IMG/VR virus record: IMGVR_UViG_3300017714_000017
Location: 1 to 48,517 of that record
Strand: one strand, 5' to 3'
DNA length: 48,517 nt
DNA from: a virus
Position numbers and translations under genes: made by a program. The number at the start of each line of letters is the position of its first letter. The first letter of the stretch is position 1. The notes beneath the pieces are model-generated. The model was not told the DNA's origin, ran no database searches, and was given only the letters and a program-made list of their open reading frames with translations. Positions 1 to 48,517 of the stretch are shown here, piece after piece.

Positions 1-123
1 GCGAAGCGGGGTCATACTGATCCTCGCTACAAAATGTTGTTTGCAGTGCCTAACGGTGGCGAACGACATAAGGTGGTTGCCGCAAAGATGAAAGCAGAGG
101 GCGCGAGAAAGGGAGTGCCTGAC
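1..123. repeat. Terminal direct repeat, left copy
   Basis: Bases 1-123 are identical to 48395-48517. The repeat lies inside the VRR-NUC nuclease gene, whose frame runs correctly across the join. This is what a circular assembly, or a circularly permuted phage genome, looks like when cut at an arbitrary point. It is unlikely to be a physical terminal repeat, because the cut falls within a coding sequence and the length is typical of assembler overlap. Confidence 0.95.
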
Positions 124-327
124 ATTTTCCTTCCTGTGGCAAACTCTCTTTATCACGGATTTTTTATCGAGATGAAAAAACCAGGACTGGAGAATACGCC
201 TAGTGCGATAAAACCGGATCAAAGGAAATGGCACAGTTGGCTAATCGCACAAGGCTACAAGGTACAAGTCTACTACAACTGGGTAGACGCAACAGAAGAT
301 ATTGAACGCTATTTATCACTGAAGTAA
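1..327 (+). CDS. VRR-NUC domain nuclease (3' part; 5' part is at the right end)
   Basis: The frame is open from base 1. The true start is the ATG at 48326, so the joined protein is 131 residues; the first ATG here (base 34) is residue 35. VRR-NUC proteins are PD-(D/E)XK-fold nucleases acting on structured or free-ended DNA. The joined protein shows the family order: an N-terminal E12...HQ16 helix, the VPNGG block (39-43), a basic KxKAEGARKG segment, the catalytic P63-D64 and E80-x-K82, then a C-terminal half matching the GY-V-V ending of the fold. Length is normal for a stand-alone phage VRR-NUC. The SNase-like gene lies directly upstream across the join and overlaps its start. Confidence 0.9.
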   Translation, partial: AKRGHTDPRYKMLFAVPNGGERHKVVAAKMKAEGARKGVPDIFLPVANSLYHGFFIEMKKPGLENTPSAIKPDQRKWHSWLIAQGYKVQVYYNWVDATEDIERYLSLK

Positions 328-344
328 AAACTGGAGAAACTGTA

Positions 345-1049
345 ATGACTGAGTATTTGAAAAAATTTTTAAACGACGGTCCTGTGTACATGACTCAACA
401 AGAGGGAATGTCTCTTGCTGATATGGGTTTGATTGAACCTGATGTAGCCCAGGTGTCACCAATAAACCCTAGTGCAGTTTTGGTAAATCTTACTGAGGCT
501 GGTCAAAAAAGATTGGATAAAATGATGGAGCCTGAATTACCACTGCCACCTAAAGAACCATCGGAGCCTGCTCACTGGGCAATATCGGATGGAACCCCAG
601 CCGTTGAACACGGTACGCCAAAAACCACTGATCTTAAAATTGATAATGACATTCCTGTTCCAAAAATGAAACGAGTTCCACCTAAATCTAAGAAAAAACC
701 TAGATTTCCGTTTGATCAGCTTGAAGAAGGTCAATCTTTTCACTTGGCAGTTACCGAAGACCAGTCTGAACCTTGGAAAACAGTTGCTCCGTTCCTAACT
801 GCGGCAAATACCAAGTCAAAAGTTCCTGTGGAACCCCAAGAAATGGTTAAAATGACCAAAAAACGCATTGTTTTGGACGAAAACGGCGAAAAAATGAAGG
901 AAAAAGGTAAATTGGTCTACGAAAAGTACCAAATTGAAGTGCCAAAGACGGCTCAAACTAAGAAATTTATCTGTCGGCGTGTCGGCGCGGACGATCCTGC
1001 GGGTGACGGTGCAAGAGTTTTTAGGGTTTCTCTTGATCACGAAGATTAA
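345..1049 (+). CDS. Hypothetical protein, DUF7303-like C-terminal region
   Basis: A 234-residue protein starting 17 bases after the nuclease stop, with GGAG ahead of the ATG. The N-terminal third has a short ordered segment (1-65). Residues about 65-120 are a Pro/Lys-rich linker. From residue about 122 a conserved-looking unit begins (PFDQLEEGQSF), followed by TAANTK and later KKFICRRV, then a final RVFRVSL. This order (Pro-Phe...GxSF...N-K...R...RV-RV) is what I recall for DUF7303, a small phage domain of unknown role. It is the last gene before a strong terminator, so it probably belongs to the nuclease transcript. Function unknown. Confidence 0.75.
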   Translation: MTEYLKKFLNDGPVYMTQQEGMSLADMGLIEPDVAQVSPINPSAVLVNLTEAGQKRLDKMMEPELPLPPKEPSEPAHWAISDGTPAVEHGTPKTTDLKIDNDIPVPKMKRVPPKSKKKPRFPFDQLEEGQSFHLAVTEDQSEPWKTVAPFLTAANTKSKVPVEPQEMVKMTKKRIVLDENGEKMKEKGKLVYEKYQIEVPKTAQTKKFICRRVGADDPAGDGARVFRVSLDHED

Positions 1050-1086
1050 TTCAGTATGATTTAAAAAGTCTTTCGTTTGGGTTTAG

Positions 1087-1119
1087 GTCGGGCTGCTCAT
1101 AGCAGCTCGGCTTTTTTTT
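1087..1119 (+). terminator. Rho-independent terminator
   Basis: An 11-bp stem (arms 1087-1097 and 1101-1111, two G-U pairs) with a three-base loop is followed directly by eight T. It closes the nuclease/DUF7303 unit and separates it from the secreted-protein genes. Confidence 0.88.
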
Positions 1120-1125
1120 ATTACC

Positions 1126-1153
1126 TTGACATTCTAAGTATAATCTCTATTTT
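1126..1153 (+). promoter_or_regulatory. Candidate sigma70-type promoter
   Basis: TTGACA at 1126-1131 is followed 16 bases later by TATTTT (1148-1153). A better -10-like TATAAT lies at 1139-1144 but has no -35 at the right distance. The site sits between a terminator and the first gene of the next module, where a promoter is expected. Confidence 0.4.
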
Positions 1154-1200
1154 GTAATTGTTACGGCTAGTATTTCAAATCATCTTACTGAGAAAATTAA

Positions 1201-1602
1201 ATGAATCCTCGCGTATCTGTTGTTGCTGTTTTGTTGACTGTTGTGTGCCTAGCGAGCTTGGTAAATGCACAAGATTGTGTGGACTGCGATTCCTTTCTCG
1301 CAGTTCGGTCAAAATTTGTGTCTGCTCCAAAAGTAGAGCGATACCAAGTTACAGAAATGGTCAAAACGGTTAAGATGGTTCCTACGGAAGTGGAAGTGCC
1401 TATGACTCGTACTTACGAGACTTCGACAACAACACGCGAAATCTACGACGGCGGTGCAAGGGAAATGTTTCGTCGTCGTAGAGTCGGATTCATGGACTGG
1501 GGATGCGTTGCCACTGCGGTCGGTGCTTACTTTGACTGCGCAATGGCAAAAAAGGGGGAACGTGGAGGTTTTCTCCGACGACTTTTATTTTTTAGGAGGT
1601 GA
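1201..1602 (+). CDS. Exported protein of unknown function, planctomycete-like
   Basis: A 133-residue protein. Residues 1-23 form a clear Sec signal peptide (basic start, VVAVLLTVV core, VNA-QD cleavage site). A CVDC pair follows immediately after cleavage. The middle (about 45-80) is rich in Val, Thr, Glu and Met, in the register style seen in many planctomycete surface proteins. Near the C-terminus is an Arg-rich RRRR segment, two further Cys and a final basic RRLLFFRR. No enzymatic motif is visible. It starts the module after the 1087-1119 terminator. It may alter the host envelope or be carried-over host sequence; the planctomycete link is an impression, not a search result. Confidence 0.75.
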   Translation: MNPRVSVVAVLLTVVCLASLVNAQDCVDCDSFLAVRSKFVSAPKVERYQVTEMVKTVKMVPTEVEVPMTRTYETSTTTREIYDGGAREMFRRRRVGFMDWGCVATAVGAYFDCAMAKKGERGGFLRRLLFFRR

Positions 1603-1604
1603 TC
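1594..1604 (+). promoter_or_regulatory. Extended Shine-Dalgarno for the 29-residue basic peptide
   Basis: AGGAGGTGATC matches the complement of the canonical bacterial 16S rRNA 3' end over 11 bases. It lies at the end of the preceding reading frame, with the GTG start at 1608. Most genes in this window have only 4-6 matching bases, so this is exceptional and supports translation of the small frame behind it. Confidence 0.75.
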
Positions 1605-1607
1605 AAA

Positions 1608-1697
1608 GTGGCTCGATACGCAACAATAGGTAAGTCAAAGTCAAAAGCGAAAGCAAAACCGAAGAAAAAATCCAAACCTAAACGAAAGAAATCATGA
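1608..1697 (+). CDS. Very small Lys-rich basic peptide
   Basis: A 29-residue frame beginning GTG GCT CGA TAC and ending at TGA 1695-1697. The peptide has 12 Lys and 2 Arg; after residue 8 it is an alternating Lys-Ser/Ala/Pro tail like the C-terminal tails of bacterial histone-H1-like proteins. Support comes from the exceptional Shine-Dalgarno just upstream and from the 4-base ATGA overlap with the next start, a normal translational coupling arrangement. It could bind nucleic acid or act on membranes; nothing distinguishes these. Confidence 0.65.
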   Translation: MARYATIGKSKSKAKAKPKKKSKPKRKKS

Positions 1698-2464
1698 ACC
1701 TTAAATTTCTAGGCACAGCAATGTGCCTTCTTTTTTGCGCACAACTAAATGCCCAGACGTTTGATGTAAAGACACTTGATGGAAGCATCAAGATGTCAAG
1801 TCAGATGGTCACAAAGACTCAAATCTTTGATGAGAAAAAATCTTTGATAGGAGAAGTCAAAGATGAAGGTGAATCCAGCAAGATATCAGATCAGGTTGTC
1901 AAAATTTTGTCTGTAGATACCGATGCTGCTAATGTCTCCGTGTATGCCGATGATATTGAAAGAAATCCGGTTGACTTGCCAAGTGCAGGTAAAAACCGAT
2001 GGTTAATACCTAATGCGCAAAAACTTTGGATTGAAGTTAGGGTTGTCGATTTTGAGAAAAACATTTTTGACTCTAAACGGATTGTTGTAGACAAAATTGA
2101 CGCTCCTGATGTTGAACCTGAAAATAAACCGCCAATTGAGTTACCAGGATTAAGAGTGATGATGGTAGTAGAAAGCTCTAAACTGCCGACATACGACCGA
2201 AGGCAGGTTGAGGTTTTCTTTTCAGAAAAAATTAGCATGTACTTAAATCGAAGATGCGTAATCGGACCTAGCGGAGTTCCTGAATGGCGGGTCATGGACC
2301 CAGACACTGAGTTTCCAGAAAATTGTGATTTAGTTTGGTGTAAGGCATTAAAGCGACCAATGAAAAGTTTACCTTGGATAATTATTTCTAACGGAAAGAC
2401 TGGTTACGAAGGCCCACTTCCAAAGACAACTGAAGAACTTATTGAACTTGTGGATAAATACTAA
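1694..2464 (+). CDS. Exported protein of unknown function
   Basis: A 256-residue protein whose residues 1-21 form a signal peptide (MNLKFLGTAMCLLFCAQLNA before Q). The first half looks like beta-rich extracellular domain material. The second half, from about residue 150 (LRVMMVVESS), alternates hydrophobic strands and helices, with a single Cys in NRRCV, then PEWRVMD, LPWIII and LPKTTEELIEL. This could be a degenerate thioredoxin-like fold, but no CxxC is present. It overlaps the basic peptide by 4 bases and the peptidase start by 1 base, so the genes are co-translated. Function unknown. Confidence 0.75.
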   Translation: MNLKFLGTAMCLLFCAQLNAQTFDVKTLDGSIKMSSQMVTKTQIFDEKKSLIGEVKDEGESSKISDQVVKILSVDTDAANVSVYADDIERNPVDLPSAGKNRWLIPNAQKLWIEVRVVDFEKNIFDSKRIVVDKIDAPDVEPENKPPIELPGLRVMMVVESSKLPTYDRRQVEVFFSEKISMYLNRRCVIGPSGVPEWRVMDPDTEFPENCDLVWCKALKRPMKSLPWIIISNGKTGYEGPLPKTTEELIELVDKY

Positions 2465-3270
2465 TGGCAGATTTTATAATCAATGATGCTCTCACTCCTA
2501 TCGAGTGTTTTAATCATACTCGCGGTCTTGTTCCAAGAGATTATCGAGAAGTTTTTGTTGGTTGCTATTCTAGTTCTACTCCTTGGTCGATGGACATCCC
2601 AACTATTCCAAGGTCGCAATGGTCAGAGCGAATAAAAAACATGGAAGCGTCTCACAGTCGCTTATCAGATATTCGCAATCGAGCAGACGGTGGTAAACCA
2701 ATGAAAGCCTTTGATCAAAATGGTCAAGGGTTTTGTTGGTCTTACTCAACTGCTGCCTGCGTCATGCTGTTGCGGGCGGCAGCAAACATGCCGTACAAAC
2801 GACTTAGCCCACATGCCGTAGCTTGTAAAATTTATAATTTTCGAGATCGAGGTGCTTGGGGAGCATTGTCGATGGAGTTTATGTCAGAAAATGGCATTCC
2901 AGAAGAAAAACATTGGCCTCAAAAATCAATGTCTCGATCTTACGATGTTCCTGAAACTTGGGCAAATGCTAAAAAATATAGAATTACGGAAGGATGGATG
3001 GACTTAGATTTAAACGCATATGATCGGGAATTATCGTTTGATCAAGTAGCAACTTGTCTTTTAAGTCGCATTCCTGTAGTTTGCGATTACAATTGGTGGG
3101 GTCATTCGGTAGCTGCAATGGATTTAGTTGAGACTTCTCCAGATAAGTTTGGAGTTAGAATTTTAAATTCATGGACAGATTCATGGGGAGAGCAAGGAAC
3201 TGCCGTTTTAGAGGGAAATAGAGCTATTCCCGACGGTGCGTGTGCTGCTCGCGTTATAGTTGGTGCATAA
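2464..3270 (+). CDS. Papain-family (C1-like) cysteine peptidase, candidate lysin
   Basis: A 268-residue protein with the papain triad in order: Cys91 in QGFCWSYST (Gln88 as oxyanion-hole residue), His214 in WGHSVAAMD and Asn235 in ILNSWTDSWGEQG. The Gln-Cys spacing is shorter than in papain. There is no signal peptide and no long propeptide. The gene is followed directly by small membrane proteins. No lysozyme, amidase or other classic endolysin was found elsewhere, so it may be the lysis enzyme, cutting a protein-rich wall or peptide cross-links. It could instead be a virion or host-take-over protease. The fold assignment is strong; the role is inferred from position. Confidence 0.85.
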   Translation: MADFIINDALTPIECFNHTRGLVPRDYREVFVGCYSSSTPWSMDIPTIPRSQWSERIKNMEASHSRLSDIRNRADGGKPMKAFDQNGQGFCWSYSTAACVMLLRAAANMPYKRLSPHAVACKIYNFRDRGAWGALSMEFMSENGIPEEKHWPQKSMSRSYDVPETWANAKKYRITEGWMDLDLNAYDRELSFDQVATCLLSRIPVVCDYNWWGHSVAAMDLVETSPDKFGVRILNSWTDSWGEQGTAVLEGNRAIPDGACAARVIVGA

Positions 3271-3522
3271 ATGAAAAAATGGTATACTTCTAAAACAGTA
3301 TGGGTTGGTATTTTTCAAATCTTGGCAGCAATAACATTGATTATGTCAGACTTGATGGTGGACAGTGAATACATTTCGGCAATACTCGCCGTTAATGGAT
3401 TCTTAGGCGTTGCTTTGAGATGGATCACCGATAAACCTATTACTTCGCCAATCAGCAAAATGGACAATCTGCGACCGCAGATTAAACATAACGAAGCTGC
3501 GCGAAGGTACATAGTGAAATGA
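3271..3522 (+). CDS. Small membrane protein, holin candidate
   Basis: An 83-residue protein beginning one base after the peptidase stop. After a short basic start (MKKWYTSKT) there is a transmembrane helix at about 10-28 (VGIFQILAAITLIMSDL), a short loop and a second at about 34-51 (ISAILAVNGFLGVALRWI), then a basic tail. Two helices and a charged C-terminus fit class II/III holins and a widely seen phage membrane family. Position after the peptidase supports a lysis role, but holins are too variable to name from sequence alone. Confidence 0.7.
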   Translation: MKKWYTSKTVWVGIFQILAAITLIMSDLMVDSEYISAILAVNGFLGVALRWITDKPITSPISKMDNLRPQIKHNEAARRYIVK

Positions 3523-3824
3523 TTTCCCATTTTCTGGCACAGGCTGATCCTGTCACAGTAAAATCAATTACCAATCCTTATGATTACGGGATTGCAATTG
3601 GCACAATTATAGTTTTGTTTTTTGTGCTGTATCAACTTGGCTCAAAAGTAATTAATCGTTTTGATGAGATTGCAAGCAAGCATGATGAAACAATCCGAAT
3701 GCTTCACGATGAACACAAAGACGAACGTGCTATTTGGCGAGATGAAAGTTTTAGAAGAACTGAAAAAATTGATGACCTTTGTGATCGAATGATACACGCA
3801 CTTGCAAGGCATGAGAAAACCTAA
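3519..3824 (+). CDS. Membrane-anchored coiled-coil protein, lysis-associated candidate
   Basis: A 101-residue protein overlapping the previous gene by ATGA. One transmembrane helix lies at about residues 25-43 (YGIAIGTIIVLFFVLYQLG). Residues 45-100 are a highly charged helix with heptad character (repeated D, E, K, R, H). The shape resembles an inner-membrane spanin or a regulator of a holin. No lipoprotein partner is evident, so the spanin idea is weak. Confidence 0.7.
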   Translation: MISHFLAQADPVTVKSITNPYDYGIAIGTIIVLFFVLYQLGSKVINRFDEIASKHDETIRMLHDEHKDERAIWRDESFRRTEKIDDLCDRMIHALARHEKT

Positions 3825-4053
3825 TATGGATTTTTACGATAAGATTTACACCATATTTATTGTGGGTTTAATTCTTTTTGGTGCATGGTTTATTTATTTT
3901 TGTGTTGTAAACCCAACTAAACTAGAAAAACAATACTTTCTTCAAAAAATTGATGAAGACGGTGTTCAATGGTACGTTTACATGGACGAAGCAGAACATT
4001 CGGTTTGGGCAAAAAAGCGTTACGAAAAAATAAACGTGAGGGGAGTTAACTAA
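3811..4053 (+). CDS. Small single-pass membrane protein
   Basis: About 80 residues from ATG 3811; ATG 3826, one base after the upstream stop, is an equally possible start. One transmembrane helix (IYTIFIVGLILFGAWFIYFCVV) is followed by a soluble tail with several aromatic residues. It overlaps or abuts its neighbours on both sides and so belongs to the same membrane-protein cassette. Function unknown. Confidence 0.65.
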   Translation: MRKPNMDFYDKIYTIFIVGLILFGAWFIYFCVVNPTKLEKQYFLQKIDEDGVQWYVYMDEAEHSVWAKKRYEKINVRGVN

Positions 4054-5003
4054 TGCCGGTATATTCATTTCCCGCGTCAGCAATAGTTGATTCCACTGTC
4101 ACAGGACGGTCGCTTATTACGGCGGCTAACGCAGCGGCTGTGCAAACTGCGGCAGGCATTGACCTTGCTGATTTTGAAGCGACTAATGGAACATTTACTT
4201 CGACTTTAAAAACAGACGCGGGTGCAGTTCTTAAATTTTTTAATTCAACTGGCACGAATGCCGAGTACATTCAAGGAGCCTGGATTGCCAACGATTTCTA
4301 CTTTGGAACGAAAAAAGACGGTGCAGGCTCGGCAAGAGCAATGTATTTTCAGTACGATTCAAGCAACCGCCTTTTAATCGACTCAAGTGAAATAAAATTT
4401 TATCGAAACCTTTTGCCTAGCACTGATGGGACGCTAAACATTGGAAGTGCCAGCCTAAAGGTTGGGGCGATTACAGCGGTAAGTTTTACTGGGGATGGTA
4501 GTGGATTAACCGGCCTGCCAAGCGGAAGCAGCACTTTAAGTGGCCTGACTGACACAAATGTTAGCTCGCCTGCAAACGGCAACCTTCTTATCTACGATGC
4601 AACTAGCTCGAAATGGGACAATGCTTTACTAACGTCTTCCGATTCTTCAGTGACAATAACTGCGGGAGCAGGAACAATAAATCTTTCAACCGGAGGCATG
4701 GGGCCATCAGACGAAAGACTAAAAAAAGACATTACGCCAATCGAAGGATCACTCAAAAAAGTGATGGCGATGAAACCGGTAGAATTTCAGTGGCGAGACG
4801 GTTACGACGAATTTCATAAAGCTACTGGCAAAGACATTGGTTTTGTGGCGCAGCAAATTGAACCAATCGAACCATTGTTAGTTGGTGAGCGAAACGAATA
4901 TAAAACTTTAGAGTACGCAAAGTTTGCGCCTCTGCTTGTCGGAGCAATTCAGGAATTACAGGCTGAAATTGAGCGATTGAAAAAAAAGGTAGGTGAGTCA
5001 TGA
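4053..5003 (+). CDS. Tail fibre/spike with S74 intramolecular chaperone domain
   Basis: A 316-residue protein. The N-terminal two thirds are low in charge and beta-rich, as in fibre shafts (repeated G-x-LTGLPSG-like turns). From about residue 215 the sequence becomes a Peptidase_S74 / ICA domain: SDERLKKDITPIEGSLKKV contains the Ser/Lys pair of the autocatalytic site, followed by the family's FVAQQIEPIEP and a coiled-coil end (AIQELQAEIERLKKKV). S74 domains trimerise fibres such as the K1F endosialidase and then cut themselves off. This is probably a receptor-binding fibre. Confidence 0.88.
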   Translation: MPVYSFPASAIVDSTVTGRSLITAANAAAVQTAAGIDLADFEATNGTFTSTLKTDAGAVLKFFNSTGTNAEYIQGAWIANDFYFGTKKDGAGSARAMYFQYDSSNRLLIDSSEIKFYRNLLPSTDGTLNIGSASLKVGAITAVSFTGDGSGLTGLPSGSSTLSGLTDTNVSSPANGNLLIYDATSSKWDNALLTSSDSSVTITAGAGTINLSTGGMGPSDERLKKDITPIEGSLKKVMAMKPVEFQWRDGYDEFHKATGKDIGFVAQQIEPIEPLLVGERNEYKTLEYAKFAPLLVGAIQELQAEIERLKKKVGES

Positions 5004-5329
5004 GTCACGCAGTATTTACAGTAAGTGTAAGCGGACTGGACAACGAAGGGTTGCACGATGCTTTGGCTGCACAGTTTGTTATTCAAAAAGAAAACGCGAG
5101 ACGTTTAAAAGCAGACGAGCCTTTGCTGCCATTTGAACCTTTTGATGCTCTAAAAGCGAGCTACGTTTCTTTTTTAAGCAGCATCGTTCAGCAAGCGCAC
5201 GAAAGTTATATTGCCGAGCAAGCTATTCAGCAAGCACAAGATGATGAATTGTCGTTGCGTTGGCTTGAGGCTAGCGAGTCAGAACGAAGTGCTGCACTTA
5301 CTTCGCTTCCAGAAGCAACTGAACATTAA
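5000..5329 (+). CDS. Hypothetical protein, possible fibre-associated factor
   Basis: A 109-residue, mostly helical protein overlapping the fibre gene by ATGA. It is rich in Ala, Gln and Glu and has no motif I can assign. Position between two fibre genes and tight coupling to the S74 fibre suggest an assembly chaperone or fibre subunit; that is inference only. Confidence 0.65.
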   Translation: MSHAVFTVSVSGLDNEGLHDALAAQFVIQKENARRLKADEPLLPFEPFDALKASYVSFLSSIVQQAHESYIAEQAIQQAQDDELSLRWLEASESERSAALTSLPEATEH

Positions 5330-5344
5330 AGATACGGGTGAATC

Positions 5345-7279
5345 ATGGCAACATCAAAAGTTATTTTCAGTTACCCTAGCGGTGAAACTCTTGTCGTTAG
5401 AGCATTGCCCCTGACTGGCAACGCATATTTACTTACAAGCACATCTGTTTCTGAAGCACCTGCCAACAGTGGACTATACACCGCAACATTTACTGAGGCT
5501 TCTGCACTGAATGGAGCCTATCGGATTGTCATTACTCTTTCAGGCACTGGCGTGGCTAGTTATCAGGCTCGTTGGACTGGGTCTGATGGTGAAACGGTTG
5601 CCGCAACTGAGTTAATTGATGTGTCGCAACTTGCCAGTTCTGCTAGTATTGCCGCGTTGAATAATTTTGACCCAGCTTCCGATGCCGTGGCTAATGTTAC
5701 CTTGTGCGCAACAACAACTACAAATAGCGACATGCGGGGAACTGATAGCGCGGCATTGGCAAGTGCATTGTCAACAATAGATGGAATTGTAGACTCGATT
5801 CTTGTAGATACGGGTACAACGATTCCAGCACAAATAACATCGCTAAATGATTTCAATCCTGCTACTGATGCGGTTGCGAATGTTACTTTGGTCGCGACTA
5901 CCACTACAAACACTGACATGCGAGGAACCGACGGCGCAAATACTACAACCCCAAATACAGTTGCTCCAGACAACGCAAGCGTTGCTGCAATTCTTGTTGA
6001 TACAGGGACAACAATTCCGGCACAGATAACAGGACTAAACAACTTTGATCCTGCCAGCGATGCAGTTGCAAATGTCACGCTTGTTGCTACAACGACAACA
6101 AATAGTGACATGAGGGGGACTGATGGAGCAAACACAACTGCTCCTGACAATTCTTCGATTACAGCAATCAAAAGTAAAACGGATCAACTTGTGTTTACAG
6201 TGGCGAACCAAGTGGACTCGAATGCACTGAGTGGAGGTGGTAGTGGATTAGATGCAGCAGGGGTGAGGTCGGCAGTTGGTCTTTCTTCAGCAAACCTTGA
6301 TACTCAACTAAGTGACATACCAACCGTTGCAGAATTTGAATCGCGTACAATTGCTGCTGCTTCATATTTCAATCCTGCTACTGACACTGTTGCAAATGTT
6401 ACTTTGGTAGGTACAACGACAACCAATACTGACATGCGAGGAACTGAAGGCGCAAATACCACAACCCCAAACACAGTTGCTCCTGATAACGCAAGCATTG
6501 CATCTATTTTGGTGGACACAAATGATCTTCAGACAAACCAAGGCGATTGGGTTACGGCTACAGGATTTTCCACCTTTAATCCTGCTTCTGACACAGTAGC
6601 CAATGTCACGTTATGTGCGACAACAACTACGAATACCGACATGCGTGGGACAGACGGTGCAAACACTGTTACGCCAGTTGATGTTTCTTCAAATGTAACT
6701 GCGATCAAGGCGAAGACAGATCAGTTTGTATTTAGCACTGCGAACCAAGTTGACGCAAAGATTATTTCAGGTGGAGGTGGTGGGGGTGGTGACACTGCTG
6801 CTGAAATTTATACTTACTTTACTGATGGAACTAGAGAAGATGCTTTTAAAGCAGATTCTACTCTTGCAAAGCAAAATGAAATTTTAGCTAAACTTTCAAC
6901 AACAACTCAAGTATTTACTGATCCTGATATGGCAAATCCAAGAAAAATTACAATCATTCGCGGCGATGCTTACGACAGTGTTTCATGGCCTGCAAAATCA
7001 TGGGACGTTGGCAGAGACATTAACGGTTTAACATTTCGGTTTACTATAAAAGATCAAATAGACGGAAATGTAATTTTTCAATCAACCGGAACTGGGGTTA
7101 GTCAAGTTGCTGCTCCGGTAATTACAAGTGCGCAAAGCATTTTGCTTCAGAAAACTGAAGTAGGTGACGAATACTATTGGGATTTAGAAATTCAATACTC
7201 TGCAACTTCTTTTGGAACTCCTTTGTACGGAACCGTAGAAGTTGTTGATGATGTTACGACACCTGGAGATCGAAGCTAA
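5345..7279 (+). CDS. Large tail/baseplate fibre protein with five internal repeats
   Basis: A 644-residue protein. An N-terminal beta domain (1-100) is followed by five copies of a unit F(N/D)PA(S/T)D-VANVTL-TTTTN-DMRGT, a motif common in phage fibre-type structural proteins. They are joined by linkers of the ILVDTGTTIPAQI and SVTAIKAKTDQ types. A Gly-rich hinge (about 475-482) leads to a C-terminal domain from about residue 535 (ITIIRGDAYDSVSWP), which looks like the BppU-type upper-baseplate beta domain. It is probably a long structural fibre; the repeats set its length. Confidence 0.8.
   Translation: MATSKVIFSYPSGETLVVRALPLTGNAYLLTSTSVSEAPANSGLYTATFTEASALNGAYRIVITLSGTGVASYQARWTGSDGETVAATELIDVSQLASSASIAALNNFDPASDAVANVTLCATTTTNSDMRGTDSAALASALSTIDGIVDSILVDTGTTIPAQITSLNDFNPATDAVANVTLVATTTTNTDMRGTDGANTTTPNTVAPDNASVAAILVDTGTTIPAQITGLNNFDPASDAVANVTLVATTTTNSDMRGTDGANTTAPDNSSITAIKSKTDQLVFTVANQVDSNALSGGGSGLDAAGVRSAVGLSSANLDTQLSDIPTVAEFESRTIAAASYFNPATDTVANVTLVGTTTTNTDMRGTEGANTTTPNTVAPDNASIASILVDTNDLQTNQGDWVTATGFSTFNPASDTVANVTLCATTTTNTDMRGTDGANTVTPVDVSSNVTAIKAKTDQFVFSTANQVDAKIISGGGGGGGDTAAEIYTYFTDGTREDAFKADSTLAKQNEILAKLSTTTQVFTDPDMANPRKITIIRGDAYDSVSWPAKSWDVGRDINGLTFRFTIKDQIDGNVIFQSTGTGVSQVAAPVITSAQSILLQKTEVGDEYYWDLEIQYSATSFGTPLYGTVEVVDDVTTPGDRS
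5666..6661 (+). repeat. Five-copy coding repeat in the fibre gene
   Basis: Repeat units of about 87 bases begin at 5666, 5852, 6044, 6368 and 6575. The protein unit is nearly invariant, but the DNA differs at many third positions, so the copies are held by selection on protein rather than by recent duplication. Uneven spacing (186, 192, 324 and 207 bases) shows variable linkers. Confidence 0.85.
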
Positions 7280-7998
7280 TGGCTAAATTTACATCTCGAA
7301 CTTTACAGTACGTTAATCAGAAAAAAGGCACTATTCGGTCGGGCCCGCTAACAGTTTTTATGAAAAAGAAAACTGAAGGTGGTGGCGGGTCTACGGAAAC
7401 TGTTAATTTAACAGTAAGCGTTAACGCGGATGATGGATATGGAAGTAAAACTGCATTCAGCGATACCAATCCAGGAACATATAATGGGTTAGCAACAACT
7501 GGTGGATCAACTATATATATGGGCGGGTCTTACAACGATGATGAACTTGAATACAGTTTTTATATTGGCTTTTTCAGGTTTCGAAATTTAACAGTTGCAC
7601 AAGGCAAAACCATTACCACGGCAACATTAAAATTTACCAAAAGTGGAGGTACTGGTTCAACCAGTCAAGACCTTACAATAGCGGCTTTAGATTCAACAAC
7701 TGGAATAGGAACCGGCGGGATTGGTGGGGTCGCACTGGCACACAGTAATCACACAACAGCCACAGTAGCTTTTCCGAGTTTAATGGGGTCAAGCAATGAT
7801 CAAAAAACTTCTCCAGACATAAAGACAATTGTTCAAGAAATTGTAAATAGAAGTGACTGGTCTTCTGGTGATAGTATTACTATTGTTTGTTATGCTTCTA
7901 GTGTACCAATGGATACAACTGCTCTCATTCAAGTTAGAGGCAAAGAATTTAGCAGTGGTTCAGCCGTAGCAGAACTATCCGTAACATATTCAAGCTAA
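7279..7998 (+). CDS. Structural/adhesin protein, beta-sandwich-like
   Basis: A 239-residue protein whose start overlaps the upstream stop by one base. After a basic N-terminus (about 1-35) and a Gly hinge comes a beta-rich domain. Residues about 95-125 (FFRFRNLTVAQGKTITTATL) match the shape of jelly-roll binding domains that read 'xRFxxxxxxxxxxIxxAxL'. It lies in the fibre block and is probably a capsid- or tail-decorating or carbohydrate-binding protein. No catalytic motif. Confidence 0.7.
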   Translation: MAKFTSRTLQYVNQKKGTIRSGPLTVFMKKKTEGGGGSTETVNLTVSVNADDGYGSKTAFSDTNPGTYNGLATTGGSTIYMGGSYNDDELEYSFYIGFFRFRNLTVAQGKTITTATLKFTKSGGTGSTSQDLTIAALDSTTGIGTGGIGGVALAHSNHTTATVAFPSLMGSSNDQKTSPDIKTIVQEIVNRSDWSSGDSITIVCYASSVPMDTTALIQVRGKEFSSGSAVAELSVTYSS

Positions 7999-8006
7999 GG
8001 GATATA

Positions 8007-9056
8007 ATGGCAGACATTACAGTATCAAGTGCGGTTGACACATTCATGCAGTCTGCTGATCAAGCAGCAATGATGGGCAATCTTGCTGCTCGTGTTGAAT
8101 TTAAAGGCGAGTGGAATCCGGCAACTGCATACACTGCTCAACAGATGGTCACATCTGGATCGCTCATTGCAATTGCAAATGCCGCAACTACAAATGTAAC
8201 TCCAGTACCACTTCCAATTTCAGATTCTAATTTTTTACTTGCCGAATCTCCTACATTTACTTCGCTAACTGATCAACCTTACATTTACACCGGAATCCGA
8301 GTAAGTTCCTACACTGGTATTTACGAATTGTCTCAAATTAGAGTTTGGGTTCCTGATGTCAGTGCAGATGCTTTGTATCGAGTTGTAATACTAAATAATT
8401 CTGATCAAACTTTAGAAGTGCTTGAAGGTTTTACGGGAGATACTGTAGGAACAATTGGTTGGCATGTAATACCAAAATTTAAAAGATTGCTTGAAGGTGG
8501 CAGTTACACTTTTTACTTAATTTCTAGTAAAAAAAGCGGAACAAGCACTGTAACAGGAACTTGGAATCGAATTGCAATTTCAAACACTGACGTTAACCCT
8601 GATAGTGGAAACGTCAGCAATAACGGATTACAAACAAAAGTTAGAATTAATGATTTGGATAGTAGTTCTGCTGACAGGTCTAGCGATTTCCTTGCAACAC
8701 TTGTACCAGGAAGCACTCTTAAAATTGCCGGTGCTTCTGACGTAACGAAATATTATGAGTACGAAGTTGTTAAGTTTACTGACAATACTGGTTGGTATGA
8801 CTTTGATGTTATCTTAACCTCAACTGGCTCAGGAGGTGCGCCTCCAACTTCTTCTGTGTTAATAACAGGAACAAATAGAACGGCTGTTGCAGCAGACTAT
8901 GTAAAAATAACAAATCATTTTGCGTCTAGCAGTGTTTACGATGGCTATTTAAAAATTGGAAACGGTGGCGATTCGTTTGACAACAACGCTTATAACCTTG
9001 ATTTAAAAATTCAAAATTACGAAGCCTCTACTTCTTGGGATGTCATAGTCTACTAA
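8007..9056 (+). CDS. Tail fibre/adhesin with N-terminal carbohydrate-binding-like segment
   Basis: A 349-residue protein. Residues about 30-55 (EFKGEWNPATAYTAQQMV) match the small aromatic-rich module found in chitin-binding and phage fibre proteins (W-x-Y-x-V). The rest is beta-rich, low in charge and full of Ser/Thr/Gly, as in receptor-binding proteins. It ends where the terminase small subunit begins (shared TAATG). Probably the last member of the host-recognition block. Confidence 0.7.
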   Translation: MADITVSSAVDTFMQSADQAAMMGNLAARVEFKGEWNPATAYTAQQMVTSGSLIAIANAATTNVTPVPLPISDSNFLLAESPTFTSLTDQPYIYTGIRVSSYTGIYELSQIRVWVPDVSADALYRVVILNNSDQTLEVLEGFTGDTVGTIGWHVIPKFKRLLEGGSYTFYLISSKKSGTSTVTGTWNRIAISNTDVNPDSGNVSNNGLQTKVRINDLDSSSADRSSDFLATLVPGSTLKIAGASDVTKYYEYEVVKFTDNTGWYDFDVILTSTGSGGAPPTSSVLITGTNRTAVAADYVKITNHFASSSVYDGYLKIGNGGDSFDNNAYNLDLKIQNYEASTSWDVIVY

Positions 9057-9535
9057 TGAACGAAGCTGATTTAAAAATTCGATTTGCCGATGCATTGTTG
9101 CGTGACCCCAACAATGCTTTTGCTGCTGCTCAATCAATTGGAATTGAGCAAAGTCGAATTATGGAAATCGCTACGACATGGCCTAACGACGCTGATGTTT
9201 TAAAAGCTCAAAAAAAATTAATTCAAAAACACGGCGCAAGAGAGTTTTTGCCTTCTCGCGAAGAAGCAGCAAGACTTCTTTGGGAAAAAGCACAGAACGC
9301 ACAGAAAGCTGAAGACGTTGCAAAGTTAATGAAGATTTACGGTGACTACATGGGTTTTATTGAAAAGCCAGGTCTTACCGTAAACAACAACACTCAAAAT
9401 GTTTTGCATGTGATGCGAGTTCCAATGCCTGAATCTGCCGAAGAATGGGAATCAAAAGCAATTGAGCATCAAAGTAATATAACATCAAAAATACTTGAAT
9501 CGGATGGTGGCGAAGATGTCGAATCCGAAGATTGA
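9056..9535 (+). CDS. terS: Terminase small subunit (probable)
   Basis: A 159-residue protein from ATG 9056, which shares one base with the upstream stop; longer upstream readings lack a ribosome site. It directly precedes and overlaps the large terminase. The N-terminal helices (DALLRDPNNAFAAAQSIGI...) look like a DNA-binding helix-turn-helix unit, followed by a long helical middle and an acidic C-terminal tail, the usual small-subunit layout. The role is assigned mainly from position and shape. Confidence 0.75.
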   Translation: MNEADLKIRFADALLRDPNNAFAAAQSIGIEQSRIMEIATTWPNDADVLKAQKKLIQKHGAREFLPSREEAARLLWEKAQNAQKAEDVAKLMKIYGDYMGFIEKPGLTVNNNTQNVLHVMRVPMPESAEEWESKAIEHQSNITSKILESDGGEDVESED

Positions 9536-11060
9536 TGTTGTTTGGGAACCAATACCAAACTCAAGCCAAGAACTAGCCTTGTGTGCGCCTGCTGACATTG
9601 TCTTTTTCGACGGTGCTAGGGGTCCAGGCAAAACAATTACTCAGTGCATGAGATTTCGTGCCAGAGTTGGTTTAGGTTATGGTAAATACTGGAGAGGGGT
9701 AATCTTTGACCGTGAGCATGACAACCTTAGCGATCTTGTTGCTCAAACTACCCGTGAGTTCCCAAAATTTAAAGACGGTGCAGTTTTTAAATATTCAAAA
9801 GGCGATTACAAATGGGTATGGAAGACAGGCGAAGAATTGCTATTTCGGCATGTCAAAAAAATTGAAGACTATAATGGATTTCATGGTCACGAATACCCTT
9901 TTATCGGTTGGAATGAAATCACCAAGTATCCAACCAGAGGTCTTTACGACAAATTTATGTCGGTCAATAGATGTTCATTTGATCCGGTCAAAGACACTCC
10001 CAAAGTCAAAAAAGGCACAAAACTTGTTTACAATACACCGGATGAAAAGGCATTACCCCCAATCCCATTAGAAGTTTTTGTAACAACAAACCCTAATGGC
10101 CCTGGTCACAACTGGTGCAAAGAAGAATTTGTTGATCCTGCTCCTCCAGGACATCTTGTAAAGAAAACTACTGAGATGGAAAACTTTGTTACTGGTGAGA
10201 AGATTGTTGTAACTAGAACGCAAGTTCGTATATTTGGCAATTTTTTTGAAAACCCGTATATTCCTCACAAGTATCGAGCCAACATCATTGCTGCTTGCGA
10301 GCGTGATCCAAACTTAAAAGCTGCATGGATGCACGGAGATTGGTCAGTTAATGCCGGTGGTGCAATTGACGACTTGTGGAGAGACAACATACATGTCGTT
10401 GAAAGATTCATGATTCCCAAGGATTGGAGAGTTGACAGGTCTTTTGATTGGGGTTCAAGTCATCCTTTTGCGACCATTTGGTGGGCAGAGGCTAACGGAG
10501 AAGAAGTAACGCTGTTAGACGGTCGTATTTGGTGTCCTCCGGCTGGAACTCTTATTGCTATAGCAGAAGACTACGGTACAGTTAAAATAGGCTCAAACGA
10601 GGGGCTGAGGCTCCCAGTTGATATGATTGCCAAAAGAATAAAGGCGATTGAGGAGCAATTGAAGTCAGAATTGTGGGTACAAGGTAGAATACGAACTGGA
10701 CCTGCTGATAATCAAATAAGAAATGTCATGCTTGACGATGTTGATACAATCGAAACTCAGTTTCTGGATGAAGGAATTGGATGGACGAAGTCTGACAAAT
10801 CTTCTGGTTCAAGAATAAACGGTTTGCAATTGATGAGAGATCGTTTGCGAGCTTCGCAGCAGAAAGAAAGACCTGGGATTTATTTTATGCGAAACTGCAA
10901 GGCTTGTTTAAAAACATTGCCTTCGCTTCCTCGTGATCCAGATAAACCGGATGATGTTGATACGGATGCCGAAGATCACTTGTGGGATGTTGTTAGGTAC
11001 AGGATTTTAGCGTCTTCAAATCGGTACGCTACAAAAGTTCAAACAGATTGGAGAGGTTAA
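9516..11060 (+). CDS. terL: Terminase large subunit
   Basis: A 514-residue DNA-packaging motor. Walker A is GARGPGKT (residues 33-40), and the Walker B-like strand ending in the catalytic Glu is YPFIGWNE (127-134). The C-terminal nuclease shows the three acidic positions of the RNase H fold: FDWGSSHP, GPADNQI and DAEDHLWDVVRY. Start chosen at ATG 9516 inside the small-subunit gene, 20 bases before its stop; in-frame starts at 9495 and 9504 are possible. Length is normal. Confidence 0.95.
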   Translation: MSNPKIDVVWEPIPNSSQELALCAPADIVFFDGARGPGKTITQCMRFRARVGLGYGKYWRGVIFDREHDNLSDLVAQTTREFPKFKDGAVFKYSKGDYKWVWKTGEELLFRHVKKIEDYNGFHGHEYPFIGWNEITKYPTRGLYDKFMSVNRCSFDPVKDTPKVKKGTKLVYNTPDEKALPPIPLEVFVTTNPNGPGHNWCKEEFVDPAPPGHLVKKTTEMENFVTGEKIVVTRTQVRIFGNFFENPYIPHKYRANIIAACERDPNLKAAWMHGDWSVNAGGAIDDLWRDNIHVVERFMIPKDWRVDRSFDWGSSHPFATIWWAEANGEEVTLLDGRIWCPPAGTLIAIAEDYGTVKIGSNEGLRLPVDMIAKRIKAIEEQLKSELWVQGRIRTGPADNQIRNVMLDDVDTIETQFLDEGIGWTKSDKSSGSRINGLQLMRDRLRASQQKERPGIYFMRNCKACLKTLPSLPRDPDKPDDVDTDAEDHLWDVVRYRILASSNRYATKVQTDWRG

Positions 11061-11061
11061 G

Positions 11062-12585
11062 ATGGTAATTAAACACAATGTCGATCACACTCGGCAAGAA
11101 CTAATCGACATTCTACCTCGTTACGAAATGATTGAGGATTGCTTAGAAGGTGAATACGCAGTTAAAGAAAAAAAGACAACGTATTTACCTAAACCAAATC
11201 CTAGCGACACAACTGCCGCAAATACAAGTCGATACGAAGATTACATAAAACGAGCAATTTTTTACAATGTAACTGCTCGGACTTCTGACGCACTTGTAGG
11301 TCAAATTTTTCTTCGGCCACCTGAAATCGAACTTCCTGAGTTGCTAGGTCCGATTGAAAAAAATGCAAACGGTGAAGGCTTAGATATTATTCAATTGACC
11401 AAGGAAGCGTGTAATTACGTTTTGCCTTACGGTCGAGGTGGAATGCTGGCAGATTATCCTACAACTGAAGGCATGGTTTCTAGAGGTGAAATCATGGAAG
11501 GTAAGGTAAGACCGACAATTCGGTTTTACAAACCTCAAGATATTATTAACTGGGAAACAAGAGTCATTGGAAATGAAACCGTTTTAACAATGGTTGTTCT
11601 CAAAGAAGTGTTTGAAAGACGAGATGAAGGCTCGTTCAAAGTAAGCAAATACGAACAATTTAGAGCGTTGGAACTTCTCGATGACGGTTGCGTCAGGGTA
11701 AGCATTTTTGTTTATGACGCTGACCACAGAGGAATGGATCGAGAACGTGTTTACACGATTTGCGATGTGGATGGCAATGAGTTTGGAAGAATACCGTTTA
11801 CATTTATCGGGTCAGAAAACAACGACTGTTTTATCGACAGACCTCCGCTTTATACAATGTCTGTTTTAAACATAGCTCACTACAGAAACAGTGCCGACTA
11901 CGAAGAAAGCCTGTATTTTATTGGTCAACCCACGTTGTTTATTTCCGGTGTTACAGAAGACTGGGTCAAAGATGTCTGGAAAGGAACTTTGCGTCTTGGA
12001 GCAAGAGGTGTTATTCCTGGACCTCCTGATTCTTCAGCAAGTTTAATTCAAGCTACTCCCAACTCACTTGCCAAAGAAGGAATGGATCAAAAACAAGAAC
12101 AGATGATTTCTGTGGGTGCAAAATTAGTTGAACGAAAATCAGGCGTTGAGCGAAAAGAAAAAGAAATAGAAATCGAAGCGGCAGGTGACACAAGTATTCT
12201 TACAAGCATTGCTCAAAATGTTGAATCGGCAGTCATTGAATCTTTAAAGTTTGCTGCAAAGTTTGTCGGTGCTGACGAAAATCAAATCAAATTTAAGGTA
12301 AACAAAAACTTTGACTTGACATCGTTAACCGCTGAAGAATTGCGGCAGATTAATGAAACTGCAAATTCGACTTACCCACTACTTTCTTGGGAAGAAAGCA
12401 GAGTTGTTGCAAAAAGATCAGGGCTTGCTTTCCAAGCTGATGATCAAGCAAAAATTTCAATTGCTGAAGATATGAAAGTTAGAGCAGAGTTTGCCAAACT
12501 TATGGCAGACGCTGTAAATGTAAATCCGGTAAATCCAGATACCGGCAATAAAGAACCGACTCAACAAGAAATTGATGAGTCATAA
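11062..12585 (+). CDS. Portal protein (DUF4055 type)
   Basis: A 507-residue protein beginning two bases after the large terminase. The opening pattern (early helix, G-EYAVKEKKTTYLPKP, SRYEDYIKRAIFYNVTARTSDALVGQIF) and YGRGGMLADYP are characteristic of the DUF4055 family, used as portal by many siphoviruses. The C-terminal part (about 330-440) is the long helical stem/clip region. It forms the dodecameric channel at the capsid vertex, and lies where a portal is expected. Confidence 0.9.
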   Translation: MVIKHNVDHTRQELIDILPRYEMIEDCLEGEYAVKEKKTTYLPKPNPSDTTAANTSRYEDYIKRAIFYNVTARTSDALVGQIFLRPPEIELPELLGPIEKNANGEGLDIIQLTKEACNYVLPYGRGGMLADYPTTEGMVSRGEIMEGKVRPTIRFYKPQDIINWETRVIGNETVLTMVVLKEVFERRDEGSFKVSKYEQFRALELLDDGCVRVSIFVYDADHRGMDRERVYTICDVDGNEFGRIPFTFIGSENNDCFIDRPPLYTMSVLNIAHYRNSADYEESLYFIGQPTLFISGVTEDWVKDVWKGTLRLGARGVIPGPPDSSASLIQATPNSLAKEGMDQKQEQMISVGAKLVERKSGVERKEKEIEIEAAGDTSILTSIAQNVESAVIESLKFAAKFVGADENQIKFKVNKNFDLTSLTAEELRQINETANSTYPLLSWEESRVVAKRSGLAFQADDQAKISIAEDMKVRAEFAKLMADAVNVNPVNPDTGNKEPTQQEIDES

Positions 12586-12603
12586 CAAAAGGTAGTACCT
12601 TAG

Positions 12604-13377
12604 ATGCCAATTAAAGCAAAAGTTACGAGTGCAGAATTTGATTCTTTGCCTGAAGGAACCAAGTCTCTTTATGTAAAAGCAGGCGATGATTACAAGCTAG
12701 ACATTGCGGGAGGCTATTTGCTTGACAATGACCCTGCCGCACTTCTAAACGCAAAAAATCATGAGGTTGAAAAGCGTAAAGCTGTCGAGGCTGAGTTAAA
12801 AGCTATTAAAGACAAGGCTGAGGGTGAAAAGCAAAAAATAAAACTTGAAGCCGAACAAAAAGCCAGAAAAGCGGCATTGGAAAATCAAGACGTTGCTGCA
12901 TTGCATGCAGATTTGCAAAATCAAATTAAGCAAATGCAAACTACTCATGCTCAAGAACTTCAAGCACAAAAAGCTGAAATTCAAAGACAACAAAAGTTAG
13001 TTAAAGAAACAAAGTTAAATCAAGTTGCATCTGACATTGCAACAAAAATTTCAACCACGCCGAGTCTGTTATCCCCGCTGGTAATGCAGCGACTCGATGT
13101 GGACGAACTGGGGAATGTTATTGCTATGGATAAATCGGGAAATATAAATCCCAATTTCACAATAGATAACTTGGAGAAAGAGTTCGTTGACAACAATGAA
13201 TTCGCTCCTATAATTATTGGCAGTAAAGCAAGCGGAGCCAGTGGCTCGACATCTTCAGGTTCTCCAGTGGAGACAATGGGGAAGAAATGGAGTGATTTCT
13301 CGTCGGAGCAGTTGGTACAACTTCGCAAAGAGAATCCCTCCGGTTATCAAGAACTAAAAGCAACTCGCGTAGAGTAG
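12604..13377 (+). CDS. Capsid scaffolding protein
   Basis: A 257-residue protein between portal and capsid genes. Residues about 45-145 form a long, highly charged coiled coil (Glu/Lys/Ala/Gln-rich). A Ser/Gly linker (about 205-225) leads to a short C-terminal helix (WSDFSSEQLVQLRKENPSGYQELKATRVE). Both position and architecture match scaffolding proteins of HK97-fold phages. No separate prohead protease gene was seen. Confidence 0.85.
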   Translation: MPIKAKVTSAEFDSLPEGTKSLYVKAGDDYKLDIAGGYLLDNDPAALLNAKNHEVEKRKAVEAELKAIKDKAEGEKQKIKLEAEQKARKAALENQDVAALHADLQNQIKQMQTTHAQELQAQKAEIQRQQKLVKETKLNQVASDIATKISTTPSLLSPLVMQRLDVDELGNVIAMDKSGNINPNFTIDNLEKEFVDNNEFAPIIIGSKASGASGSTSSGSPVETMGKKWSDFSSEQLVQLRKENPSGYQELKATRVE

Positions 13378-13400
13378 CCATAACCAATTGAGGATTTTCA

Positions 13401-14444
13401 ATGAGTACAGTGCAATTATCGGACATCATCGACGTAACAGTCTTTGAAGATTTAGTTTCTGAAAATGATCCAAAGCTAACAGCTTTGTATCAATCAGGTG
13501 TTATCGCATCAAGCGATCTTTTTAACAGCCTTGCAAGTGCTGCTGGTCGTTCAGCAGAGCTTCCATTCTGGCGTGATTTGGATCATTCTGCTGAACCAAA
13601 CTACAGTTCGGATCAAGCTGTTAACGCGACTCCAGACAACGTCCAGCAGGATGTTCAAAAGACTCGCAAAGTCCATGTCAACAATGGTTGGTCAGCAATG
13701 GACTTGGCAGTCGAACTTCAGACTGGAACAAACGCAATGCAGCATATCCGTGACAGGACTGCCGCATACTGGACTTACTACTGGCAAGATCGCCTAGTGG
13801 CTTGTGCATTGGGTATTCTTAATGCAAACGTCGCAGGCAACTTTGCAACTCAAAGTCCAGGTACTGCCGGTGATATGGTCATCGACGTTGCTATTGAAGA
13901 CGGTAATGCTGCTGCCGCAGCAAACCTTTTCTCTCGAAACGCATTTGTTAATGCTGTTTTCACTATGGGTGATCGAGGTGAAGAAATTCGTGCGATTTGT
14001 GTTCACTCTGTTGTCATGAAAACAATGGTTGCTCAAGATGACATTGCTTACATTCTTGACGCATCTGGCCGAACACGCATTCCAACCTACATGGGTCGAA
14101 CTGTAATTGTTGACGATTCTTGCCCAACTGTGGCTGGAACGACTTCCGGTTTCAAGTACGTTTCCATCTTGTTTGGTCGTGCTATGTTTGCTTATGGCGA
14201 AGGTTCTCCAGCCGTTCCTAGTGAAGTTTGGAGAAATCCTCAAACTGGTCATGGTGGCGGTGAAGAACAACTTTGGTTGCGTAAGACTTGGATGCTTCAT
14301 CCGTTTGGTCATACCAACAACAACGCTACTGCGACTGGCGCGTCTGGTAACCAGACTCTTGCTGACCTTCGAGCAGCAAACAACTGGACTCGCGTATTGT
14401 CTCGCAAAAACGTACCTATGGCATTCCTAGTCACTAACGGCTAA
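13401..14444 (+). CDS. Major capsid protein
   Basis: A 347-residue protein directly after the scaffold gene and before a strong terminator, the standard place. The N-terminal region carries LPFWRDLD and WSAMDLAVELQTGTNAMQHIRDRTAAYWTYYWQ-type spine-helix sequence; the middle (about 195-250) holds the A-domain pattern ending in IPTYMGRTVIVDDSCP. These are typical of HK97-fold coat proteins. Codon use looks more GC-containing and regular than the neighbours, as expected for a highly expressed gene. Confidence 0.9.
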   Translation: MSTVQLSDIIDVTVFEDLVSENDPKLTALYQSGVIASSDLFNSLASAAGRSAELPFWRDLDHSAEPNYSSDQAVNATPDNVQQDVQKTRKVHVNNGWSAMDLAVELQTGTNAMQHIRDRTAAYWTYYWQDRLVACALGILNANVAGNFATQSPGTAGDMVIDVAIEDGNAAAAANLFSRNAFVNAVFTMGDRGEEIRAICVHSVVMKTMVAQDDIAYILDASGRTRIPTYMGRTVIVDDSCPTVAGTTSGFKYVSILFGRAMFAYGEGSPAVPSEVWRNPQTGHGGGEEQLWLRKTWMLHPFGHTNNNATATGASGNQTLADLRAANNWTRVLSRKNVPMAFLVTNG

Positions 14445-14467
14445 ATGCTTAGGTAAAACAATTCAAA

Positions 14468-14522
14468 GCGGGGGAGCATTGTTTTTTCACAGTTTTAGCA
14501 ATGTGTTGATCCCGTTTTTTTT
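14468..14522 (+). terminator. Terminator after the major capsid gene
   Basis: Outer arms GCGGG/CCCGT (14468-14472 and 14511-14515) and inner arms GCATTG/CAATGT (14476-14481 and 14499-14504) form one long imperfect hairpin, followed by a run of eight T (14515-14522). It probably limits read-through from the abundant capsid message into the connector genes. Confidence 0.65.
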
Positions 14523-14542
14523 AAATCATCTAAGAGGTAAAA

Positions 14543-14956
14543 ATGTCAGAAGAACAATTTAAAGCAGGTGTTTATCAATTGCACGCAATTGATGAAAGTG
14601 GCAAAAATCAATATTTTGATCAATCAGGATTTTTAAGAAGTCAGCAGCAGTTACAGGTTTGGTTTGAGTCAATATGTGGGCAACACAAATTGCCTGAAGG
14701 ATCAAATTGGTATCCTCTTAACGAAGATGACAAAAGGTTTCAAATCGTGACTGTAATGCAAGAAGTTGTCGAAGAAAGCCCTGTAAAAGCAGAAAAAAAG
14801 AAACAAGCACCTAAAAATGCTTACGAAATTTCAAGTGAAATTACAAATGCAGTTGTTTTGGCTCACGAAAAGAAGCAGTGGGCGAAAAGAAACGAAAAGA
14901 AACAACAGTCCAGAGAAAAGTTAGTTAACTACATTTTACAATATTACAACGAATAA
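14543..14956 (+). CDS. Hypothetical protein after the capsid gene
   Basis: A 137-residue charged protein with AAGAGG ahead of its ATG. The N-terminal half looks globular (W-containing, one Cys); the C-terminal half is a Lys/Gln/Glu-rich helix (about 75-137). Position after the coat gene suggests a minor head or head-decoration protein, but no family pattern is visible. Confidence 0.7.
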   Translation: MSEEQFKAGVYQLHAIDESGKNQYFDQSGFLRSQQQLQVWFESICGQHKLPEGSNWYPLNEDDKRFQIVTVMQEVVEESPVKAEKKKQAPKNAYEISSEITNAVVLAHEKKQWAKRNEKKQQSREKLVNYILQYYNE

Positions 14957-15061
14957 ACTTCGTCAGTTATCACGGGTGAACGGAATCGCTTGATTGGCGA
15001 GGCTTGCTCTGGCGGTTTCTGGATGATTTACGTCAGGGCAAGTTTAAATCAGGAATCTTAA
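14957..15061 (+). other. Intergenic leader before the connector genes
   Basis: About 105 bases without a reading frame, locally more GC-rich than the flanks, with several short GC-containing complementary words (for example GGCGAGGC, TGGCGG). It may be a structured leader for the connector genes. No clear promoter or terminator. Confidence 0.3.
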
Positions 15062-15592
15062 ATGCCAACTTTAATTATTGAAGACGGATCAAATGTCGCA
15101 AATGCAAATTGCTACGTTGATTTGGTATATGTAAGAGCCTACGCAGACAACCGAGGTGCGGTTGTTTCTAGTCGAGACGCAACTCTTGGGCAACAAATTA
15201 TTGCTGCAACAGATTATCTTGAATCTCGACGGTTTGAGTACGGTGGATACAAAACAAACACTACTCAGTCTTTGCAATTTCCAAGAACCGATTTGGTTAT
15301 GGATAAAGTTGTAACTATCGCAACAAACTCTATTCCAGAAGTTTTAAAACAGGCCCAAGCACAACTTTGCATTGAGCAACACGCTGGGACTGTTCTTTTC
15401 CCTATGCCTGACTCATCAGTTGGTGGGCAAGTGACTCAAGAAACAGTAGGCCCGATTACAGTTAAGTATTCAGAAGAAAAGTCGGCAGGGAGCAAATACA
15501 GAGGTGTTACTTTTGCAGCAGTTGAGGTTTTACTTGCTTCATTATTTAACGATGGTGCGAATGGTTATTTCTTGAACACAATCAGGGTATAG
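15062..15592 (+). CDS. Head-tail connector (DnaT-like/adaptor family)
   Basis: A 176-residue protein. Its N-terminus (LIIEDGSNVANANCYVDLVYVRAYAD) followed by IIAATDYLESRRFEYGG and QSLQFPRTDLV is the pattern of the phage 'putative DnaT-like' domain. That family is a capsid-portal adaptor of the HK97 gp6/lambda FII neighbourhood, not a primosome protein. Position just after the head genes agrees. Confidence 0.8.
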   Translation: MPTLIIEDGSNVANANCYVDLVYVRAYADNRGAVVSSRDATLGQQIIAATDYLESRRFEYGGYKTNTTQSLQFPRTDLVMDKVVTIATNSIPEVLKQAQAQLCIEQHAGTVLFPMPDSSVGGQVTQETVGPITVKYSEEKSAGSKYRGVTFAAVEVLLASLFNDGANGYFLNTIRV

Positions 15593-15593
15593 C

Positions 15594-15977
15594 ATGAGCT
15601 TTTATTTAAGATTGCAGAATACCGTAAAACGATTGATTGCAAATTACGGAGAAACTGCTGTTCTCAGGGTAATGGATTCGACAACTTTGCCTGATAGCAG
15701 CAAGCCTTGGATGCCTGCTGAAATTGACGGAGTTGACCATACGGTTAAAATTGTATTTATTCCTGATAAACTAGATAATCACGAAGAAGTAATGTACTTA
15801 AAAGATACTGAAATAATTAGCGGTCAAATCAATGGTTATATGGCAGTTGTGCCTGGTCTTACACCAAAAGCAAAAGATGTTGTGGTAAGAGGGACACAAT
15901 TGCTTACAATTGACAACATAACGCCTTTAAATCCCGGTGGAGTGGATTTATTGTTTAAGTTTGAAATGGGAGCGTAA
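15594..15977 (+). CDS. Probable head-closure/neck protein
   Basis: A 127-residue mainly beta protein. LIANYGETAVLRVMD near the N-terminus and a VV-GTQLLTIDNITPL-like C-terminal strand set are typical of small head-tail stopper proteins. It stands between the adaptor and the tail-terminator-like gene, overlapping the latter by one base. Assigned from shape and synteny. Confidence 0.65.
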   Translation: MSFYLRLQNTVKRLIANYGETAVLRVMDSTTLPDSSKPWMPAEIDGVDHTVKIVFIPDKLDNHEEVMYLKDTEIISGQINGYMAVVPGLTPKAKDVVVRGTQLLTIDNITPLNPGGVDLLFKFEMGA

Positions 15978-16510
15978 TGAGCGATCCAGCAACTTACGAG
16001 AGTGCTTCAGATTCAATGAGATCGCGGTTTTATACCGAATGGGTCGATTGGATTACAAATGGCGAACCTGTTGATATACGGAACAGTAGCGGTTCAAGAA
16101 AAACTCCTCTCGTTTTAAAACAAGCTGGGGGTGGAGCGTCTTACGTTCCCCAAATTTATTGGCACAATGTAGAAACAGATTTTCCGATTGATCATTCAAA
16201 ACATTGTGTAAGATTTAGCGATCAAATGATTGAAAGTGGAGAGTCCGCATTTAGAAGTGGTAACACGGGTTGCAGAAAAGCAAAATATACAACTAACGGT
16301 TTCATAATCATCCAGATATTTTTCGCAAAAGCGGCTTTTGCGGGAGATCATCGTAGGCTTTCAGTGATTGCCCGCGACATTTTTCGTCCTAGAAATTTAG
16401 TAAACAATCCTGTTTGGTATAAAAACGCATATTTTACTGATATGCCGCCAACAGAAAAGTTTTTTAGGACGGACGTTTTTGTGGACTATCAATACGATGA
16501 ATTAATCTAA
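15977..16510 (+). CDS. Probable tail terminator/completion protein
   Basis: A 177-residue protein located immediately before the tail tube gene. The pattern early helix (MRSRFYTEWVDWI), central strands and a late FFRTDVFVDYQYDE resembles tail terminator (gpU-like) proteins, which cap the growing tail. No diagnostic motif, so assignment rests on position. Confidence 0.6.
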   Translation: MSDPATYESASDSMRSRFYTEWVDWITNGEPVDIRNSSGSRKTPLVLKQAGGGASYVPQIYWHNVETDFPIDHSKHCVRFSDQMIESGESAFRSGNTGCRKAKYTTNGFIIIQIFFAKAAFAGDHRRLSVIARDIFRPRNLVNNPVWYKNAYFTDMPPTEKFFRTDVFVDYQYDELI

Positions 16511-16520
16511 AGGTGACGAT

Positions 16521-18485
16521 ATGGGATGCGGTGAAAACAGTTTAAGTAGCAACGCGACAGGTTTGGCTTATGCCGAAGAAGTTGCTTTAAAAATTCTTCC
16601 TGACGGAACCGTTGGAGTAGATTCTGTTGGTGCAACTTCTGCAACTTCTGAATTTACTGCAATTGAAATTTCTTGGGATGACGTAACTCGAAGAATTACA
16701 TTAACCGGAACAATTGCTGCTGGAGAAACCTCAGCAGTTGCAAAAATTACTCAAGCTAGAGGTGATGGAACTTCGGTTGGAGTAGTTGGCGAGCTTGTTT
16801 CAATAAATTCGCCAGGAACTTTTACTGGTAGCGATCCTACGGGAACTAGCATTGGTCAATGGGCGGGTGCGGGTGAAACCGGATCGACAGACTTAATTGC
16901 CATTGTATACATACCGTCGCTTCAAAATGGCGATACTTTCACAATTGAATTTGCTACAAGCAGTGCTGGTTTTGGATCAGGTGCAACAAAAGTTTTGACT
17001 GTAACAACTGTTGGAACAGGAGTTGCAAAATGGTACGAACTTGAGCCAAACAGTTACGATTCTTTAGGTTCGGAAATTGAAACAGTTGCTCGTTCACCGA
17101 TCAATGCTTCTCGACAGCAAAAGAAAGGTGTTGTTACTGATGTTACTGCTGACGGTGGTTTTAACACTGACATTACTCAGACAAACCTTCAGCGACTTAT
17201 GCAGGGTTTCTTTTTTGCTAAAGCACATGAGCGAGCCACGAGTAGCTCAATCAAATCGGCAGCAGATTCGATAACTTTGACAAGTGTTGCAAGTAGCACC
17301 ATTACAATTGCTGCTGGCGACGAAACAAAGTTTAAAATTGGAAGTCTTGTAAAACTTTCGGGTTTTGCAAACGCTGCTAACAACGGTGTTTTTGAAGTTA
17401 CTGATAACACTGGATCGGGCAGTCTTGTTTGTTCAGCAGCAAGTTTTACAAGTGAAACTGCACCTGCCGGAGCAAAGCTAGAAATCGTAGGATACGAGTT
17501 TCCGGCTGCTGATGTTAGCGCAGCTTTGACTGGCAATAGATTTGTTATGACAAGTGCTGCAAGCAAATTTGGTGACCTTGCACTTCAAGTCGGTGAATGG
17601 ATTCACGTTGGTGGTGATGCAATTGTAAACAGGCTTCTTAGCAATGCACCAGGTTTTGCAAGGGTTGCCGCTGTTGCATCAGACGGATCAACTTTAAGTC
17701 TTGAGCAATGCTCTTGGGCAACTCCACAGGCTGATGCCGGTACTGGCAAGCAATTGCAAATTTATCTTGGTTCGGTCATTCGCAACGAAAAAGACCCAAC
17801 TCTTATTAAATGCCAAAGCTACCAGCTTGAGCGTCAGCTTGGTAAGGATAACTTTGGAATCCAATCCCAGTACCTTATCGGTGCTGTTGCAAACGAGTTT
17901 AAGCTAAACATTCCAAGTGTTGAAAAACTCAACGCAGATGTCAGCTTTACAGCACTTGATACTCAAACCAGAAATGGTTCTACCGGAATTAAAGCCGGAA
18001 CAAGAGCAACAATGCCTGTGGAAAGTGCGTTTAACACTACAAGCCACATTTACCAAACTCGACTGTATGTTCATGATGCTGATGCAATCACTCCAGATTC
18101 GCTATTTGCGTTTGTCATGGACGGTGAGTTGACCATTAACAACAATGTCGATGGTTTAAAGGCTATTGGAACTCTGGGTTCTATGGACTTAAATGTCGGA
18201 GACTTTGAAGTTTCAGGCACACTTAATGTTTACTTTGCCACGGTTGCTGCTGTTGAAGCAGTTCGGGCAAATGCAGATGTCGGCTTCAATGTCATTGCTG
18301 CTCTCGACAACGCAGGGTTTGTCTTTGACATTCCATTGCTAAGTCTTGGCGGTGGTAGACTTGAAGTTGAAAAAGACGCTGCAATCATGTTGCCGTTGGA
18401 AACAATGGCAGCAGAAAACGCAGCAGGTTACACACTGTTGTCAACTTGGTTTGCGTACTTACCAACAGTCTCGATGGACAGTTAA
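16521..18485 (+). CDS. Tail tube protein with inserted surface domain
   Basis: A 654-residue protein, unusually long. Residues from about 165 (WYELEPNSYDSLGSEIETVARSPINASRQQKKG) show the start of the phage tail tube family 2 (R-SPI--SRQ-KKG), which continues to the C-terminus (ELTINNNVDGLKAIGTLGSMDLNVGDFEVSG). Residues about 30-160 look like an added Ig-like or beta-sandwich domain rich in Thr and Gly, probably exposed on the outside of the tail. It lies just before the tail chaperone genes, as expected for a tube gene. Confidence 0.8.
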   Translation: MGCGENSLSSNATGLAYAEEVALKILPDGTVGVDSVGATSATSEFTAIEISWDDVTRRITLTGTIAAGETSAVAKITQARGDGTSVGVVGELVSINSPGTFTGSDPTGTSIGQWAGAGETGSTDLIAIVYIPSLQNGDTFTIEFATSSAGFGSGATKVLTVTTVGTGVAKWYELEPNSYDSLGSEIETVARSPINASRQQKKGVVTDVTADGGFNTDITQTNLQRLMQGFFFAKAHERATSSSIKSAADSITLTSVASSTITIAAGDETKFKIGSLVKLSGFANAANNGVFEVTDNTGSGSLVCSAASFTSETAPAGAKLEIVGYEFPAADVSAALTGNRFVMTSAASKFGDLALQVGEWIHVGGDAIVNRLLSNAPGFARVAAVASDGSTLSLEQCSWATPQADAGTGKQLQIYLGSVIRNEKDPTLIKCQSYQLERQLGKDNFGIQSQYLIGAVANEFKLNIPSVEKLNADVSFTALDTQTRNGSTGIKAGTRATMPVESAFNTTSHIYQTRLYVHDADAITPDSLFAFVMDGELTINNNVDGLKAIGTLGSMDLNVGDFEVSGTLNVYFATVAAVEAVRANADVGFNVIAALDNAGFVFDIPLLSLGGGRLEVEKDAAIMLPLETMAAENAAGYTLLSTWFAYLPTVSMDS

Positions 18486-18533
18486 CCATCTAGGCTAAAT
18501 CATCCGTTTTTTTAATCATCCAAAGAGGAAGTT

Positions 18534-19034
18534 ATGAGTAACAAAAGTGTTGGAGCAAAATGGGGTAGAGACAAGTCAAAAGTCGATGATGGAGTGTGGG
18601 TAAACTGCGATGATCATGATGGCGAAGGAGCTTTTCAATTAAAAGTTCGTTATTTAAAAATTGCATCAAACCCTGATTATGCAAAATGCGTGACTAAGTT
18701 AATGAAACCTTACCGGAGACAATCCGGTGATCTTTCTTACGATGTGCAAACTAAGGTCGCAATGAAAGCATTTTGCAGAATTATTTTAGTTGACTGGAAA
18801 AATGCTTATGATGATTCGGGAAACGCCATGCCGTTTAATGAAGAAAACGGATTTAAACTAATGGAAGAGTTTCCTGATTTATATGAGTTTGTTTCTGCTG
18901 AAGCTAGTGATCCTAACAATTTTGGAATGCCCTCAGAAAAGGATGAAGACGATGCGGCAAAAAACTCTGTGCCTTCCTCAAGTACCAGTTGGAGTTCGGA
19001 GGATCAAATACCTCCACCCTCCAGCGACAGTTAA
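18534..19034 (+). CDS. Tail assembly chaperone, short form (gpG-like)
   Basis: A 166-residue protein between tail tube and tape measure, the classic place of the G/GT chaperones that load the tape measure. The C-terminus is a disordered acidic Ser/Pro tail, common where a frameshift point lies. An A AAA AAC heptamer in the correct phase (18959-18965, residues 142-144) would move ribosomes into the -1 frame to add the next domain. The short form ends 69 bases after that site. Confidence 0.85.
   Translation: MSNKSVGAKWGRDKSKVDDGVWVNCDDHDGEGAFQLKVRYLKIASNPDYAKCVTKLMKPYRRQSGDLSYDVQTKVAMKAFCRIILVDWKNAYDDSGNAMPFNEENGFKLMEEFPDLYEFVSAEASDPNNFGMPSEKDEDDAAKNSVPSSSTSWSSEDQIPPPSSDS
18959..18965 (+). promoter_or_regulatory. 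Programmed -1 frameshift site (A AAA AAC)
   Basis: The heptamer fits X XXY YYZ in the frame of the upstream gene (gcA AAA AAC). After slipping one base back, the reading frame is open without a stop until 19300. Further downstream 18990-19023 can fold into a two-part stem (TGGAG/CTCCA and GGAGG/CCTCC around an eight-base loop), about 24 bases after the site, which may help or be incidental. Confidence 0.85.
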
Positions 19035-19300
19035 CGAGGCTGGGTTTAGACGACAATAAAGCGATGACGAGTCCTGAATTAAATGACGGACTCGTTTTTT
19101 ATGTTGACATATTTTTTAAATTGACAACAGATCGACTTCATGAAATGGGTCCTATTCCCACAATGGCAATTTTAAACTTTGCGAACTATTACGACTTTAC
19201 TCAAGATGAAGAAAACGATTTGTTGTTTTTTATAAGAGCAATGGACAACACTTTTCTTGAGCATGTTTCAGCCGAAAATAAAAAGAAAATGAAGACATAA
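18965..19300 (+). CDS. Tail assembly chaperone, frameshift-added domain (T of gpGT)
   Basis: This frame lies at -1 to the upstream gene and has no good start of its own; its nearest start codon is TTG 18989 without a ribosome site. Read from the slip site it adds about 111 residues to the first 144 of the short form, giving a fusion of about 255. The added part is helical (LVFYVDIFFKLTTDRLHEMGPIPTMAIL...), typical of T domains that bind the tape measure. Confidence 0.8.
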   Translation, partial: LCAFLKYQLEFGGSNTSTLQRQLTRLGLDDNKAMTSPELNDGLVFYVDIFFKLTTDRLHEMGPIPTMAILNFANYYDFTQDEENDLLFFIRAMDNTFLEHVSAENKKKMKT

Positions 19301-19755
19301 TGGCAAACCAAAGAAATTTAGGAAATCTTGCAGGTGATCTTTACAAAATTGCAAGAGTTACAATACCTCGTGAAGTTTTAAAAGTTAAAAAGCAGGTTTC
19401 CCGTGATGTATTAAACACTGCTGTAAGAAAAACTAGAGTTGATACATCTAAGGCCAGATCAAATTGGCAAGTTAGTTTAAATCAAGACGAAGGCGATAAA
19501 GTAAAAGCCCATTTTCTTGGAAAAGGTGGTAGCACTTCTGCACCTTCTACTGCAATGTCTTTGAAATTAGGTAGAGAGCAAATAAAAACTGTGGGTGATA
19601 AAGATTCTGTCTTTGTTTACAACAACCTAGATTACATTCAAAAGTTAGATAGTGATCCAAGGTTTAATGACCAAATGGAAATTAACGCAATTAAAAAAGG
19701 CGAGCTTACTGCTGCTAAAATGTTGCCGCAAATGAAAATTGATCCAAAGGTTTAA
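19300..19755 (+). CDS. HK97 gp10-like neck/tail completion protein
   Basis: A 151-residue protein overlapping the chaperone stop by one base. The central pattern VRKTRVDTSKARSNWQVSL is the family hallmark (normally TPVDTGRARSNW) of HK97 gp10-type proteins. These usually stand before the tube gene; here the gene is between chaperone and tape measure. The C-terminal part is helical. Confidence 0.75.
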   Translation: MANQRNLGNLAGDLYKIARVTIPREVLKVKKQVSRDVLNTAVRKTRVDTSKARSNWQVSLNQDEGDKVKAHFLGKGGSTSAPSTAMSLKLGREQIKTVGDKDSVFVYNNLDYIQKLDSDPRFNDQMEINAIKKGELTAAKMLPQMKIDPKV

Positions 19756-19757
19756 AA

Positions 19758-22700
19758 ATGCCAAGTGAAATTTCAATACAAATTAAAGACAAAATTTCAA
19801 AAACAATTGAAAAGAAATTAATTGCGTTAGGCAGTGCTGCTTCAATTGCTAATGTAAATGTCAATAATTTAAAACGTAATTTAAATTTCGGAGGAATTAA
19901 GCTTGGTATTAGCACTTCTGGTCTTTCAAACATGGACAGGGAGTTAATAAAAACTCAACGTGAAACCGAAAAGTTAAAAAACGATCAAGAAAATTTAAGA
20001 TTAACAACTCTTAAACTTAATACCGAAGAAGCAAAATTAAATCTTACTTTAAACCAATTGGCCGAGAGTGAAAAAAGACTTGGGGCAATGGGTTTGCAAG
20101 CAGCAGCAGCACAAAACAAATTAGCAGCGGCTAATGCAAAACTTAGTAAAACTAGTAAAGTTACTTCAAACTTAACAAGTGATTTGACTGCAAAAGAAGT
20201 TGTCAGGGCAACGGCATTAACAAACCTTAGACTTAAACAAAAACAAGTAGAAATTGCCAATGTTCGGCTTCAAACTAGTCAAGCTAGATTGGCAAAAATA
20301 CTTAACCAAACAACTGCTGCTGAAAAACGACAAGAACTTCAAGCGGCCAAACTTGCTAGGTCTAGTAGTTTAGCTGCAAACAGTATTGCTAGGTTGTCTA
20401 GAAATGTAGCTTTCTTAAGAAAAAACCTTTTTGCAACAAGAGGTGCGTTAGGAGCAACAGTCCAAGGTTTAAGAAGTTACATTTCTCTTGGTGCTTTAAT
20501 AGGTGCTGGCGGTGCAATTAAAGGTGTTGATGCCTACAGGACTATTGAAAATCAATTGCGTCAAAATGTATCGGGTCAAACTGAACTTAACCAACTTACA
20601 GAACAACTGTTTGGAGTTGCAACTAGAGCAAGGGTTCCGGTAACAAGTTTGACTGTTGCATTTAGAAGGTATGACAACGCTCTTGCTCAAGCAGGCCAAA
20701 CACAAAAACAATCACTGCGAATTACTGAAACAATTGGTAAAATGCTTGCTCTTAACGGTGCAAGCGCACAAGAGTCCGCTTCAGCACTTCTTCAGTTAAG
20801 CCAGGCGTTTAACAAAGGTAAATTGGACGGTGACGAATTTAGAACCGTTGCTGAAGTCATGCCTCAAATTTTAGATGCTCTCGCTAGAGCTACTGGTAAA
20901 TCTAGGAAAGAGTTGTTTGACCTTTCTCGACAAGGTGAGCTTACAAGAGATATTTTAATTAAAGCATTTGAAGACCTTGAAAAACCAATTGATAAATTGA
21001 TGAAAAGTGCAGGAAGGACTGCTACGCAGGCGTTTATTGAATTAGTAAATAAAGTTATTTTTGCTTTTGGTGAGTTTGATAAAAGAACTGGATTTTTAGA
21101 TAAAGTTAACAGTGCTTTAGATTTTATGGGAAATCACATAAAAGAAATTGTTGTCGGTTTTCAAGCATTTGTTGCTGGTGTTTTGGCTTCTGGTGCTTTG
21201 TCTGCTATTGCAACAATACTTGCATCTATTGCTAGCGGGTTTGGTGTTTTAGCTGTAATACCTGCCATTTTTGGTGCAATTGTCGCAAATTTAGTTATGG
21301 CAGGGAAAGAAATAATAGTTTTTGAAAAACATGCTATTACTTTAAAAGAAATTTTAGACAACGTCATGTTTGCTTTAAGTGACATTACAAAAGCACTGGG
21401 GATTTACTTTAATGGATTAATGAAAGTTTTTGGTGACGACCCGCAAAGTCAATTTGATTTAATGGTGGACGCACTCAAACTTATAAAAAATTTGTTTAAG
21501 GAAGTTACTTCAAGTGCTTTAGGTTTTGTTCAAACATTAGTTCAAACATTACAGGGTGAAGACGGCTTAAAACAACTGGGACTCATTCTTCTTGAGTTAC
21601 CGGCAATGCTATCAAAATCTATTATAAAATTTATAAAAACTATTTCCGTAGCTTTAGCCCCAGCTTTAGCTGATTTGTTTATTCAAATTAGTAATTGGTC
21701 AGATGCTTTAGGTATTCATATTGAGAATCAATTAAGAAAATTGTTCAATACAGTATTCTGGCAAGATTTAGATATGTTAAAAGTAGAAGATACTCAGTTA
21801 CAAAAAGGCACTGAGGCATACAGAGAGGCTCACGATAGGTTTGTAAACAGCATTGTAAATTTTGGAGGAAATGAAGAGCAATTTGGCAGTGCTTTAGATT
21901 CAATGTTTTCAACTACAGCCGTTGATACTTTTTTTTCAACTTGGACTCACAACACTAGATATTTAAAAAATGAAACTGATCAATTGTTTGAAAGTGTGGG
22001 TGACGCTTTAATAAGCTCAGTTCAAGAAACTCGCATGAGGACTATGTTTGTTGAAATGAAAGAAAGCGTAATGGGATTTATTGTAGAAACAATACAATCT
22101 TCAAAAGTGCTTGAAACTTTTATAACAAATTTAGCAAATCAATTTTTATCAATTGCTCAAGCTTTCGACAGAATTACAGGAAATGTATTTTCAGTTGCTG
22201 AAAAAATACAATCTGGCATGAACGCTTTAGGTTTGATAAACCGCAGAGGTGGTGTTTTTGGATCAGACGGAAGTGGCGGTGAAGATAAACTTGGTTTAGA
22301 TAAAGTTGGAGAACAAGCCAGTGGTTTAAAAAGCGTATTTCAAAATCTTTCAAACGCATTTCAAAACTTTGTTAGAACTGGAAAGCTCAGTTTTAAAGAA
22401 TTAATACGATCTATTCTTGCCGATCTTCTTAGATTGTTTATGAACAATTTGTTTAAACAATTGTTCGGAGGAATGCTGGGCGGTGCTGGTGGAATAATGG
22501 GCTTTGCCGGTGGAGGTGCCGTTCCTTCAGCAAGTACAAGTTTTGGTGATGGAAAACAGTTTGGTCCAATGGCAGGCAAGTATTATGCCAATGGCGGCTT
22601 CACAGGTGGAGGGGCAAGAAATGGAATCGCAGGCTTTGTCCACGGACAAGAATACGTCATGCCTGCATCGCAAACAACGAAATATAGATCAACATTAGAT

Positions 22701-22955
22701 GCCATGAGAAATGGCACATTGAAGACGGGATCGACTGCCGGTGGCGGTGTTATGGTTAACGTCAACAACTACACCGATTCAGACGTATCGGTCAAGAAAA
22801 ACAAAAATGGTGAGCTTGAGCTTACCATTAGGGAGATTGCTCGTCAGCAAATTGCAGAACAAACTCCCAAGCTAATTGCTACAAATCTCCGTAACGCCAA
22901 CAGTCGTGAATCAAAAGCACTGGGGCAATCAACTTATACGAGAAGGAAGCGTTAG
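19758..22955 (+). CDS. Tail tape measure protein
   Basis: A 1065-residue protein, the longest in the window. Residues about 55-215 form a long coiled coil. From about 265 to 415 is the conserved tape-measure domain, with DEFRTVAEVMPQILDALARATGKSRKELFDLSRQGELTRDILIKAF. A hydrophobic stretch (about 465-520) follows, and the C-terminal third ends in Gly-rich segments (FAGGGAVP, YANGGFTGGG, FVHGQEYVMPA) seen in most tape measures. It sets tail length; 1065 residues suggests a tail near 150 nm at the usual helical rise. Confidence 0.93.
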   Translation: MPSEISIQIKDKISKTIEKKLIALGSAASIANVNVNNLKRNLNFGGIKLGISTSGLSNMDRELIKTQRETEKLKNDQENLRLTTLKLNTEEAKLNLTLNQLAESEKRLGAMGLQAAAAQNKLAAANAKLSKTSKVTSNLTSDLTAKEVVRATALTNLRLKQKQVEIANVRLQTSQARLAKILNQTTAAEKRQELQAAKLARSSSLAANSIARLSRNVAFLRKNLFATRGALGATVQGLRSYISLGALIGAGGAIKGVDAYRTIENQLRQNVSGQTELNQLTEQLFGVATRARVPVTSLTVAFRRYDNALAQAGQTQKQSLRITETIGKMLALNGASAQESASALLQLSQAFNKGKLDGDEFRTVAEVMPQILDALARATGKSRKELFDLSRQGELTRDILIKAFEDLEKPIDKLMKSAGRTATQAFIELVNKVIFAFGEFDKRTGFLDKVNSALDFMGNHIKEIVVGFQAFVAGVLASGALSAIATILASIASGFGVLAVIPAIFGAIVANLVMAGKEIIVFEKHAITLKEILDNVMFALSDITKALGIYFNGLMKVFGDDPQSQFDLMVDALKLIKNLFKEVTSSALGFVQTLVQTLQGEDGLKQLGLILLELPAMLSKSIIKFIKTISVALAPALADLFIQISNWSDALGIHIENQLRKLFNTVFWQDLDMLKVEDTQLQKGTEAYREAHDRFVNSIVNFGGNEEQFGSALDSMFSTTAVDTFFSTWTHNTRYLKNETDQLFESVGDALISSVQETRMRTMFVEMKESVMGFIVETIQSSKVLETFITNLANQFLSIAQAFDRITGNVFSVAEKIQSGMNALGLINRRGGVFGSDGSGGEDKLGLDKVGEQASGLKSVFQNLSNAFQNFVRTGKLSFKELIRSILADLLRLFMNNLFKQLFGGMLGGAGGIMGFAGGGAVPSASTSFGDGKQFGPMAGKYYANGGFTGGGARNGIAGFVHGQEYVMPASQTTKYRSTLDAMRNGTLKTGSTAGGGVMVNVNNYTDSDVSVKKNKNGELELTIREIARQQIAEQTPKLIATNLRNANSRESKALGQSTYTRRKR

Positions 22956-22962
22956 GTGGTAA

Positions 22963-23637
22963 ATGTCAAGAGTCTTGATCATTGGGGATACGCATGCACC
23001 CTGCATGCTTGATAGTTATCCGTTTTGGCTAAAAACAATTTACGAACAATGGTCTTGCGACCGAGTTGTAATGATCGGGGACTTGGTAGATTGGGCAAGT
23101 ATTTCATATCACCCAAAAGCTCCAAGTTTAAAAAATTCAGAATTTGAGTTTGAACAGGCTATGGAGCAGGTTCAGACGCTCTATAAGCTATTCCCCAAGG
23201 CTGATTGGCTAATTGGCAATCATGACGCTCTGAGCGAACGACAGGCGTTAGATTGTGGGCTACCGACCTTAGTCCTTAAAGATTACGCAAAGCTGTGGAA
23301 AGTCGATAAATGGACTGTACATCCTCGATTCGCTGATTTAATGATTGATGGTATAATTTACCGACATGGGGACAAAGGTCGAGGTGGTTTTTTCCCCGCT
23401 TTAAGCAATGCTCTGCTAGAGTTTACAAGTGTTGTCCAAGGACATTACCATTCTGTGGGAGGGGTCATGTACAATGCTAATAACAAAGCTAAGTATTTTG
23501 GACTTCAAGTGGGTTGTGGAATAAATATTTCTAAAAGTGCTATGGATTATGGAAAAAAATTCAGCAAACGCCCAGTGTTAGGTTGTGGTATTGTAATCGA
23601 CGGTAAGTTTCCTTTGTTTGAGCCAATGGAATTATAA
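22963..23637 (+). CDS. Calcineurin-like metallophosphoesterase
   Basis: A 224-residue enzyme with all the metal-binding motifs in order: GDTH (8-11), GDLVD (39-43), GNHD (85-88), HGD (135-137) and GHYH (160-163). The two-metal site is intact, so it should be an active phosphodiesterase or phosphatase; the substrate cannot be read from sequence. Its place inside the tail operon, seven bases after the tape measure and co-directional, is unusual. It could process DNA ends, be carried into the host, or hydrolyse a defence signal nucleotide. Confidence 0.9.
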   Translation: MSRVLIIGDTHAPCMLDSYPFWLKTIYEQWSCDRVVMIGDLVDWASISYHPKAPSLKNSEFEFEQAMEQVQTLYKLFPKADWLIGNHDALSERQALDCGLPTLVLKDYAKLWKVDKWTVHPRFADLMIDGIIYRHGDKGRGGFFPALSNALLEFTSVVQGHYHSVGGVMYNANNKAKYFGLQVGCGINISKSAMDYGKKFSKRPVLGCGIVIDGKFPLFEPMEL

Positions 23638-23638
23638 A

Positions 23639-24376
23639 ATGTCATTGTCAACATTTAAAATTAACCCTGAAAGTGCTTCTTATTCTGTTGCAGACGGGAT
23701 GAGCTTCGTCGGGGTTCAGCTTGACGGTGGTCAAAGCAGATTCCGAAAAGACAAGATTGGGAGCGCACGAGTTGTTAATGTTCGATGGACTTTTGATCGA
23801 AACGAATATCTATATTTTACTTCTTTTTACAATACAACAATCGACGAAGGTTCTTTGTCGTTTAAAATTTATTTAATTCTTGATGATCCTATTCCAGTTT
23901 TGCATCAAGTTCATTTTATTCAAGATAGTAAAAAGCTATCGGCTCAAACTGGTCATTCCTATCAAGTTACTGCCCAGCTAGAGGCTATTCCTGTTCCAAT
24001 TGACGATGCTTTAAATGCAGCAAGAGTTGCAGCCTACGAAGCTGATCCAAACACAGACTTGTCTAAAGTTACAGTTTCTTCTGATTCGCCACCTTTAGCT
24101 GTAGGAACAGTTGCAGGTCAGAGCAACATTCAATCGGATGTCGTTAGCTTTGCAACATCAAGCTACTTTAGCGATCCTGATTCAGCGGGAATTGTTTACT
24201 CGGCAACAAACCTTCCTGCTGGTTTGTCAATTAACTCAAGTACGGGTTTGATTAGCGGCACAATTACTCAAACTCCAACTTCGCTATTCGCAACTGTAAT
24301 TGCAACCGGACCTACTGGGTTTGCAATTCAAGAATTTACATGGTCAGTTCAAGTCAATAACGCACCGCCTCCATAA
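23639..24376 (+). CDS. Minor tail protein with C-terminal Ig-like domain
   Basis: A 245-residue protein from ATG 23639, just after the phosphoesterase stop; the in-frame start at 23618 would overlap it. Residues 1-130 look like a distal-tail/gpM-type domain. Residues about 155-240 carry the putative Ig pattern of the He_PIG type: Y--T-LPAGLSINSSTGLISGTIT. Such domains decorate phage tail tips and bind surfaces weakly. Confidence 0.75.
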   Translation: MSLSTFKINPESASYSVADGMSFVGVQLDGGQSRFRKDKIGSARVVNVRWTFDRNEYLYFTSFYNTTIDEGSLSFKIYLILDDPIPVLHQVHFIQDSKKLSAQTGHSYQVTAQLEAIPVPIDDALNAARVAAYEADPNTDLSKVTVSSDSPPLAVGTVAGQSNIQSDVVSFATSSYFSDPDSAGIVYSATNLPAGLSINSSTGLISGTITQTPTSLFATVIATGPTGFAIQEFTWSVQVNNAPPP

Positions 24377-24879
24377 TGAGTAGAGATTACGAAAAATTCT
24401 TTTTAAACTCAAAGTCTTCAATCGTATTGGTTGAGTGCGTTGAGATTTCGCATCCTAATTTTTCTCAGACTCACCGAGTTGTCAGAAATATTACTGCCGG
24501 AGTCACGGTCACGCATGAAGATTCGATTGCCTACACTTACGTTTATTATCCGCTAAAGATAACTAAAAACGGAAGCATTGGAGATTTAGATTATGGATTG
24601 CAAATTGAGTTTGGCGATCTTGGTGGAAACTTACAGCTTGAGTTAGATTTAGTTGCTGCAAACAACGGATTCGACACTAAGCCTGTCTGCAAGATGCGTG
24701 GCTATCGTTCCGATGATCTTTCTAAGCCAATTCACGGTCCGCTTACTCTTGAAGTCAACGAACTGGCATTTAACAAGGACGGCGCACAGTTTGATGCTGT
24801 AGCACCTTATCAAAACCAAAGTTCAACTGGCAGGCTTTACACTCTGAACCAATTTCCAATGCTCAGAGGGTTCCTGTAA
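24376..24879 (+). CDS. Minor tail protein (DUF1833-like, gpL position)
   Basis: A 167-residue beta-rich protein overlapping its neighbours by single bases or ATGA. The opening (LVECVEISHPNFSQTHRVVRN) and the later internal strands look like DUF1833 phage proteins. Synteny (M, then this, then a K-like peptidase, then J) places it at the lambda gpL position in the tail tip. Confidence 0.7.
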   Translation: MSRDYEKFFLNSKSSIVLVECVEISHPNFSQTHRVVRNITAGVTVTHEDSIAYTYVYYPLKITKNGSIGDLDYGLQIEFGDLGGNLQLELDLVAANNGFDTKPVCKMRGYRSDDLSKPIHGPLTLEVNELAFNKDGAQFDAVAPYQNQSSTGRLYTLNQFPMLRGFL

Positions 24880-25253
24880 TGGCAGGCGAGACAGAACTTG
24901 ATGATTTCCATTTCAAAAAATACGACCGATTAAATTACAATTGCTCGCATTTTGTTCGTGATCTTTGGATGTTTTTGGAAGGCCAAGACATCTGTGATAT
25001 GGTATCTGCTTGGAACTCGAACAATCTTTCCGAAGCAATGACAAGCAGGAAAGGGTTGTGGAAACTGGAAAGACCGACCGAGCCTTGCATTGCTTTGTTT
25101 GCTAGGAAAGGCGATCCTCCGCACGTTGGGGTTTTTATGCGGGGTATGATTTTTCACATGACTGAAACAGGCCCAGAATTGCAAAACTTGCCGTATGTTT
25201 TATCAACCTTTGAAAGCGTGAAGTATTACCTATGCAACACAAAGTACAACTAA
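24879..25253 (+). CDS. NlpC/P60-like tail peptidase (gpK-like)
   Basis: A 124-residue protein. Cys22 in LNYNCSHFVRDLW and His82 in PPHVGVFMRG are in the order and spacing of NlpC/P60 amidases; His93 (IFHM) is a possible third polar residue. In lambda-like tails this enzyme sits between L and J and cuts peptidoglycan peptide during entry. It is the only visible peptidoglycan-type hydrolase in the window. Confidence 0.8.
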   Translation: MAGETELDDFHFKKYDRLNYNCSHFVRDLWMFLEGQDICDMVSAWNSNNLSEAMTSRKGLWKLERPTEPCIALFARKGDPPHVGVFMRGMIFHMTETGPELQNLPYVLSTFESVKYYLCNTKYN

Positions 25254-28200
25254 CAGTAATACCAAATGTTTTAGATCAAAACGAGAATTTTCACATTGGA
25301 ACTGACAATGTGTTGGATTCTCTCTATGACTATTTTGAGGGTCAATTCCCCGACAATTCTCGACTTTATCATGGAAGTGTGTCAACAAAGACCGATGTGA
25401 CACCCGTTTCCGGTGATATTGTGCGTTCAATGGAGCAACTTCGTGAGTTAGAAGGTGACATTTTTTGTGTAGTTTACCCACAATTCTTTCTGTTCGGTTT
25501 GACGGGCGTATTTGGCTCTCTGCTTAAAGTTTTGCTTCTTGGGCTACTTAGTTACCTTTTGCGTCCAAAACCGCCTGTAGAGCGAAATGTGGGCGATCAA
25601 TCGCCTAACAACGGATTGTCCGAAAGGGTAAATCGAGCTAGGCCAAACGAAAGAGTTCCTGACATCTACGGTGAGGTTCGTTCTGTTCCTGATTTAATTG
25701 CCAAGCCTTACTTCCGTTTTGAGGCCAACCAAGAGGTTGAGTACAGTTATATGTGCGTTGGCCGTGGCGAATACAGAATTGAAGACATTAAAGACGACCA
25801 AACGCCTATCGAAGACATAGCTGCTGTTTCAGTGGAAGTCTACGGTCCATACGAATCGCCAAACAAAACTGGTAAGACAATTCAGCAATCAATTGGACGG
25901 GCGATTAACGAAAAGGTTTGGAGTGCTGTTAAATCAAATGCGGTAAACGGCCAAGTTCTTCGTGCGCCTGATGCAACTTTAATTGAAGGTAATAGTGACA
26001 TTGCTTTTAACACACCAGATCAAATTGTCACGAACAACCAAGACATTAATTTTGAAAGTTATTTTGCTGTTGGTGACACAATTACAATTAGTAATTCTTT
26101 GTCTGGTGATCCTGCAAATACGCTTGATCTAAATGGAGTTTACGAAATATTTCAGGTGTTTAACAATAACATTGTTTTAATAAACCCAGGCTTAGTAAAC
26201 AGTAATTGGAATACGCTTAGTACGTTTACAAATTACAGCAGTGCAAATTTAAGTTCCGACGACGAAAAATGGGTAGGTCCTTTTACCGTTAAAAGCCCTT
26301 GGGTCATTCTTGCAAACTACATTGCAATCAATGGTATGTATAAAGACGACGGGGAAGAACAAAGTGTAATTACAGTTGAAATAGAAACTGAGATGAAGCA
26401 GGTGAATTCTCAAGGTCAAGAAATTCTTGGAACTCGGCAAACAACTCGAAGGTTTATAGAAGGTTCTGACGTATTGCAAAACTCTCGATCCGAGTCTTCT
26501 TTTCATACATTAACTGGCAATACAAGTGTTGCAAACGCAAAAGATAAATTGTGGGAAGTACGTGCAAGAAGAATAACGCCAACTTTTGAAGAAAAAGACA
26601 CACGGTTTGTTGACGAAGTTCAGTGGCGTGATCTTTATGGTCTTGAGTACGTTGACAAACAAAATTTTGGTGATGTGACCACAATACAAGTTCGCACTCC
26701 AGCGACTGCGGGAGCATTGGCGGTAAAGCAAAGAAAACTCAACTGTTTAGCTTGGCGAAAAATACCGTCTCTTATTCCTGGGACTAACTATAGTTTTACA
26801 AATTACAATCAAACAAATAGCGATGCAACTTTAATTATTCGTCACATAGCACTTGATCCAACTCTTGGAAACATGCAGGAAAGTGATCTTGATTATGACA
26901 GTATTTTTGCAGCTTCAGCGGCAAATCGAATTTATTTTGGAACTCCGAAATGCGTCTTTTTTGCTCATACTTTTGACAACAAAGATTTGTCTGCTGAAGA
27001 AATGATTGTTGCGGTTGCAAACTCAATGTTTTCTATACCTTACCGTCAAGGTAGCCAGCTTAAACTAAACTTTGAGCAAAAAACTGATCTATCAAAATTG
27101 CTTTTTAATCACCGAAACAAGATTCCTGGCTCTGAAGTCAGAAACGTCAGGTTTGGTGCAAGCGATAATCATGATGGAGTTGAATTTGATTGGACTGACA
27201 CTTCTGACGGAGCAACAGAGACTTACCAGATTCCTTATGACGGGTCGGCAAGTAATCCAAAGAAGATTGAGATTGTGGGCATTACAAACGAAATACAAGC
27301 ACACATGCACGCTTGGCGTGAATGGCAGAAAATTCAATATCAAAATGTTGCTGTTGAGTTTGATTCAACTGCCGAAGCAGCAATATTAACATTAAACGAC
27401 AGAATCCTTGTCGCTGACAATACTCGACCAGATACAAATGACGGAAACATAGTCTCGCAAACTTCCCTTACACTTGAATTGTCTCAACCGTTTACTCCAG
27501 AATCTGGTGAAGACTATACGATTTTCATTCAGCATTTCGATGGCAGTGTTGAAAGTTTAGAAATTGGTGCTGTAAACGATTCGACGCATGTTACTGTTGG
27601 ATCGCCACCAAGATTACCTTTAGTTCTTGATGCTGATCGTTATGCTCGAACAACTTACCAAATCATCAAAAACTCTCGCGTAAGACCAAGTGCATTTCTT
27701 GTAAAAGAGATTGATCCAAAAGATAGCTACGTTGTTTCAATGCAAGCGACCAACTATGACAACAGGTTTTATGCTCATGATACGGACTTCTTGACTGGAT
27801 TTTTCAATTCTACTTCAGACGACACAATAATCTTTATTGAGAATTGGGAAAATTTAAATTGCCCTGCTGGTCAATGGAGACTTTACAGCAATCCTGGTGG
27901 TTTTACATCAACTGTTGATTTTGAAATACAAAACAACATTGTTGGCATCGGTCCGGCAGCACAGGGAGTTAAGCATGGCGAGCTTGATGGAACGAACGAA
28001 ATTTATGTTGACTTAGCAACAAACCCAGCCAACACTTATGAATTAAGTTTGTTTTATTCGCCAAGACCTTCGGTAAGTGCATTAGACAATCAAATTAAAG
28101 TTTATTGGGACGGATCACTTGTCCACACAATGGCTACCGATGGTACGTTAAACACAACTACTGTTTGGGAAACAATTGAGTTGGCACTTAATGCCCCTGC

Positions 28201-28369
28201 AACTTCAACAACAAGATTAAAGTTTCAATCAACGCAAGGCGATGGCGTAGGTGGTTTGCTTGACGATATAAAAGTCACACAGATTGGATTGAAACCAACT
28301 TACCTAAGATCGACCGGAGATAGAATATTCCGTCCTGACGGAGTTAGCATTTATCGTCAACCGGCTTAA
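25232..28369 (+). CDS. Tail tip host-specificity protein J-like (gpI-gpJ fusion)
   Basis: A 1045-residue protein overlapping the K-like gene by 22 bases. The N-terminal about 95 residues resemble gpI (ubiquitin-like part, then a hydrophobic helix near LLGLLSYLLRP). From about 125 comes the J hub signature (ARPNERVPDIYGEVRSVPDLIAKPYFRF and YMCVGRGEYRIEDIKDDQTPI). Residues about 870-1020 form an added jelly-roll domain with IENWENLNCPAGQW and a DDI-V-IG end, like DUF642-type sugar-binding domains. Receptor binding probably lies in this C-terminal part. Confidence 0.9.
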   Translation: MQHKVQLTVIPNVLDQNENFHIGTDNVLDSLYDYFEGQFPDNSRLYHGSVSTKTDVTPVSGDIVRSMEQLRELEGDIFCVVYPQFFLFGLTGVFGSLLKVLLLGLLSYLLRPKPPVERNVGDQSPNNGLSERVNRARPNERVPDIYGEVRSVPDLIAKPYFRFEANQEVEYSYMCVGRGEYRIEDIKDDQTPIEDIAAVSVEVYGPYESPNKTGKTIQQSIGRAINEKVWSAVKSNAVNGQVLRAPDATLIEGNSDIAFNTPDQIVTNNQDINFESYFAVGDTITISNSLSGDPANTLDLNGVYEIFQVFNNNIVLINPGLVNSNWNTLSTFTNYSSANLSSDDEKWVGPFTVKSPWVILANYIAINGMYKDDGEEQSVITVEIETEMKQVNSQGQEILGTRQTTRRFIEGSDVLQNSRSESSFHTLTGNTSVANAKDKLWEVRARRITPTFEEKDTRFVDEVQWRDLYGLEYVDKQNFGDVTTIQVRTPATAGALAVKQRKLNCLAWRKIPSLIPGTNYSFTNYNQTNSDATLIIRHIALDPTLGNMQESDLDYDSIFAASAANRIYFGTPKCVFFAHTFDNKDLSAEEMIVAVANSMFSIPYRQGSQLKLNFEQKTDLSKLLFNHRNKIPGSEVRNVRFGASDNHDGVEFDWTDTSDGATETYQIPYDGSASNPKKIEIVGITNEIQAHMHAWREWQKIQYQNVAVEFDSTAEAAILTLNDRILVADNTRPDTNDGNIVSQTSLTLELSQPFTPESGEDYTIFIQHFDGSVESLEIGAVNDSTHVTVGSPPRLPLVLDADRYARTTYQIIKNSRVRPSAFLVKEIDPKDSYVVSMQATNYDNRFYAHDTDFLTGFFNSTSDDTIIFIENWENLNCPAGQWRLYSNPGGFTSTVDFEIQNNIVGIGPAAQGVKHGELDGTNEIYVDLATNPANTYELSLFYSPRPSVSALDNQIKVYWDGSLVHTMATDGTLNTTTVWETIELALNAPATSTTRLKFQSTQGDGVGGLLDDIKVTQIGLKPTYLRSTGDRIFRPDGVSIYRQPA

Positions 28370-28535
28370 TTTTTTTAAGAATGATGCGTTCGTCTAAACT
28401 TTGGCTTCGAGAACTCCACTTCATTGCGTAGTTCTTTTGCCGACCCATAACAAGGTAAATTTCGTTATGCTTTACTTTGCGAAATGAAACTGCTTTATAG
28501 CCATCAGGAACCCCGCCTGCGATTTCAAAGTTCAT
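28344..28535 (-). CDS. Small hypothetical protein
   Basis: A 63-residue basic protein, convergent with the J-like gene and overlapping its 3' end by 26 bases. It overlaps the HExxH gene by 11 bases, so it is the last gene of the leftward operon if real. No clear Shine-Dalgarno and no family recognised. Confidence 0.5.
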   Translation of the reverse strand: MNFEIAGGVPDGYKAVSFRKVKHNEIYLVMGRQKNYAMKWSSRSQSLDERIILKKIKPVDDKC

Positions 28536-28806
28536 GCTTGTTGATTGTTATTAAGTTAGATTTCAGTAAAGCCTTAGCCATCTGTGTGGCTGTTTGTTCA
28601 ACAAATTCTTCACTAAAACAAACGTAATTACTAGCATGCAACATTTCGTGAATAAACGTATCTAAAACATTTAAATCGGATAGATCGGTTCGGACGCGAA
28701 TTGTTTTTGTTTTGTTGTTACAATCTCCCCAGGTTTTCTTGGGCATGTCGGGCTTGCTAACAAAATTTACTGTCCAGAGTTCATCATTCCCTAACTTTAT
28801 TTGCAT
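28525..28806 (-). CDS. HExxH metallopeptidase-like small protein (SprT-like)
   Basis: A 93-residue protein with FIHEMLHAS (HExxH at 53-57), followed by a second helix carrying the acidic EEFVEQTA segment that supplies the third ligand in related proteins. Small proteins of this shape are common near phage replication genes and have no agreed role. Overlaps the methyltransferase 3' end by 23 bases, so expression is coupled. No zinc ribbon, unlike full-length SprT. Confidence 0.75.
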   Translation of the reverse strand: MQIKLGNDELWTVNFVSKPDMPKKTWGDCNNKTKTIRVRTDLSDLNVLDTFIHEMLHASNYVCFSEEFVEQTATQMAKALLKSNLITINKHEL

Positions 28807-29737
28807 CTTGATCCACCGTTTCGCCTTTTAATCGTTCATTTAAAATTAAATAAGCTAATGCTGCTTGCTGGGGAACTACTCCGTTTCCCAAGAGTCGAGT
28901 TCGGTCAATCCTGTGGGTACACCCATCAACCACTCTATCCAGTTTGGGTTCAGATAACCACTGCCGCTTAAATGCCTCACGGCATCTGGCAAGCTGTTCG
29001 TCAAAGGATTTCGTTTTTTCTTGGCAAGTGTTTCCGGTTTTACTGCACCCTTGTAATCTCTTGCCGCTGGGGTTGGAAGGTTTGCAATTTGATAAATTTT
29101 GATTGCTACTGGGTTGACCTGTTCCCTTAAATTTGACGGTCGCTTTCGTCCTTTGCGAACTGTTGTTGCTTGTCGGTAAATTGTTTCTGGGCTTTTCTGA
29201 GAAAGGTGATCCATTGTGTTTGGAGTTGCCCAAGATGAAGACTCTTTTTCTTTGGTGCGGCGCGCCGACTTCTGCCGCCGAGAATATTCCCCACGTTGTA
29301 TCGTAACCTGCTGATTCCAAGTCACAGATAACTTGCTCAAGTCCTCTGTTAATGTGTCCTTCGACGTTTTCAAAGAAGCATTGAACAGGTCTAATTGTTT
29401 GAATTTGCTGCAAGATGAAAGGCCATAAGTGTCTTGGGTCTTCTGTTCCAAGCTGGTGTCCTGCAACTGAGAATGGCTGGCATGGATAGCCCCCAGTGAA
29501 GATGTCCACTTTTCCTCGAAATCTTTTTCCTGGGAAGGTTTTAGCATTCGTCCAAACAGGTGCGGGAGCCATTTTATCCGACTCCATTTTTTGCACCAAG
29601 TTTGCAATGACGTATGCTTCGATTTCCACGCAAGCGACGACTCGATGGTCGATTCCAGCAAGTTCAAGTCCTCTTTCAAGTCCACCGTATCCGGTACAAA
29701 AGCTGACGACACTTTTAAGTTTTTTGGTATTACCCAC
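28784..29737 (-). CDS. dcm: C5-cytosine DNA methyltransferase
   Basis: A 317-residue enzyme methylating cytosine C5. Motif I is FCTGYGGLE, motif IV GGYPCQPFS with catalytic Cys86, motif VI ENVEG (123-127), motif VIII QRKRVFIL (162-169) and motif X GNGVVP (284-289). The target recognition stretch between VIII and X is short (about 170-270), rich in Ser, Asn and Lys. Start is GTG 29737; the near ATG belongs to another frame. There is no restriction endonuclease beside it, so protection of phage DNA is the likely role. Confidence 0.92.
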   Translation of the reverse strand: MGNTKKLKSVVSFCTGYGGLERGLELAGIDHRVVACVEIEAYVIANLVQKMESDKMAPAPVWTNAKTFPGKRFRGKVDIFTGGYPCQPFSVAGHQLGTEDPRHLWPFILQQIQTIRPVQCFFENVEGHINRGLEQVICDLESAGYDTTWGIFSAAEVGAPHQRKRVFILGNSKHNGSPFSEKPRNNLPTSNNSSQRTKATVKFKGTGQPSSNQNLSNCKPSNPSGKRLQGCSKTGNTCQEKTKSFDEQLARCREAFKRQWLSEPKLDRVVDGCTHRIDRTRLLGNGVVPQQAALAYLILNERLKGETVDQDANKVRE

Positions 29738-29741
29738 ATGC

Positions 29742-30116
29742 CTACTCGTTTCCTTTTGAAGATGAAAGTTTTTGATGAATGATGCAGTCTACAGATCGAA
29801 ATTCTACTTTTTTTGATTTCCAATCAGACCTCAATTTTCCTTGAAAATCGTGTTTTTGCCATCCTTTTTGAATTTCTAAGCAAGCCTCTTTAATTTCTTC
29901 TGGTGTTGGCTCAAAAACTTCTTTGTTGTAGTCGTTTCCATCTTCCAAAAAACTAAGCTCATGTCCATATTTTTTAAGAGCATATGCCGCTGACTTAATC
30001 GAACTTCGAGACTTTCCCAGCACCTTTGCAACCTTGTCTACAGATCGAAATTTTTTAAGTGCCAATATTAGAGCTTCCCTGTCTTTTCTGAGTTTTTTCT
30101 GTCGCTTGCTTTCCAT
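29742..30116 (-). CDS. Helix-turn-helix protein of unknown function
   Basis: A 124-residue protein. Residues about 15-50 form a helix-turn-helix unit (LKKFRSVDKVAKVLGKSRSSIKSAAYAL), as in RNA polymerase sigma region 4-like or homeodomain-like phage proteins. The C-terminal half contains PTPEEIKEACLEIQKGW, a motif seen in many phage and bacterial small proteins next to DNA-binding units. It lies between polymerase and methyltransferase. Confidence 0.7.
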   Translation of the reverse strand: MESKRQKKLRKDREALILALKKFRSVDKVAKVLGKSRSSIKSAAYALKKYGHELSFLEDGNDYNKEVFEPTPEEIKEACLEIQKGWQKHDFQGKLRSDWKSKKVEFRSVDCIIHQKLSSSKGNE

Positions 30117-32003
30117 TTAAAATAATCCTAATTGGGTTTCAATTTTTCGTCCGTAACCTAAGTCTTTCAATATTCCAAAACATCGTTCGTGATACCACTC
30201 GTAATTAATGTCATTTGGAAAATTTCCAAAATTCATCACTGGGCATCCACCATCGCTATTCGGAACCTTGTTTCCATTTTTAGCATACTCAATCATGCCA
30301 AACTCACCTTCTTGAATGTACCAGCGAACAACTTTTCCGAGATACTTTCCGTTTTTTATTGCACCTCCATTAACCTTACGAACCGCAACAAATTTGCGAA
30401 TATCTTGGCAAGTCCGTATTGTTTTTTCTATCGAAGTACCATCTCTCAAAAACAGCATTACCGCTTCGTTGCAGATCGTAAATTCTGGATTTTTCATTAG
30501 CGATTCACGATCCTTGTTTTTCATAGAAAGATCGCAAACGTAGCTACCCTTAGCTTTAAAGTCACCCTGCTCGCCAATAGCAATGTAGTTGTTAACGTCA
30601 CGAGAATAAATTGATCTGTAAATTGTTTCTTCTGTTGTAAATCCAGTATTTTGTTCCCAAAATAAAACTTCGTCTTTAAACTCGCCCTCCCTATTCCTTG
30701 GGCATTTAACGACAATTCCGTCAGTGTTAGCTGAGACGACTGAAATGCCACGAGATTCGATCATCTCGATTAATAGAAGCAAAGATAGCTGACCAGTTAA
30801 AGTAACTTGTAAGAGCAACTGAGGGGCGTACAGGCATGAGTATTCGCTACCCAATTTGCCAAATGCCCCGTTAATTGTAATTTTTAAGCTATCGGCAGTG
30901 CTTTTGGCAATTTTCCCAGGGGTTGCCTTGGCTTGCAACCTTTTGTCCACAATTGATTGGTAAACATTAAGAAACTCTTTGCCAATGTGATAAGGATGAA
31001 GTTTTTGATTAAGAATAATCTGTGGGTAATATGAGGCAACGTCTCGGTCAACCAAAACATATTGTTCGTCTGAAGTAAAACATTGTTTCTTTTCAGTAGA
31101 ATGAAGACCGCCAATACCCATGTTGTAGATAGATTGCCCTATCTGAATTTTAGCCTTTCTAATAGCATCTGGCATTTTTGGCCTGCCACCTTCGTCAAGT
31201 TTAAACTCAGCTTTTTTAACTAATTCAACAATTGATTTAAGCGACTCGGTTTTTGGTTTTATGTAATCAGGAACTTTATATTTTAAAATGGCAGTCCGGT
31301 CTTTTTTGGGTCGTGAAATCTTTTTACCTTTCCGACTTTCTATTTCATTTTTTAAAACCGATTCTGCAATTTGAGCATCTGATTTTGATCGCAGGTCAAG
31401 TTCATAATCTAATCCTAATTGCTCCCTTAATTTAATAGATTGCTCTAAACGAGAATAAAGGTGGGCAGTTACTTCAAGATCATTTTTGCAATAGTTTCTA
31501 ATCTCAATTGCCTGATCTTGGGTTAACTGTGAATTGGGGTCAAATGGCAAATCCTGAAGTTTTTCTAAGTGCATTCTCCCTGCGTAATGTTTCAACCCAA
31601 TCATGACACCTGGAGCCACTTCTTGAATGTCAACGTGATTGCAATAACCAATCTTAAATTTCCATTTCTTTTCAGCTTTACTGATGTGGAAATCTTCCAA
31701 AATCAATTCGTCACTAAGAGTTTTTAGTTCATTCGTATACAACCCTGAGCGAGCAGCAAAAAGCATTGGTATGTCGTAATTGCGACTATTAAACCCAACA
31801 ATTAAAAAATTGTTTAAAATCCAATCTAAATCGACAAGATTAATTTCAGAACTGGGGCTACTTTCAAAAGAAATTGTCTTTCCGGTTTCATAACACATAA
31901 AAGACGCAAGAAAAAAATTAGGGTAACATTCAATATCAAACATGAATGTTCGCTTTTTTTGAAACAGTTCTTGATGGCTTAAAATATCATTTTCGTTTCC
32001 CAT
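30117..32003 (-). CDS. Family B DNA polymerase with 3'-5' exonuclease
   Basis: A 628-residue replicative polymerase from ATG 32003 (AAGGAG five bases upstream). The exonuclease has Exo I FDIEC (22-26), Exo II FNSRNYDIP (71-79) and Exo III Y171xxxD175. The polymerase has motif A DVASYYP (321-327), motif B KITINGAFG (374-382) and motif C NTDGI (426-430), where the usual DTDS is replaced. Length is short, in the range of phage protein-free B-type enzymes. With the PrimPol gene it forms the replication core. Confidence 0.93.
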   Translation of the reverse strand: MGNENDILSHQELFQKKRTFMFDIECYPNFFLASFMCYETGKTISFESSPSSEINLVDLDWILNNFLIVGFNSRNYDIPMLFAARSGLYTNELKTLSDELILEDFHISKAEKKWKFKIGYCNHVDIQEVAPGVMIGLKHYAGRMHLEKLQDLPFDPNSQLTQDQAIEIRNYCKNDLEVTAHLYSRLEQSIKLREQLGLDYELDLRSKSDAQIAESVLKNEIESRKGKKISRPKKDRTAILKYKVPDYIKPKTESLKSIVELVKKAEFKLDEGGRPKMPDAIRKAKIQIGQSIYNMGIGGLHSTEKKQCFTSDEQYVLVDRDVASYYPQIILNQKLHPYHIGKEFLNVYQSIVDKRLQAKATPGKIAKSTADSLKITINGAFGKLGSEYSCLYAPQLLLQVTLTGQLSLLLLIEMIESRGISVVSANTDGIVVKCPRNREGEFKDEVLFWEQNTGFTTEETIYRSIYSRDVNNYIAIGEQGDFKAKGSYVCDLSMKNKDRESLMKNPEFTICNEAVMLFLRDGTSIEKTIRTCQDIRKFVAVRKVNGGAIKNGKYLGKVVRWYIQEGEFGMIEYAKNGNKVPNSDGGCPVMNFGNFPNDINYEWYHERCFGILKDLGYGRKIETQLGLF

Positions 32004-32208
32004 CAAGTCTCCTTACTTCTACTACCTTGCAAACCTTGCATTGCCGCCATTGGATCATTCGATCCCAGTCTTGTACCCACAAATCCCAATCGTGAGCATC
32101 AGAACCTGACTCGGAATATCGACAACGAGTCTTTTGAAAATTTACAAAATGAATTGCAAAGGCAATAAACAAAACAAGTAATATCGAAATCGTAATGTAG
32201 TAAAGCAT
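31987..32208 (-). CDS. Small membrane protein with CxxC
   Basis: A 73-residue protein: N-terminal transmembrane helix (about 3-23), then a Trp/Asp-rich segment (HDWDLWVQDWDRMIQW) and CKVC near the C-terminus with another Cys at 29, possibly a metal site. Overlaps the polymerase start by 17 bases and shares TGATG with the upstream gene. Good Shine-Dalgarno (GGGAGAG). Function unknown. Confidence 0.6.
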   Translation of the reverse strand: MLYYITISILLVLFIAFAIHFVNFQKTRCRYSESGSDAHDWDLWVQDWDRMIQWRQCKVCKVVEVRRLDGKRK

Positions 32209-32402
32209 CAGTCTCTCCCTTCGGCGTGAACCTTAGAACTTGTAATGGCACAGGCATGCTCTGGTGGAACGCCCATATCAATTAAATGATTATAAAAAGT
32301 ACCAATGTTTTCAGCGTACTCTTTAAGTTCCGCTTCCATCTGGTATTTGTGATGCAACCACCTATCGTTTTCCTTTTTCCGTTCTTCTTCTTCGTCGTTC
32401 AA
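32208..32402 (-). CDS. Small hypothetical protein
   Basis: A 64-residue acidic, helical protein starting at TTG 32402, which overlaps the helicase stop (TTGA); GGAG lies nine bases upstream, supporting that rare start. It ends in MGVPPEHACAITSSKVHAEGRD. Co-translated with helicase and the membrane protein. No known family recognised. Confidence 0.55.
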   Translation of the reverse strand: MNDEEEERKKENDRWLHHKYQMEAELKEYAENIGTFYNHLIDMGVPPEHACAITSSKVHAEGRD

Positions 32403-34051
32403 AACATATACTCCATTATTTCAGGATAACCCTTGGTTGGTATTTTAACTTTTATCTTTGCCGCCCTTCGACATTGATCAAACATCTCTGCCGCCTTGTC
32501 AACCGAATCGGGTATATCGTCTCCGTGATGTTGCCTCCACCATTCGTGAGCTTTGTGCCGAGCCAAACCTTGATGCTCAAAACAAAGCCACACAGGAAAA
32601 CCTCGCATCTCTGGAGTAAAGTAGGTTACTTTTAAAGATGGTATTTTCTTTTTACGATGAATTTGATGGGTCACATGCTCAACAGGAAACAAATGCATAT
32701 CAGGTTCATCACGTTTAATGACAATTTCTTCACTAGCTTTGGGTTTAATTTTAACTCTAAAAATAAACTCGTAACCGCAAATGTCACAAAATCTAGCCGT
32801 TGTGTGGTTATAGGCATCGCACTCTGGGCAAATTTTAACTGGAACTTCACCAGTACCTTTCCCTCGTTTTTTTGGAACTCTTGGATCGTTAATTGGCCCA
32901 AGCCTGGCAGTGTTACCGGCAAAGTCTAAGATTAAGCAATTCTCTTTGCCTCCGGCAATCATAGCTTGCTTTCTTTGCTCTTTATCTCTCAATTGATCAA
33001 ATGACCAATTTGAATGATAGTAAGGTCTAGTTCCTCTGCCGTACTTTTGGATATGCAAAACAACCGAAGTGGTTGGCCGGAGATCAACAATGCAATCAAC
33101 TTGTGGGTGATCAAAACCTGTTGTCAAAATCCCATAGCTGACAACTGCACGATAAGTGCCAGATTGAAACAAGGCTAACCTTCGATCCCTTTCATCACTG
33201 TCCATTTTGCTGTGAACGACAGTTGAAGGTACTCCCATGTCATTCAGCATCGTATTAATATGCTCACAGTTATCTACACCTGCACCAAAAACCATCCAAG
33301 ATTTTCGATTTCTAGCAACATCGCATGCTTCTGTCAGAGATTCTCTAATAACTGAATCTTTGTCTACAGCACGTTGAAGATCTTTTTGATTAAAATCGTT
33401 AGCTAATTGTCGAACATCGCTAACATCAATAATATTTTGAGTCATCGGTGTTATAAGATTTGACAAATAATAATTGTCAATAAAACTTACAAATTCTTCC
33501 ATTGAAGTTTTATCGTAACAAACATCAGTGAACATTGAGTCTTCACCGTCAGTCAGCATGCCTTGTCCCATTCTGAACAAAGTTGCTGACAAGCCAATAA
33601 CTTTCATGTTGGGATTGATTTGACGTAGTCCTGTGATCAGTTTTTGATACATAGTGTTGTCATTTGGTGCAAGCAAATGAGCTTCATCAATAAACATTAA
33701 ATCGACATGACCAAGTTGTTGATATTTTTTGTAAACAGATGCAACTCCAGCGTAAACAATTGGGGCGTAAGGTTCCCAGCGACTTAAACCTGACGAACAA
33801 ACTCCAATTGGAGCAGTAGGCCAAATTCTTTTTAACGCTCGCTCGTTTTGTGAAATTAATTCTTTGACATGAGTACAAAGAAGAAACTTGCTGTTAGGAA
33901 AATGACTAAACGCTTGGCTCATAAACATTGGAGGAATAACACTTTTACCCGTACCTGTTGGCAATCCTATTAACGGATTACCTGTTTTATGATTAAAATA
34001 ATCAAACAAAGAGACAACTGCTTCAGTTTGATATGGCCTTGGAATAAACAT
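32399..34051 (-). CDS. SF2 DNA helicase (DEAH) with C-terminal zinc ribbon
   Basis: A 550-residue RecG/UvsW/RadD-type superfamily 2 helicase. Walker A PTGTGKS (31-37), motif II DEAH (123-126), motif III SAT, motif VI QKYGRGTRP. After the helicase core there is a treble-Cys ribbon of the CPEC...CDIC type (about 405-430), as in RadD-like phage helicases, and a further helical end. Probably unwinds or remodels branched DNA in replication or recombination. One-base overlap (TAATG) with the nuclease upstream. Confidence 0.92.
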   Translation of the reverse strand: MFIPRPYQTEAVVSLFDYFNHKTGNPLIGLPTGTGKSVIPPMFMSQAFSHFPNSKFLLCTHVKELISQNERALKRIWPTAPIGVCSSGLSRWEPYAPIVYAGVASVYKKYQQLGHVDLMFIDEAHLLAPNDNTMYQKLITGLRQINPNMKVIGLSATLFRMGQGMLTDGEDSMFTDVCYDKTSMEEFVSFIDNYYLSNLITPMTQNIIDVSDVRQLANDFNQKDLQRAVDKDSVIRESLTEACDVARNRKSWMVFGAGVDNCEHINTMLNDMGVPSTVVHSKMDSDERDRRLALFQSGTYRAVVSYGILTTGFDHPQVDCIVDLRPTTSVVLHIQKYGRGTRPYYHSNWSFDQLRDKEQRKQAMIAGGKENCLILDFAGNTARLGPINDPRVPKKRGKGTGEVPVKICPECDAYNHTTARFCDICGYEFIFRVKIKPKASEEIVIKRDEPDMHLFPVEHVTHQIHRKKKIPSLKVTYFTPEMRGFPVWLCFEHQGLARHKAHEWWRQHHGDDIPDSVDKAAEMFDQCRRAAKIKVKIPTKGYPEIMEYMF

Positions 34052-34926
34052 TAAACCCCCTCATGTAGTTCGCAGCCTAATTTTACCACATCTTGTGGGA
34101 TAATTTTATCTGCTAATTTGCATTTCCATTGGCCGTCTTCCACTGGCTTAGAATGCCTACATGAACGGCAATTAACGTCCACTTCATCATCGTAATGACA
34201 AATGTTTTTAAAGCTGCACCATTTGCAAACAAAATGGCTTGCCGACATTGCAATTTTTGCTGGAGCTTGATCGGAATCAATAATTGATTCCGCTTTCATT
34301 TCCATGTCTTTACCAACTTCCCAATTAAGTTTTAAAAACTCAAAATAAAGTTCATCGGTATTCTTGTTGACACAAATATAAAGTCCGTAGCGAATTTGCT
34401 TATCAAATCCATATACGCACATTTGAGTCCAATGCACAGGTTTGTCTAGCTTGACACCTTCTTTTTTTAAACGACGAAATTGAGTGTCAGCGGCTGTTTT
34501 AAACTCATACAAAACCTGTTCATCAAATTTAAATATTTCAGGTAAATAACCAATTTGATCCATAGAACCGCCGAAGTGACCTTTGCACTTTAGCTCTGCA
34601 TTGTGCTGATCTTGACCTTCAGGAACTGGTAAAAAGCGATGCCCAGATTTTTCTAAAAGTTTTATAATTGAAGGTTCTTCTCGATGACCTCGATCAAACA
34701 ATCTTAAAACTTGTCCCTGAGTTCTAGTTTTAGAACTAAAGTCTGACTTCTTAACCCAACGAAACCCATACCAAAGTTTCCTGCTACACGGATCGCCAAT
34801 TAAACTAGCACCAAGATGGTTTCGATGTCCACCATAAAAAAGTTCAACTGAAGCGTCCTCTACTTGAGCATCAATCGTATCAATTAATAAATCGACATCG
34901 TTCTTGTTGTCAGGATCGAACGGCAT
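34051..34926 (-). CDS. PD-(D/E)XK nuclease, RecB/Cas4-like
   Basis: A 291-residue nuclease. The core SMDQIGYL...LYEFKT gives D and E-x-K, with an upstream H/E-containing helix (FDRGHREEPS) and a downstream Q-x(2)-Y helix (WTQMCVYGF), the RecB order. The C-terminus has many Cys (FVCKWCSFKNIC, NCRSCRH, WKC), which may hold an Fe-S cluster or zinc, like Cas4. Strong GGAG Shine-Dalgarno. A terminator sits directly before it. Confidence 0.9.
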   Translation of the reverse strand: MPFDPDNKNDVDLLIDTIDAQVEDASVELFYGGHRNHLGASLIGDPCSRKLWYGFRWVKKSDFSSKTRTQGQVLRLFDRGHREEPSIIKLLEKSGHRFLPVPEGQDQHNAELKCKGHFGGSMDQIGYLPEIFKFDEQVLYEFKTAADTQFRRLKKEGVKLDKPVHWTQMCVYGFDKQIRYGLYICVNKNTDELYFEFLKLNWEVGKDMEMKAESIIDSDQAPAKIAMSASHFVCKWCSFKNICHYDDEVDVNCRSCRHSKPVEDGQWKCKLADKIIPQDVVKLGCELHEGV

Positions 34927-34935
34927 TTTATCTCC

Positions 34936-34969
34936 AAAAAAAAGCTAGGTAGATTTTAACCTACCTAGC
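34936..34969 (-). terminator. Terminator/attenuator immediately ahead of the nuclease gene
   Basis: Read on the minus strand, a perfect nine-base stem (arms 34961-34969 and 34944-34952) with an eight-base loop is followed by eight T. The T-run abuts GGAGATAAA and the ATG of the nuclease gene. It should end SSB transcripts and leave the nuclease-helicase-polymerase genes dependent on read-through or antitermination. Confidence 0.88.
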
Positions 34970-34987
34970 GTTACAAAAAAAATACAA

Positions 34988-35614
34988 TTACTGAGGTGGT
35001 CTTGCCCAGCCAGGTTTTGCTCCACCTGCATTAGAGTCATTTGCAGAGCTTCCATCGATGGAACTCTGAATACCTTCCATTGTGGACGGTGCAGGTGCTA
35101 AAGCAACTGGTGCTGGTGCTGGAGCAGGATTTTCTGCTGGAGCAATTGCAGAAGGGTTTGCCTTTTGCTGACCTGCTCTGTTACCTTGTGGGTCAAGTAT
35201 TTTCTTAACCTCGGTGTAACCCTTTGCAGCAGCTTCATCGCCTTTTTGAAGTCCGACAACGACCCTAAACGGCCTGTTGTAAAGATCTCCACACAAAGGT
35301 TGCTGTAACGGTTGCAGGTAGCCGCAGCAATGGCAAATTGCTGACAAATCAGCACGAGCTATATTCACTGCTTCTGCTGATCGCAAATGGCCTAAGTTTA
35401 ACCCGTAAAAACCTGTGGTTCCTGCCAATGGACCTTCAGTAATTTTAAGGACAAAAACTAATCTTTGACCGGCTGATGCGTCAGCAAAAGGTTTCCACTC
35501 TGCCGATTCTATGACTACTAAATGTCCGTTTGAATCTGACACAGGTAGGCTGCCGCCACCACCGGATGCAGGTTGTACTTCTAAAGGATTAAAACCAGAT
35601 AATAAATCGTTCAT
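34988..35614 (-). CDS. ssDNA-binding-like protein (DUF669 family)
   Basis: A 208-residue protein. Residues 1-135 show the DUF669 pattern: FNP near the start, NGHLVVIESAEWKPFADA, RLVFVLKITEGPLAGTTGFYGLNL and RPFRVVVGLQ, a small OB-like domain found beside phage recombinases. The remainder is a Pro/Ala-rich linker and an acidic-to-Gly tail ending in aromatic KPGWARPPQ, like the flexible tails of SSB proteins. Located between Sak4-like ATPase and the attenuator. Confidence 0.82.
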   Translation of the reverse strand: MNDLLSGFNPLEVQPASGGGGSLPVSDSNGHLVVIESAEWKPFADASAGQRLVFVLKITEGPLAGTTGFYGLNLGHLRSAEAVNIARADLSAICHCCGYLQPLQQPLCGDLYNRPFRVVVGLQKGDEAAAKGYTEVKKILDPQGNRAGQQKANPSAIAPAENPAPAPAPVALAPAPSTMEGIQSSIDGSSANDSNAGGAKPGWARPPQ

Positions 35615-35615
35615 A

Positions 35616-36320
35616 CTATACCTCTTCTTTCATTCGTGAAAAAATTGAATTTAGATTGGCGTATTCTAGTTCGCCAAACTTACCGTACCTACTTTTTGCC
35701 GCAATTTGCGGAGTTCGCATTGTGCGAAAAACTCTTTTCTTTTCCTGACTTTCGTCATTTGGATCAACGTAAATTTCCATATGGAAAACTTCGCCAACAA
35801 GATAATCAAGCATTCCCTGAATTTGTTTTCCAGGGAAAGCTGGGTTCCAAATTAAACCACCTGTTGTGTGGTCTTGAATTTTTTCTTCTTTACAAAGAAA
35901 AACTACATTGAAACCAATTTCTGACAACGCACGAAAATCGTGAATTATTTGCATAGCCCAATCAGCTAACTCTCCGTAAGCTTTCATTGGATTTTTAAAA
36001 CTACTCTTGTTAGTTCTTAACCAAAGTAAACCTAACTCAGTTAAATCATCTAAAATGATCGTCTTAAAACCTTCGCCTTTTGGATAACCAAAATTATTTA
36101 ATCTTGCCATTTCCAAACAATTTTTTATATCTTCAGGTTTTCTAACTGATAAAAACGGTACGTCAAAAGATCTTAGGCTACTTAGCCCCATATCAACGTC
36201 AATAACAACGGCATCGCTGCAATCTTGCGGGTTAGCTAAGAAAGTTTTACCAACACCTGCTGCGCCGTAAATTAAAACTACAGGACTAACTTTTGAATTT
36301 TTAGTCGTTTGTATTTGCAT
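35616..36320 (-). CDS. Sak4-like RecA-fold ATPase
   Basis: A 234-residue ATPase. Walker A GAAGVGKT (19-26) and Walker B TIILDD (87-92) stand in a short RecA core; FPGK--QGMLDYLVGEVF and a late TP...A..R are typical of the AAA_24/Sak4 group, which acts with an SSB partner in single-strand annealing. The DUF669 protein next door is the usual partner. Start ATG 36320 lies inside the csrA 3' end (20-base overlap). Confidence 0.88.
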   Translation of the reverse strand: MQIQTTKNSKVSPVVLIYGAAGVGKTFLANPQDCSDAVVIDVDMGLSSLRSFDVPFLSVRKPEDIKNCLEMARLNNFGYPKGEGFKTIILDDLTELGLLWLRTNKSSFKNPMKAYGELADWAMQIIHDFRALSEIGFNVVFLCKEEKIQDHTTGGLIWNPAFPGKQIQGMLDYLVGEVFHMEIYVDPNDESQEKKRVFRTMRTPQIAAKSRYGKFGELEYANLNSIFSRMKEEV

Positions 36321-36471
36321 TTTTTTCCTCGTAATCGTTTCTCCAAACTTTTATTTCTTTTGGGGCATCAATTCCAATTTTTACTTGATTGCCTTGGACT
36401 CTTACAACTGTTAAGACAATGTCCTGACCAATCGTAATTTTATCATTCTCTTTTCTTGAGATAACTAACAT
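36301..36471 (-). CDS. csrA: CsrA/RsmA-type RNA-binding translational regulator
   Basis: A 56-residue protein. It begins MLVISRKENDKITIGQ and continues IVLTVVRVQGNQVKIGID, APKEIKVWRNDYEE, following the CsrA pattern along the whole length. The two RNA-contacting zones are kept: the N-terminal LVISR strand and the WRNDY segment, with the essential Arg (44 in E. coli CsrA). CsrA dimers bind GGA in hairpin loops or at Shine-Dalgarno sites and usually repress translation. Its own start has GGAGG (GGAGGAACCGATG), so autoregulation is possible. It is co-transcribed with the recombination genes. Confidence 0.93.
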   Translation of the reverse strand: MLVISRKENDKITIGQDIVLTVVRVQGNQVKIGIDAPKEIKVWRNDYEEKNANTND

Positions 36472-36492
36472 CGGTTCCTCCGAATAAAGAAT

Positions 36493-36510
36493 GCCCGTGT
36501 AAACACGGGC
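36493..36510 (-). other. Perfect hairpin between upstream orphan gene and csrA
   Basis: Arms GCCCGTGT and ACACGGGC separated by two bases form a perfect eight-base stem 22 bases ahead of the csrA start on the minus strand. There is only a weak T-run after it, so it may be an attenuator, RNA-processing site or part of a CsrA binding region rather than a strong terminator. Confidence 0.6.
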
Positions 36511-36527
36511 GTAAAAGAAAAGACCAA

Positions 36528-36953
36528 CTATTTGATCTTAAGTTGCGGGCTACCGGCTTTAACTGTCATAACAGTTTCAACTTGCCTCAAAAGCTTTAAA
36601 GCCTTGCTAGTTTTAACCCCAGCGTTTTGCTCTGCTTCAGCAATTTTTTGCAATTGCTTGTATTCCTTAGTGTTTAGTTTTGCAGACCAACTAAACAAAC
36701 GAAGTCGATCTTCAGAAGATAGACTCTCAGCAAGCTGTTGCGTTTCGCCGTTTTTGTTTTCAAGCGTATAACGCTGGCTTTTACAAATTGACAAAACTCC
36801 AATTTCTGTATCAACATTTTGAGTTCCCTCAAGCATGCTATCGTCGGCAAACCTTTCGAGAACCTTTAACCTAAGCCTAGCCTCTTCCGCTTTCCAAGAG
36901 TTCATTGCCTGTTGAGCTTCACGCCACTGCGATACAAGTTCGTTTTTCGTCAT
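36528..36953 (-). CDS. Conserved phage-type hypothetical protein, first gene of the leftward operon
   Basis: A 141-residue protein from ATG 36953 (the longer TTG start lacks support). The N-terminal half is a coiled coil with W-x-A-E-x-R-LRLKVLERF; next comes TEIGVLSICKSQRYTLEN, a L-RLFSWSAKLNTKEYKQL helix, and a final VMTVKAGSPQLKIK. Proteins of this design occur in many phages next to SSB/annealase genes. I see no catalytic motif. First gene behind the leftward promoter. Confidence 0.75.
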   Translation of the reverse strand: MTKNELVSQWREAQQAMNSWKAEEARLRLKVLERFADDSMLEGTQNVDTEIGVLSICKSQRYTLENKNGETQQLAESLSSEDRLRLFSWSAKLNTKEYKQLQKIAEAEQNAGVKTSKALKLLRQVETVMTVKAGSPQLKIK

Positions 36954-36998
36954 CAGTTTTTCCAATCATTTGGGGGTTAAGAAACTTGTGAGATAGAA

Positions 36999-37027
36999 AA
37001 GGTATCGGCAAATTAAATAGCAGTCAA
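36999..37027 (-). promoter_or_regulatory. Leftward promoter of the replication/recombination operon
   Basis: On the minus strand TTGACT (37022-37027) is followed after exactly 17 bases by TACCTT (36999-37004). The first gene start is 46 bases downstream of the -10. It forms a divergent pair with the rightward promoter. Confidence 0.7.
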
Positions 37028-37030
37028 CAC

Positions 37031-37050
37031 TAAATTTTAAAAAATTTTCT
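37031..37050. promoter_or_regulatory. AT-rich spacer, possible operator between divergent promoters
   Basis: Between the two -35 boxes lie palindromic AAATTT/AAAATTTT words (37033-37048). They could bind the HTH protein encoded just to the right; AT-rich DNA gives such words by chance, so this is only a candidate. Confidence 0.35.
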
Positions 37051-37053
37051 GAC

Positions 37054-37082
37054 TTGACACAAAAATAGATAGCGAATATGTT
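37054..37082 (+). promoter_or_regulatory. Rightward promoter of the HTH and primase genes
   Basis: A perfect TTGACA (37054-37059) is followed after 17 bases by TATGTT (37077-37082). It lies ahead of the HTH gene at 37120, whose Shine-Dalgarno (TTGGAG) is downstream of the predicted start point. This excludes the ATG at 37078 as a start. Confidence 0.72.
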
Positions 37083-37119
37083 TCTGGCTCAACTTTTTAC
37101 TAATTTTTTGGAGTTTTTA

Positions 37120-37347
37120 ATGCCTAGAAAAAAGAAAAAAACTGGCAGAAGTTTTGTAGAGCATGTCAGGCAACTTGTAATTAACAGACCTCGACCTTAC
37201 ACCTTTGAAGTTATTATTGAAGGTATTGAGCCTGAAGTTTCAATACAATGGCTTTCTAATTTTTGCAACGGTAAGGTTAAAAACCCTAATGCTGACGTTG
37301 CAGTTGCTCTTTACAATCTTCTTTCTGAAGAACCGCTTAACTTTTAA
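37120..37347 (+). CDS. Small Cro/XRE-like DNA-binding regulator
   Basis: A 75-residue basic protein from ATG 37120 (TTGGAG upstream). After PRKKKKTG comes a helix-turn-helix (FEVIIEGIEPEVSIQWLSNFCNGKV) and the N-PNADVAVALYNLL helix common in phage Cro-like and transposase-recruiter proteins. It is encoded first in the rightward transcript, directly beside the divergent promoters, so auto- and cross-regulation is likely. No partner repressor or integrase was found. Confidence 0.78.
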   Translation: MPRKKKKTGRSFVEHVRQLVINRPRPYTFEVIIEGIEPEVSIQWLSNFCNGKVKNPNADVAVALYNLLSEEPLNF

Positions 37348-37361
37348 TTTGAGGCAAAAGG

Positions 37362-39743
37362 ATGTTGCATAACGTACCAAATGAAATGCGTGAATACGCG
37401 CAGTGGGTTTGTTATAGAATTGAAGGATCAGGAAAAAAGAAAACTAAAATTCCTTATTGTCCACAAACTGGAAGACCTGCTTCAGTAAAGAATCCTAGCC
37501 AATGGACTACTTACGATGCCGCCATGTCTTGCCTGGTTTCAGGTGAATATCACGGAATAGGTTTTGTGCTTACTCATAATGACCCATTCTTTTTTATCGA
37601 CCTCGATGACATTGAATGCTCAGATGCAAAGCAAAGGCAAATTGATATTGCCGCCGACTTTCAAACCTACCAAGAAAGAAGTCCTTCTGGCAAAGGGCTT
37701 CATATCATAGGAAAGGGTAGCGTTCCAAGCGGTAGGCGAATTTCAAAACTTGGAATTGAAGTTTACTCGAATGAAAGATATATGACCGTTACAGGTGATG
37801 TATTTGACGGAAAAAATAAGATTGAGTTAGAGCAGGCAAAGCTTTCTATGTTGTGGGAAATGCTGGGTAAAAACCGTTCAGCAAGTGTCGTTATTCACGA
37901 CGGTAATTCTCCACAAATTCATGACGATTTAACCATTTATAACAAAGCAGCAAATGCATCTAACGGTCAAAAGTTTTTAGATCTTTGGAATGGTCAATGG
38001 CAGCTTTATCATGAATACGAGAGTCAATCTGAAGCAGATCTTAGCCTTTGCAATCTAATAGCTTTTTACACCAAAAATAAAGATCAATTGCGAAGAATGT
38101 TTTTGCAGTCTGGAATGTTTCGAGCAGAAAAATCAACTCGACCTAGTTATCTCGAACCCATGCTTCAAAAAGCTTACGACCAAATAGAAACCAGTTTGAA
38201 CTTTGATGTTTTGTTTAATGAGTTGCAAGATTTTAGGACAAAACTTTCATCCGAAACTTTTCATAAAGAAATACCTCAAGATCCACTTTTTGTTGACCCA
38301 AATAAAAAGCCAAAACTAAAACCACAAAAACTAAAAAACAATTTACCGAAAGGTTGGGCTGGATCGACAATACCAAAGCCACCAGGATTGATGGGAGAGG
38401 TTGCAGAATTTATTCTTAGCCAATCACCACATCAAATACCAGAAATCGCAATTGCAGCGTCGATTGGTTTTATGTCTGGAGTTTGCGGAAAAGCTTACAA
38501 CATTTCTGACAGCGGTCTAAACCATTATGTGATTTTTGTAGCTCCAACAGGTTCAGGCAAGGATGCAGCCGCAAAAGGATTGTCAAAAATATTCAATCAC
38601 TTTTCTGAACAATTTCCAGTTGTTGGTGATTTTGAAGGTCCGGCGGATTTTTCTAGCGGTCAAGCGATCATTAGCCATTTGTCAAACCACAAAACTGGTT
38701 GTTTTGTAAGTTACCTTGGAGAGTTCGGGGCAAGATTGTGCGAACTGTCAAATGATAAATTTGGTCCGAACGTAAGTTTAAAGAGAATGCTGCTCGATCT
38801 TTATACTAAATCATCTATTCGAGATACGATCAAACCAACTGTTTATTCAGATGTCACAAAAAACACAAACAAAATTAAAAGTCCCGCTGTAACAATTCTT
38901 TGTGAAACCCAACAGCATCTCTTGTTTGAAAACATAGATGAAGGAACTATTGAATCCGGGCTAATACCCAGATTTGTAATGATTCATTATGAAGGGAAAC
39001 GAGTAAAGCTAAATCGTAATTTTAGAAATGCAAAAATAAGCAAAGATCTGCACGATCAATTGTCATCGTTGTTTTCCGTTGTCTTTACTTACTTAAACTC
39101 AATGACTGCAAATGAAGTTGAGCTTGATAGCGAGGCTGACAAGATGCTTGACGAATTTGACGATGAATGTGACAGGATGATTGATGAAGCGAGTGACATG
39201 GTTAAAAACCTTTGGACTAGAATGAGTTTTAAAGCAACCAAGCTCTCTGCTTTAGTTGCTGTTGGATTAAATCCAGTCAAACCTGTTGTCACAAGAGAGT
39301 GCGTTGAATGGGCTTTAAATTTACTTAGGCTTGACATTGAAAAACTAAGTCAGAAGGTTATTGAGGGCAGAATCGGATCAGACAGTGGGGAATTGCTTCA
39401 GCAAAGCGAATTGAGAAAAGCCATTAGAAATTATTTGCTATTAGATTATGCAAAAACAAAAAGGATAGGAAACTCTGACATAAACAAACTAATGTTTGAT
39501 CATGGAATTGTTCCCATGTTTTTCTTGAGCCATAAATGCATCAGAAAGGCTTGTTTTAAGAAAGACAGGATCGGTGCAACCAACTCATTGAAAAGAGCGT
39601 TACAATGCCTTGTAGACAACGGAGAACTGTACCGTTTAAAAAAGACAGAATCGCAAAGCCAATTCGGTTTTAGCGGAGAGTGCTTTGCGATTCTGAATAA
39701 AGAGATTTTAACTGAAGCTAGAAACTTAAAGTTCAACGGATAG
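37362..39743 (+). CDS. PrimPol-like primase fused to DUF3987-type ATPase/helicase
   Basis: A 793-residue replication protein. N-terminal 1-165: archaeo-eukaryotic primase/PrimPol core with IDLDD (79-83), the SPSGKGLHI strand (107-115) and the IEVY...R...TG end. Residues about 205-275 carry the SEADLSLCNLIAFYT...R..F--SG accessory helix bundle of the NrS-1-type family. Residues about 325-600 are a P-loop ATPase with PTGSGKD (395-401) in the DUF3987 style. The C-terminal end is a winged-helix-like block. It probably primes and unwinds at the origin and feeds polymerase B. Confidence 0.88.
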   Translation: MLHNVPNEMREYAQWVCYRIEGSGKKKTKIPYCPQTGRPASVKNPSQWTTYDAAMSCLVSGEYHGIGFVLTHNDPFFFIDLDDIECSDAKQRQIDIAADFQTYQERSPSGKGLHIIGKGSVPSGRRISKLGIEVYSNERYMTVTGDVFDGKNKIELEQAKLSMLWEMLGKNRSASVVIHDGNSPQIHDDLTIYNKAANASNGQKFLDLWNGQWQLYHEYESQSEADLSLCNLIAFYTKNKDQLRRMFLQSGMFRAEKSTRPSYLEPMLQKAYDQIETSLNFDVLFNELQDFRTKLSSETFHKEIPQDPLFVDPNKKPKLKPQKLKNNLPKGWAGSTIPKPPGLMGEVAEFILSQSPHQIPEIAIAASIGFMSGVCGKAYNISDSGLNHYVIFVAPTGSGKDAAAKGLSKIFNHFSEQFPVVGDFEGPADFSSGQAIISHLSNHKTGCFVSYLGEFGARLCELSNDKFGPNVSLKRMLLDLYTKSSIRDTIKPTVYSDVTKNTNKIKSPAVTILCETQQHLLFENIDEGTIESGLIPRFVMIHYEGKRVKLNRNFRNAKISKDLHDQLSSLFSVVFTYLNSMTANEVELDSEADKMLDEFDDECDRMIDEASDMVKNLWTRMSFKATKLSALVAVGLNPVKPVVTRECVEWALNLLRLDIEKLSQKVIEGRIGSDSGELLQQSELRKAIRNYLLLDYAKTKRIGNSDINKLMFDHGIVPMFFLSHKCIRKACFKKDRIGATNSLKRALQCLVDNGELYRLKKTESQSQFGFSGECFAILNKEILTEARNLKFNG

Positions 39744-39848
39744 CATTGTTGATATGCAAATAAATGTCATCAAAAAAGTGTTAAACCCAAAGACAACTAA
39801 AGTGACTAACAAAAACAAAAGAAGCGTGAAAATTTTTAGTAATATCAT
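39726..39848 (-). CDS. 40-residue hydrophobic membrane peptide
   Basis: Begins MILLKIFTLLLFLLVTLVVFGF and continues with a second hydrophobic stretch, ending LSVEL. A perfect GGGAGG lies seven bases ahead of the ATG, which forms ATGA with the stop of the preceding gene. It overlaps the primase 3' end by 18 bases on the opposite strand. Nearly the whole peptide is a membrane helix. Function unknown, perhaps host-membrane interference or a holin-like role. Confidence 0.6.
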   Translation of the reverse strand: MILLKIFTLLLFLLVTLVVFGFNTFLMTFICISTMLSVEL

Positions 39849-40192
39849 CTGAAGTCCTCCCAAGATTTCCACTCAATCGAATGATTATTTTCTCTGACGT
39901 AATTTAAAAGCATTGTCTCAAAAGCTTTTTGCGATTCGTCAGTCAAAAAACAATCAGAGTTTCCAAGAGCAGTTACGATTGATGCGGAATTAATCTCCAC
40001 ATCGAGAATCTCGATTTCATCAGCGGTCGCTGGATACCCAGGGTCCCCGTTGCTTAGATAGCGAACTTCAGGATCGCCTGAAATTAATTGAAGTTCAAAG
40101 ACACAATCAAATTCTAGCGTGGGATCACCGTTGTCATTCCAGATCGCAAAGCAGTCCCAATGTTCTTCCACAATTTTAATATCTTTTTTCAT
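39845..40192 (-). CDS. Hypothetical protein
   Basis: A 115-residue acidic protein with PGYPATADEIEILDVEI in the middle, an arrangement seen in other phage orphans. Shares TAATG with the upstream gene and ATGA with the downstream peptide, so it belongs to the same translational unit. No assigned family. Confidence 0.68.
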   Translation of the reverse strand: MKKDIKIVEEHWDCFAIWNDNGDPTLEFDCVFELQLISGDPEVRYLSNGDPGYPATADEIEILDVEINSASIVTALGNSDCFLTDESQKAFETMLLNYVRENNHSIEWKSWEDFR

Positions 40193-40446
40193 TAGTAGAT
40201 CTCCGGTAAATAAGTTGTAACGACTTCGCCTGACTTCTTAATGCTTCCAGCTTTAGTAAATTCGTGAACAGCAACGCCTGCGCCGTTACCTTCGTCGTCC
40301 CGTTGGATAAAGATTGCCGATCCATCATCTAACAAAAGATAAGGAAAATTATCGGAGGTGTATCCACAAGAAATAATCTTTTTGCCCTTCACCCTTTTTT
40401 CAAATGGTTTGGCAAATTTTTTCTTGTCATCGTCCAAACTAATCAT
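40192..40446 (-). CDS. Hypothetical protein
   Basis: An 84-residue basic-to-neutral protein from ATG 40446 (AAGGA six bases upstream; a GTG at 40449 is the alternative). Small beta-type domain with SCGYTSDNFPYLLLDDGSA. Single-base overlaps with both neighbours. Function unknown. Confidence 0.65.
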   Translation of the reverse strand: MISLDDDKKKFAKPFEKRVKGKKIISCGYTSDNFPYLLLDDGSAIFIQRDDEGNGAGVAVHEFTKAGSIKKSGEVVTTYLPEIY

Positions 40447-40631
40447 CACAGTTCCTTTCGGTAAGTTTCACATTGTTCAACACCATCGCTGTCGGTCACA
40501 AACAACCGAGTTTCGATCATGTCTTCGTTCAAAATAAAAGCCTTGCACCATCGCCTAGCGTTAGAAATGGTGCGAAAGCAACTAATTGGCAAAGCATCGA
40601 CCTTGCCGTTTACATACTCAATTTGAAGCAC
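40446..40631 (-). CDS. Small hypothetical protein
   Basis: A 61-residue protein with GTG start at 40631 and GGAG upstream. Sequence looks ordered (VNGKVDALPISCFRTISNARRWCKAF); two Cys, no metal motif. It couples to the next gene through TGATG. Unknown function. Confidence 0.6.
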   Translation of the reverse strand: MLQIEYVNGKVDALPISCFRTISNARRWCKAFILNEDMIETRLFVTDSDGVEQCETYRKEL

Positions 40632-40645
40632 AGTTTTTCTCCAAT

Positions 40646-40936
40646 CTAAAGTTCAAAACAAAGAATAAAATGCAGTAGGTTTTGCCATCTACTTTCGTGA
40701 ATCTTATTTAAAATTCCTCGATCACATCTCCAATGTTTTCGATCATCGCAAATGGTGTAAGCGCACAACGAATGTTCGTCGTGTATCTGCCAATTTTCTA
40801 AGATCAACAATTTTTTCTGATCGGCAAAAGCCTTGAGATCAACAAAAAATTCGCAACCGCAATCGTTTAACATTTCCTCTTCTTGGGGCGTAGGTTCAAA
40901 TTCCCAAAGGTACAGTTTCGGTGAAAGCATTATCAT
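40646..40936 (-). CDS. Hypothetical protein
   Basis: A 96-residue protein from ATG 40936, which shares one base with the upstream stop (TAATG); a TTG 12 bases earlier is less likely. Contains PTPQEEEMLNDCGCEFF and several further Cys/His (HSLCAYTICDDRKHWRCD), possibly a metal site. No known family. Confidence 0.63.
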   Translation of the reverse strand: MIMLSPKLYLWEFEPTPQEEEMLNDCGCEFFVDLKAFADQKKLLILENWQIHDEHSLCAYTICDDRKHWRCDRGILNKIHESRWQNLLHFILCFEL

Positions 40937-41196
40937 TAAAAAACCCAATACAAAAAATAAACAAAAAGAGAGATGAAAATTACGGTAGTTGCGATCATGA
41001 ACGCTCTATCGCTCTGCTCTCGATCATTTTCAATCAGATCGATCATTTCCATGCATTTCTTAACAGTGCGACATGAGCCAGTTCTAGGGTCTTCGCCACC
41101 ATCGTAATCGTCGTGAACAAAATCAAAGTCAGGACTCAACTTAGGATCTCCAGGTTTCGGGCAATATCGAATTTCATAGTTTTTATATTTAATCAT
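40936..41196 (-). CDS. Membrane protein, C-tail anchored
   Basis: An 86-residue protein. The first 64 residues are acidic and soluble (GDPKLSPDFDFVHDDYDGGEDPRTGSCRT broken by two Cys); residues about 65-86 (AFMIATTVIFISLFVYFLYW) are a terminal transmembrane helix. Good GAGGAATAGAAATG start. The soluble part would face the cytoplasm. Unknown function. Confidence 0.65.
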   Translation of the reverse strand: MIKYKNYEIRYCPKPGDPKLSPDFDFVHDDYDGGEDPRTGSCRTVKKCMEMIDLIENDREQSDRAFMIATTVIFISLFVYFLYWVF

Positions 41197-41198
41197 TT

Positions 41199-41552
41199 CT
41201 ATTCCTCAATTAAAAAAAGTGAACCTTCATCTATTGCTCGAACGATACGAGTTCTGACGCGAAATGACTGGTCGCAGGTATGCTCTGATTCCGAATCAGA
41301 CACTTCGTGACGCACTGACCAAATTACTTTAATAGATCTGCGAGCTACCCCCATTGGGATATACTCTCTGCCAAAAAACAAATCAGTTTGATTGCCATCC
41401 CCCCAAATTTCATTTGTAGCAGGCAATGGAGTCTCAAAATATTTCACCGTTTTTGACGACAAAGCACCGTTAATAAGTCGAATAACTACTTCAACTCCGT
41501 CATCTTTAGCTGCTAAACTTTTTAGTTCGTTCAGAGATTCAATTTTCTTCAT
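41199..41552 (-). CDS. Hypothetical protein
   Basis: A 117-residue protein from ATG 41552 (GAGG six bases upstream); 14-base overlap with the zinc-ribbon gene upstream. Beta-rich with IKVIWSVRHEVSDSESEHTCDQSF and an acidic end. No recognised family. Confidence 0.65.
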   Translation of the reverse strand: MKKIESLNELKSLAAKDDGVEVVIRLINGALSSKTVKYFETPLPATNEIWGDGNQTDLFFGREYIPMGVARRSIKVIWSVRHEVSDSESEHTCDQSFRVRTRIVRAIDEGSLFLIEE

Positions 41553-42165
41553 TGCATTCCTCACATTCATTTTCAAATAACAATTTCCCACATCCCTTAC
41601 ATCGATTAATTTTATGCAAAACTTTGATCAAATTATTGTTTCGATATTTGCGATCAACCTCTCGATCTTCGCCGTTCACAAACTCTCTCAGTTCCATGTG
41701 GCCGCCATGCGTAACAAGAATGAACACGCTTTTTTGATGACATAGTTGAAACATTTCTTCTTCGCATCCGTCAGGATTTTCTAAACGAGACAAAATTCCG
41801 ATATCAGAGTGAGCTTTATAAATGATCTTTAATCTTGCCAGAACATTCATTTCATATTCCATTGATTTGAAACCCCATTTAAAAAATTCTTGCAAATCAT
41901 CTGTTTCAAATATGGTTTGCGATTCAAAAATTTCGCTCTCTCTGACAGCGGTATATCTTTTTGTCGATTGGCTCAAAAATAATCGCCTTTGAACCGGATC
42001 TTCGTGATCAACAAAAACACGCAAGCAATGCCCATCGTCCAACTTTGAATCTTTAAAAACAAAAGAGGGGCAGCAATCTTTGCACCATGAAACATCTTCA
42101 AACATGCCGCTATGAAAATGCTCTGGAACATCAATGTCTGGAAATTCTTCACTGTGTCGATTCAT
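41539..42165 (-). CDS. Hypothetical protein with C-terminal zinc ribbon
   Basis: A 208-residue protein. WCKDCCPSF lies near residue 28; the last 25 residues contain CKGCGKLLFENECEECNE, a likely zinc ribbon. The central part has ordered helical and strand segments without known enzyme motif (a HGGHMELREFVNG stretch near 150). Good GAGG start. It might bind DNA, RNA or a host protein. Confidence 0.68.
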   Translation of the reverse strand: MNRHSEEFPDIDVPEHFHSGMFEDVSWCKDCCPSFVFKDSKLDDGHCLRVFVDHEDPVQRRLFLSQSTKRYTAVRESEIFESQTIFETDDLQEFFKWGFKSMEYEMNVLARLKIIYKAHSDIGILSRLENPDGCEEEMFQLCHQKSVFILVTHGGHMELREFVNGEDREVDRKYRNNNLIKVLHKINRCKGCGKLLFENECEECNEEN

Positions 42166-42242
42166 CTTTTGACCTCACTGTTAAAACTAATAAACACAAG
42201 GACGCACCCACCAGGATTCAGTGGATGCGTGGCTGGTGGCGA
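42166..42242 (-). other. Intergenic hairpin, weak terminator candidate
   Basis: Within this short gap the arms at 42204-42213 and 42223-42232 (ACGCA-CCAC against GTGG-TGCGT, one mismatch) form a hairpin on the minus strand. There is only a weak, broken T-run afterwards. Could slow transcription between the two gene groups. Confidence 0.4.
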
Positions 42243-42623
42243 TTACTTTTTTACTCTGTCAGCATAGGGAGGCTTGTGGATCGGTTTAGCCTTTGCAAAT
42301 CGCAATGGATTTTGACAACCCCACTCCCTACCTTCTTTGCTCAGATTTGAGAGATCGCTGACTCGCTCGATTTTGATCGATGATCCAAAACGAGCTTGCA
42401 ACCGTTCTTGCATTCCTTCTGTGAAATTTTCCGCTGAGGGAAAAGCAATCAAATTTTCGTTATCGTCATCGTCAAATGCACGCTCCGCGAACCATTCTTT
42501 CAATTCGTAACGATCTTTAAATTGAAGATAAAAATCCCGTGGCTGATTAAATATCGAGATCAAATGTCTCGAACCATCGCCAATTTTAATTTCCATGAAA
42601 TCAAGTGTTATTCGCACGCTCAT
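42243..42623 (-). CDS. Hypothetical protein
   Basis: A 126-residue protein, ATG in an ATGA overlap with the gene upstream and GGGAG before it. It has ordered N-terminal strands (VRITLDFMEIKIGDGSRHLI), a Glu/Asp-rich helix (about 40-55) and a basic C-terminal end. No assigned family. Confidence 0.65.
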   Translation of the reverse strand: MSVRITLDFMEIKIGDGSRHLISIFNQPRDFYLQFKDRYELKEWFAERAFDDDDNENLIAFPSAENFTEGMQERLQARFGSSIKIERVSDLSNLSKEGREWGCQNPLRFAKAKPIHKPPYADRVKK

Positions 42624-43306
42624 TTGCTCTCTCCCGTCTTAAAAAGTAAAGTTACAAGGGTTGTCAGTTTTTCCAATTTGGAAGTTCTGAAAGCAGTACC
42701 GCCACCAGAGAACCCGATAAGGTTTTGCCGGTATTGATCCGATCCGGTTCTCATTTTGTCGTTCAGAGGATCGCCCAGATCGCGTATGTCGACGCATTGA
42801 GGAACTCCGTTGAGTTCATAGGGTACGAATCCAAAGGTCATTGTGCGGCCATTTGAGAGCCTGCAAGAGATCGTTGAGACACCATCTGGAACATCGACGC
42901 ACAAATGATCGCAATCATTCCACAAAGCATATCCCCCGGACTCAGCATTTGCTGAAGAAAGACGCTGTGATCGAATCTTTGGCGATTCTTTGGGTGGTTC
43001 AATGTCCAAAAAATATCCAAATGGTATTTGGCAGGTAGCCTTTTCAGGATCGAATTTCCAAGAATTTAAATTGTGATATTCTTGGGGTAAATATTCCGTT
43101 GAAAAATTCTCAACGCATTCTTGTAAAGAAAAATCACTCCAAGAATCATCTAAAATAATCGAATCTTGGCTTGACCCTTGATCGGCTGCGGCAAAATAGA
43201 GGCGGGCAGTGTAGCCAGAGTTGGAGCCATCACCAATGTCCCAGCCAAGATGGATGGTGACCTCCGTTGCGTTCGGGGGAAAATAAGCTTTTAATTTTTT
43301 GGACAT
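42620..43306 (-). CDS. Hypothetical protein
   Basis: A 228-residue protein from ATG 43306 with AAGGA upstream. The frame is open 126 bases further, but that part only translates the low-complexity tract and is not credible. Contains a jelly-roll-like beta pattern early (ATEVTIHLGWDIGDGSNSGYTARLY) and a Cys/His cluster (NDCDHLCVDV). No catalytic motif identified. Overlaps the following gene by ATGA. Confidence 0.68.
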   Translation of the reverse strand: MSKKLKAYFPPNATEVTIHLGWDIGDGSNSGYTARLYFAAADQGSSQDSIILDDSWSDFSLQECVENFSTEYLPQEYHNLNSWKFDPEKATCQIPFGYFLDIEPPKESPKIRSQRLSSANAESGGYALWNDCDHLCVDVPDGVSTISCRLSNGRTMTFGFVPYELNGVPQCVDIRDLGDPLNDKMRTGSDQYRQNLIGFSGGGTAFRTSKLEKLTTLVTLLFKTGESK

Positions 43307-43318
43307 GCGACAAATCCT

Positions 43319-43420
43319 TTTAAAACAAATCAAAACAAATTGAAACAAAACAAAAACAAAACGGATTTGAAACAAAACAAATCCAAACAAAACAGAAACA
43401 AAACAAAACAGAAACAAGAC
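43319..43420. repeat. Low-complexity AAACAAAAC tract in the leader of the 43306 gene
   Basis: Many imperfect copies of GAAACAAAAC / AAACAAAT; the minus-strand transcript would be almost only U and G with rare C or A for about 100 bases directly ahead of a Shine-Dalgarno. Such unstructured U-rich leaders favour ribosomal protein S1 binding. No reading frame of substance. Confidence 0.8.
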
Positions 43421-43458
43421 AAAAAAAAACAAACCCGAAACAAGATCGAGACGGGCTT
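43421..43458 (-). terminator. Terminator after the coiled-coil gene
   Basis: On the minus strand the arms AAGCCCG (43452-43458) and CGGGTTT (43431-43437) pair with one G-U; then a G and nine T follow (43421-43430). It lies 14 bases after the 43472 stop and separates this gene from the 43306 transcript. Confidence 0.7.
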
Positions 43459-43471
43459 GAATTAAGAAAGA

Positions 43472-43810
43472 TCAATTGACAACATCTCTTAACCGTTGAG
43501 CAATTTTGATCAGATCATCTTTGATGTAGAAACCATTAGCGGTCAACTTTTTGATTTCAAGATTCAAACTGTTAACTTTCTCAGTCAGAGAATCTTTCTG
43601 ATCGTAAAGCTCTAGAAGTTCGATTCTTAATTTTTTTAGTTCGGAATCGTAATCTCGAAAAAACGCAAATGACATGTCAGAGTTAAGTTGCATCTCTAAC
43701 ATCTTGAGAGAATCGCTCAAAATATCTCCAAGCAGAGTTTCGACCAATTGATTATTGATCAAGTTTTTCAAAATTGTTAATTGTTCATCTTTAGAAATTT
43801 GTGCAGACAT
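43472..43810 (-). CDS. Coiled-coil hypothetical protein
   Basis: A 112-residue protein, entirely helical. Residues about 45-90 form a leucine-rich coiled coil (LKKLRIELLELYDQKDSLTEKVNSLNLEIKKL). Good GAGG ahead of the ATG. It lies alone between two terminators, with a hexanucleotide repeat tract in its leader. Unknown function. Confidence 0.68.
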   Translation of the reverse strand: MSAQISKDEQLTILKNLINNQLVETLLGDILSDSLKMLEMQLNSDMSFAFFRDYDSELKKLRIELLELYDQKDSLTEKVNSLNLEIKKLTANGFYIKDDLIKIAQRLRDVVN

Positions 43811-43841
43811 TTTTATTCCTCATTGAAAAAAAAAGTTAAGG

Positions 43842-43917
<76 letters not shown>

Positions 43918-43954
43918 TATCCAGGATTCGTTGGGCCTGGCCCCATATTGATTG

Positions 43955-43991
43955 AAAAAAACGCAACACCCGAACGGATCAAGGTGCTGCG
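43955..43991 (-). terminator. Terminator closing the leader-element gene block
   Basis: On the minus strand a nine-base stem (arms 43983-43991 and 43962-43970, one G-U) with a 12-base loop is followed by seven T (43955-43961). It lies 53 bases after the last gene of the block and isolates it from the 43810 gene. Confidence 0.82.
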
Positions 43992-44043
43992 CTCGCTCTC
44001 TCACAAGCTAAATTCTTGTGATCTTGTGGGTAATTGTGGGTGA

Positions 44044-44337
44044 TTAATCAAACAAGCTTAAACCGTGAAGCACCTTCAAACTGTTTGAGCAGTTTTTCAA
44101 CGGTTTGTATCCTTCAATGATCACCTGATCTGTTTTCAATCTGCACCAAGAGCAGTTCATTAATTTTGCCTCGATCGATCCCGTGGATCTTTGGAGCTTA
44201 ACTTGTGCGTCCCGAATGCATTGTGATTTTGTAGTTTTATCCTTTCCACGTCCGAGCTTCCCAGATAATTCGAGCTTCAACATTCGATCGTAAAGTTTTA
44301 AGATCTGTTGATCTTCCGATTCTGTCCATTGTGACAT
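44044..44337 (-). CDS. Myb/SANT-like small DNA-binding protein
   Basis: A 97-residue protein from ATG 44337, which is preceded by the shared leader (AAGGA ten bases upstream); the frame upstream only reads through the leader. N-terminus SQWTESEDQQILKLYDRML looks like a Myb/SANT helix, and RSTGSIEAKLMNCSWCR resembles a motif found at the N-terminus of some bacterial restriction-type and DUF3883 proteins. Might recognise DNA; role unknown. Confidence 0.68.
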   Translation of the reverse strand: MSQWTESEDQQILKLYDRMLKLELSGKLGRGKDKTTKSQCIRDAQVKLQRSTGSIEAKLMNCSWCRLKTDQVIIEGYKPLKNCSNSLKVLHGLSLFD

Positions 44338-44415
44338 AATTGGTAATTCCTTGTGAGAGAGTAAAAACAACCAAGAGCGATCAGAGATCAATTCTCTGAG
44401 CGCGTTTGGTGGTTT
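44338..44415 (-). promoter_or_regulatory. Leader element copy 1 (variable-stem hairpin plus ribosome-binding block)
   Basis: In mRNA sense: outer arm ACCAA (44406-44410), GCG (44401-44403), variable arm TCAGAG (44394-44399), loop, CTCTGA (44381-44386), CGC (44377-44379), TTGGT (44370-44374), a T-rich run, CTCTCTCACAAGGAATTACC and then the ATG. The inner stem differs from all other copies yet pairs perfectly. Confidence 0.85.
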
Positions 44416-44425
44416 TCGGGTGAAA

Positions 44426-45208
44426 TCAGTACCCAATGAAAAAACCCTCAGATCGTTTGATTATGTCGATCTGTTTTGATCTGGATCGAGGCAATTTAAC
44501 CTTCAATCCGACGATCACTCCAACGGGATCGGTAAATCTGAGATCTGTTTGATCCCCATCGATAACCTTGATCCCGTTGTAAGAATCTGGAATTCCAGCT
44601 TTCAAAGTTTTCGAATCGAAAAACGGGATAGCAACATTAACCCCGTTTGAAACGTAGTTTTCAACATCGATCCATTTTGTGCGCTCGTTGAATGAATACG
44701 TTTGATGGACGGGATTAGATCCATTCATCATCGATTCGATTTTCGATTTAATTTTCGTATAACCGTAAAATCGCCAATGGCTAAAATCGCGAAACAATTG
44801 GGGAAACATTTTGTGCCAATTGAGATCTGATAAAATATCGGATCTAAAGGCAACGGTTTTTCCAAGTTTACGAGCCTTCCGATCTATCCGGTGGCAATGC
44901 GCCTCCAGAATCGACCAAAACAAATCCCGATCCGAAAACAGTAATTTTGTCCGATTGATCCGCGCCCGCAAAATAACGGGAACAAATTCGGATCGGCCAA
45001 AATTTCCCAAACAACCTGAACGGCATTTTGCCGTGGACATTGTGCAAACATTGTGACCCGATAATTTAGCGGGTGCTAAACTGATCCCGCAATTGTAAAA
45101 CTGAGAATCAATCGATTTTGCTAATTTTGGATTTCCGTTTGGTTCTGTGATCAGATCCGAAAAACCAAAATCTCGGGATAGATCCCGAGCGCGTTTTATC
45201 GTTAACAT
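44426..45208 (-). CDS. GP88-family protein
   Basis: A 260-residue protein from ATG 45208 behind its own leader copy. Pattern: NPKLAKS, FYNCGISLAPAKLSGHNVCTMSTAKCRSGCLGNFG (several segments of Cys-rich GP88 signature), RINRTKLLF, VAFRSDILSDLNWHKMF, WRFYGYTKIKSKI, NGVNVAIPF, VIDGDQTDLRF and a final VIVGLKVK. This follows the 'gene product 88' family first named in mycobacteriophages, common in phages and of unknown biochemical role; the conserved Cys suggest a metal centre. Confidence 0.85.
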   Translation of the reverse strand: MLTIKRARDLSRDFGFSDLITEPNGNPKLAKSIDSQFYNCGISLAPAKLSGHNVCTMSTAKCRSGCLGNFGRSEFVPVILRARINRTKLLFSDRDLFWSILEAHCHRIDRKARKLGKTVAFRSDILSDLNWHKMFPQLFRDFSHWRFYGYTKIKSKIESMMNGSNPVHQTYSFNERTKWIDVENYVSNGVNVAIPFFDSKTLKAGIPDSYNGIKVIDGDQTDLRFTDPVGVIVGLKVKLPRSRSKQIDIIKRSEGFFIGY

Positions 45209-45290
45209 AATTCGTAATTCCTTGTGAGAGAGAGAGAGTAAAACAACCAAGAGCGATCAGATCCCTAATCTGAGCGCGTTTGGTGGTTCT
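45209..45290 (-). promoter_or_regulatory. Leader element copy 2
   Basis: Same order as copy 1. Variable stem: TCAGAT (45268-45273 region) pairing with ATCTGA (45257-45262) around a five-base loop; GCG/CGC and CCAA/TTGG arms conserved. A GA-repeat expansion (GAGAGAGAGAGAG) occurs between the hairpin and the AAGGAATTAC block, lengthening the spacer. Confidence 0.85.
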
Positions 45291-45375
45291 ATTGCCGAAA
45301 CATATCAAAGCAAATCGCAGCACCTGAAAACAGGAGGGCGAAATAGACGAGCAGGATAAAAATATCGATCACCAT
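45289..45375 (-). CDS. 28-residue membrane peptide
   Basis: A short frame MVIDIFILLVYFALLFSGAA ending CFDMFRQ. AAGGAGGAATA precedes the ATG, a better ribosome site than the leader-borne ones. It starts nine bases after the stop of the 45385 gene, and its stop touches the next leader copy. One membrane helix fills it. Small phage membrane peptides of this size are often toxic or inhibitory, but no function can be read. Confidence 0.6.
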   Translation of the reverse strand: MVIDIFILLVYFALLFSGAAICFDMFRQ

Positions 45376-45384
45376 TATTCCTCC

Positions 45385-45609
45385 TTACTGAGATTTTAAA
45401 ACATCGATGACACAGACTTCTGTGTCATTTTTGTATCGAACATCGAGCCAGACATAACCTAAGTTTTCGAGATCCTCTTTATTGATCGGTTTGCCCGAAT
45501 CAACATCGATAAAATCTAGATTCGATTTGTAATCTGCTCGAATCTGTTTTTGGTTTTTGTAGATTCGACCAAAAGCAGCGCGGGCGCTAATTTTGTTTGA
45601 TGCAAACAT
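45385..45609 (-). CDS. Small hypothetical protein
   Basis: A 74-residue basic protein from ATG 45609 behind leader copy 3. N-terminal helix (SARAAFGRIYKNQKQIRADYK), then strands ending WLDVRYKNDTEVCVIDVL. Unknown family. The upstream in-frame extension only reads through the leader. Confidence 0.65.
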   Translation of the reverse strand: MFASNKISARAAFGRIYKNQKQIRADYKSNLDFIDVDSGKPINKEDLENLGYVWLDVRYKNDTEVCVIDVLKSQ

Positions 45610-45690
45610 TTTGTAATTCCTTGTGAGAGTAAGAGTAAAAACAACCAAGAGCGACCACCATCTAGGATGGTGATCGCGTTTGGTGGTTCT
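45610..45690 (-). promoter_or_regulatory. Leader element copy 3
   Basis: Variable arms ATCACCAT and ATGGTGGT around loop CCTAG (45654-45674) with one mismatch pair; GCG/CGC and CCAA/TTGG arms and the TTTTTAC...CTCACAAGGAATTAC block are conserved. The inner stem is different from copies 1 and 2. Confidence 0.85.
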
Positions 45691-45696
45691 CAGTGA

Positions 45697-46023
45697 TCAA
45701 GCGTAATTGTGTGAAAGATCTTCACAGATCCTTTCATAATTGTGATTAGCGTATGTATCACGATTAAATCGAGCGCGATCAATTCGAGAATAAAATTCTT
45801 TGATTGCAAGATCCAGATCTGAAACGTAGCACCCATTATATCGGGTGATGTAATTAGACTGATCTGTGATCCCGTCCATGCATTCAGTGTGAACGATATA
45901 CCGATGAACTTGATCGGGTCGATCGTAAATGACAAATCGAACCGGATAGCAACTTGGATCAACTTTGATGATCTCAGAAACCAAAAGATAGTTAGTGATA
46001 TTGCATTTTGTGCCAGTGATCAT
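45697..46023 (-). CDS. Hypothetical protein
   Basis: A 108-residue protein from ATG 46023, behind leader copy 4. Mixed alpha/beta sequence with VRFVIYDRPDQVHRYIVH and a DLDLAIKEFYSRID helix; three Cys without spacing typical of zinc. No recognised family. Confidence 0.65.
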   Translation of the reverse strand: MITGTKCNITNYLLVSEIIKVDPSCYPVRFVIYDRPDQVHRYIVHTECMDGITDQSNYITRYNGCYVSDLDLAIKEFYSRIDRARFNRDTYANHNYERICEDLSHNYA

Positions 46024-46108
46024 AATTGGTAATTCCTTGTGAGAGAGTAAAAAGATAAAACAACCAAGAGCGATCACCCAGAATCGGGTGAGCGCGTTTG
46101 GTGGTTCT
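46024..46108 (-). promoter_or_regulatory. Leader element copy 4
   Basis: Variable stem TCACCC (46086-46091) / GGGTGA (46074-46079) with a six-base loop; GCG/CGC and CCAA/TTGG arms conserved. Spacer to the AAGGAATTACCAATTATG block carries a short insertion (ATCTTTT). Again a distinct inner stem. Confidence 0.85.
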
Positions 46109-46391
46109 AAGATCTGTTTGATTTGATCAAATCAAGTTTTTCATTGCAGTAATCTTGAACACCCAACAGATCGCCAAAATTAAAATAAGATCCACCGTAA
46201 GGATCTAAATCGTCAACCTGTAAACGGTTTAAGTAATACTTACCAGATCCAGAGCGATCGAGAGAGCCAATCAGAACCATTAGAGAATCCAGATCCTGTT
46301 GATCCTCATGAATAAGAATCGGCAAGCCTGAAGACTCAATACAACCGGTAGTTGATAGTTCGCCATTACGTTGGAGAAATAAAGTTGCCAT
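46107..46391 (-). CDS. Hypothetical protein, first gene of the leader-element block
   Basis: A 94-residue acidic protein from ATG 46391 behind leader copy 5. Starts ATLFLQRNGELSTTGCIE and contains EDQQDLDSLMVLIGSLDRSGSGKYYLNRLQ, ending in a basic helix. Unknown function; its transcript would begin in the non-coding region to the right. Confidence 0.65.
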   Translation of the reverse strand: MATLFLQRNGELSTTGCIESSGLPILIHEDQQDLDSLMVLIGSLDRSGSGKYYLNRLQVDDLDPYGGSYFNFGDLLGVQDYCNEKLDLIKSNRS

Positions 46392-46474
46392 TGAAAATTT
46401 TCCTTGTGAGAGAGTAAAAGTAAAACAACCAATCACACTCACCCAAAATCGGGTGAGCGTTGTTGGTGGTTCTA
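46392..46474 (-). promoter_or_regulatory. Leader element copy 5 (most divergent)
   Basis: The hairpin ACGCTCACCC / GGGTGAGTGT (46451-46460 and 46435-46444) keeps pairing through a G-U; flanks CCAAC... and ATTGG retain the outer arms although CGCTCTTGG has changed. The ribosome block is shortened (CTCTCACAAGGAAAATTTTC). It is the first copy met by transcription. Confidence 0.78.
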
Positions 46475-47035
46475 CCCACAAGTGAGAGCTAAATTTTCAA
46501 AGATCAGTAATTCGGATAACCGAAATATCCAACAGTAGTTAGAGCATAGATCTCCAACCCTGTATATAGGTATCGGCATATAATTTGTATTTATATAGGA
46601 TTATTTTGAGATACTTGTTTACGGTCAAAATCGTATCGAGAAAAACCACCGTTTTTGCCCATGATTTCAATACGTAATCACGTTACGCAATGTGATCACG
46701 CAAAGTGTGAGAGATCCGGTTAAATAACTCTCTCTCTCTCTCTCTGATTACTTGGTATTACTTTGATCACGAATTGCATTCTTGCATGGTTTCATGTGGG
46801 TGATTTTGGTCGTTATCGGTGGTCGTAAATCGGCCAATTTTGCTGAAAATCGCATCCTCTCAGATCGCCATAAATGGCTATTCAAGGCCGGATCTCAAAA
46901 TGCATACGATATGCCGCAATCGATGCCGATCGTGCGATCTGATCGAAATGGCCTATTTTTAGTGTTGATAATTCCAACCGTAAACCGTCTATATGATGTT
47001 TTACGGTTTATATTTTCGCACTAATTTTGAAATTC

Positions 47036-47120
47036 GAGACATGTCTCATAATGAGACGCGATATTTCCCTGCATGTCTTATGCCAAAAACCTATATTTTG
47101 AAATTATTCTCATAATGAGA
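47036..47120. promoter_or_regulatory. Operator-like palindromes (GAGAC/GTCTC half sites)
   Basis: GAGACATGTCTC (47036-47047) overlaps GTCTCAT-A-ATGAGAC (47043-47057), giving three half sites at regular distance; TCTCAT-A-ATGAGA recurs at 47108-47120. Overlapping and repeated dyads of this type are typical binding sites of a dimeric regulator. Confidence 0.65.
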
Positions 47121-47145
47121 TTGGCTCGGATCTGGTGAATCGGAT

Positions 47146-47275
47146 TTCCACAATATGGAAGTTTGTTCACGATGTGGACGATGTTTATGATGTGGACGGA
47201 GGCCCATATTGTGGTCATGTCCACATGGTGGGTGGGGGGGTCACATTGTGGAAAAGCCTAGCGACCCCACCAAAA
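47146..47275. repeat. Nested inverted repeats and ATGTGGAC words
   Basis: CCACAATATGG (47148-47158) is inverted as CCATATTGTGG (47204-47214). TTCCACAAT (47146-47154) is inverted as ATTGTGGAA (47245-47253). ATGTGGAC occurs at 47172-47179 and 47190-47197 and inverted at 47219-47226. A G-rich run (47227-47240) faces GACCCCACC (47263-47271). Together this can fold into a branched structure or form an iteron cluster. Confidence 0.75.
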
Positions 47276-47351
47276 TACACCGCTGAGATTTTAGAGCTTT
47301 TTCAAATAGTTTTCTAAAAATACCACCCCAGAAATCTGAGGGCTTTTCATG

Positions 47352-47376
47352 TATAGGTTTGACGCTATACTACGTC
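47352..47376 (+). promoter_or_regulatory. Weak rightward promoter candidate
   Basis: TATACT in GACGCTATACTACG is a good -10 shape; the best -35 at a suitable distance (TTTTCA, 16 bases upstream) is poor, and a TTTGACG lies too close. A promoter is needed here for the 47408 gene, but which bases are used is unclear. Confidence 0.3.
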
Positions 47377-47407
47377 TTTCGTCCAGAACTTTTAAAGGAA
47401 ATCACCT

Positions 47408-47944
47408 ATGAGTATGCACTTCGAGCGTATTGGTTATGTCAATTCATTTATCTGCAAGTATTGCAACTGGATGACAGTGACAACGAATTTAAACAATGGC
47501 ATTACGAGTGACGTAATTGGCTGTAACAACGCAGATCAGGGGATTATCGACGGTCTTTCTGTTGAGAAGGCGAGTCCGTTTGAGGAAGGCTCAGAAGAAC
47601 ATCCACATTTGGCGGTCAATATGGGTTACAACCCTGTTCCTGGCTGGTTTCAAGAAGTAACTGAGCGAACGGTCAATATCCAGAAGGGTGAGACTGAAAC
47701 TAACAAAGCTATGCGAATGTGGACGGAGCGAGTTTGGATTAGGCCGACAGTCCGACATATTAAAAATGTGACAGAAGACAATCCAGAATTGTTTATTCAC
47801 ATTTACAAGAACTGCAAGAAAGGTCATTTGCTTTTGGCCGACATTGCTTCTGACTTCCAACGTGCGCAACCATTTGTGGATTACGGTCGAGATCAAGAAG
47901 AAACTCAGGCTTACTTGGATTCTATTTACCCACGCAATTTGTAG
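47408..47944 (+). CDS. Hypothetical protein
   Basis: A 178-residue protein, AAAGGA nine bases ahead of ATG. The N-terminal part has FICKYCNWMTV (CxxC). The C-terminal half is charged and mostly helical (RVWIRPTVRHIKNVTEDNPELFIHIYKNC cut by a Cys). First gene of the rightward nuclease transcript; function unknown. Confidence 0.72.
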   Translation: MSMHFERIGYVNSFICKYCNWMTVTTNLNNGITSDVIGCNNADQGIIDGLSVEKASPFEEGSEEHPHLAVNMGYNPVPGWFQEVTERTVNIQKGETETNKAMRMWTERVWIRPTVRHIKNVTEDNPELFIHIYKNCKKGHLLLADIASDFQRAQPFVDYGRDQEETQAYLDSIYPRNL

Positions 47945-47952
47945 GAAAAGAA

Positions 47953-48336
47953 ATGTATGAATACCTTGCAAGGATAGATGACTCAAAATACCCGCAGGGT
48001 GCTTATGACGGAGACACGGTTGATTTAATTATTGATCTGGGCTTCAAAATGACTACTCGCCAGCGAATCAGACTATTGGATGTTAATACCCCTGAGTTAC
48101 GGGGTTACACAAAAGAAGACGGTTTGGCTTGGCGTGATGTGACTAGGGATTGGCTAAAGCAAACTAAAAAGCCAGATGACACTGTCGAATACGATTTGAT
48201 CGTAACCACACGCAAGTCTGATTCTTTTGGTAGATACTTGGCAACCATACAGCACAGGTTTCCTGATCCCTTTAATGTCCACGAAGTTTTAAACACTTAC
48301 CTACTTGAGAAAGGATGTCCGAGATATGAGTCCTGA
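47953..48336 (+). CDS. Staphylococcal-nuclease-like (thermonuclease) protein
   Basis: A 127-residue protein of the SNase fold. YDGDTVDL gives the calcium-binding Asp (20-21), QRIRLLDVNTPE holds Arg40 and Glu48, and SFGRYLATI holds Arg94, matching Arg35, Glu43 and Arg87 of the staphylococcal enzyme, so it should be catalytically active on single-stranded DNA or RNA. No signal peptide, so it acts inside the cell. Overlaps the VRR-NUC start by 11 bases, making a nuclease pair. Confidence 0.9.
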   Translation: MYEYLARIDDSKYPQGAYDGDTVDLIIDLGFKMTTRQRIRLLDVNTPELRGYTKEDGLAWRDVTRDWLKQTKKPDDTVEYDLIVTTRKSDSFGRYLATIQHRFPDPFNVHEVLNTYLLEKGCPRYES

Positions 48337-48517
48337 GCAACTTGCCAAGTGCAATACAGAGCATGGTCATCAATGTGCAATCTTTTGCTGGGCAGCGAAG
48401 CGGGGTCATACTGATCCTCGCTACAAAATGTTGTTTGCAGTGCCTAACGGTGGCGAACGACATAAGGTGGTTGCCGCAAAGATGAAAGCAGAGGGCGCGA
48501 GAAAGGGAGTGCCTGAC
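48326..48517 (+). CDS. VRR-NUC nuclease, 5' part (continues at base 1)
   Basis: ATG 48326 lies in the last codons of the SNase-like gene. The frame MSPEQLAKCNTEHGHQ continues into the repeat and on from base 1 through 327. It supplies the N-terminal E12/H15/Q16 part missing from the left copy, so the real protein is 131 residues. Bases from 48395 duplicate the left end. Confidence 0.9.
   Translation, partial: MSPEQLAKCNTEHGHQCAIFCWAAKRGHTDPRYKMLFAVPNGGERHKVVAAKMKAEGARKGVPD
48395..48517. repeat. Terminal direct repeat, right copy
   Basis: Identical to bases 1-123. See the left copy; the two together show closure of the genome. Confidence 0.95.

Follow-up and report, generated by a model that had tools for sequence, protein, structure and literature searches.

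Hairpin leaders with compensated stems precede five unrelated genes of a tailed phage

Start-associated repeat families are known in several phage groups, the best-known case being the start-associated sequences (SAS) and extended start-associated sequences (ESAS) of cluster K mycobacteriophages. In these phages, a conserved ribosome-binding block marks selected starts in the non-structural arm and an inverted repeat lies just upstream; according to published reports, RNA pairing is not supported by the 17-bp inverted repeats of ESAS (PMC3203893), and SigA-like promoters occur within the repeats (PMC11373665). The early RNase III sites of T7 constitute a family of irregular hairpins in the early operon, located at stop codons, with stems that differ yet stay paired, while the early operons of lambdoid phages contain intrinsic terminators overcome by N or put RNA. 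In T4-type phages, PeSL (promoter early stem-loop) cassettes place stem-loops between early genes and could aid gene shuffling. The leader family described here precedes five unrelated genes, and its pairing is clearly maintained both among the copies of one genome and in a related phage.

The window analyzed is the whole of an IMG/VR virus contig (48,517 nucleotides). Its ends form a perfect direct repeat of 123 bases (1-123 and 48395-48517), and its map is complete (48,394 unique bases, circularly closed), although the record is classed as linear; a 131-aa ORF spans the junction of the terminal repeat. The presence of portal, scaffold, major head, and tape-measure genes together with DNA polymerase, helicase, and primase genes indicates a tailed phage. 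No tRNA genes were found in the window. The primase shares 38-41% identity with its counterparts in Septimatrevirus-like isolates, and the only viral contigs close to the phage by this protein are L006, L007, and L008 (70-73% identical).

Five leader copies of about 80-90 bases each are located at 44335-46472, all on the minus strand and solely upstream of five consecutive non-paralogous genes (Table 1); as the map is complete, they represent the full set in the genome. The positions given in the initial annotation were confirmed by an arm-gap-arm pattern scan, which returned five minus-strand matches, none on the forward strand and none with a reversed-pattern control. The 20-base start block was matched four times (0.00 expected) and the 15-base left arm six times, including the five real copies (1.07 expected). 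Each leader has the orientation of its gene and consists of the hairpin, a U/C-rich linker of 12-19 nt, the AAGGA motif, and an ATG 7-10 nt further on; hairpin and ATG are 27-34 nt apart throughout, and in the internal copies 0-9 nt separate the beginning of the leader from the preceding gene's stop codon. The proposed association of the element with start codons holds for every copy. The proteins encoded behind the leaders display no significant mutual similarity, and only one of them could be assigned to a family (GP88, PF17338).

Some details of the earlier description had to be narrowed. The sequences GAACCACCAAACGCG and CGCTCTTGGTTG, proposed as conserved blocks, are exact in copies 2-4, whereas copy 1 begins with AAACC and copy 5 contains GAACCACCAACAACG...GTGTGATTGG as well as a diverged start block (AAGGAAAATTTTCAATG). 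The outer GCG/CGC pairs, thought to be constant, are changed to ACG/UGU in copy 5. Finally, a leader had been attributed to every small gene of the block, which is correct for the five genes but not for a 28-codon ORF that has a ribosome-binding site of its own.

Table 1. Positions of the leaders, the genes behind them, and other features of the window discussed in the text
Feature	Position	Strand	Remarks
Sigma-70-like promoter	46600..46628	-	TTGACC-17-AATAAT, 10 of 12; only one just above or within the block; consensus match, not proof
Hairpin, copy 5	46423..46472	-	before first gene of leftward operon; inner stem CGCTCACCC/GGGTGAGTG; E 8.9e-14 with covariance model R1
Linker, Shine-Dalgarno AAGGA, and ATG, copy 5	46389..46422	-	
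Gene behind copy 5	46107..46391	-	94 aa, no family
Hairpin, copy 4	46058..46107	-	starts within TAG stop codon of upstream gene
Linker, Shine-Dalgarno AAGGA, and ATG, copy 4	46021..46057	-	
Gene behind copy 4	45697..46023	-	108 aa, no family
Hairpin, copy 3	45639..45689	-	inner stem TCACCAT/ATGGTGG; of the four internal hairpins, the strongest
Linker, Shine-Dalgarno AAGGA, and ATG, copy 3	45607..45638	-	
Gene behind copy 3	45385..45609	-	74 aa, no family
28-codon ORF	45289..45375	-	likely membrane peptide; own GGAGG, no hairpin leader; stop overlaps copy 2
Hairpin, copy 2	45241..45289	-	inner stem TCAGAT/ATCTGA; weakest
Linker, Shine-Dalgarno AAGGA, and ATG, copy 2	45206..45240	-	
Gene behind copy 2, GP88 family protein	44426..45208	-	PF17338, E 2.2e-22; phrog_1617
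Hairpin, copy 1	44365..44415	-	inner stem TCAGAG/CTCTGA
Linker, Shine-Dalgarno AAGGA, and ATG, copy 1	44335..44364	-	
Gene behind copy 1	44044..44337	-	97 aa, no family
Strong intrinsic terminator	43955..43991	-	follows the fifth gene; TTTTTTT after stem GCAGCACC/GGGTGTTGC; score +22.6
CsrA family gene	36301..36471	-	56 aa, candidate regulator; PF02599, E 4.4e-21

The hairpin comprises 23 stacked levels including mismatches, i.e., about two helical turns. In all five copies, four pairs and a C-U mismatch are followed by five pairs, an internal loop (2x2), and another 10-11 levels. Pairing extends to the outer arms GAAC/GUUU, which the invariant C-U mismatch separates from ACCAA/UUGGU. At the base of the inner stem UCA/UGA is common to the copies, and the innermost three pairs vary, the innermost one occurring as C-G, A-U, G-C, and U-A. 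Folding energies lie 3.0-6.2 SD below those of dinucleotide shuffles (z -3.0 to -6.2). Over the five copies, 96.8% of the cells are paired and both sides have changed in 5 of the 19 pairs; neither the covariation score nor the percentage of paired cells was reached by any of 500 shuffles, a statistic that is strong but comes from five related sequences, which are not independent events. Sliding the partner by one base reduced pairing to 40-43%. The coordinated change of the inner arms reported in the initial annotation is thus borne out, and the comparison supports conservation of the folded form rather than of the letters. Template switching is able to create compensated stems in one step; the covariation therefore shows that a palindrome was kept, and not by itself that RNA was selected. 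The G-U wobble in the mRNA sense was considered as an indicator of the strand and rejected because of A-C oppositions in the internal loop and the mixed strand energies: folding energy favors neither strand, and wobble mismatches are present in both senses.

A covariance model built from the five copies retrieved one further member, at 12898-12982 of L006, scoring 29.9 bits (E 0.0011, 176 kb searched); no more than 20.8 bits was reached anywhere in a further 1.37 Mb of DNA, mostly chosen for carrying similar arms. The match spans the full length of the model and ends at the ATG of a GP88-like gene, the same position as that of copy 2; the L006 contig stops five bases past the homologue, with upstream copies there beyond view. 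When L006 is added, the double-changed pairs rise to eight, one of which lies in the outer stem; the C-U mismatch persists. The proposed search of related phages has thus yielded a start-linked homologue with additional compensation. The GP88-like genes behind the two homologous leaders (12181-12900 in L006) encode proteins only 19% identical, compared with 73% for the primases of the two phages, which suggests that the gene was exchanged beneath a kept leader; judging from these sequences, genes appear to have been swapped under one fixed leader.

Elsewhere in the searched collections the family occurs once, in this relative. DNA pattern scans for the arms in viral and genome contigs were negative or yielded arm matches attributable to chance or to coding sequence. 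No relative was found among viral contigs with GP88 as the query or among isolated phages by nucleotide search, and no Rfam family matched the window above its gathering score. A scan of viral contigs for the start block gave a single 19-nt match, shared by two contigs, where the gene behind it is unrelated and has no hairpin. The 19 bases (CTCTCTCACAAGGAATTAC) are identical in both (L010 511-529 and L011, minus strand, 357-339) and precede an ATG, by chance or as a common ribosome-binding context.

Regarding layout, ESAS are the nearest look-alike, as was initially noted, with an unrelated sequence. Unlike SAS/ESAS, the leaders have covarying pairing, no promoter-like match inside, and no SAS motif, and membership in this group was rejected. 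The 13-bp SAS sequence GGGATAGGAGCCC at the ribosome-binding site gave only 3-mismatch matches in the window, at chance level and located elsewhere. In Anaya, one and the same sequence, TTGACATGCATACAG...CTGTATGCAT, recurs in the ESAS copies with a TTGACA element, in agreement with the reported lack of RNA pairing (PMC3203893) and the SigA-like promoters (PMC11373665), while the inner arms of the leaders vary in a compensated manner. The layout is as close to the early RNase III sites of T7 as to a leaky terminator or attenuator; these sites are of unrelated sequence and, unlike the leaders, have neither the UUGUUUU tract nor a conserved start block. Lambdoid terminators share with the leaders a hairpin and U-tract before early genes and a strong terminator inside the operon; here, however, one homologous cassette including the ribosome-binding site is present five times, and several copies score weakly as terminators. 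Neither a nut, N, or put counterpart nor an antiterminator gene was identified in the window phage. PeSLs differ by including an early promoter, which was not found in the leaders. In the homologous arm of the Septimatrevirus-like phages DLP2 and LPPA15 (L100 and L101), several early genes likewise have repeated leaders; these are similar by score and were rejected as relatives, being repeated TTGAC-type promoters without the shared hairpin. Their promoter leaders contain a conserved GAACCATCGAAACG after the -10 element that faintly resembles GAACCACCAAACG in the window. Integron attC sites, with arms conserved outside and variable inside, were dismissed since the core GTTRRRY is absent by eye.

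The leader family is real, compensated, and start-linked, and its layout has precedents; its function we infer. The genes behind the leaders are probably early and the first five of a leftward operon; no promoter-like match was found on the minus strand between 46600 and 43780, hence none inside the leaders. RNA-level punctuation of this operon is the most probable function. To a leaky intrinsic terminator or attenuator, the likeliest mechanism, we give a probability of about 0.38, with T7-like RNase III processing as the main rival. A transcribed cassette (hairpin, U/pyrimidine-rich linker, and standard ribosome-binding site) would precede each gene; the hairpin would fold at or just past the stop codon of the upstream gene, with UUGUUUU next, where part of the polymerases might halt and the rest read on. 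Stopping would be avoided when the polymerase is made terminator-resistant or when a terminating ribosome covers the 5' arm, and the ribosome-binding site in the leader would provide separate initiation for each gene. Transcription of the leader, termination, and an antitermination or ribosome switch are presumed.

The TTGTTTT tract is invariant in all five copies, and the L006 homologue is U-rich there. Terminator scores, for which the best sub-hairpin with variable borders was used (relative to fixed borders, two copies rise above zero), are +7.8 for copy 3, +5.4 for copy 5, -1.2 for copy 4, -7.8 for copy 1, and -17.2 for copy 2. The L006 homologue reaches +15.9, and elsewhere in its operon two intergenic hairpins score +12.8 and +51.2. 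For reference, the T7 early terminator TE scores +3.2 and the T7 processing sites -8.5 to -31.7. Copy scores around that of TE and for the most part higher than at the T7 processing sites, together with the invariant U-tract, make a leaky terminator or attenuator the first choice, and the strong terminator after the fifth gene, with no sigma-70-like promoter directly upstream of the genes past it, fits read-through or antitermination. Copies 1 and 2 score like T7 processing sites, so strong termination is probably not what was conserved. The A/T-rich base of the stem speaks against a terminator, as do two features that a terminator can do without, GAAC/GUUU pairing at the outer end and the constant C-U mismatch.

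In a rather unlikely but serious alternative, the irregular hairpin would be cut by an RNase III-type enzyme, or would simply protect RNA ends, so that a polycistronic transcript would yield single-gene messages with defined ends as at the T7 early R sites. The matching sites of T7 (R0.3, R0.5, R1, R1.1, and R1.3) are irregular two-tier hairpins with changed stems at or just past stop codons; they precede the first early gene and sit between later ones, and R0.3 and R0.5 lie some 20-25 nt upstream of the following start. As candidate sites, the leaders likewise place an irregular duplex of about two turns between early cistrons, with internal mismatches conserved (the C-U one also in L006). 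Their sequence, however, has no similarity to the T7 sites, processing leaves the conserved U-tract unexplained, and hairpin length by itself is weak evidence. Improbable, to a clearly greater degree, is a plug-in RNA cassette, in which a phage-encoded factor would read the hairpin shape and the conserved mismatch and switch unrelated early genes that are freely exchangeable beneath it. Marginally less probable still would be an RNA operator, with the hairpin and ACAAGGA serving as the binding site of an RNA-binding protein, encoded by phage or host, through which the translation of all five genes is co-regulated. CsrA, suggested as a regulator in the initial annotation, is one candidate: it is encoded here and in L006-L008, and ACAAGGA, identical to the core of the CsrA consensus, is located at the leader starts and absent from all other listed start sites of the genome; moreover, the outer arms are conserved in sequence while the inner stems vary. 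The five copies share descent, however, so the match counts once. CsrA targets have GGA at the Shine-Dalgarno sequence and a second GGA, usually in a hairpin loop; the first is present in five of five leaders and the second in one (the hairpin of copy 2), and the L006 homologue carries ACAATGAGG in place of ACAAGGA, though L006 encodes CsrA. The sequences do not support the CsrA site suggested initially; a CsrA operator has weak support.

Doubtful to the same extent as an RNA operator is a site acting at the DNA level, either a palindrome recognized by a DNA-binding protein or a cruciform, in line with proposals for the ESAS repeats. The CCAA and TTGG half-sites are spaced almost uniformly (29-31 bp), and the indifference of folding energy and wobble mismatches to the strand would be expected of it, but the inner letters, which a DNA site recognized by sequence would retain, instead change with compensation; besides, the element neither contains nor adjoins a promoter-like match, and its orientation always follows the gene. 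Least probable of all would be a recombination scaffold without regulatory function, in which the repeats serve as shared borders for swapping unrelated genes and the palindromes are tidied by template-switch mutation. Homologous leaders before non-paralogous genes, the diverged GP88-like genes under one leader, and stems obtainable in a single template-switching step would all fit, yet the scaffold does not account for the restriction of the copies to positions ahead of start codons, each with its ribosome-binding site intact, or for the conserved mismatch and U-tract. With five natural variants and one homologue, material is available for a direct test of whether the leaders end, cut, or regulate transcripts.

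A few other features of the arm were observed. A second type of intergenic hairpin with AATCCTGG in or near the loop occurs at 42202-42230 of the window and at 12955, 12146, and 11048 (minus strand) of L006; these hairpins precede genes with a CARTGAGG-type start block, and the motif is present six times in that arm of L006. The density of GATC sites at 40000-46900 (113 in 6.9 kb) is about four times that of the remaining genome (155 in 40 kb), an excess that is absent in L006 and L008 and mostly explained by frequent GAT and ATC; the phage encodes a C5 cytosine methylase (28784-29737). The leader of the gene at 43472-43810 contains a long TTTTCG/TTTCGA tandem (43850-43915), and leaders in L008 have similar fast-changing repeats.
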